Assembly (NCBI GenBank): GCA_031291415.1 | Contig: JARLJB010000382.1 | Span: forward strand, 1-33,452 | DNA from: Telmatospirillum sp. | Lineage (GTDB): Bacteria > Pseudomonadota > Alphaproteobacteria > Rhodospirillales > Magnetospirillaceae | Direction of reading: 5' to 3' | DNA length: 33,452 nucleotides | Shown here: piece by piece, positions 1-33,452 of the stretch | Layout of the letters: each line of letters starts with the position of its first letter | Position numbering within the stretch: the stretch's first letter is position 1 | Notes under the pieces: model-generated | What the model saw: only the letters and a program-made list of their open reading frames with translations | Databases searched by the model: none | Told to the model about the DNA's origin: nothing | Position numbers and translations under genes: made by a program

Positions 1-132
1 GATTTCCTGAAAACTTCCGTCCCATTACGGCGTCATGGCCAGGCTAGACCCGGCCATCCACGGCCAACGGGGCTGCAAGACGTGGATACCCCGCCCAAGC
101 GCCGTGTATGACCATCTACTGAATGTCAACAG

Positions 133-176
133 GCCTTAGTGGACCATGTCATCTAAAATGACGTGGTCCACTAGGC
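133..176. repeat. Inverted repeat (long hairpin) downstream of the LysE-type gene
   Basis: The arms 137-152 (TAGTGGACCATGTCAT) and 158-173 are complementary over 16 bp with one mismatch around the loop CTAAA. Three more pairs form if T136 is bulged. It lies about 90 bp past the stop of the leftward LysE-type gene, but no T-run follows on that strand, so a simple rho-independent terminator is unlikely. It could be an extragenic palindrome or a remnant mobile-element end. I see no gene in bases 1-263. Confidence 0.6.
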
Positions 177-263
177 TTCAGGCGATGCCTTCGCCTCCGG
201 CTTCGGCAGGCTCAAGCGCCGCTCGGGCTCCATGGCACCTTTCATTTAAGATGAAACGCGCCA

Positions 264-893
264 CTAGAGACGTTGTGTCATCATGGCGGCGACCAGCAGC
301 AGGATCGTTCCGACCAGAATGCCAAATCCCCTGCGGAACGCCGGTTCGTTCATCTTGTGGGCGAAGGCGGCACCCAACATGCCGTAGGAGGTCATGAAAA
401 AGCCGTCGAGGCAAAACAGGCCGATGGCGAAGGCGCCCATTTGCGGCCACACCGGGTGGTTCAGTTCGACAAACGGCGGCAGGACGGCGGTGAAGAACAG
501 CAAGGCCTTTGGATTGGTGACCTGCACGATGAACCCGTCGCGGAACACCGAGATGCCGGGTTCCTTGAGGGCCCTGGGGGCTGCCACATGTTTTTTGAAG
601 GCGCCGCGCAGGGCGTCGATACCAAGCCAGGCGATATAAAGGACGCCCAGCCAGCCGGCGATCTTGAAAATCCAGGGGGCCGTCGAGGCGACCACCACCA
701 GGCCGAGCGCCGAGCCGATGAACCATACCAAAGCGGCCAGATTCATCCCGAGCGTGGCGAGGATTGCGCCGCGCGGTCCCCGTTTCATGCCGGCGGCGAT
801 GGCAAACAGCACGGCGGGCCCTGGCATCATCGCCATGGCCGTCATGATGGCCAGAAAAGCCATGTATTTGTCGGTCGAGATCGGCCAGATCAT
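264..893 (-). CDS. LysE/RhtB-family amino-acid exporter
   Basis: A 209-aa polytopic inner-membrane protein of the LysE/RhtB superfamily, which exports amino acids or related small molecules; the substrate cannot be read from sequence. The family signature is seen as MMPGPAVLFAIAAG near residues 22-35, where a Pro-Gly-Pro motif ends the first membrane segment, and as VTNPKALLFF in the middle, followed by hydrophobic segments to the C-terminus. The length is normal for the family. The ATG at 893 is preceded by an AAGG ribosome-binding site about 7 nt upstream. The gene stands alone, transcribed leftward, about 340 bp from its neighbour. Its long leader holds a good extended -10 element, described separately. 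A second, different LysE-family gene lies at 20882-21502. Confidence 0.9.
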   Translation of the reverse strand: MIWPISTDKYMAFLAIMTAMAMMPGPAVLFAIAAGMKRGPRGAILATLGMNLAALVWFIGSALGLVVVASTAPWIFKIAGWLGVLYIAWLGIDALRGAFKKHVAAPRALKEPGISVFRDGFIVQVTNPKALLFFTAVLPPFVELNHPVWPQMGAFAIGLFCLDGFFMTSYGMLGAAFAHKMNEPAFRRGFGILVGTILLLVAAMMTQRL

Positions 894-1048
894 TGTGCCG
901 CCTTCGAGCGATCCTTGCTCGACCAGGCGGGAACACCGGCGGACGCCGGCTTTGGTACGCGAGACACCGCTTTCTCAATCTCTCCAAAGGACCGGTCGGA
1001 AACGATGGAGAAACCACCCTCCACGCCGGGCGGCGCCACATTATACCA
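894..1048 (-). promoter_or_regulatory. Extended -10 promoter and structured leader of the LysE-type gene
   Basis: On the minus strand TGGTATAAT (complement of 1040-1048) is an extended -10 element with a perfect TATAAT; no good -35 is visible. If used, it gives a leader of about 140 nt before the ATG at 893. The leader contains a small hairpin (CCGGC-GGAC-GCCGG near 935-949) and other GC-rich pairing. A cis-acting RNA is possible, but I could not match it to a known class. No other gene is seen in 894-1232. Confidence 0.4.
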
Positions 1049-1072
1049 AATTTTTGTGTTGGTAACCCTTCA

Positions 1073-1103
1073 CCGGGCAATCGGGTGGACCCCGATTGCC
1101 CGG
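1073..1103. terminator. Perfect 13-bp inverted repeat, terminator-like
   Basis: CCGGGCAATCGGG (1073-1085) pairs perfectly with 1091-1103 across the 5-nt loop TGGAC. On the plus strand CTTTGTT follows. It lies between the tautomerase gene, which ends at 1233, and the putative promoter of the LysE-type gene, so it would insulate the two leftward units. In the leftward direction there is no clear T-run, so the terminator role is inferred from position and stem strength. Confidence 0.5.
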
Positions 1104-1232
1104 CTTTGTTCATTGCCCTCTGTCATCGGGCGGGCGCATCCGCGCCCTAAGGCTTTCGCGCGAATGGGGTCGCGCGTTCACAGGATGGCCGTGAGACATG
1201 GCCTCCGCTGACAGGTCCAGATTGTGGCGGAA

Positions 1233-1436
1233 CTATTTCCCCTGTTTTCGGCGTTCGGTGATCTGTTCTCCGGCGACCCCCCAATTGTCGGTATCGACTT
1301 CGTCAATGACGACCACCGTAGTCGCCGGGTTTTTCCCGAGGACATCGACCAGAAGTCGGGTGGCGCCCGCGATGAGTTGAGCTTTCTGCTCTTTCGTGGC
1401 GCCTTCCCGAGTGATTTTTATGTTGATGTAGGGCAT
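1233..1436 (-). CDS. 4-oxalocrotonate tautomerase family protein
   Basis: A 67-aa protein of the tautomerase superfamily, small beta-alpha-beta enzymes that use an N-terminal proline as catalytic base after removal of Met. The start MPYINIKITREG has the Pro at position 2 and an Arg at 10, and the later segment DNWGVAGEQITERR matches the family C-terminal part. The length is typical of 4-OT monomers, which assemble as hexamers or dimers. It follows the MFS gene by 28 bp on the same strand and is probably co-transcribed with it. A purine-rich AGAGAG precedes the ATG at 1436. The substrate is unknown; pairing with a permease and a LysR regulator hints at handling of an aromatic or keto-enol compound, which is inference. 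Confidence 0.88.
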   Translation of the reverse strand: MPYINIKITREGATKEQKAQLIAGATRLLVDVLGKNPATTVVVIDEVDTDNWGVAGEQITERRKQGK

Positions 1437-1464
1437 CTCGATCTCTCTTGTTCAAGAATGATAG

Positions 1465-2649
1465 TTACTCGTCGGCATAGGAAACTCTCATGCGGCGCAC
1501 GACGGCTATCGTGCTGCCAATCACCAGCGAAGACGCCGCGACGACCAGCGATGCCCCAAACCCCTTCGTCACGGTGAAGAGATGCTGGGCGACGACGGGA
1601 CCGACGATTTGTCCCAATCCGTAGGCCGCTGTCATGAACGAGGCCAGGCTGGCGTGGTCTTTCCCGGCAACGGTTCTCGCCGCCGACATGGCGATCGTCA
1701 CGACACCCATGAAGGTGCCGCCGACCAGGACGGCGCCGAAAACCAGGAGCGCCGCGTTCGACGTCAAGGTCGGCATGAGCACGCCGAGGGCCTGGATGCC
1801 GTAATTGATCGCCAGCGCCTTTGCCGTTCCCAGTCGCACATGGACCAGATGCCAGACAAGGCAGGAGGGCGCGGCGCCAAGACCGAAGGCCGCCCACAGG
1901 TGGAGGGAATATCCCGGTCCAAGCGCCTGGCCGACGATCAGCGGGAGATAGGTCGCGCTGATGATGTAGCCGAAGCCGGCCAGGCCGTAGATCCAAATCA
2001 GGTCGGAGGGCGCCAGGGTACAGTTGGGACTCGGCCGCTGACGATCCGGGACGGATTGTCCTTGGCCGGCCGGTTCCTGGCGCGGCGGGCGAACGAGACT
2101 TGCGGCGCCGACGGCCAGGGTGGCGATCAGGGAGAGGGCGGCCAAAAGGCCCCAGGCCGTTCCGCTTGGCCAATCCAAAGACGACGCCAGCGCCGCCAGT
2201 TCGGCCGAGGCGGCAATGCCGGTGCCGACGCCGGCGTAGAGGATCGGCCCAGCCTTGCGATCGCCATGCGACGACTGCATCAGCCAAACCGTGGCGGCGA
2301 TCAGCACGATGGCACTGGCGATGCCCGCGACGAAGCGAATGCCGTCGATCGCCTGCGGCGAGGTCGCCACCGCCATTCCGGCCAGACAGATCGTCGTCAG
2401 GGCCAGCCCGACGAGGCAAAAAAGGGACGCCCGCGCCGGTGGCAGACGGACGAGGAAAAGCGCGCCGGCCAGATAACCCGCGTAATTGGCCGACGCGGCG
2501 ATCGATCCGTCGGCGACCGACAAACGACCCTCGGTGACCATCGCTGGATAGAGCGCGGTAAAAGCAAAGCGACCGCCGCCCATCGCCACCGCAAGCGACA
2601 GGCAACCGGCCAAAGCCACCAGAAGAGGGCTGACGTTTGGTTTTCTCAT
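1465..2649 (-). CDS. MFS transporter, YbfB/YjiJ-like
   Basis: A 394-aa integral membrane permease with about twelve hydrophobic segments and no long soluble domain, resembling the YbfB/YjiJ branch of the major facilitator superfamily. The N-terminal part MGGGRFAFTALYPAM in the first segment is typical of that group. I chose the ATG at 2649 because GAGAGGAC lies just upstream. The reading frame stays open much further, but the upstream part runs antisense through the LysR gene and is not credible as protein. It is the first gene of an operon with the tautomerase (28 bp gap) and is divergent from the LysR gene across 111 bp, the usual arrangement for a LysR-controlled target. Substrate not deducible. 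Confidence 0.88.
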   Translation of the reverse strand: MRKPNVSPLLVALAGCLSLAVAMGGGRFAFTALYPAMVTEGRLSVADGSIAASANYAGYLAGALFLVRLPPARASLFCLVGLALTTICLAGMAVATSPQAIDGIRFVAGIASAIVLIAATVWLMQSSHGDRKAGPILYAGVGTGIAASAELAALASSLDWPSGTAWGLLAALSLIATLAVGAASLVRPPRQEPAGQGQSVPDRQRPSPNCTLAPSDLIWIYGLAGFGYIISATYLPLIVGQALGPGYSLHLWAAFGLGAAPSCLVWHLVHVRLGTAKALAINYGIQALGVLMPTLTSNAALLVFGAVLVGGTFMGVVTIAMSAARTVAGKDHASLASFMTAAYGLGQIVGPVVAQHLFTVTKGFGASLVVAASSLVIGSTIAVVRRMRVSYADE

Positions 2650-2718
2650 CCGGGAAGTCCTCTCTCGGCTCAAATGGGGTGCCGCAAACACTTTGATAAC
2701 CGGCTTCTTGATGCAATA

Positions 2719-2729
2719 ATAATGATTAT
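2719..2729. promoter_or_regulatory. Candidate LysR operator in the divergent MFS/LysR intergenic region
   Basis: ATAATGATTAT is a perfect 5-1-5 palindrome in an AT-rich patch of the 111-bp region between the divergent permease and LysR genes. Position and symmetry fit a regulator binding site, but the sequence does not prove which protein binds. Confidence 0.45.
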
Positions 2730-2760
2730 ATCTGATGTCTATGTTCTCTAAAGGTGATGA

Positions 2761-3618
2761 ATGAATCTGGCGGATCTTCGGATTTTCGTTGCCGTCGTCG
2801 AGACTGGCAGCGTCACCCGTGCCTCGGAGCGCGTTCATTGCGTCCAGTCCAATGTGACGGCCCGCGTCAAGGGGCTCGAAGCGCGGCTGGGAGTTCCGCT
2901 GTTTACCCGCTGTGGCAAACGGCTGGTCATCACCGGCAAGGGGAGCGAACTGCTGGCCTACGCGAAGAAGCTCCTGGCGCTGGCGGCCGATGCCGAACGG
3001 GCGGTGATGAGCACGGCTCCGGCCGGCCTGCTGCGGCTGGGATCGATAGAGACGGCGGCAGCGGTTCGCTTGCCGCCGCTGCTCAGTCGCTTCCACGCGG
3101 CGTTTCCCGATGTGAAGGTTTCTCTGGTGACCGGAACGACGCAAGAACAGGTTTCCGCGCTGATGGAGGGACAACGGGATCTCATTTTCGTCTCGGGACC
3201 AATCGGCGATCCGGGCGTGCGGGAGGAAACGCTGTGGCGGGAGGAACTCGTCCTGGTCACCGCGATCGATCACCCGCCGGTGGCCACCTGCAAAGACATC
3301 AAAAATCGAACGATTCTCGCGTTCCGCGCCGGCTGCAGTTATCGCCGTCGTTTGGAATCCTGGTTGGACGACGACGGCGTCGTGCCGGGCCAAGTCATGG
3401 AGTACGGCTCCCTCGATGCGATCATCGGATGCGTCGCCGCCGACATGGGGGTTGCCATTCTTCCGGCTTCGGTCGCGCAACGCCGGGATGACCGCGTAAG
3501 GCAGCATCCCTTGCCGGAGAAGTTCCGGATATCCCATACCTCGTGCGCATGGCTTGCCGGTACGGATTTGGACATTGCAGCCAGCAGCTTGATCGCCATG
3601 GCCAAAGAGACGCTTTAA
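2761..3618 (+). CDS. LysR-family transcriptional regulator
   Basis: A 285-aa LysR-type regulator. Residues 1-60 form the winged helix-turn-helix (MNLADLRIFVAVVETGSVTR, then ASERVHCVQSNVTARVKGLE). The rest is the two-lobed periplasmic-binding-protein-like effector domain, from about LLRLGSIETAAAV at residue 95 onward. AAAGGTGA sits directly before the ATG at 2761. It is divergent from the MFS-tautomerase operon and most likely controls it together with an unknown small-molecule ligand. By family habit it may also repress itself. The length is normal and nothing looks broken. Confidence 0.92.
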   Translation: MNLADLRIFVAVVETGSVTRASERVHCVQSNVTARVKGLEARLGVPLFTRCGKRLVITGKGSELLAYAKKLLALAADAERAVMSTAPAGLLRLGSIETAAAVRLPPLLSRFHAAFPDVKVSLVTGTTQEQVSALMEGQRDLIFVSGPIGDPGVREETLWREELVLVTAIDHPPVATCKDIKNRTILAFRAGCSYRRRLESWLDDDGVVPGQVMEYGSLDAIIGCVAADMGVAILPASVAQRRDDRVRQHPLPEKFRISHTSCAWLAGTDLDIAASSLIAMAKETL

Positions 3619-3737
3619 GTCACCAAGATGTCATACTGAGTAATCCATAACGATTCTGCTCCAATGCTTTATCCCCTCGAAATACTGGGTGATCTTCCCC
3701 ACATGAGTAGGGTCCTTGTCTCTGGGGGAGCCGAACG

Positions 3738-4634
3738 ATGCGGCGGGCCGTCGACAAACATCTGTTGAAATCGTTGCTCGGCCTCGCATCTCTGGTCGAG
3801 TTGCGCGATCCTTACACTGGCGGACATGCATGGCGTGTCGGGCAATTCTCCAAGCATCTGGCGCTGGGTGTCGGTCTCGACCGCGATCAGGTGTTCCTGG
3901 CGCAACTGGGCGGATTCCTGCACGATCTTGGCAAGGTTGGCATTCCCGACGCGGTCTTGCGCAAACCGGATCGTCTGACGGAAGACGAATTCACGCTGAT
4001 CAAAACCCATCCGGCGATCGGCAGCGACCTGTTGGCCGACCATCCTTTGGCCGATTTGGCCCGGGACGCCGTTCGTCATCACCATGAACGGCCGGACGGG
4101 CGCGGCTATCCTGACGGGTTGGCGGGCGAGGATTGCCCCGTGGTGGCACGGATCGTCGGCGTCGCCGATGCTTTCGATGCGATGACCAGTACCCGAAGCT
4201 ATCGGCGGGGAATGCCGATCGATCGCGCCGTCGGCATTCTGATCGCCGAGCGTGGCCGGCAATTCGACGGAACCATGATCGACGGGTTCGTCTCGCTTTA
4301 TCAGGCCGGTGACACGCTTGGCCAAATCGTCGGCCATTCCGATCATGGGCAGAAGCTGGCCGTTTGTCCGGTTTGCGGCCCGGTTCTGACTGTGCCCCGC
4401 GATGCGACGAACGGTGCACGGCTTTTTTGCCGCAACTGCGGCGGGCTTTACCGGATCGAACGGGAGGATGACGAATGGGTGGTTTATTCTATCGACGCGG
4501 TTCCTGACCCGGGTGCCTTGCGCCCCTATCCCGAGACCGACGTCCAGGATGAGATCTTGCAAGCCATTCCGCCGTCACGACATTCCTTTTTCACCGGTCG
4601 CCTGTCGGCGTTGGTCGGTGCCGGCAGACACTGA
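3738..4634 (+). CDS. HD-GYP domain phosphodiesterase with C-terminal zinc ribbon
   Basis: A 298-aa cytoplasmic protein. Residues 15-190 form an HD-GYP domain, the family that hydrolyses cyclic di-GMP at a metal centre. Visible motifs are RDPYTGGH (23-30), FLHDLGKVGIPD with the HD pair at 62-63, HHHE (114-117), GRGYP (121-125) and VADAFDAMTS (142-151), so the catalytic set looks complete. Unusually, the protein continues into a CPVC (210-213) and CRNC (231-234) pair that should fold as a zinc ribbon, then an acidic tail. No receiver or sensor domain precedes the HD-GYP domain. GGGGGAG precedes the ATG at 3738. It stands alone between the LysR gene and the RND operon. The ribbon may bind protein or nucleic acid; its role is unknown. 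Confidence 0.9.
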   Translation: MRRAVDKHLLKSLLGLASLVELRDPYTGGHAWRVGQFSKHLALGVGLDRDQVFLAQLGGFLHDLGKVGIPDAVLRKPDRLTEDEFTLIKTHPAIGSDLLADHPLADLARDAVRHHHERPDGRGYPDGLAGEDCPVVARIVGVADAFDAMTSTRSYRRGMPIDRAVGILIAERGRQFDGTMIDGFVSLYQAGDTLGQIVGHSDHGQKLAVCPVCGPVLTVPRDATNGARLFCRNCGGLYRIEREDDEWVVYSIDAVPDPGALRPYPETDVQDEILQAIPPSRHSFFTGRLSALVGAGRH

Positions 4635-4715
4635 GAATCGGTGAGACGGCGGGGCGTTCCCGAACACCGCTCCTGTCAATCAAGGGTGGTGTAGAAATTC
4701 CACTACCTCCTCGCG

Positions 4716-4757
4716 TTGACAGTGCGGAAGGGCATAACTAAACTGAACAGTTCAGTT
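4716..4757 (+). promoter_or_regulatory. Sigma70-type promoter with overlapping 17-bp palindromic operator for the RND operon
   Basis: TTGACA (4716-4721), a 17-nt spacer and TAAACT (4739-4744) form a near-consensus promoter. It overlaps AACTGAACAGTTCAGTT (4741-4757), a perfect 8-1-8 palindrome of the kind bound by TetR-family repressors of RND pumps. A start site near 4751 would leave about a 35-nt leader. A repressor on the palindrome would block the promoter directly. No TetR-type gene is adjacent, so the regulator must be encoded elsewhere. Confidence 0.8.
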
Positions 4758-4784
4758 CTGGGCTGGCTATTGGGGTGGAGTGAC

Positions 4785-5969
4785 ATGCGAGTACACGCGT
4801 TTTCGCGTCTGAAGTGGGCCGTTTCGCTGGTCGCCGGAGTGTCTTTCGGGATGGCCGCGGACGCCTGCTTGACCAATGCCTATGCTCAGCAACAGGCGGC
4901 GCCGCCTGCGGTGACCGTCAGTTTTCCGGTGAAGAGGCAGACCGTCGAATGGATGGAGTTCACCGGTCAGTTCTCGTCGGTGGAATATGTCGAGATCCGG
5001 GCGCGGGTCGGTGGCTATCTCACGGAAATCCACTTCACCGATGGTCAGATCGTCAACAAGGGCGATCTGCTTTTTGTCATCGATCCCCGGCCTTATGAAA
5101 TCGCCCTGGCGTCGGCCCGGGCCAACGTCGCCCAGGCGACGGCGTCGCTGGAACTGGCCAAACGGCAATTGGTCCGCGGCGGCGAACTGAGGCAAAAGGA
5201 TTTTCTGGCGGCCAGCGATTACGACACACGGGTGCAGCAAACCAAGGTTGCCGAAGCCGCCCTCGATGTCGCCCGGGCCCAGGTGCGCGATGCCGAACTC
5301 AATCTCGACTTCACGCGGGTGACCGCTCCGGTGAGCGGACGGATCAGCGCGCATCAGGTGAGCATCGGCAATCTGATCAGCGGCGGAGCCGGGGTTTCGT
5401 CACCGACGCTGCTCACCTCGATCGCCTCGCTTGATCCCATCCATTTCAATTTCGACATGAGCGAAGCAGATTACCTGACCTTGCAGCGGGCCGCGGCGAC
5501 CGGCAAGAACACGTCGGTTCGCGACGGGAAACTCATCGTCCAGTTGCGTTTGTCCGACGACAAGGACTGGACGCTGTCGGGGCGTCTTGATTTCATCGAC
5601 AACCAGATCGACCGGAGCGCCGGCACCATCCGGGCGCGCGCCGTCCTCGTCAATCGCGATTTTTCCCTGATTCCCGGCCAATTCGCCAGCATTCGCCTGC
5701 CGCGGACGGCGCCCTATGACGCGCTGCTGGTCCCTGAGGCGGCGGTGTTGACCGATCAGTCGCGCAAGATGGTGCTGACCGTGACGGACGATGGCACTGT
5801 CACGCCCAAGACGATTGTCGTCGGGCCGGTCCAGGACGGCCTGCAGGTCGTGCGAAGCGGTCTTGCCGTCACCGACAAGGTCATCGTCAACGGCCTGATG
5901 CGGGCCCGCCCCGGAGCCAAGGTGACGCCGCAGGCCGCCGACGCCGGCGCCAGCCATCCTGCCAATTGA
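4785..5969 (+). CDS. RND efflux periplasmic adaptor (MexE/AcrA-like)
   Basis: A 394-aa membrane-fusion protein that bridges the inner-membrane RND pump to an outer-membrane channel. The N-terminus has a basic start, a hydrophobic core and an AYA-Q site near residue 34 for signal peptidase I; there is no lipobox. Family features in order: MEFTGQFSSVEYVEIRARV, the lipoyl half-motif GDLLFVIDPRPYE, an alpha-helical hairpin (about residues 105-180), the second lipoyl half TAPVSGRIS, then beta-barrel and membrane-proximal domains. The style is closest to MexE. I chose the ATG at 4785, which has GGTGGAG upstream; the longer in-frame TTG at 4716 is itself the -35 box of the promoter. It is followed after 16 bp by the pump gene. 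No outer-membrane factor gene is present. Confidence 0.93.
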   Translation: MRVHAFSRLKWAVSLVAGVSFGMAADACLTNAYAQQQAAPPAVTVSFPVKRQTVEWMEFTGQFSSVEYVEIRARVGGYLTEIHFTDGQIVNKGDLLFVIDPRPYEIALASARANVAQATASLELAKRQLVRGGELRQKDFLAASDYDTRVQQTKVAEAALDVARAQVRDAELNLDFTRVTAPVSGRISAHQVSIGNLISGGAGVSSPTLLTSIASLDPIHFNFDMSEADYLTLQRAAATGKNTSVRDGKLIVQLRLSDDKDWTLSGRLDFIDNQIDRSAGTIRARAVLVNRDFSLIPGQFASIRLPRTAPYDALLVPEAAVLTDQSRKMVLTVTDDGTVTPKTIVVGPVQDGLQVVRSGLAVTDKVIVNGLMRARPGAKVTPQAADAGASHPAN

Positions 5970-5985
5970 CCCGGGGGAGACTCGC

Positions 5986-8900
5986 ATGAAGCTTTCCCAT
6001 TTCTTTATCGACCGGCCGATTTTCGCCACGGTCGTTTCGGTCTTCATCACGCTGATCGGCGCCATCGCCTATTTCACTTTGCCGTTGGCGCAATATCCCG
6101 AGATCGCGCCGCCGACCATCGTGATCACCGCCAGCTATCCCGGCGCCTCCGGTCCGGTGGTGGCCGACACCGTTGCGACGCCGCTGGAACAGCAGATCAA
6201 CGGCGTCGAGAACATGCTCTACATGTCGAGCCAGGCGACCGGCGACGGCAATCTGCGGCTTACCGTCACCTTCCGGCCCGGCACCAATCTCAACATCGCC
6301 CAGGTCCTGGTGCAAAACCGCGTGGCGCTGGCGACTCCCCAGTTGCCGAGCGAGGTCCAGCGGCTCGGCGTCAATGTGGTGAAAAACTCGCCCGACTTCC
6401 TGATGGTGATCCATCTGATTTCGCCGGACGGGTCGCGCGACCAGCTTTATTTGTCGAATTACGCGACCCTGCAGGTCAAGGACGTGCTGGCCCGTATCGA
6501 CGGAGTGGGCAGCGTCACCGTATTCGGCGCCCGTGATTATGCCATGCGGATCTGGCTCGATCCGGACAAGGTCGCGGCCCATAATTTGACGCCCGGCGAG
6601 GTCGTGAAGGCGTTGCAGGCGCAGAACGTCCAGGTGGCGGCCGGCGTGCTCGGCCAGCCGCCGGTGCCCAAGCCCGGCGCCTTTCAATTCAATGTGCAGA
6701 CGCAAGGCCGCCTCAGCGACCCCGCCCAGTTCGCCAATGTCATCATCAAAGGGGACGCCGATGGCCGCATCACCCGGGTGCGCGACATCGGGCGGGTGGA
6801 ACTGGGAGCGCAGGACTACAACGTCAACGGCTATCTCGACACCACGCAGGCCGTGCCGATCGGCATCTTTCAGCTTCCCGGGTCGAACGCGCTCGATACC
6901 GCCGACCGGCTGCTGAAAAGTATCGACGATTTGTCGAAATCATTTCCACCCGGCGTGAAATACACCGTCGTCTACAACCCGACGGAGTTCATCTCGCAGT
7001 CGGTGCGCGAGGTCTATGTCACCATTTTCGAGGCGATTCTGCTGGTGGTGATCGTCGTCATCGCCTTTCTGCAGACCTGGCGGGCCTCGCTGGTGCCGAT
7101 CGTCGCCATCCCGGTGTCGCTGGTGGGCACCTTCGGCGCCTTGGCGGCCATGGGCTATTCGCTGAACAGCCTGTCGTTGTTCGGACTGGTTCTGGCGGTC
7201 GGCATCGTCGTCGATGACGCCATCGTCGTGGTCGAGAACGTCGAACGCAATTTGCGCGAGGGCATGACTCCCCGCAATGCCGCCCACGTCACCATGGACG
7301 AGGTCGGCGGCGCCTTGGTGGCGATCGCCCTGGTGCTGTCGGCGGTGTTCATTCCGTCGGCTTTCATCCCAGGCATCTCCGGCCAGTTCTTCCGTCAGTT
7401 CGCGGTGACCATCGCCGCCTCGACAATCATCTCGCTGATCGTCTCGCTGACGTTGTCGCCGGCGCTGTGCGCCTTGCTGTTCCAACCGCACAAGGAGCAC
7501 GACGCGACCTCGTCGTCGCCGTTGGCTCGACCTTTCGTCGCCTTTTTTCGCGTGTTCAACCGAACTTTCGACCGGCTGGCCGGCGGCTACGGCGGTCTGA
7601 CACGGCGGTTGGCCAGGATCTCTCTGCTCTTGCTGGCGGTTTATGGCGGGCTGATCGCCCTGACCGGGCTGGAGTTCTACAAGACGCCCAAAGGCTTCAT
7701 TCCGGATCAGGATCAAGGGTATCTGATTACCATCATTCAGCTGCCGCCCGGTGCGTCTTTGGCCCGGACCGACGATGTGTTGCACAGGGCGGTGCAGACG
7801 ATGCTGGATACCCCCGGCGTCGCCCATGTCATTCCATTCGCCGGTCTGGACGGGGCCACCTTCACCGATGCATCGAATTCGGCGACGGCCTTTGTCGTGC
7901 TCGCCCCGTTCGAGGAACGAACCGGGAAGGGACTGTCGGCGGCCAGTATCTTGGGATCGTTGAGCGGCCGTCTTGCGGCGATCCAGGATGCGCTGATCAT
8001 TCCGATCGCGCCGCCGCCGGTCCGTGGCATTGGCACGGCAGGCGGCTGGAAGATGATGATCGAGGACAAGCGCGGCCGGGGACTTCCCGCGCTGGAAGCG
8101 GCGGCCAACGACTTGGCGGCGGCGGCCAACCAGATCCCCGGGCTGGTTCGCGTCTTTACCACCTTCAATAATCGGACCCCCAGCGTTTTTGCCAATGTCG
8201 ACCGCGTGCGCGCCGAAATGCTGGGCGTCTCGGCCGACCAGGTGTCGGAGGCTCTGGAGGTCTATCTCGGTTCAACCTATGTCAACGATTTCAATTATTT
8301 AGGAAGAACATTCCGGGTAACGGCGCAGGCCGACGGCAATTTCCGCACTGACCTTGATGCCATTGGCAATTTGAAAACCCGCAACGCCAAGGGGCAGATG
8401 GTGCCGGTCGGATCCGTCGCCTCCTTCGAGTTCATGACCGGGGCCTATCGCGTGCCGCGTTATGATCTCTACCCGGCGGCCGAGGTGCAGGGGGCGACCT
8501 TGCCTGGCTATTCAAGCGGCTATGCCCTTGAGGCAATGGCTGGTCTCGCCGCCCAACGTCTTCCCGACGGATTTGGTTTCGAATGGACCGAACTCGCGCT
8601 GCAGGAATTGCTGGCCGGAAACAGCGGCATCCTGGTCTTCGCGGCGTCCGTGCTGTTCGTCTTCCTGGTGCTGGCGGCGCAGTACGAAAGCTGGTCGCTG
8701 CCGCTCTCGGTGATCCTGATCGTGCCGATGTGCCTGTTGGCTGCGGTCACCGGACTGCAGATCCGCGGTATTCCGATCAATATTCTGGCGCAGATCGGCT
8801 TTGTCGTGCTGATCGGGCTGGCCGCGAAGAACGCCATCCTGATCGTCGAGTTTGCCCGGCAAGCTGAAACGGAGGGTATGAACCGCATCGATGCCGCCGT

Positions 8901-9189
8901 TCATGCCGCCCGCACCCGGCTGCGGCCGATTCTGATGACCTCGTTCGCGTTCGTATTGGGCGTGTTGCCGCTGGTCTGGGCGGGGGGCGCCGGTTCGGAG
9001 ATGCGGCAGTCGCTGGGCACTGCGGTGTTTTTCGGCATGTTGGGAGTGACCGGATTTGGCCTGATCTTCACGCCGGCCTTCTATGTCGTGGTGCGGCGTC
9101 TTGTCGCCTGGCTGGATCGCCACAAGCCGCACCACCACGCCCACCACCGGCACGACCATCCGGCACCGAAAGTGGAGGGTGGCGCCTAA
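5986..9189 (+). CDS. RND multidrug efflux pump, HAE1 family (MexF-like)
   Basis: A 1067-aa inner-membrane proton/drug antiporter of the hydrophobe/amphiphile efflux family. It starts with the classic [20 protein letters not shown] segment. The porter-domain motifs [14 protein letters not shown] and [17 protein letters not shown], and the proton-relay acidic pair D410-D411 in [17 protein letters not shown], are all present, as are the second-half segment [18 protein letters not shown] and a normal twelve-segment layout. The sequence resembles MexF more than AcrB by eye. GGGGGAG precedes the ATG. The C-terminus after the last membrane segment ends in a His-rich tail ([16 protein letters not shown]). 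It forms an operon with the adaptor and needs a TolC-like channel supplied in trans. The substrate range cannot be read from sequence. Confidence 0.95.
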
Positions 9190-9398
9190 GTCTGCCCCCG
9201 CATGCGGGACCATCGCCAAATGATGCATCGGCTGCTATGGTCTGCCGCCGGAGGGGTGCCCATCCGGGCAAGAACGCGACCTCGAGCCTTCAAACCCGGG
9301 TTGGCGTTCGGACGGTGGCATCTTCTTTTTCCGCATTGGTGATGGGCGTGTGCCCGGTCACCAGGAATTGCTTTCGTTTCAATCAGGGGACGATCGGC

Positions 9399-10169
9399 GT
9401 GCAAGACCAGACCGAGCAGCGTTTGGGCCGTTGGGCCCTCCTTCGTGAAGACATCGACTGTGTGTTCGCCCGCGATCCGGCGGCGCGGACCCGGATCGAG
9501 GTTTTCTGTACCTATCCCGGCCTGCACGCGGTGCTGATTCACCGGTTCGCGCACGCCCTTTGGCGGCGGAATGCCAAGTTCTGGGCGCGTTTCGTCAGCT
9601 ATTTTGGCCGGATGATCACCAATATCGACATCCATCCCGGAGCCACCATCGGCCGGCGGTTTTTCATCGACCATGGGGCCGGCGTGGTAATCGGTGAAAC
9701 GGCGGAAATCGGTGATGATGTCACGCTCTACCATGGCGTTACCCTGGGCGGCACGTCTCTCAACAAGGGGAAAAGACATCCGACGCTGGAAAGCGGAACG
9801 CTGGTTGGCGCCGGCGCGAAGATCCTGGGACCGGTGCGGCTGGGACGGGGTGCCAATGTCGGCGCCAATTCCGTGGTCATCTCGGACGTGCCGGCCGGCA
9901 TGACGGTGGTCGGCATCCCCGGCCGTATCGTCTTGCCGCTGGAAGCGCGGCGAATCACCAAGGATGGTATTGATCTCGACCACCATCTGATGCCCGATCC
10001 GGTTGGCAAGGCGCTCCATTGCATGTCGGAACGCATCGCGCAACTGGAGGCTCGTCTGGCCCTGCTGGAACACCAGCCGGAGGGCGAAGTGGAATGCGCT
10101 CACTGCGACGACCCATGCGGGTCCGGCGTGGCGGAATTGTTGAAGATCAGTGAAGGCCTTCATCGTTGA
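9399..10169 (+). CDS. cysE: Serine O-acetyltransferase
   Basis: A 256-aa enzyme making O-acetylserine from serine and acetyl-CoA, the first step of cysteine synthesis. It has a short helical N-terminus ([20 protein letters not shown]), then left-handed beta-helix hexapeptide repeats with the signature [21 protein letters not shown] and the segment [20 protein letters not shown], as in the shorter EpsC-type enzymes. I place the start at GTG 9399, preceded by AGGGGA. An in-frame ATG lies at 9342, but the extra residues do not look like the family. After the catalytic domain the protein adds a helix and a CAHC-DDPC cysteine cluster (233-240). The hemerythrin gene follows after 9 bp, probably in the same transcript. 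The 209-bp gap upstream shows no clear site. Confidence 0.85.
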
Positions 10170-10178
10170 GAGGCATCG

Positions 10179-10976
10179 ATGTCGAAGAAGGGAATTCCAG
10201 GCAGTGGGAATAAGGTGATCGACGACGGCCATCGCGATCTTAGTCAATGTGTCGAGGAGATTGCACAGCTCTGGCGGTTAGGCGCGGAGACGTCGATTCT
10301 TGCCGAACGGCTGCAGGACCTCCGGGCTCGCGCCCTGAAGCATTTCGAAGAGGAGATCGCCGCTCTCTCAGGATTGAGCGACAGCGTTCTGTTGGCCCAT
10401 ACCGCTCAGCACGAAGAGGTGGTCCGCAAGATCGATGCCGTGCTTGCCGATTTCGCGACGGGAAGCGGCGCTCTACGGTGGTTCGACATGATCGATTCCA
10501 TCGAGCATATGCTGCTTCATCATGAGATCGAGGAGGACGGCGGCTACTTCTCGCTGTTGGGCAAGCAATCGGTCCAGGCCAAAGAACCGTTGATCGGCTG
10601 GACCCGGGATCTGTCTCTTGGCGTCGACTGGATCGATCAGCACCACCGGGCCCTGATCGACACCATCAATGAGATCGGCATGCTGCCCCCGCATTACGAT
10701 CTCGCCGACGCCGATGCCCTGCTGGAACGACTGCGGCGAATTGCCTGGCACCACTTTCATGAAGAGGAAGCGCATCTCGCGCTTGGCGACCCGGCCCGGG
10801 CGCGCAGTCACGTCGCCCAGCATCGCCAACTATCGAGCGAACTCGACAGACTTATTTTTGACGTGCGGTCGCGGCGTGTCGAACTTTCGGGAGCGACCAG
10901 CGAATATCTGGTGCGTTGGCTGATCGACCATATTGTGAACAGCGATAAGCGGGACTTCGCCGGCATGACCCTGTGA
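10179..10976 (+). CDS. Tandem (double) hemerythrin domain protein
   Basis: A 265-aa soluble protein with two hemerythrin four-helix bundles, each keeping a complete set of diiron ligands. Domain 1: H18, H55-x3-E59, H74-x3-H78, H115-x4-D120. Domain 2: H155 or H156, H192-x3-E196, H211-x3-H215, H251-x4-D256. Hemerythrins bind O2 at the diiron site and can sense or store oxygen, or sense NO or redox state. The double form with no attached signalling domain suggests a carrier or sensor that works through a partner; this is inference. GAGAGG overlapping the end of cysE serves as ribosome-binding site for ATG 10179. Its stop codon abuts the stop of the convergent GGDEF-EAL gene exactly. Confidence 0.88.
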   Translation: MSKKGIPGSGNKVIDDGHRDLSQCVEEIAQLWRLGAETSILAERLQDLRARALKHFEEEIAALSGLSDSVLLAHTAQHEEVVRKIDAVLADFATGSGALRWFDMIDSIEHMLLHHEIEEDGGYFSLLGKQSVQAKEPLIGWTRDLSLGVDWIDQHHRALIDTINEIGMLPPHYDLADADALLERLRRIAWHHFHEEEAHLALGDPARARSHVAQHRQLSSELDRLIFDVRSRRVELSGATSEYLVRWLIDHIVNSDKRDFAGMTL

Positions 10977-13226
10977 TCACCCGTGGGGGATGCTGACCGA
11001 TGGATTGGTTGGCCGTGGCACCACCATTTTCATAGCGTGTCCTTTTGTTCGTGACGCTCGAAAGCACAGCTGCTCGAATTCCGTGATCGGCAGTGGTTGG
11101 CTGCAAAGATAACCCTGGTAGGCGTGACATCCTTGTTTCGCCAGGAAGTCCCGCTGCTCCTCCGTTTCCACGCCCTCGGCGATGACAGCCAGACGCAGGC
11201 TGTGGGCCAGGGCGACGATGGTGTGGGCAATCGCCGCGTCATTGGGGTCGGTGAGGATGTCGCGGACGAAGGATTGGTCGATCTTCAGCTGGCTTAACGG
11301 CAGGCGCTTCAGATAGGAAAGCGATGAATAGCCGGTGCCGAAGTCGTCGAGCGAAAAGCTGATGCCGCGATCTCTCAACGTGGTCATGATGGCAATGACG
11401 TCCTCGACGTTGTCGAGGAGCATGCTCTCGGTCAGTTCCAGTTTGAGTTTTTGGGGGTTGGCGCCGGTATAGGCAAGGACCGCCAGAACCTGTTCGACGA
11501 AATTGGTCTGATGGAATTGCAGCGCGCTGACATTCACGGCGATCGTCAGATCGGCCATTTCCCGCCGGTTGGCCCATGTCACCATCTGAGCACAGGCGGT
11601 CTCCAGCGCCCAATGGCCAAGAGCCAGTATCTGCCCTGTCTCCTCGGCCAGTCGAATAAACTCACCGGGCGGGACCACGCCGCGCTCGGGATGTTGCCAG
11701 CGAATCAAAACCTCGGCGCCGACCAGACGATCGTCTTCTATTTGTGGTTGGTAATATAGGCGGAATTGCTCTTCCTTTATTGCTATACGCAAACTTTCTT
11801 CCAAGTCAGCCCGCTGTTTTACCGCAAGCTGCAACTCCGGATTAAAGAATCTAAGGGTGTTCCGGCCTGATGATTTTGCCTGGTACATGGCAATATCAGC
11901 TTGTTTCATAAGGTCATCGATACTTGCGTGATGCTCACCGAATAATGCCGCGCCGATGCTTGCCGTGCACCGATGTTCGTGAGGAGGCAACTGATATGGG
12001 GGGGTGAGGGTCGCCAGGATCTTCTCGCCGACGCTCTTGATTTGAGCGGCCGCCTCGTCTGGGATCTCGCTCAGGTCTTCCAGCATGACCATGAATTCGT
12101 CACCGCCCAGGCGGGCCACCGTGTCGCCCTCGCGGACGCATCGGGCGAGACGCTCGGACACCTGTTGCAGCAGCAGGTCGCCTTCGGCATGGCCGAAGGT
12201 GTCGTTCAGCATTTTGAAGTTGTCGAGGTCAATGAACAGCAGAGCCCCTTCGCGCTTGCTGCGGACGCTGGCCGCCAGCGCCTGTTTCAGTCGATCGAGC
12301 AGGAGACGACGATTGGGCAGGCGGGTGAGAGGGTCATAGAACGCCAGTTCCTTGATCTGTTCCTCCGCCGCCTTGCGGATGGTGATGTCGCTCGAAATCC
12401 CAACAAACTTGGAGATTTCTCCGGTTTCGTCGCGAACCACCGAGATGGAAAGCCATTCGGGGTAGATGTCGCCGTTTTTGCGCCGGTTCCAGATTTCTCC
12501 CTGCCAATGTCCATCGGCCAGAAGTCGCGTCCACAAGGCGGTGTAGAAGCTGGGGTCGTGCAGCCCCGAATGCAAAATTCGAGGATTGTTGCCCACGACT
12601 TCTGCGGCCTCGTAGCCGGTGATCCTGGTGAAAGCCGGATTGACGGTGACGATCTTGTTCGTCTCATCGCAAACCATGATGGCTTCGGCTGACGACGCGA
12701 AGATGGTGCCTGCCAGCATCTGGCTTTCCGCGTCGCGCCGCTTGCGGTTCTCAACCTCCATGCTGAGGCCCTGATTGGCTTTTTGCAGCAGGTCGAGCAG
12801 GCGTTGCAGTTCACGGTGACTGCGATAGAGGTCGATGAAGACGCGAACTTTGGAGAGCAGAACCACGTCGTCGATCGGTTTTTCGATGTAGTCGACGGCG
12901 CCGGCGCCGTATCCGCGCAGGCGGTGATGTTCGTCCTTATGGGCCGCTGTGACGAAGATGATGGGCACATCGCGTGTCCGATCCGCGTCGCGAAGCAGTT
13001 CCGCCACTTCGTAGCCGTCGATGTCGGGCATCTGCACGTCGAGCAGAATCAGCGCGAAATCATGGTCGAGCGACAAGGCCAGTGCTTCGTTGCCCGAGCT
13101 GGCGGCGATCACCTCGACGTCCGCCTTGGCCAGGAGGCGTTTCAGGGCGACGAGATTTGCCGTCAGGTCATCGACGATCAATACCTTCGGCAGGGGAGGC
13201 GCCGCGACGGACGCTGCATCGGTCAT
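10977..13226 (-). CDS. Response regulator with PAS, GGDEF and EAL domains
   Basis: A 749-aa cyclic di-GMP output protein, last in a four-gene operon. Residues 13-130 form a receiver domain with the acidic pair D19-D20, phosphoacceptor D63 and K116. A coiled coil (about 135-170) leads to a PAS domain (about 170-285). A GGDEF domain follows with intact GGDEF at 374-378 and an inhibitory-site RxxD at 366-369. Then comes an EAL domain with EVL at 505-507, LTES, DDFGTGYSS (627-635), K648 in LKID and AEGVETEE, so phosphodiesterase residues look complete. Both diguanylate cyclase and phosphodiesterase activity are possible. Its start overlaps the CheB stop by 4 bp (ATGA). The receiver is the probable phosphorylation target of the hybrid kinase, a context-based inference. 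Confidence 0.93.
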   Translation of the reverse strand: MTDAASVAAPPLPKVLIVDDLTANLVALKRLLAKADVEVIAASSGNEALALSLDHDFALILLDVQMPDIDGYEVAELLRDADRTRDVPIIFVTAAHKDEHHRLRGYGAGAVDYIEKPIDDVVLLSKVRVFIDLYRSHRELQRLLDLLQKANQGLSMEVENRKRRDAESQMLAGTIFASSAEAIMVCDETNKIVTVNPAFTRITGYEAAEVVGNNPRILHSGLHDPSFYTALWTRLLADGHWQGEIWNRRKNGDIYPEWLSISVVRDETGEISKFVGISSDITIRKAAEEQIKELAFYDPLTRLPNRRLLLDRLKQALAASVRSKREGALLFIDLDNFKMLNDTFGHAEGDLLLQQVSERLARCVREGDTVARLGGDEFMVMLEDLSEIPDEAAAQIKSVGEKILATLTPPYQLPPHEHRCTASIGAALFGEHHASIDDLMKQADIAMYQAKSSGRNTLRFFNPELQLAVKQRADLEESLRIAIKEEQFRLYYQPQIEDDRLVGAEVLIRWQHPERGVVPPGEFIRLAEETGQILALGHWALETACAQMVTWANRREMADLTIAVNVSALQFHQTNFVEQVLAVLAYTGANPQKLKLELTESMLLDNVEDVIAIMTTLRDRGISFSLDDFGTGYSSLSYLKRLPLSQLKIDQSFVRDILTDPNDAAIAHTIVALAHSLRLAVIAEGVETEEQRDFLAKQGCHAYQGYLCSQPLPITEFEQLCFRASRTKGHAMKMVVPRPTNPSVSIPHG

Positions 13227-13819
13227 CGGCGGCTCCGTCCGTCGTCCATCGAAAGCTGGGTCAAATGATCGGCGATGGCGGCGAGCGGCAGTACGCAGTC
13301 GGCGGCAACGCCGGCAATGGCCGAGGCCGGCATGGCTTTGGCGAAAGCTGTCTCGGGGTCTTCGACGATTGCGTAGCCGCCGCCGGTCTTGATTGTCTTG
13401 AGGCCATTGGTGCCATCGTTGTTGGCGCCGGTGAGGACGACGCCGATCAGTCGATCGCTCCAGACGTCGGCCGCCGACTCGAACAGGACGTCGATGGAGG
13501 GGCGCGAGTTGCAGACCTTGTCATCGACTGACAGTGAGAAGGTCTCATCGTTTTCAATCAGCAGATGGTACCCGGAGGGCGCGATATGGACACGGCCGGC
13601 CTCCACCGGCATCTTGTCCTCCGCCTCCACCACCGGCAGCGCGGTGACGCGGTCCAGCAGACAGGCGAGCATGCTGGGTCCTTCCGTGGAGGTGTGGGCC
13701 ACCACGATGATTGGCAGCGCGAATGTCGCCGGCAGTGGGCCAAGCAGTTGGCGTAAAGCCTCAAGGCCACCGGCGGAGCAGCCAACGACGACGGCACGGA
13801 ACGGCTGTGGGGGGATCAT
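13223..13819 (-). CDS. cheB: CheB-type protein-glutamate methylesterase, no receiver domain
   Basis: A 198-aa CheB catalytic domain that removes methyl groups from glutamyl methyl esters or deamidates glutamine. The triad is visible: S15 in GCSAGGLEAL, H42 in VVAHTSTEG and D135 in LTGANNDGTNGL. It lacks the N-terminal receiver of classical CheB, so phosphorylation cannot activate it in the usual way. The start at ATG 13819 overlaps the CheR stop in ATGA. The open frame extends upstream but is antisense-like inside cheR. Its stop overlaps the start of the GGDEF-EAL gene, again ATGA. No methyl-accepting chemotaxis protein is encoded in the window, so its substrate may be the kinase of the same operon. 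Confidence 0.92.
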   Translation of the reverse strand: MIPPQPFRAVVVGCSAGGLEALRQLLGPLPATFALPIIVVAHTSTEGPSMLACLLDRVTALPVVEAEDKMPVEAGRVHIAPSGYHLLIENDETFSLSVDDKVCNSRPSIDVLFESAADVWSDRLIGVVLTGANNDGTNGLKTIKTGGGYAIVEDPETAFAKAMPASAIAGVAADCVLPLAAIADHLTQLSMDDGRSRR

Positions 13820-14649
13820 GGCGTCGCTCCGGTTTTTTTGAAGATTCGGCAGTCGCGATGAACAGTTTTGAACTGATTGGCGACTTCGGCGAATTGCAGT
13901 GTCTCGCGGGTGCCAAGGCAGAGAAACCCGCCGCGTACCAGGCTGTCGTGAAACAGCCATGCCACCCGGTTTTGCAGGTTGCGATCAAAATAGATCAGTA
14001 CATTTCGACATAGAACCATATGAACTTCGCAGAACACGCCATCCGTAACCAGATTATGATGGGCAAAAACAATATGAGAGCGAATTTCATCTGTAATTTT
14101 TGCGTAATCGTAAGCTGAGTGAAAATATTCAGAGATGACCCCGATTCCACCGGCTTTGCGGTAGCTTGCTTCGCATTCCGCAATGGCGCGTGTGGGATAA
14201 ATTCCTTCTTCGGCAGTGGCGAGCGCCGCGTCGTTGATGTCGGTGGCGTAAATCTGCGATTTTTGCAGTAATCCCATCTCTTTCAGCAGGATGCCGAGCG
14301 AGTAGCATTCTTCGCCGGTGGCGCAGCCGGCCTGCCAGAAGACAATGCGGGGATAGCTGCCCAGCATCGGCAGCACTTCGTCTCGCAATACCAGGAATAC
14401 GGCGGGATCGCGGAACAGTTCCGTCACCGGCACCGACAGGCGGGCGAGAAGCCGGGGCAAAAATCCTTGATCACGAAGCAGACGCGGGATCAAGGCGTCG
14501 ACCGTCACGCAGCCTTCGGATTGAGCAAGGCCTAAAATCCGGCGCTTGAGCGAGGCCCTGGCATAGTTGCGGAAATCGTAGCCATGCCGAAGCCTCAAGG
14601 CTTCAAGGAACAGACTGATCTCAATCTCCTGGATTTCCGCATCCCTCAT
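13816..14649 (-). CDS. cheR: CheR-type protein-glutamate methyltransferase
   Basis: A 277-aa S-adenosylmethionine-dependent methyltransferase that makes glutamyl methyl esters on receptor-type coiled coils. Residues 10-75 form the small helical N-domain. Catalytic-domain motifs are SVPVTELFRDP (72-82), the SAM loop GCATGEECYS (108-117), YATDIND (134-140) and CRNVLIYFD near the C-terminus. There are no extra TPR or PAS domains. It is second in the operon: its ATG overlaps the kinase stop (ATGA) and its stop overlaps the cheB start (ATGA), so the three products should be made in a coupled ratio. The target is not known; no chemoreceptor gene is nearby. Confidence 0.93.
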   Translation of the reverse strand: MRDAEIQEIEISLFLEALRLRHGYDFRNYARASLKRRILGLAQSEGCVTVDALIPRLLRDQGFLPRLLARLSVPVTELFRDPAVFLVLRDEVLPMLGSYPRIVFWQAGCATGEECYSLGILLKEMGLLQKSQIYATDINDAALATAEEGIYPTRAIAECEASYRKAGGIGVISEYFHSAYDYAKITDEIRSHIVFAHHNLVTDGVFCEVHMVLCRNVLIYFDRNLQNRVAWLFHDSLVRGGFLCLGTRETLQFAEVANQFKTVHRDCRIFKKTGATP

Positions 14650-17600
14650 GCAGATTTCCCTTTCGTCGCCAACAGCAGGGCGATCGTCGCCAACAACAGA
14701 TCGATATCGACGGGCTTCGACAGGTATTCATCGGCGCCGGCTTCCAGGCAATGCTCGCGGTCGCCGGGCATCACCTTGGCGGTGAGCGTGATGATCGGCA
14801 ATGTGGCGAAGCGGTGTTGCTTGCGGATCTCACGCATGGTGGTGAGGCCGTCCATGCCCGGCATCATCACGTCCATCACGACGAGCTCGATGCCGGGTGC
14901 TTCGTTCAGCTGGGCCAGCGCCTTATAGCCGTCTTGGGCTAGCCTTACCGTCAGGCCATTGCCGCGGAGCACTTTCGAGAGGGCAAAAGCGTTGCGCATG
15001 TCGTCGTCGACAACCAGAACGGTGTGCCCGGCAAGGCCGTCGCGATTCTCCGTGGATCTTCGGGGCTCGTGCAGATCCGGCGGATGAGCCGACTGCACGG
15101 CGTGCAAGAACAGGCTGACCTCGTCAAGCAGCCGTTCCGGCGATCGGATACCCTTGATGACGATACTGTCCGTGTATTCCCTTAGCCTGAGGTTTTCTTC
15201 ATAGGACAGATCCATGGCGGAGTAGACGACGACCGGCGGCAGAACGATCTGCAGGGCGGCAACACGGTCGAGCAATTCAAAGCCACTGAAGTCGGGGAGC
15301 ATCAGATCGAGGATGACGCAATCGAAATGGCTGGTTCGGAGCATCTCCAGCGCCTGTTCGCCGGTTCGGGCCTCGACGATCTCGACCTGGTCGCTGCGCA
15401 CCAGGAGCGTGGTGGCCCTTCGCGTGGCGGCATCGTCATCGACGATCAGAATCCGGCGCGACTCGGAGCCGAAATCATGACGCAGGCGATCGAAAATCTC
15501 GTCGATCTGTTTCCGGCCGTCCTCCTCCGAGGTCTTGTCCTCCAGGCCGGCGGCACGGCGGGTGATGAAATGCACGGGGATGGAACGCGTTGCCGGATTT
15601 TTCTTTAGAGCTTCCACCACCTCGATTCCGTCACCCTTTCCTGCGGGGCCGGCGTCGAGCAGAATGCCGGCCGGCCTGCACCGGGCAGCGAGCTCGATGC
15701 CAGCGTCGCCGCTGGCGGCTCGCAAGGCCTTGAAACCACGTTGACGAGTCATGTCGCACAACATTTGGGCAAAGGCATCGTTCTTCTCGATGACAAGAAT
15801 GACATCGTCAGAGGACGGCGACGTGTAGGGAGCAGGTGTCCGGTCGACGGTTGCGGCGGCGTCCTGGCCGGGAACGAGCGGCAGGCGGAGGGTGAAGCGA
15901 CTGCCCCGGCCGGGGGTGCTTTCGACATGCACGCGGCCACCCAGCAGTTCGGCCAACCGCGCCGAAATCGTCAAGCCGAGGCCGGTGCCGCCAAATTGCC
16001 GGCTGGTGGTTCCATCGGCCTGTTCGAAGGCGCCGAAAATGCGGTCGAGCTTGTCGGCGGCAATGCCGATGCCGGTGTCGGCGACGGCGATCTCCAACAG
16101 GGCATCCCCGGGCGCGGATTGAGAAACCGAGGCGAGGCTCACGGTGACACCGCCCCGTGGCGTGAATTTGATGGCGTTGCCCACCAGATTATTGAGAATC
16201 TGATCAAGCTTGGCGCGGTCGCCGACGAACACCGGGGGCAGGTCGCCGGCCGTCTCAACGGTCAGGCTGAGCGTCTTGGCCTCGGCCAGGCGCCTGAAAC
16301 GGTGCTCGATGCTGGCGGCGAAATCGTCGAGGCGGATCTGATCGACGATTACCTCCATCTTTCCGGCCTCGACTTTCGAGAGATCGAGGACGTCATTGAT
16401 CAGATGAAGGAGGTGGGTGCCGCTTTCGTGGATGATGCGGGCGGACTCGACCTGTTCGGCATCGAGGTTCCCCGTCTCGTTGCCGCTCAGGCTTTTGGCC
16501 AGGATCAGCAGGCTGTTGAGCGGTGTTCGCAGTTCGTGCGACATGTTGGCAAGGAATTCGGATTTGTAGCGGCTGGCAAGGTCGAGTTCGAGAACGTGGC
16601 GTTGCGATTCTTCGTGAGCGATCTCAAGCGCCGCTGCTTTTCCCGTCAATTCCTCGTTGGTGGATTGCAGTTCCTCGCGCTGGGAGCGCAGTTCCTCTTC
16701 GGAGGCCCGCAATTCCTCGGTCTGCTGAAAGAGAGCGTCGGAACTGGATCGCAATTCTTCGTTGGCCGCCTGCAATTCGTCGCTCTGTGTGCGCAGTTCC
16801 TCTTCCGAAACTTTGAGCTCCTCCGACTGGCGTTGGGTCTCCATCAGCAGCTGCTGTGTCCGCATGGTGCGGTTGAGGATCTCGAGGTTGAGAGCGATTA
16901 CCGGCAGCAATTCGTCGATCAGCGCCCGTTCTGCTTTGCTGAATAGGCGGAAAGCGGCGATTTCGATCACCGCCAGAGTGACGTCCTTGACGACTACCGG
17001 TGCCATCAGGGCCAGCCGCGGCGGCGCCTCGCCAAGTCCTGACGATATCTTCCAATAGCTGGGTGGCAGGTCGGTGTGCAGGACGGTGGCCTTTGCCACG
17101 GCGCATTGTCCGACAAGCCCCTCATTCGGCCGGCATGCCACGTGGGGACGGTCGTTGTTCGCGGGCAAGCCACGGCCGCCGGCCATTTCGAAGCATTCGG
17201 TCCTGCCGTCCCACAGATGGACGGCGACTGCGGCGGCGCCGACCAAAGGCGTCAGACCGTTGGCGAGAGCCTGGGCGAAGCGTTCGGGCGCCTCGGCGGT
17301 CTGCATCATGGCAGACAGTTCAGTGATGCGGCTCTTCACCCACGACCGGTCATTGAGATCCTGAGCGGCGTCCTTGAATACGGTGACGGCCGAGGCCATC
17401 GCCTCGACCTCGCGAAGTCTGAGGCCGGAAGGAATGGCGACGGCCAGGTTGCCCTTCGCCAGCCCGATCATGGAATGCCGAAGTGCATCCAATGGCTGGA
17501 CGATGCCACGCGTAATCAGGACCGCGATGAGCAGTCCGAAGGTCGCGATCGCCGCGAGGAAGGCCAGCAGCCCCAGTTGCGCATCGGCGTGCTCGCGCTT

Positions 17601-18140
17601 GGCTTGGCTTTCGATGAGGCGCGCCTTTCCCATGGCGAAATCGACGACGCCGCCGAATTCCGTAAGAACGGCCCGATCCAGTTTCCGGCTGTTTTGCAAA
17701 AGTGCTGTGATGGCTTCCTGCTGGCGGCCATGCTGGGCGAGCGACAGGACGTCGTCGCGCAGAGGGCGCCATTCGGCAAGCGCCCTTTCCAGCCGGTCGA
17801 AACTCCGGGGATCGCCAAGAAAGCGTTGGCGCGCGTTGGCAAGCCGGGTGGTAATCTGATCGTCCAAGACGGCGATTCGGGCAATATCGGCGTCGATCTC
17901 CGCAGGGCTGGTGGCGGTGACAATTTCCCGAACGAGTTGGCGGCCATTCGAAAAATCGTAGCTGGCTTGCAGGGTCTCGGTGCTGACGGTGAAGGGATGC
18001 TCGTAAAGATCCGACGTGGTCTGCCACAGTTGGTTCATGCTGTGGAGCGCGAAACCGCCAAGAGCGGCCAACAGCAACAGCAAGGCCGCGTATCCCGCAG
18101 CGAGTCTTACGAAAATACTGGCGGTACGCGGCGACGACAT
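14646..18140 (-). CDS. Hybrid sensor histidine kinase (4HB-like, HAMP, GAF, coiled coil, HisKA, HATPase, three receivers)
   Basis: A 1164-aa inner-membrane kinase, first gene of the operon. TM1 is about residues 12-32, a periplasmic helical sensor resembling MCP four-helix bundles spans 33-188, TM2 is about 189-211, and HAMP about 212-265. A GAF-like domain follows (285-420). A Glu-rich heptad coiled coil (432-515) is built of repeated EEL units. HisKA has H535 in SHELRTPLN, and HATPase_c has N655, DTGIGI (688-693) and GGTGLGL. Receiver 1 (778-870) is degenerate. Receiver 2 has D945 and receiver 3 has D1090, both normal. This domain plan matches kinases that phosphorylate separate regulators through their own receivers. 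The stop overlaps cheR by 4 bp. An AT-rich patch upstream of the start probably holds the operon promoter. Confidence 0.93.
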   Translation of the reverse strand: MSSPRTASIFVRLAAGYAALLLLLAALGGFALHSMNQLWQTTSDLYEHPFTVSTETLQASYDFSNGRQLVREIVTATSPAEIDADIARIAVLDDQITTRLANARQRFLGDPRSFDRLERALAEWRPLRDDVLSLAQHGRQQEAITALLQNSRKLDRAVLTEFGGVVDFAMGKARLIESQAKREHADAQLGLLAFLAAIATFGLLIAVLITRGIVQPLDALRHSMIGLAKGNLAVAIPSGLRLREVEAMASAVTVFKDAAQDLNDRSWVKSRITELSAMMQTAEAPERFAQALANGLTPLVGAAAVAVHLWDGRTECFEMAGGRGLPANNDRPHVACRPNEGLVGQCAVAKATVLHTDLPPSYWKISSGLGEAPPRLALMAPVVVKDVTLAVIEIAAFRLFSKAERALIDELLPVIALNLEILNRTMRTQQLLMETQRQSEELKVSEEELRTQSDELQAANEELRSSSDALFQQTEELRASEEELRSQREELQSTNEELTGKAAALEIAHEESQRHVLELDLASRYKSEFLANMSHELRTPLNSLLILAKSLSGNETGNLDAEQVESARIIHESGTHLLHLINDVLDLSKVEAGKMEVIVDQIRLDDFAASIEHRFRRLAEAKTLSLTVETAGDLPPVFVGDRAKLDQILNNLVGNAIKFTPRGGVTVSLASVSQSAPGDALLEIAVADTGIGIAADKLDRIFGAFEQADGTTSRQFGGTGLGLTISARLAELLGGRVHVESTPGRGSRFTLRLPLVPGQDAAATVDRTPAPYTSPSSDDVILVIEKNDAFAQMLCDMTRQRGFKALRAASGDAGIELAARCRPAGILLDAGPAGKGDGIEVVEALKKNPATRSIPVHFITRRAAGLEDKTSEEDGRKQIDEIFDRLRHDFGSESRRILIVDDDAATRRATTLLVRSDQVEIVEARTGEQALEMLRTSHFDCVILDLMLPDFSGFELLDRVAALQIVLPPVVVYSAMDLSYEENLRLREYTDSIVIKGIRSPERLLDEVSLFLHAVQSAHPPDLHEPRRSTENRDGLAGHTVLVVDDDMRNAFALSKVLRGNGLTVRLAQDGYKALAQLNEAPGIELVVMDVMMPGMDGLTTMREIRKQHRFATLPIITLTAKVMPGDREHCLEAGADEYLSKPVDIDLLLATIALLLATKGKSA

Positions 18141-18236
18141 GGCTGGCCTCCGCGCCAGTTCCTCTCAGTCCTGAGCCGCCTGACGCATACGGTCCCGGCG
18201 GAATCGTCAGCCATTTCCAGAACAAAAACAATCTGA

Positions 18237-18259
18237 AATTTAGTGATATTAATTTAGTG
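18237..18259. promoter_or_regulatory. AT-rich patch with a direct repeat upstream of the kinase-CheR-CheB operon
   Basis: AATTTAGTG occurs at 18237-18245 and again at 18251-18259, a 14-bp step, inside the only AT-rich stretch of the 215-bp gap (18141-18355). It is about 100 bp upstream of the kinase start, so it may hold the operon promoter or a regulator site. I could not assign clear -35 and -10 boxes. Confidence 0.3.
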
Positions 18260-18355
18260 CAACTACAAGGATACGGAATTCCTCAGTCGCGGGACGATCC
18301 CCAGGACCATGATTCACGTGGGGACGTCCGCCAGTCCGGCATTCCGCCTGCCACG

Positions 18356-19528
18356 CTATTCGGAGATCGGGGCATCCCGGCGATAAGGGCCGCAGTCCGT
18401 CATCTCCTGGATGGTCTCGGTGATCTGTCGCCTTTCCTCGTCGAGGAAGCGGGCGACGGCGCGTCGGAACGATCCGTCGGCGATCCAGTGGGCGCTCCAG
18501 GTTTCGACCGGAAGATAGCCGCGGCTGATCTTATGTTCCCCCTGGGCGCCGGCTTCGACACGGGACAGACCCCGCGAGATGGCGAAGTCGATGGCGCGGT
18601 AATAGCACATCTCGAAATGCAGAAAGCGGAAGTCGCCCTCGGCGCCCCAATTGCGGCCGTAAAGCGTGTCCTTGCCCAGCAGATTGAGCGCGCCGGCCAC
18701 CCAGCGCCCATGCCTTTCGGCCATGATCAGCACGACGCGATCGGCCATCGTTTCTCCCAGCCGGGAAAAGAAATCGCGGGTCAGATAGGCGTTGGCCCAT
18801 TTCTTTTCGACGGTGTCGAGATAAAACCGATAGAAAGCATCCCAGTGCGACTCTTCGATCTCCGCGCCGGTCAGCGTATGGATGGTGACGTCAAGACTAT
18901 TGGCGCGTTCCCGTTCCTTGCGGATGGTTTTGCGTTTGCGCGACGAGAGGGCGGCGAGAAAATCGTCGAAATCACGATAGCCCTGGTTGGTCCAATGATA
19001 TTGTTCGCCAAGGCGCAACAACCAGCCATGCGCCGTCAGCCGTTCCGCTTCGTCGCGGGTAGGGAAGGTGATGTGCGCCGACGACAGTTTGGCCTTTTTG
19101 CAGAGCGTCGTCATGGCCTCGGCGAGGCCTTCCTCCAGCCCCATCTGCAATCCGTCGGGGTGGATCAACAGGCGTGGTCCGGTCACCGGAGTGAAGGGAA
19201 TGGCGCATTGCAGCTTTGGGTAATAGCGGCCGCCGGCCTTGTGCCAGGCGTCGGCCCAGGCCCAATCGAAGACATATTCGCCGTAAGAATGGGTTTTCGC
19301 ATAAAGAGGCGCACAGCCCAGCAGCTTGCCGCTTGGGCTTTCGGCGACCAGATGGCAAGGCGTCCAGCCGCTGGCCGGCGCCGCCGAGCCGGAGTCCTCC
19401 ATGGCGCGGAGAAAGGCATGAGTGCAAAATGGGTTGTCGTCACCGGCACAGGCGTCCCAGGCCTCGGCAGGAATGTCCGAGATTGCCCGGACACTGCTGA
19501 TCGCCACGCCGTCGCTTCCATCGGGCAT
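18356..19528 (-). CDS. GNAT-like N-acyltransferase, COG3146 family
   Basis: A 390-aa soluble protein of the GNAT-like family often labelled peptidogalycan biosynthesis protein or predicted N-acyltransferase. Recognisable pieces are NPFCTHAFLRAMEDSGSA, YVFDWAWADAW, FTPVTGPRLL, the basic segment SSRKRKTIRKERERA, ALNLLGKDTLYGRNWG and EAGAQGEHKISRGY, which are strongly conserved in this family. The biochemical reaction is not established, though a GNAT fold transferring an acyl group is expected. I chose ATG 19528; an in-frame TTG at 19594 gives 22 more residues but would leave no room for the divergent gene's start region. It is divergent from the DUF445 gene with 68 bp between starts. Confidence 0.82.
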   Translation of the reverse strand: MPDGSDGVAISSVRAISDIPAEAWDACAGDDNPFCTHAFLRAMEDSGSAAPASGWTPCHLVAESPSGKLLGCAPLYAKTHSYGEYVFDWAWADAWHKAGGRYYPKLQCAIPFTPVTGPRLLIHPDGLQMGLEEGLAEAMTTLCKKAKLSSAHITFPTRDEAERLTAHGWLLRLGEQYHWTNQGYRDFDDFLAALSSRKRKTIRKERERANSLDVTIHTLTGAEIEESHWDAFYRFYLDTVEKKWANAYLTRDFFSRLGETMADRVVLIMAERHGRWVAGALNLLGKDTLYGRNWGAEGDFRFLHFEMCYYRAIDFAISRGLSRVEAGAQGEHKISRGYLPVETWSAHWIADGSFRRAVARFLDEERRQITETIQEMTDCGPYRRDAPISE

Positions 19529-19596
19529 GCCTGTTTTTCCATTGGCTGTGAAGAGGCTGGACTTTACATGGGGTGTGTTGGATCCGAGGTTCAAGT

Positions 19597-20850
19597 GTGA
19601 ATAGGATGCTAGCTGTCAGCGGTGATCCACTGAAAGCCCGGGCACTTCGTCGAATGCGTTCGATCGCCACCGGCCTGTTGCTGCTGATGGCGACGGTTCT
19701 CGTCCTCGCTCGTGCGAACCAATCGATCCATCCGGCGTTGGCCTATGTCGCGGCCTTCGCGGAGGCGGCTCTGGTCGGCGGACTGGCTGATTGGTTCGCC
19801 GTGACCGCGCTGTTTCGCCATCCGCTCGGCCTGCCGATTCCCCACACGGCCGTCGTCCCGCGCAACAAGGACCGGATCGGCGACTCTCTCGGCAATTTTG
19901 TTGCCAACAATTTCTTGAGCCCGGACGTTCTTTTGCCAAAGCTCAAGACGCTCGACGTCGCCCGACGGCTGGCCGATTGGCTTGGTCGCGAGGACCACGC
20001 CCGACTTGCCGCGAAGCGCTTGGCGGCGGCCGTGCCGCCGCTGATTGCCGCCCTGCAGGACGAACCCGTCCGGCAGATGTTGAGCAATGCGGCACTGCGG
20101 CGATTGCACGGCATCGCCGCGGCACCCTTGATGTCGCGTATTCTGACCATCCTGGTGGCCGGTGGGCAGCATCTGGCGCTGTTTGATATCGGTCTTGCGG
20201 CGGCCCGCCAGTTCGTTGCCGAAAATCAGGAGTCGATTCGCCGCAGCATCAATGAAAAATCGAGCTGGTGGGTCCCCGAATGGATCGACAGCCGGCTGGC
20301 CAAGCGCATTCTTGTCGGGGTGGAGGAGACTCTGGACGAGATGGCCGCCGCCGACCATCCCTGGCGCTTGCAGTTCCAGAGCAGCGTCGAGAGCCTGATC
20401 GATCGTCTTGCCCATGCGCCGGAAACCCAGGCCCGGGCAGAGACCCTGAAGGAAGAGCTGATCGCGCATCCCGAGGTGCAGGCCTATCTCGCATCGCTGT
20501 GGACGGAAACCAAGCAGATGTTGCTGACCGATCTGGCCGGCGGCGATCGTGTCGAGCGGGCGCTGGCCGGGGCGCTTTCCGGTTTGGCGGTGCATCTGGT
20601 CGAGGATGGGCGGCTGCGCGATCTGGTGAATTCCTGGGCGGTCCGGATCATTTTCTTCATGGTCGTCCCCAACCGCCAGCGACTCGGCAATTTCATGGCG
20701 GGCGTCGTGCACGGTTGGGACGCGAGGACGGTTGTCGGCAAGCTTGAGCTGCAGTTCGGCCGTGACCTGCAATATATCCGGGTCAATGGGACGCTGGTCG
20801 GCGGTCTGGTGGGATTGGCCATTCACGCGGCGACGACCGCCTTCGGCTGA
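19597..20850 (+). CDS. DUF445 family membrane protein (YjiN-like)
   Basis: A 417-aa protein of the DUF445/YjiN family of unknown function. Two hydrophobic segments near the N-terminus (about residues 21-40 and 48-75, with the conserved VGGLADWFAVTALFRHPLG), a long helical middle, and a C-terminal hydrophobic hairpin (LVGGLVGLAIHA) match the family. PIPHTAVVPRNKDRIGDSLG is its best-known signature. I take GTG 19597, which has GAGG about 6 nt upstream. ATG 19606 is the alternative, but its only SD-like bases abut it. The LysE-family gene follows after 31 bp on the same strand and may be co-transcribed. No function is claimed. Confidence 0.88.
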   Translation: MNRMLAVSGDPLKARALRRMRSIATGLLLLMATVLVLARANQSIHPALAYVAAFAEAALVGGLADWFAVTALFRHPLGLPIPHTAVVPRNKDRIGDSLGNFVANNFLSPDVLLPKLKTLDVARRLADWLGREDHARLAAKRLAAAVPPLIAALQDEPVRQMLSNAALRRLHGIAAAPLMSRILTILVAGGQHLALFDIGLAAARQFVAENQESIRRSINEKSSWWVPEWIDSRLAKRILVGVEETLDEMAAADHPWRLQFQSSVESLIDRLAHAPETQARAETLKEELIAHPEVQAYLASLWTETKQMLLTDLAGGDRVERALAGALSGLAVHLVEDGRLRDLVNSWAVRIIFFMVVPNRQRLGNFMAGVVHGWDARTVVGKLELQFGRDLQYIRVNGTLVGGLVGLAIHAATTAFG

Positions 20851-20881
20851 TCTTGAGCAGAGTGAGAAAGGACTCGTTTCG

Positions 20882-21502
20882 ATGCTCGATCTTGGACAAC
20901 TGGCGGGGTTTCTTGCGGCGGCCGTGGTGATCACGCTGGCGCCGGGCCCCGACATTCTGATGGTTCTGGGGCTCGGCCTGTCGCGCGGGCGGCGTCTTGG
21001 CATGGTGTTCGGTTTGGGATGCGCTCTTGGTTGTCTCAGCCATACTGTGCTGGCGGCGGTCGGCGTCAGCGCGATGATCGCCGCTTCGCCGGTCCTCTTC
21101 ACCGCCTTCCGGGTTGCCGGAGGTCTTTATCTGGTGTGGCTGGGACTCAAGGCGTTCCGTCGCCGGGGTGGAACGGCGGCGATGGCCGGTCCGGCGGGGA
21201 CCGGCAGGTCTCTTCTTGTCCGGGGACTGCTGGCCAATGCCATCAATCCCAAAGTGGCTCTCTTTTTCCTGGCCTTTTTGCCGCAGTTCATCGTCGCCGA
21301 GCGGGGAATGATCTGGTGGCAGACCATCCAGTTTGGTGTCTTGTTCACCTTTCAGGCGGCGATCCTGTTTGCCTTGGTCGGGTGGTTTTCCGGCCACGTC
21401 GGGCATTGGCTGTCGCGCCGGCCAAAGGCCGGGCTGTGGCTCGACCGGCTGTCCGGCGGTGTCTTCCTGCTGTTCGGCGCCAGGCTGATTTTTGCCCGAT
21501 GA
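20882..21502 (+). CDS. LysE/RhtB-family exporter
   Basis: A 206-aa polytopic membrane exporter of the LysE/RhtB family. The family marks are ITLAPGPDILMVLGLGLSRG in the first segment, VAGGLYLVWLGLKAFR at the end of the third, and ANAINPKVALFFLAFLPQF in the middle. GAAAGGA lies about 9 nt before ATG 20882. The open frame extends upstream only as antisense-like sequence inside the DUF445 gene. It is probably co-transcribed with DUF445 and ends 6 bp from the convergent methyltransferase gene. The substrate is likely an amino acid or homoserine-like molecule and cannot be fixed from sequence. Confidence 0.9.
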   Translation: MLDLGQLAGFLAAAVVITLAPGPDILMVLGLGLSRGRRLGMVFGLGCALGCLSHTVLAAVGVSAMIAASPVLFTAFRVAGGLYLVWLGLKAFRRRGGTAAMAGPAGTGRSLLVRGLLANAINPKVALFFLAFLPQFIVAERGMIWWQTIQFGVLFTFQAAILFALVGWFSGHVGHWLSRRPKAGLWLDRLSGGVFLLFGARLIFAR

Positions 21503-21508
21503 TGGGGC

Positions 21509-22306
21509 TTAAAGCTGTCCGCACGCCAGATGGTGCAAGACGATGCCGCTGGTCGTCGCCACATTGAGCGAATCGAATCCGGCCGCCATCGGGATGCTGA
21601 CCGAGTGGCTGCGTTCAAGAAGGGCGGCGGGCAATCCTTCGCCTTCGGTGCCGAGCAACACGGCGGCGCGATCGGGCCGCGTCAGCCGGGCCAGCGGCAT
21701 CTTCCCGCGCGGGCTGAGCGAGACCGCCGAAAAGCCCTGCGCGGCCAGCAGAGCCAGGATATCGGTGCCGGCGTCCCAGCGGGTGAAGGGGACGCGCAGG
21801 CAGCCGCCGACCGAGACGCGGATCGCCTTGCGATAGAAGGGGTCGCAGCACTGTTGATCGAGCAGGACGGCCTCGACGCCGAAGGCGGCGGCGTTGCGGA
21901 ATAGTCCGCCCATATTGTCGTGATTGGCGATGCCGCACAGCACCATGACGATCGATCGCGGCGCACAGCCGGCCAGCAGTTGCGTCGCGTCGGGCAATGG
22001 GGCGCGTGCCGCAAGCGCCAGAATGCCGCGGTGCAGGGGAAAGCCGGCGATGGCGTCGAGGACCGGCTGTTGCGCGGAATAGATCGGGGTGTCGTCAGGC
22101 AGTCCGGTCAACAGCGGCGCCAGGGGTTCCAGGCGCTTTTCGGCGATCAGCAGGGCGAGGGGCCGGTGTCGGCTGGCCAGCAGGACGCGGAGGACGACCT
22201 CGCCTTCGGCGATGAAATGTCCCTGACGTCCGACCAGATCGCGTTCGCGAATGTCGCGAAACGGCGCGATCCGGGGGTCTTCAGGATTGGAAATCGGGAT
22301 GATCAC
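21509..22306 (-). CDS. SpoU/TrmH-family RNA 2'-O-methyltransferase
   Basis: A protein of about 265 aa in the SPOUT (trefoil-knot) RNA methyltransferase family, which methylates a ribose 2'-OH in tRNA or rRNA with SAM. The three family motifs are clear: GIANHDNMGGLFRNAAAFG, VLLGTEGEGLP and IPMAAGFDSLNVATTSGIVLH. An N-terminal substrate-binding region (FRDIRERDLVGRQGHFIAEG) precedes them. I chose GTG 22306 because the protein then begins just before NPEDPRIAPF, as family members usually do; an in-frame GTG at 22354 is possible. It ends 6 bp from the convergent LysE-family gene. The exact RNA target is unknown. Confidence 0.87.
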   Translation of the reverse strand: MIIPISNPEDPRIAPFRDIRERDLVGRQGHFIAEGEVVLRVLLASRHRPLALLIAEKRLEPLAPLLTGLPDDTPIYSAQQPVLDAIAGFPLHRGILALAARAPLPDATQLLAGCAPRSIVMVLCGIANHDNMGGLFRNAAAFGVEAVLLDQQCCDPFYRKAIRVSVGGCLRVPFTRWDAGTDILALLAAQGFSAVSLSPRGKMPLARLTRPDRAAVLLGTEGEGLPAALLERSHSVSIPMAAGFDSLNVATTSGIVLHHLACGQL

Positions 22307-22354
22307 AGGCGGAAAGGTCCTTAATACCAAGTCGCGGAGATCGGAACCGATCAC

Positions 22355-22466
22355 CGCCCGTCATGCGCCGGGCGGGACGCCTCCGCGTCCCTTGGCTACG
22401 CGCCAACGGGCGCGGGCGCGCAATGCGCCAACCAAGGCTCGATGAGTCCTCCTCATCGAGCCTTGG
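22355..22466. repeat. Cluster of consecutive hairpins between the nickel permease and methyltransferase genes
   Basis: Four inverted repeats follow one another: CGCCCG 22355-22360 with 22369-22374; GGGACGC 22374-22380 with 22385-22391; TTGGC 22392-22396 with 22402-22406; and a perfect 15-bp stem CCAAGGCTCGATGAG 22432-22446 with 22452-22466 (5-nt loop). The last is the strongest. It lies 27 bp past the stop of the leftward permease gene, where a terminator is expected, though no T-run follows. The whole resembles an extragenic palindrome cluster. Confidence 0.65.
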
Positions 22467-22493
22467 CATTAGACGACGAAGGATCGGCCGCTT

Positions 22494-23528
22494 TCAGGCA
22501 GCGGCTTCGATCTCGTCGTAGCCTTTCCATCGGTAGATGGCAACCGAGACCAGCCAGCTCACGGCGAAAATGCCGATGATGACGAAACCGAGCAGGCCGA
22601 AGTTTTCGTTGAGGCTGCCGACCGCCTCCCAGAACGGGCCTTCGAGAGCCAGCTTGTCGGCGATCAGTCCCAGCGTTTCGATGCCGCCGATCAGCACGGC
22701 GACCAGGACCGAAACCAGGGTGATCGTCATGTTGTAGTAAAGTTTTCTGATCGGTTTGACGAAAGCCCAGTCATAGGCGCTCAGCATCAAGGTGCTGTCC
22801 AGGGTGTCGACCAGCGACATGCCGGCGGTGAACAGGGCCGGGAAGATCAAAATCGACCAAACCGACAGGCCCTTCGACGCTTCGGTCGCCGATATCCCCA
22901 GGAGTCCGACCTCGGTCGCCGTGTCGAAGCCCATGCCGAACAGCAGGCCCAGCGGATACATATGCCAGCTTTTGCCGATCAGGCGGAACAGCCGGCGAAA
23001 AAGGCGCCCCAGAAAGCCGCGGCTGGCCAGCAAGAGGTCGATATCCTCCTCGACCAGGCGTCCTCCGTGTCGGACGGTCTGGAAGCTGCGATAGATGGCC
23101 GCCAGGATGATGAGATTGGCGGTAGCGATGGCGAACAGGAAAAAAGCCGAGACACTGGTGCCGATGATGCCGCCGACTTCCTTGAAGGCGCTGAAGCGGT
23201 CCTGCAGTGCGGCAGCGGTGGCGGCGATGGCGATGGAAAGTGAAATCACCACACTCGAATGGCCGAGCGAGAAGAAGAATCCGACGGCGATCGGTCGTTT
23301 GCCTTCCTGCATCAGCTTGCGGGTGACGTTGTCGATGGCGGCAATGTGATCGGCGTCCACCGCGTGGCGAAGGCCAAAACTGTAGGCGAGGAACGCCGTT
23401 CCCAGAAGAAGCGGGTAGTCGCGAAAGGTGACGAGCGCCCATCCCCAAGCCAGCAGATTGGCCGTGATCAGCAATCCATAAAGCCCTAACAGCCTGCGTC
23501 GCAAACTGCCGTCGACCTTGCTGAACAT
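22494..23528 (-). CDS. NiCoT-family nickel/cobalt permease (HoxN/NixA-like)
   Basis: A 344-aa inner-membrane permease of the NiCoT family for high-affinity Ni2+ (or Co2+) uptake. The family signature RHAVDADHI is at residues 54-62, FSLGHSSVV at 86-94, and GMGFDTATEVGLL further on, with about eight hydrophobic segments. I used ATG 23528; a GTG at 23540 in the same frame is also possible, and neither has a perfect ribosome-binding site. It is divergent from nikR across a palindrome matching the NikR operator, and its probable -10 box overlaps that palindrome, so repression by Ni-NikR is strongly implied and nickel is the likely substrate. No urease or hydrogenase gene is in the window. Confidence 0.92.
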   Translation of the reverse strand: MFSKVDGSLRRRLLGLYGLLITANLLAWGWALVTFRDYPLLLGTAFLAYSFGLRHAVDADHIAAIDNVTRKLMQEGKRPIAVGFFFSLGHSSVVISLSIAIAATAAALQDRFSAFKEVGGIIGTSVSAFFLFAIATANLIILAAIYRSFQTVRHGGRLVEEDIDLLLASRGFLGRLFRRLFRLIGKSWHMYPLGLLFGMGFDTATEVGLLGISATEASKGLSVWSILIFPALFTAGMSLVDTLDSTLMLSAYDWAFVKPIRKLYYNMTITLVSVLVAVLIGGIETLGLIADKLALEGPFWEAVGSLNENFGLLGFVIIGIFAVSWLVSVAIYRWKGYDEIEAAA

Positions 23529-23560
23529 TCCGGAAAACACGGTCCTGTTGCCCCTGCGCT

Positions 23561-23591
23561 CAGTATGACGAATTTCAGATAAGTCATACTG
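23561..23591. promoter_or_regulatory. NikR operator
   Basis: CAGTATGAC (23561-23569) and GTCATACTG (23583-23591) form a perfect 9-bp inverted repeat with a 13-nt spacer. In the usual notation this is GTATGA-N15-TCATAC, against N16 at the E. coli nik operator. It sits between the divergent nickel permease and nikR genes, so it can control both. Confidence 0.9.
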
Positions 23592-23611
23592 GCCGGCCGA
23601 TCGCTTGTCAA
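23583..23611 (-). promoter_or_regulatory. Promoter of the nickel permease gene
   Basis: Reading leftward, TTGACA (complement of 23606-23611), a 17-nt spacer and TATGAC (complement of 23583-23588) form a sigma70-like promoter. The -10 lies inside the right half of the NikR palindrome, so bound Ni-NikR would occlude it. Confidence 0.65.
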
Positions 23612-23692
23612 CTCCGCGAGGTGTCTCCCGAAGCGTGTGGCGATGTGCTAAACCGCTTCCCGGCAGTGCATGCAAAAAGGCGGGAGAGGCTG

Positions 23693-24187
23693 ATGGAACG
23701 GGTCACGATTTCGCTTGAAGAGGGATTGCTCGCCGAATTCGACGGGTACATGCACCGCAAAGGTTATGAAAACCGCTCGGAGGCCATCCGCGATCTGCTT
23801 CGCGAACGGCTGGAGGCCGACCGGGTCGATAAAGGCGAGGCCCGCCACGCCGTCGGTTGTCTGAGTTATGTCTACAATCACTACCAACGTGAATTGGCGC
23901 GCCGTCTGACCCGATCGCAGCACGATCATCACGATCTGATGCTGTCGACGCTGCATGTCCACCTGGACCACGAGAATTGTCTGGAGGTGGTTCTGTTGCA
24001 GGGAGAGACAGCGGCGGTGCGGCAGTTTTCCGAGGCGACAATCGCCGAAACCGGTGTACGTCACGGCTATCTGCATCTGGTCGCCGCCGATCTGGAACGC
24101 AGCCATCACGACCACGGCCACGCTGTGGAGGATCATCGGCATGACGACGACCGCGAGCCGCACGTCCATCTGAAGCCCAAGACGTGA
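23693..24187 (+). CDS. nikR: Nickel-responsive regulator NikR with His-rich C-terminal extension
   Basis: A 164-aa ribbon-helix-helix/ACT-type repressor. Residues 1-45 form the RHH DNA-binding part (MERVTISLEEGLLAEFDGYM). The C-terminal domain carries the nickel ligands H77, H88, H90 and C96, the E. coli set (H76, H87, H89, C95) shifted by one. E. coli NikR stops near residue 133; this protein continues with a tail rich in His and Asp (HHDHGH, DHRHDDD, HVHLK at 138-160) that could bind extra metal. GGGAGAGG precedes ATG 23693. It is divergent from the nickel permease gene, with its palindromic operator between them. Confidence 0.95.
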   Translation: MERVTISLEEGLLAEFDGYMHRKGYENRSEAIRDLLRERLEADRVDKGEARHAVGCLSYVYNHYQRELARRLTRSQHDHHDLMLSTLHVHLDHENCLEVVLLQGETAAVRQFSEATIAETGVRHGYLHLVAADLERSHHDHGHAVEDHRHDDDREPHVHLKPKT

Positions 24188-24283
24188 CAGTCGAAAACAG
24201 GCTGGAGTGGTCAGCGCTTTGCGCTTTGCTGGCACGCTATCGGTTTGCGAGCATTCGCCCCCAGCCTGATTTCGGTGGAGAGG

Positions 24284-24892
24284 TCACTCGCTCTCAGGTA
24301 ATGCGATGATCGAAATCGCCTCAAGGATGTTTTCCGGACCGCCCTTCGGCGGCCAGAGTCCCGCGGAGTAAGCGGCGGTTCGCAACGATGCGCGTTGTGC
24401 GAGGCTGTCGAACCCCCAAACGTGGGTGATCCGGGGCGGCCCATCGAGCGCAACCATGTTGATCATCAAGTGCGCCGTGTAGTCCCTGGCCGGCGCGATC
24501 GCGGCCTCCCAGCCGGCGAGCGTCGGCGGAAGGCCGCCTGGCTTTAGCTTGTAGGTGCGGAATTCATAGACAGCATCACAGGTGGCAGCCTGCGCTGGCG
24601 GCAGAAAGGGAAAGGGCATGTAGCTGTCCATCTCCAGCGCCGTTATCACCCCACCGGCGTTGAACGGATTGGCACTCGATAGCGCGCGATGCCGCTCCCG
24701 CTGCAGGGCGCCGGCGTCATCGAAGCGGCGCAAGATCAGCATACGCCCGAGTGGGCCGATCTCGGTACGCCAGCAACCCAACAGGGTGCCGGCGGCATCG
24801 GGCATCGAGACCCAGACCCGCGCAGCCTTCGCCACCTCCGATGCGGAGAGAAGCGGGAACGCCAGTGTCGTGAGTTCGTAGAGTTCGCGCAT
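24284..24892 (-). CDS. NIPSNAP family protein
   Basis: A 202-aa protein with two ferredoxin-like NIPSNAP-type repeats: one at residues 1-95 (MRELYELTTLAFPLL to GPLGRMLILRRFDD) and a better one from YEFRTYKLKPGGLPPTLAGW (about 109-128) to TAAYSAGLWPPKGGPENI. The family is a dimeric alpha-beta barrel group of mostly unknown function in bacteria. A full GGAGGT precedes ATG 24892. The short YciI-like gene ends 3 bp before this start, so the two are coupled. The pair is divergent from a LysR regulator, whose target it probably is. Convergent with nikR on the other side. Confidence 0.82.
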   Translation of the reverse strand: MRELYELTTLAFPLLSASEVAKAARVWVSMPDAAGTLLGCWRTEIGPLGRMLILRRFDDAGALQRERHRALSSANPFNAGGVITALEMDSYMPFPFLPPAQAATCDAVYEFRTYKLKPGGLPPTLAGWEAAIAPARDYTAHLMINMVALDGPPRITHVWGFDSLAQRASLRTAAYSAGLWPPKGGPENILEAISIIALPESE

Positions 24893-24895
24893 CGG

Positions 24896-25048
24896 TCAGA
24901 CCTCCGTCGGCAAAGGCGCGGGCAGCTGGGGAAGATGCCCGGAGGACTCCGCCGCGACGAGGTCCCTGAGATAGGCCGCATGGGCGGCGAGGTGCCGGTT
25001 CCATCCGTCCCCGTCCGGATGCGACATGATAGCGATGAAGAAAAGCAC
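24896..25048 (-). CDS. Very short YciI-like protein
   Basis: A 50-aa frame beginning at GTG 25048 with AGGAGA about 6 nt upstream, a good start signal. The segment MSHPDGDGWNRHLAAHAAYLRDLVAA resembles the first half of YciI-type ferredoxin-like proteins, which are normally about 90-100 aa. After AA the sequence departs from the family and stops. It may be a C-terminally truncated relic or a genuine short partner of the NIPSNAP protein. The close spacing with the next gene and its own ribosome-binding site argue that it is translated. Confidence 0.55.
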   Translation of the reverse strand: MLFFIAIMSHPDGDGWNRHLAAHAAYLRDLVAAESSGHLPQLPAPLPTEV

Positions 25049-25113
25049 TGTTGTCTCCTGTTTCGGTCTGCGACTGAGGAAGAGATAAGTTGACACACCG
25101 GGTTGATTAAGGG

Positions 25114-25139
25114 ATGAAACCTTTCATGATTTGAAATCA
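25114..25139. promoter_or_regulatory. Two adjacent palindromes, candidate LysR operators
   Basis: ATGAAACCTTTCAT (25114-25127) and TGATTTGAAATCA (25127-25139) are both perfect palindromes sharing one base. The second fits the LysR T-N11-A rule exactly. They lie between the YciI-like/NIPSNAP pair and the divergent LysR gene, just upstream of the LysR start, where they could control both directions. Confidence 0.65.
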
Positions 25140-25149
25140 ACAGTTTGGA

Positions 25150-26064
25150 ATGATGGATCGCTTCACCAGCATGGCCGTCTTTGTGAAGGCGGCGGATCTC
25201 GGCTCCTTCACAGCGGCGGGGACGGCACTCGGCATCTCGTCCCAGATGGTCGGCAAGCATGTGAGCTTCCTTGAGGAACGGCTTGGCGCACAGCTCCTCC
25301 AACGATCGACGCGTCGCCAGAGCCTGACCGCGATCGGACACACCTTCTATGAGCGCTGCCGCGTGGTGCTCGCCGAGGTCGAGGCGGCCGAAGCCACCGC
25401 CCGCGAGTCCAGCACCACCCCGCGCGGGCGGTTGCGCGTCAGCGCGCCGGTGACCTTCGGCAGCATCGCCCTGGCGCCCCTCATCTCGGCCTATCTGCGG
25501 ATCTCCCCGCAGGTCGAGGTCGCACTCGACCTGACCGACCGCTACGTCGATGTCGTGGGAGAAGGGTATGACGCGGTCATCCGCCTCGGGCTGCTCAAGG
25601 ATTCCGGGCTTATCTCCCGCGCGCTCGTTCCCTACCAACTGATCGCTTGCGCCTCACCGGCTTATCTTGCCACCCGGGGCACGCCACGAACGCCGGCTGA
25701 CTTGGCTGCGCATGACTGCCTCGGCTTCGTCTTCGCCTCGGGGCAGCCCTTCTCCGAGTGGCGCTTCGACAAGGAGGGGCAGGTTCACGAGGTCCAGGTA
25801 CGCAGCAGATTCCAGGTGAATGACGCGCGTGTGCTGAAAGCGGCGGCGCTGGAGGGCCAAGGCATCATTCTGCAGGCCAACCTGATTCTGGCCGACGACG
25901 TCGCGGCAGGCCGGTTGGTGCAGGTCCTGCCCGATTATGAAACGCCCACGCGCCCCCTGCACATTCTGTTCGCCGCGACACGTCCACCGACGCAGACGCT
26001 GCGCAGTTTCATCGACCACGTGGTGGGCCGCTTCGGAAAACTTCCAAGCACCGGAAAGCATTAG
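25150..26064 (+). CDS. LysR-family transcriptional regulator
   Basis: A 304-aa LysR-type regulator with an N-terminal helix-turn-helix (about residues 1-62; FTSMAVFVKAADLGSFTAAG, then ISSQMVGKHVSFLEERLGAQ) and an effector-binding domain from about residue 93 (GRLRVSAPVTFGS). It belongs to the large DsdC/AaeR-like branch recognised by the phrase RLRVSAPVTFG. Two ATG codons are tandem at 25150 and 25153; TTTGGA overlaps, so either may start. It is divergent from the YciI-like/NIPSNAP pair and carries two palindromes in the shared upstream region. Its ligand is unknown. Confidence 0.92.
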   Translation: MMDRFTSMAVFVKAADLGSFTAAGTALGISSQMVGKHVSFLEERLGAQLLQRSTRRQSLTAIGHTFYERCRVVLAEVEAAEATARESSTTPRGRLRVSAPVTFGSIALAPLISAYLRISPQVEVALDLTDRYVDVVGEGYDAVIRLGLLKDSGLISRALVPYQLIACASPAYLATRGTPRTPADLAAHDCLGFVFASGQPFSEWRFDKEGQVHEVQVRSRFQVNDARVLKAAALEGQGIILQANLILADDVAAGRLVQVLPDYETPTRPLHILFAATRPPTQTLRSFIDHVVGRFGKLPSTGKH

Positions 26065-26167
26065 TCGACCCGAGGGACATCTCCCCCGGCAGAACGGGCA
26101 AGAGCGCGCTGGGCGTAGAGGGGATCGGGGACCAGTTTGTCCACCACCCCATGGATCAGTCATCGTG

Positions 26168-26220
26168 TTCCCATTGTGGCAACAACCGTTCTTGTTTTCC
26201 CATTGTGTGCACATTATATT
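26168..26220 (+). promoter_or_regulatory. Promoter and direct-repeat operator of the toxin-antitoxin pair
   Basis: TTGTTT (26192-26197), a 17-nt spacer and TATATT (26215-26220) form a good promoter 70 bp before the antitoxin start. TTCCCATTGTG occurs twice, at 26168-26178 and 26197-26207. The 29-bp step places both copies on nearly the same DNA face, with the second inside the promoter spacer. The spacer also holds the palindrome TGTGCACA. These are likely binding sites for the ribbon-helix-helix antitoxin. Confidence 0.6.
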
Positions 26221-26289
26221 CCGCTCTGGCAGAGCGACGAACGGGGGGGCTCCCGTTTTGGACGTCTGCGAAGAAAGGAGATCCTACAT

Positions 26290-26580
26290 ATGGCCCAGAC
26301 ATCCGGGAACGAGTCGCGTATTGCCATGCGCGTCGATCCCGACCAAAAAGCCTTGATCGAGCGGGGCGCCCAGGCACGCGGTCTCAGCGTCACCGATTTC
26401 ATGCTTACTCTGGCCCTCCGCGAGGCGGAGATCGCCTTAACCGAGAGGACTTTTTTTGTATTGGATGATGAAACCTACGACCACTTCCTGGTGATTCTCG
26501 ATCGCCCCGCGCAGGAGAAGCCGGAATTAGGACGACTAGTAGAGAAAAACAAGAGGAGTAAATGGAAGATACGGCGCTAA
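26290..26580 (+). CDS. DUF1778 (TacA-like) antitoxin
   Basis: A 96-aa protein of the DUF1778 family, ribbon-helix-helix antitoxins that pair with GNAT toxins. The N-terminal half ESRIAMRVDPDQKALIERGA followed by RGLSVTDFMLTLALREA is the family DNA-binding region. The C-terminal half (ERTFFVLDDETYDHFLVILD, then a basic end) is the part that wraps the toxin. AAAGGAG precedes ATG 26290. The toxin gene starts 19 bp before the antitoxin stop, the normal antitoxin-first overlap. Autoregulation through the upstream direct repeats is likely. Confidence 0.9.
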   Translation: MAQTSGNESRIAMRVDPDQKALIERGAQARGLSVTDFMLTLALREAEIALTERTFFVLDDETYDHFLVILDRPAQEKPELGRLVEKNKRSKWKIRR

Positions 26581-27119
26581 CGACACCATATGATTTTCGA
26601 CTGGAACTTTTTTCCCAGTATCATGACGTCCGTGCATTCGACTGCGGCGTCGATTCGCTCAACATCTTTCTGCAACGTTACGCCCTGGCCGCTCCTCGAC
26701 AAGGAATGTCGCAATCCTGGGCGCTTGTGGACGCACAGGATAAGGTGCTCGGATATTTCACGCTATCAGCCTGCAGCGTCAGTCACGCCGACGCCACGGC
26801 ACGTGCGGCCAAGGGCATCGGGCGTTATGACATTCCAGCCATTCTCGTCGCCCGACTGGCCGTGGATCGATCGATGCATGACCAAGGATTGGGAGGCATT
26901 CTTCTGGAAGACGCCCTGGGCAAGGCTGCCGCTATCGGCAGAGCGATCAGGCCGCCGGATGAGCCGCAAAGCTTACCCGTACGGTGCGTGCTCGTTCATG
27001 CCCTTGATAGCAACGCGGCAAATTTCTATCGGCATTACGGTTTCGAGCCATCGCCGACAGATCCACTACATTTGTTAATGCTGATCAAAGATATCCCGTT
27101 GTCGATCCGGGAACGTTAG
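26562..27119 (+). CDS. GNAT-family toxin (TacT/AtaT-like)
   Basis: A 185-aa Gcn5-type acetyltransferase of the class that acetylates aminoacyl-tRNA and stops translation. Family marks are FDCGVDSLNIFLQRYA (26-41), ARLAVDRSMHDQGLGGILLEDAL (97-119), which is the acetyl-CoA loop, and NAANFYRHYGF (151-161), whose Y156 corresponds to the catalytic tyrosine of TacT. All key parts are present, so the toxin looks active. AGGAG precedes ATG 26562, inside the end of the antitoxin gene. The pair lies at the left end of a stretch that looks like accessory DNA. Confidence 0.9.
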   Translation: MEDTALTTPYDFRLELFSQYHDVRAFDCGVDSLNIFLQRYALAAPRQGMSQSWALVDAQDKVLGYFTLSACSVSHADATARAAKGIGRYDIPAILVARLAVDRSMHDQGLGGILLEDALGKAAAIGRAIRPPDEPQSLPVRCVLVHALDSNAANFYRHYGFEPSPTDPLHLLMLIKDIPLSIRER

Positions 27120-27446
27120 CCGGACATCGACTTCCCACTTTACGACATTTCAAAACGAGCCGGTCCCTTCGGGGCCCGATTCGAATTCTTCCTTGCATCT
27201 TTTCGGCCCGTTAGCGCCCATGATGGTCGTTGTACAGACCCTGCGCGGATTCCAGACAGCCGACTTTCGTCAGCTCCACCGGATCGTCTTTGATGGGCCA
27301 AGTCCTGACAAAACGCGGTCATTGCGTTTTACCACCCATTGGTGGAAAATCCGCTCAAATGGCCGTCCGTATTCCCCTGACCGGCTCTATCTGACCCCGG
27401 TAATATTACTACTGCCGTCCAACTAGATTCAAAAGGAAAGGAGAAT
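27120..27446. other. 327-bp gap without a gene; holds repeat copy A and a promoter
   Basis: No convincing coding sequence. Bases 27250-27297 form copy A of a diverged repeat (see its own entry). Before the reductase gene, CTGACC (27377-27382), 18 nt, TAATAT (27401-27406) is a plausible promoter, and GTAATATTAC (27400-27409) is a perfect palindrome over its -10. A small hairpin CCACC-CATT-GGTGG lies near 27331-27344. Confidence 0.5.
27250..27297. repeat. Diverged repeat, copy A
   Basis: Aligned by hand without gaps, 39 of 48 bases match copy B at 28373-28420, including CACCGG(A/G)TCGTCTTTGATGGG at the right end. Read on the minus strand both copies can be translated as PIKDDPV, three variable residues, KV, two variable residues, LE, with synonymous differences GAT/GAC and AAA/AAG. 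This suggests both derive from one coding sequence. Copy A has no start codon in that frame. The parent gene is not recognised. Confidence 0.6.
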
Positions 27447-28040
27447 ATGAAATTCTCGATCATTCTGGCTCACCATCGGGTCGGAAGCTTCAACCACGCC
27501 ATCGCTGAGACCGCGAAGGCTGTCCTCGTGGAGAACGGTCATTGTGTTAATTTTCATGACCTGTATCAGGAGGGATTCAATCCAGTGCTGCCCGCCACGG
27601 AGATTCGTGCCGACAGCAGGCTCGATCCGGCTGTCGAGGTCCATTGCCGCGAGATAGCGGAAGCCGATGGAATCGTGGTCGTCCATCCCAACTGGTGGGG
27701 GCAGCCGCCAGCTATCCTGAAGGGTTGGATTGATCGAGTGCTACGGGCAGGAGTGGCGTACAAATTCAATGAGAACGATTCTGGTGAAGGCGTTCCCGTA
27801 GGATTATTGAAAGCCAAAAGAGCGCTGATATTCAATACGACGGATACTCCCTCCGAGAGAGAGATGGCTATTTTCGGCGATCCGCTGGATACGATCTGGA
27901 AGAATTGTATTCTACGTTACTGCGGTGTGGAAACCATCGTGCGAAAAAGCTACGGCGTGGTGGTCACGAGTTCGCTCCATGAACGCCAGAAATGGCTGAC
28001 CGATGTGGCGACACAGATTCGAGAGATGTTAATCGCATAA
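27447..28040 (+). CDS. NAD(P)H quinone oxidoreductase, flavodoxin-like fold
   Basis: A 197-aa flavodoxin_2-type reductase of the NQO1/MdaB/KefF group. These use FMN or FAD and NAD(P)H for two-electron reduction of quinones or similar acceptors. Family marks are the beta-1 strand and loop KFSIILAHHRVGSFNHAIAE (residues 2-21), the signature IVVVHPNWWGQPPAILKGWIDRV (about 76-98) and GVAYKF. AAAGGAAAGGAG precedes ATG 27447, a strong site. It is monocistronic, with gene-free DNA on both sides and one copy of a diverged repeat on each side. The physiological acceptor is unknown. Confidence 0.9.
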   Translation: MKFSIILAHHRVGSFNHAIAETAKAVLVENGHCVNFHDLYQEGFNPVLPATEIRADSRLDPAVEVHCREIAEADGIVVVHPNWWGQPPAILKGWIDRVLRAGVAYKFNENDSGEGVPVGLLKAKRALIFNTTDTPSEREMAIFGDPLDTIWKNCILRYCGVETIVRKSYGVVVTSSLHERQKWLTDVATQIREMLIA

Positions 28041-28372
28041 GGCGCATCGGAAGCCTGCCCCACTCCATCTCCAGGCGAACAAACTGTCAGCCAAGGGGAA
28101 ATTCCGCCTCTTGGGTTCCAACAATGTCAACATATGGGGGCTACCACGGATATTCCGTTGGTCCTGAAACAACCGAGGGGAGAACGCATAGTCGGTCGGA
28201 CGCACCAAAATCTCAAGCCCAGGAATGGCCGGTTGGGGGCAGACCGTGCCGAAGCCGGGCTCGTCAGTAGTGTCCGGTCGCCCCATTTCCCCGTCCGACA
28301 GCAGACCATTCTGGTTCCGGCCCGTCATTACTGGTTCGCGCCCAACGCGGGCGTTCCAGGAAAAGACGCCGG

Positions 28373-28420
28373 TTCCAGATAGCGGACCTTCCCCGGTTTC
28401 ACCGGGTCGTCTTTGATGGG
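28373..28420. repeat. Diverged repeat, copy B
   Basis: Partner of copy A at 27250-27297 (39 of 48 bases by hand). Here the shared minus-strand reading lies in a complete 35-codon frame, 28328-28435, starting MTGFSPIKDDPVKPGKVRYL. It has no good ribosome-binding site, and its reality as a gene is doubtful. The reductase gene lies between the two copies. Confidence 0.6.
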
Positions 28421-28688
28421 GCTAAAACCCGTCATTCGCTGCGGCGCAGCATTCTACAACCCGTTGGCGCCCACGGGTCGAAGAGATCCTTCCCTGCGAG
28501 GAGAATGCTTGGTCGAAGAACAACGAGGTCGATTCGCTTCGATCCCGAGTTCTGCCATCACTGCTGCCCGCTGTTTGATCTCCCAGCCCATCAATTTTTC
28601 CATTGACTCCGAAGCCAGCGCTCAAGTACGGATAGCCGCAGCTGAGATTGCCTGTTCGGCATCGCAGGCGTAAGCGTTCACGTCAGCC

Positions 28689-28743
28689 AACGCACCTAGC
28701 CGACCATGTTCGGGGAGGGTGCGTTTGTGTTTTTATAACGCAC
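28689..28743 (+). promoter_or_regulatory. Mutually exclusive hairpins upstream of the MFS gene (attenuator-like)
   Basis: AACGCACC (28689-28696) can pair with GGTGCGTT (28718-28725), and TGTGTTTTT follows at once, as in an intrinsic terminator. The same GTGCGTT can instead pair with AACGCAC (28737-28743), putting the T-run in the loop. The MFS start is 36 bp further. This layout fits transcription attenuation. Alternatively, the three related 7-8-mers could be binding sites of a DNA-binding protein. Confidence 0.45.
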
Positions 28744-28779
28744 TCCATCGAGCGACGGTCCTCATTGGAGTACGATGGC

Positions 28780-29958
28780 GTGAATGATTCCGTTCGTCCC
28801 GAGCTTGCTTATCGTTATGTTCTCGCCCTGACTGGGGCGCTATTTCTTTCCTATCTTGCTGTTGCGATGTCGCTTCCGGCTGTGCCGATCTATGTCGTGA
28901 ATGGCGTCCATCTGAGCAATGCCTGCGGCGGGCTCGCTGTAGGCATCGCCTTTTTTTCCACAATTGTCACACGCGCTTACGCGGGTACTACCGCCGACCG
29001 GCTCGGCGGCAAAACCTGCATGAAACGTGGCCTCATCCTCTATGCAGCTGCCGGACTGCTCTGCATTCTAGTTGGGTTACCCCAGTTGCCTGTGGCGAGC
29101 GGTTACGCAGTGCTGATCGGCGGGCGGCTTCTGCTCGGTCTGGGCGAAAGCCTGGCTATGGTGGGAATGGTCAGCTGGGCTATCGGCCTCATGGGCCCTG
29201 CGCAATCCGGCAAGGTGATGTCGCTTGTCGGAATTGGGATGTACGGGGCTTTCGCGGTCGGTGGCCCACTTGGCCTCGCGCTGCTGAACCGGTTGGGCTT
29301 TGCCGGTCTCATGGTCGTCTGTACGGCAGCGCCACTACTGGGACTGATCGCCATTTACTGGCTTCCGGCGGTGGCGCCCCAGGCCGGTCAACGTGTGTCC
29401 TTTTGGCGGATCATCGGTCGGATTTGGCGAGAGGGTGCCGCCGTCGGGCTTCAGGGTATCGGCTTTGCGGCGTTGGGCGCCTTCTTTTCCCTCTACTTCC
29501 TGAGCCGCGGTTGGCCCAATGCCGGCCTGGGTCTGACATTCTTCGGCGTTGGTTTCGTCCTGATCCGCCTGCTCTGCGGTCATCTGCCGGATCGAATCGG
29601 CGGCACACCTGTCGCAATTGTCTCGCTGATCGTGGAGGCGTGCGGGCAATATCTGCTGTGGCTGGCGCCCGGACCGTGGCTCGCTCTCCTTGGCGCCTTG
29701 TTGACCGGCCTTGGATGTTCCATGGTATTTCCCGCAATGGGTTCGGAAGTCGTCAAACGGATGCCGCCACACTTGCACGGTACGGCGGTCGGTGGATTCG
29801 TTGCATTCCAGGATCTAGCCTATGGCGTCACAGGACCAGTGGTTGGGCTGCTCGCCGATCGTTCGGGCTATTCGACGGTATTTCTGATAGGTGGCCTTGC
29901 GGCAACCCTCGGTCTATGGATGGCCATCCAGGCACATCGGCTGCGGTTCGAGGGGTGA
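28780..29958 (+). CDS. MFS transporter, YhhS/YfcJ-like
   Basis: A 392-aa twelve-segment permease. The motif after the second segment (YAGTTADRLGGKTCMKRG, a variant of the MFS G-x-x-x-D-R-x-G-R-R loop), the segment GGRLLLGLGESLAMVGMVSWAIG and HGTAVGGFVAFQDLAYGVTGP match the YhhS/YfcJ branch of drug/arabinose-type exporters. I chose GTG 28780 with GGAG about 9 nt upstream; the frame is open further upstream, but the added residues are basic and unlike the family. It stands alone in the accessory stretch, downstream of an attenuator-like structure. Substrate unknown. Confidence 0.88.
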   Translation: MNDSVRPELAYRYVLALTGALFLSYLAVAMSLPAVPIYVVNGVHLSNACGGLAVGIAFFSTIVTRAYAGTTADRLGGKTCMKRGLILYAAAGLLCILVGLPQLPVASGYAVLIGGRLLLGLGESLAMVGMVSWAIGLMGPAQSGKVMSLVGIGMYGAFAVGGPLGLALLNRLGFAGLMVVCTAAPLLGLIAIYWLPAVAPQAGQRVSFWRIIGRIWREGAAVGLQGIGFAALGAFFSLYFLSRGWPNAGLGLTFFGVGFVLIRLLCGHLPDRIGGTPVAIVSLIVEACGQYLLWLAPGPWLALLGALLTGLGCSMVFPAMGSEVVKRMPPHLHGTAVGGFVAFQDLAYGVTGPVVGLLADRSGYSTVFLIGGLAATLGLWMAIQAHRLRFEG

Positions 29959-30352
29959 GTTGGTGGACACACCCCCCCTAAGTGGGAGACGATCTTCCTG
30001 CTGCGTACGTCCGCTTGGGGGTCAACTGCTGTCGACGCACGGTCCGACGTCAACGTCCGCATTGCCCGTTTCGCGTCCGACAGCCGCCAGTCCGGAATCG
30101 GCCCAGTCCCGTCATTCAATTACCAGCGCCCTGATGCCGTAGTGGTCGCATGTATTGAACGAATGGGAGTTTCCGGACGGCATAAATAACTGTGGTGCGT
30201 ACCAGGTTTGCATAACGGTTCTCAAAAACTCCGTTTTTTCAACGCGTCAAACGCCACTCGGGCTCGTCGCATTTTGCGATCAGGCGGTTCAACCTGATTG
30301 CAAAATGCTCTAGTATTTCGTCTTTCACCCAATTTGTTATGAAAGAAATCCG
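29959..30352. other. 394-bp gap without a gene; contains an extragenic palindrome
   Basis: No supported coding sequence. Its right part holds the 16-bp inverted repeat at 30269-30308 (own entry) and an AT-richer stretch (30309-30340) that may carry the promoter of the 110-aa gene. Confidence 0.55.
30269..30308. repeat. Extragenic inverted repeat
   Basis: 30269-30284 (GCATTTTGCGATCAGG) pairs with 30293-30308 over 16 positions, with one G-T position, around an 8-nt loop; CTCTAGTA follows. The wording resembles palindromic extragenic repeats that I recall from alphaproteobacterial genomes. It lies 45 bp before the 110-aa gene and could also serve as an operator or a stop for upstream transcription. 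Confidence 0.6.
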
Positions 30353-30685
30353 ATGGAGGAATCTCCGTTCGACAAGAAAGTCGCCGAAGCCCTGTTCGAG
30401 AATAACGTTCCCGATATTTTCGGTCTGGAGAACAAGGGGATCGATCTGGTCATCAGCTCGGTCGCCTATGTGGACGCAAACGGCAATATCACCGTGCGTC
30501 TGCAGACGGAAACCGACGGCAGCGATCCGGCCTATAATTTTTCGGTGACGCCTTATGTCGCCGCCAAACTTGCGCTTTCCTTGGCCGATCTCGCCAACAA
30601 AACCGGCCAGTTTCAGATCAAGATGGAAGTGACCGATCCCGACCGCGGCGTTCTTGCCAAATTGCCGATCAAGACGCGTCGCTGA
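30353..30685 (+). CDS. Hypothetical protein, 110 aa
   Basis: I do not recognise this family. The protein is soluble, mildly acidic and cysteine-free, with no signal peptide or membrane segment. It begins MEESPFDKKVAEALFENNVP and ends basic (LAKLPIKTRR). The middle alternates short strands (IDLVISSVAYVDANGNITVRLQ) with a helix (VAAKLALSLADLANKTG), suggesting a small alpha-beta fold. Codon use looks like that of the surrounding chromosome, and a good terminator-like hairpin follows, which supports it being a real gene. The ribosome-binding site is weak (GAAAGAAA). It is convergent with the feo operon. Confidence 0.65.
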   Translation: MEESPFDKKVAEALFENNVPDIFGLENKGIDLVISSVAYVDANGNITVRLQTETDGSDPAYNFSVTPYVAAKLALSLADLANKTGQFQIKMEVTDPDRGVLAKLPIKTRR

Positions 30686-30747
30686 CTCTCAAGGCTGACG
30701 GGTGTGATTCGAGGCAATCGCATTCGGATGGGAAGAAACAAATTGTC

Positions 30748-30777
30748 AGTAGCACCGGCAGGGACGCCGGTGCTACT
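30748..30777. terminator. Terminator-like hairpin between the 110-aa gene and the feo operon
   Basis: AGTAGCACCGGC (30748-30759) pairs perfectly with 30766-30777 around a 6-nt loop, and CGTGTTTCAG follows on the plus strand. It lies between two convergent transcription units and could end both. Confidence 0.7.
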
Positions 30778-30821
30778 CGTGTTTCAGACAGGGCGGGTCG
30801 GCGTGCCACCGGTGAGGAACT

Positions 30822-30962
30822 CTAATCGCCACATCCGCAACCGCATCCACCACCGCCTTTTTTACCGGTGACCTTTTGGCGCAGCCGGCGCGGCAGCGCG
30901 CGCCAGCCGAGCCAGAGGGCGGCGGCGGTCACCACCGCCAGAACCAGCAGTCCTTGCATCAT
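30822..30962 (-). CDS. FeoB-associated Cys-rich membrane protein
   Basis: A 46-aa protein with one hydrophobic segment (about residues 3-20, GLLVLAVVTAAALWLGW), a basic stretch and a Gly-Cys tail (GGGGCGCGCGD). This matches the small Cys-rich proteins encoded after feoB in many bacteria, in the place of FeoC. The cysteines may bind iron or sense redox state; the function is not established. Its ATG overlaps the feoB stop as ATGA, so translation is coupled. Confidence 0.85.
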   Translation of the reverse strand: MMQGLLVLAVVTAAALWLGWRALPRRLRQKVTGKKGGGGCGCGCGD

Positions 30963-32836
30963 TTCAGTGCCCAGGTAGCAATGTTGTAGGTCAGAAAGGC
31001 GGCTCCGTAAGCCAGGACCGTCATATAGACGAAGAGAACCGCCGGCCAGCGCCAGGAATTGGTTTCGCGCTTGACCACCGCCAGGGTCGAGGCGCATTGC
31101 GGCGCGAAGATGTACCAGGCAAGCAGGGCGAGCGCCGTCGGCAAGCTCCACTGGGCGGCGAGGATCGGCTGCAGCGCGCTGCCCACTTCCTCTCCGGTGG
31201 CCGAGAGCGCGTAGACGGTTCCAAGAGCACCGACCGCCACCTCGCGGGCCGCCATACCGGGAATGAGGGCCACGGCGATCTGCCAGTTGAAGCCGATGGG
31301 GGCCAGGATCGGCTGAATCCAATGACCGACCATGCCGGCAATGGAATAGTTGATGGCCGGGTCCAGCGCGCCGGCCGGGGCGCCGGGGAACGAGCTCAGG
31401 AACCAGATCAGGATCATGATCGCCAGAATGATGGTGCCGGCCCGCTGCAGGAACATGGCGGCCCGCTGCCAAAGGCCGAGGGCGACATTCTTCAGCCGGG
31501 GCCATTTGTAGGCCGGCAGTTCCATCAGGAAGGGCTCCGCCACCTGGCGCCAGACCAGTCGTTTCATCACCCAGGCGACGATAAGCGCCGACATAATTCC
31601 GGTGGCGTAAAGGCCGAACATCACCAGTCCCTGCAGGCTGAGGACGCCGGCCACCTCGGTCTGCGGCACAAAGGCCGAGATGATCAGCGTGTAAACCGGA
31701 ATGCGGGCTGAACAGGTCATCAAGGGGGCGACCAGGATGGTCGCCAGACGATCGCGCCGGTTCTCGATGACACGGGTCGCCATGATGCCGGGGATGGCGC
31801 AGGCGAAGCTCGACAATAGCGGAATGAACGCCCGGCCGTGCAGGCCGGCGCCGCCCATCAGGCGGTCCATCAGGAAGGCGGCGCGCGCCATATAGCCGAA
31901 ATCTTCGAGCAGAATGATGAAGAGGAAAAGGATCAGGATCTGCGGCAGGAACACCACGACGCTGCCGACGCCGGCGATCAGTCCATCGGTCAGCAGGCTG
32001 CGCAGCATGCCGTCGGGCATCAGGGTCTGGATTTGCGTGGCCAGCAGATCAAAGGCGGCCTTGATGCCGTCCATCGCCGGTGTCGCCCAGGCGAAAACCG
32101 CCTGAAACATGAAGAACAGGACGCCGAGCAGGATGACCAGGCCCCACACCGGGTGCAGCAACACGCGGTCGAGCCGTGCCGTCAGGCGCTGGTCGCCCGG
32201 ACGGAAGGCGCAGACTTTGAGAATGCGTTCGGCTTCCGCGTGGGCGTCGCGGATTTCCTGGCTGGTCGGTTCGCGCCAGGAGATCGGGCCGGCGGTGACG
32301 GCGGTGGCACGAACCGCCAGGCTGTCGATGGCCTCGAACAGCGAAGAAACACCGCCTTTACGGACGGCGACGGTCGGCACCACCGGGATTCCCAATTCGA
32401 CCGACAGCCTTTCGATGTCGATTTCGCAGCCTTGCCGCTTGGCGATATCGATCATGTTGAGGGCGAGAATCAAGGGGCGGTTCAGCGACTTCAGCTCAAG
32501 CACCAGGCGCAGAACCAGGCGAAGGTTGGTGGCGTCGGCGACGCAAATCAGGGCATCGGGAAGTACTTCGCCGTCCAGGCGGCCCAGCACCACGTCGCGG
32601 GTCACCGCCTCGTCGGGGCTGCGTCCGCGCAGCGAATAGGTCCCCGGCAGATCAAGCAGGCGGACTGTTCTGCCCTGTGGTGTCGTCAGAGCGCCTTCTT
32701 TCCGTTCGACGGTGACTCCCGGATAGTTGGCAACTTTTTGATGATGTCCGGTCAGCGCGTTGAACAGCGCGGTTTTGCCGCAATTTGGGCATCCGACCAG
32801 GGCGAAGCCGGGAACCGAAAGACTGGCGGTGGACAT
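30959..32836 (-). CDS. feoB: Ferrous iron transport protein B
   Basis: A 625-aa inner-membrane Fe2+ transporter with an N-terminal G-protein domain. GTPase motifs: G1 GCPNCGKT (15-22), G3 DLPG (62-65), G4 NMID (127-130). A linker domain leads to about eight membrane segments with the Gate-type motifs FACAIPGIMATRVIENRRDR and MTCSARIPVYTLII. C-terminal hydrophobic segments end at WALK. It is shorter than E. coli FeoB (773 aa), but all core parts are present. GGAG precedes ATG 32836, overlapping the feoA stop region (4 bp gap). The frame is open upstream, but that stretch is feoA in another frame. The operon order is feoA, feoB, Cys-rich protein. Confidence 0.96.
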   Translation of the reverse strand: MSTASLSVPGFALVGCPNCGKTALFNALTGHHQKVANYPGVTVERKEGALTTPQGRTVRLLDLPGTYSLRGRSPDEAVTRDVVLGRLDGEVLPDALICVADATNLRLVLRLVLELKSLNRPLILALNMIDIAKRQGCEIDIERLSVELGIPVVPTVAVRKGGVSSLFEAIDSLAVRATAVTAGPISWREPTSQEIRDAHAEAERILKVCAFRPGDQRLTARLDRVLLHPVWGLVILLGVLFFMFQAVFAWATPAMDGIKAAFDLLATQIQTLMPDGMLRSLLTDGLIAGVGSVVVFLPQILILFLFIILLEDFGYMARAAFLMDRLMGGAGLHGRAFIPLLSSFACAIPGIMATRVIENRRDRLATILVAPLMTCSARIPVYTLIISAFVPQTEVAGVLSLQGLVMFGLYATGIMSALIVAWVMKRLVWRQVAEPFLMELPAYKWPRLKNVALGLWQRAAMFLQRAGTIILAIMILIWFLSSFPGAPAGALDPAINYSIAGMVGHWIQPILAPIGFNWQIAVALIPGMAAREVAVGALGTVYALSATGEEVGSALQPILAAQWSLPTALALLAWYIFAPQCASTLAVVKRETNSWRWPAVLFVYMTVLAYGAAFLTYNIATWALK

Positions 32837-32840
32837 GATC

Positions 32841-33131
32841 TTACTCCACGGGGCGAACGAGGATGGCGTTGGCGTCGGCGCGACGGACGGCGATGGTGAT
32901 GTCGTCGACGCGTACGGCGATGGGGTCGTGCTGGATCGGACCGTCGTGCAGGATCTCGAGGGCGGCTCCCTCGACGAATCCCATTTCGAGAAGACGGCGT
33001 TCCATTTCCGACCAGGGGATACTGAGACCTTCGATCGAAACCAAGCCACTGACGATGCCCCGCCATCCCTTGGGACATTGGCCCAGTCGAAAGTCTTTGG
33101 TGGTGGGGCTATCGTTCAAACGGGTCGACAC
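32841..33131 (-). CDS. feoA: Ferrous iron transport protein A
   Basis: A 96-aa protein with an SH3-like FeoA domain that assists FeoB. The core RLLEMGFVEGAALEILHDGP followed by DPIAVRVDDITIAVRRADAN is typical. The N-terminal 35 residues are longer than in the shortest FeoA proteins. Start uncertain: I prefer GTG 33131, with GGAG about 11 nt upstream; TTG 33152 is in frame but has no ribosome-binding site. It is the first gene of the feo operon, with a Fur-box-like site about 40-60 bp upstream. Confidence 0.85.
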   Translation of the reverse strand: MSTRLNDSPTTKDFRLGQCPKGWRGIVSGLVSIEGLSIPWSEMERRLLEMGFVEGAALEILHDGPIQHDPIAVRVDDITIAVRRADANAILVRPVE

Positions 33132-33170
33132 AGCTTTTGAGTCTCCGCACAAGATGTATGGTCAATTTTC

Positions 33171-33189
33171 GCTAATGAAAAGCATTATC
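33171..33189 (-). promoter_or_regulatory. Fur box upstream of feoA
   Basis: On the minus strand GATAATGCTTTTCATTAGC matches the classical 19-bp Fur consensus (GATAATGATAATCATTATC) at 15 of 19 positions by hand count. It lies about 40 bp upstream of the feoA start, so iron-loaded Fur should repress the operon. TTGCAC motifs just upstream on the same strand may be part of the promoter. Confidence 0.75.
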
Positions 33190-33312
33190 AACATCGGTGC
33201 AAGTGCAAAATGCACATGGCTGGATAAATCGGCGCTGGATGCCGGCCTCCGGTGCCCGGAACGGAGCGGGCCCCCGAGCTTGTGAAAAATTGCTGAGTGG
33301 GACGGGCGTCTT

Positions 33313-33452
33313 GTATGGACCGGGGACATCCTTGACACCCGTTCGGAGACATCCCTGACACTATAGGGCATTGCAGCCGTGGAGCGATTGCGATGCCTTG
33401 GAAAGACGTATCAGCGATGGAACAGAAGCTTGAGTTTGTAAATCTGGCGCAA
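33313..33452 (+). mobile_element. Left end of an insertion sequence (IS481-like), cut by the window edge
   Basis: The element seems to start near TGTATGGACCGGGGACATCC. Two near-identical direct repeats, GGGGACATCCTTGACAC (33322-33338) and GGAGACATCCCTGACAC (33345-33361), lie just inside and are probably transposase-binding sites. The transposase start follows. The exact terminal base cannot be fixed because the other end is outside the window. Confidence 0.65.
33393..33452 (+). CDS. IS481-like transposase, N-terminal fragment
   Basis: Only the first 20 codons are in the window: MPWKDVSAMEQKLEFVNLAQ. This opening, MPWK followed by S-x-M-x-x-x-x-x-F-V, is the usual start of a group of IS481-type integrase-core transposases. 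GGAG lies about 8 nt before ATG 33393. The catalytic DDE part lies beyond the edge, so integrity cannot be judged. It is transcribed away from the feo operon. Confidence 0.7.
   Translation, partial: MPWKDVSAMEQKLEFVNLAQ

Follow-up and report, generated by a model that had tools for sequence, protein, structure and literature searches.

A dedicated, chemoreceptor-free CheR/CheB pair on a c-di-GMP kinase pathway of Telmatospirillum sp., with a coiled coil of the kinase as plausible substrate

The window analysed here, 33,452 nucleotides from Telmatospirillum sp. (assembly GCA_031291415.1, contig JARLJB010000382.1), makes up an entire contig (C223) in a draft assembly. On its minus strand, four genes at positions 10977-18140, with all reading frames open, are joined by three ATGA overlaps. 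The features are as follows.

14646..18140, minus strand: hybrid histidine kinase, CfcA-like, 1164 aa (ORF, Pfam)
16638..16826, minus strand: coiled-coil linker of the kinase, residues 439-501, proposed methyl-accepting stretch (sequence, structure model)
14646..14649, minus strand: ATGA overlap of kinase and CheR (read from the sequence)
13816..14649, minus strand: CheR-type protein methyltransferase, stand-alone, 277 aa (ORF, Pfam, match to a known structure)
13816..13819, minus strand: ATGA overlap of CheR and CheB (read from the sequence)
13223..13819, minus strand: CheB-type methylesterase without receiver domain, 198 aa (ORF, Pfam, match to a known structure)
13223..13226, minus strand: ATGA overlap of CheB and response regulator (read from the sequence)
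10977..13226, minus strand: response regulator REC-PAS-GGDEF-EAL, 749 aa (ORF, Pfam, motifs)

The list of ORFs and the sequence itself bear out the four genes, their strands and coordinates and the three 4-bp junctions described in an earlier, sequence-only reading. On one strand, the hybrid kinase immediately precedes CheR and CheB, and the next gene is REC-led; kinase, CheR and CheB are separate genes, not the single polypeptide of a CheB-CheR-kinase fusion. The kinase/CheR overlap is common rather than special, since it is also present in 37 of 100 loci having a same-strand kinase upstream. The CheB frame has an alternative upstream start at 13960, giving 245 aa. The ATGA start is nevertheless reasonable because, in the 198-aa version, the Pfam domain CheB_methylest starts at residue 10. 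tRNA and Rfam scans of the window added nothing, and promoter-like elements are as frequent as in shuffled sequences, terminator-like ones less frequent. The flanking genes, hemerythrin-like (10179-10976) and FemAB-like (18356-19594) in the Pfam scan, look unrelated.

The domain types read from the sequence for the four proteins agree with Pfam, which finds HisKA (histidine His535) and HATPase_c in the kinase and adds a 4HB_MCP_1 sensor, flanked by two hydrophobic stretches (by eye), a GAF_2 domain and three REC domains. CheR carries CheR_N and CheR, and CheB only CheB_methylest, without the receiver that had already been noted as lacking. Both enzymes match chemotaxis enzymes of known structure. 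The residues that we take to be catalytic are conserved: of 112 CheRs, 98% and 97% retain the two residues of the basic N-domain pair R36/R37, and at least 95% of 77 CheBs retain Ser15, His42 and Asp135 (S15/H42/D135). A structure model of CheR was set aside as poor (mean pLDDT 47.7). The response regulator shows GGDEF at 374 and RxxD at 365, as well as EVLIRW at 505, DDFGTG at 627 and AEGVE at 683, the usual EAL motifs.

CheR and CheB normally tune chemoreceptors, for which glutamate methylation is established as a signal memory. No MCP, CheA or CheW was found among the 24 window ORFs scanned with Pfam (of 138 mechanical ORFs), and no match of the whole-genome searches for MCPsignal and CheW falls on the window contig. 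This agrees with the sequence-only reading, which had pointed out the absence of these three proteins; a chemosensory pathway with MCP, CheA and CheW in one cluster is not what the locus encodes. Absence from the window alone says little, because the window is one contig of a draft genome whose other contigs carry 92 MCP-signal and 16 CheW matches.

Gene order was compared in 109 related loci (L044-L154 minus L055 and L063); these are the best matches to the window CheR, which favours conserved cases. The full order kinase-CheR-CheB-REC output on one strand is found in 73 of them, so that the predicted conservation in relatives holds. A same-strand kinase lies close upstream of CheR in 98/109. 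In 24 loci kinase and CheR occur without a recognised CheB, in one the REC output is missing behind kinase, CheR and CheB, and 11 have no same-strand kinase close upstream, nine of these having no CheB either. CheB was not recognised in 33/109 loci in total, a count to be read with the fact that the domain profiles were seeded by the window's own proteins and may miss distant CheBs. In 18 of the 24 loci CheR directly adjoins or overlaps the following REC gene, so that CheB is really absent; it is likewise absent from two Magnetospirillum loci (L042, L043) outside the 109. A downstream REC-bearing gene was found in 100 loci and none in nine. The first such protein carries a kinase domain (REC-HK) in 76/109, GGDEF or EAL in 14/109 and neither in 10/109. 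The window gene order thus appears as the c-di-GMP form of a wider module.

A search of 61 near genomes, with the own genome among them, gave for the window CheR at least 11 matches of 50-69% identity in other genomes, and below those none exceeds 40% among the matches listed. A draw from the class gave seven further matches at 43-48%, followed by a step to 39%. In a draw from the phylum, identities descend from 58% to the mid-30s with no clean gap among the matches listed, the lower part corresponding to operon versions with CheB and CheR fused. In the plasmid search 375 records matched, all below 60% identity.

In a maximum-likelihood tree of 75 rows with midpoint root, where one gene of the own genome appears twice (L007 and L063), the window CheR forms one clade (100/99) with the operon CheRs sampled, namely 45 stand-alone ones drawn at random and 10 fused ones. 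The neighbour of this clade is the group of large CheB-CheR fusions. Of the nine further CheRs in this genome, seven lie outside (100/98), each with a match to MCP or CheW no more than about 2 kb away. The remaining two group with the fusions; one (contig C105) is annotated as a fusion and the other (C343) is seen only as an open frame of 1496 aa. With the order conserved and the CheR apart from chemotaxis-type CheRs, the part of the sequence-only proposal that places the module outside classical chemotaxis, as a dedicated unit apart from MCP-CheW clusters, is supported.

Several known systems resemble this module. Wsp and other alternative-cellular-function chemosensory pathways combine CheR/CheB with a c-di-GMP response regulator, Wsp doing so together with MCP, CheA and CheW. 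The window shares the first feature but differs by the lack of MCP, CheA and CheW among its scanned ORFs. The large CheB-CheR(-PAS-HK-REC) fusions, nearest to the window CheR in the tree, have similar heptads (see below) but are one polypeptide, whereas the window has separate genes. The closest likeness is with cfcABCDE of Pseudomonas putida KT2440. According to passages of PMC4951495, this cluster begins with a hybrid kinase (CfcA = PP_3761), cfcB and cfcC encode CheR/CheB, and CfcD is a REC protein. CfcA is needed for the c-di-GMP output of the GGDEF/EAL response regulator CfcR (Rup4959), an output that requires CfcA H496 and CfcR D65 (PMC4951495, same passages). CfcA has been called a CHASE3/GAF hybrid kinase (PMC6849547, in part). 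As in cfcABCDE, the window kinase heads a cluster with CheR, CheB and a REC protein. However, P. putida cfcR is an orphan regulator outside the cluster, whereas the GGDEF-EAL protein is the fourth gene of the window locus; in P. resinovorans, the same passages place the cfcA and cfcR orthologues together (PMC4951495). Some of the related loci have five genes, kinase-CheR-CheB-REC/HK-REC, and in one locus (L103), of the five CfcA primers that have been published, four can be placed in order with 0-5 mismatches and the fifth cannot. The kind of module is already published, with cfcABCDE (PMC4951495). P. putida CheR1, known for a biofilm phenotype, was considered as the cfc CheR and rejected, because cheR1 belongs to a wsp-like cluster (PMC6363813, as far as its excerpt goes).

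That a conserved module lacks a chemoreceptor and yet encodes a CheR and a CheB of its own points to the existence of another substrate. In the kinase, the linker between GAF and HisKA consists of nine heptads, seven of which read E-E-L, with the first E at 440, 447, 461, 475, 482, 489 and 496. A model of kinase residues 265-605 (four sequences, mean pLDDT 81.2, block means 88-95 over the linker) predicts a helix at 402-552, unbroken into HisKA. The E-E-L heptads are in the register of MCP methylation heptads. In the 12 best of the 92 MCP matches of the genome, E-[EQ]-[LM] was seen by eye in 12/12, in a stretch aligning with EQLTAT of chemotaxis protein I, which we take to be its methylation region. 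The window kinase carries the corresponding hexapeptide E[EQ][LM]x[ASTGV][ST] four times (EELKVS, EELRSS, EELRAS and EELQST). This pattern, chosen after seeing the sequences, occurs 0.74 times per kinase linker; phase-kept shuffles give 0.19, the highest value among 200 of them being 0.33. Of 35 other kinases from the loci, a control set containing a few second kinases from these clusters, 3 have it.

To what extent does this coil go with CheR? A linker profile, which favours orthologues of the 24 CheR-linked kinases it was built from since it ends in the first HisKA residues, gave 108 matches in 79 of 398 genomes. Of the 108, 89 have a CheR, taken among the matches listed, no further than 9 kb away; counted in reverse, 86 of 103 orthologous-class CheRs have a linker match within 9 kb and 17 have none. 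In the own genome, the profile matches only the window kinase and a CheB-CheR fusion, and E-E-L-type heptads follow CheR in 10/10 of the large CheB-CheR fusions examined. The other 19 matches have no CheR within 9 kb among the matches listed. Two of these kinases are cut by contig ends, one is 11 kb from a CheR, one has a CheB but no CheR, and the other 15 have neither in the stretch fetched. Six of the 19 come from five genomes in which all CheR matches are distant (best E 3e-14 to 2e-19, 26-34% identity). An exclusive association of the linker with CheR-linked kinases was therefore rejected.

The comparison with CheR-linked kinases used 103 linkers, each taken from the closest kinase upstream on the same strand; the set includes the window and both members of the duplicate pair L041/L045 and leaves out L081 and L082, which have no HisKA motif. 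Of the 19 far kinases, 18 have the motif. The MCP-like hexapeptide is as frequent far from CheR (9/18) as near it (51/103), and the stricter EExx[AST][ST] occurs in 7/19 far and 32/103 CheR-linked kinases. The coil is thus a feature of the kinase family, and CheR/CheB may act as an additional layer on it rather than explain its presence. N-E-E-L heptads are found in 75/103 CheR-linked kinases versus 6/18 far ones (Fisher p 0.002, relatedness ignored, the single locus L041/L045 entering twice), a difference that shared ancestry could explain.

These data are relevant to a reading in which the coil is a mere signalling or dimerisation helix, and CheR/CheB are regulatory or scaffold proteins, for instance sensing SAM/SAH, with no modification of the kinase. 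The coil-bearing kinases that have no CheR in their vicinity, the loci without a recognised CheB and the predicted continuous helix into HisKA would all fit. However, the conservation of the presumed catalytic-site residues in both enzymes is hard to explain without catalysis, and the enrichment of MCP-like steps over phase-kept shuffles and the excess of N-E-E-L heptads near CheR, relatedness ignored, also speak against it; we regard this reading as unlikely. Alternatively, CheR/CheB would modify another two-component target, a receiver domain either in the kinase or in the REC output protein. In Salmonella, methylation of the response regulator PhoP by CheR at an Arg residue has been reported, as have methylated Glu/Asp in PhoP (PMC8546571, from an excerpt). 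This is a CheR acting on a two-component protein, but it is a chemotaxis CheR with an Arg target and, in that excerpt, apparently not encoded beside PhoP. The REC-bearing downstream gene of most loci would suit such a target, yet some large CheB-CheR fusions annotated without REC keep the heptads, and this possibility appears quite unlikely. Finally, it is improbable that CheR and CheB are ordinary adaptation enzymes which stand beside the kinase by happenstance and act in trans on MCPs: the 92 MCP-signal matches, the resemblance to chemotaxis enzymes of known structure and a CheB without receiver, hence not tied to a CheA, would allow it, but CheR is linked to a kinase in 98/109 loci, the window CheR lies outside the group of seven CheRs adjoining MCP or CheW, which argues against ordinary chemotaxis in trans, and for the P. 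putida relative a chemotaxis role is stated to be ruled out, citing Garcia-Fontana 2013 (passages of PMC4951495).

There is good support for the locus being a module of known kind, in which a dedicated CheR/CheB pair without chemoreceptor is attached to a c-di-GMP kinase pathway. In the mechanism that we favour, the membrane hybrid kinase would pass phosphoryl groups to the receiver of the GGDEF-EAL enzyme and so set c-di-GMP, phosphotransfer to the window regulator being proposed by analogy with P. putida. The dedicated CheR and CheB would act on the kinase and not on chemoreceptors: CheR would esterify, and CheB de-esterify, glutamates of the E-E-L heptads between GAF and HisKA. This may shift the signalling state of the helix and provide a feedback or a set-point, as in MCPs. 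As judged from sequence, the kinase coil is a plausible CheR/CheB substrate and the best single guess. For the whole proposal, a cfc-type module whose CheR/CheB methylate coil glutamates of the kinase rather than chemoreceptors, we consider the chances evenly balanced. Against kinase methylation stand the coil kinases of the five genomes with distant CheRs and the 33/109 loci without a recognised CheB. In addition, mutants of the other cfc genes of P. putida reportedly keep the crinkle phenotype, an unpublished remark of the authors (passages of PMC4951495).

In the literature, covered through titles and the beginnings of abstracts and with few subscription journals, targeted searches for CheB-CheR fusions or CheR-methylated kinases gave no paper, and broader ones gave, among the papers listed, none on methylation of a kinase of this type. 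It may tentatively be imagined, with somewhat less confidence than for the window module, that such kinases and the CheB-CheR fusions carry a second methyl-accepting class: an E-E-L coil before HisKA, with the acidic pair at the steps of the MCP heptads, on which CheR/CheB adaptation would operate directly, without receptor arrays. If true, adaptation by methylation would extend to two-component and c-di-GMP control. With a candidate stretch of 63 residues named, the question of the substrate becomes directly testable.

Around the operon, the window carries the following genes:
3738-9189, an HD_5 domain protein followed, on the plus strand, by an efflux pair of the HlyD and AcrB types
10179-10976, convergent with the operon, a hemerythrin-domain protein
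30959-33049, a FeoB-like ferrous iron transporter, with a GTG start according to the ORF list

Elsewhere in the same genome, a 7.1-Mb draft, 92 matches to the MCP signal were counted, a seemingly high number. Contig C105 encodes a large protein in which CheB, CheR, kinase and REC are fused and heptads of a similar kind occur, and contig C343 has an open frame of 1496 aa containing CheR, which is placed in the maximum-likelihood CheR tree among the fusions, the large CheB-CheR proteins neighbouring the operon CheRs.

In the compared loci L147-L154, CheB and CheR are themselves fused into a protein of about 560-620 aa, located between the kinase and the REC gene. These fused proteins form their own branch in the tree, and the kinase coils of the same loci, between GAF and HisKA, are Gln-rich.

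Finally, in two Magnetospirillum loci (L042 and L043) and in 18 of the further 109 loci, CheR is present with no CheB recognised and is abutted or overlapped by the next REC gene. Methylation in such loci may be one-way, or another CheB may serve them.
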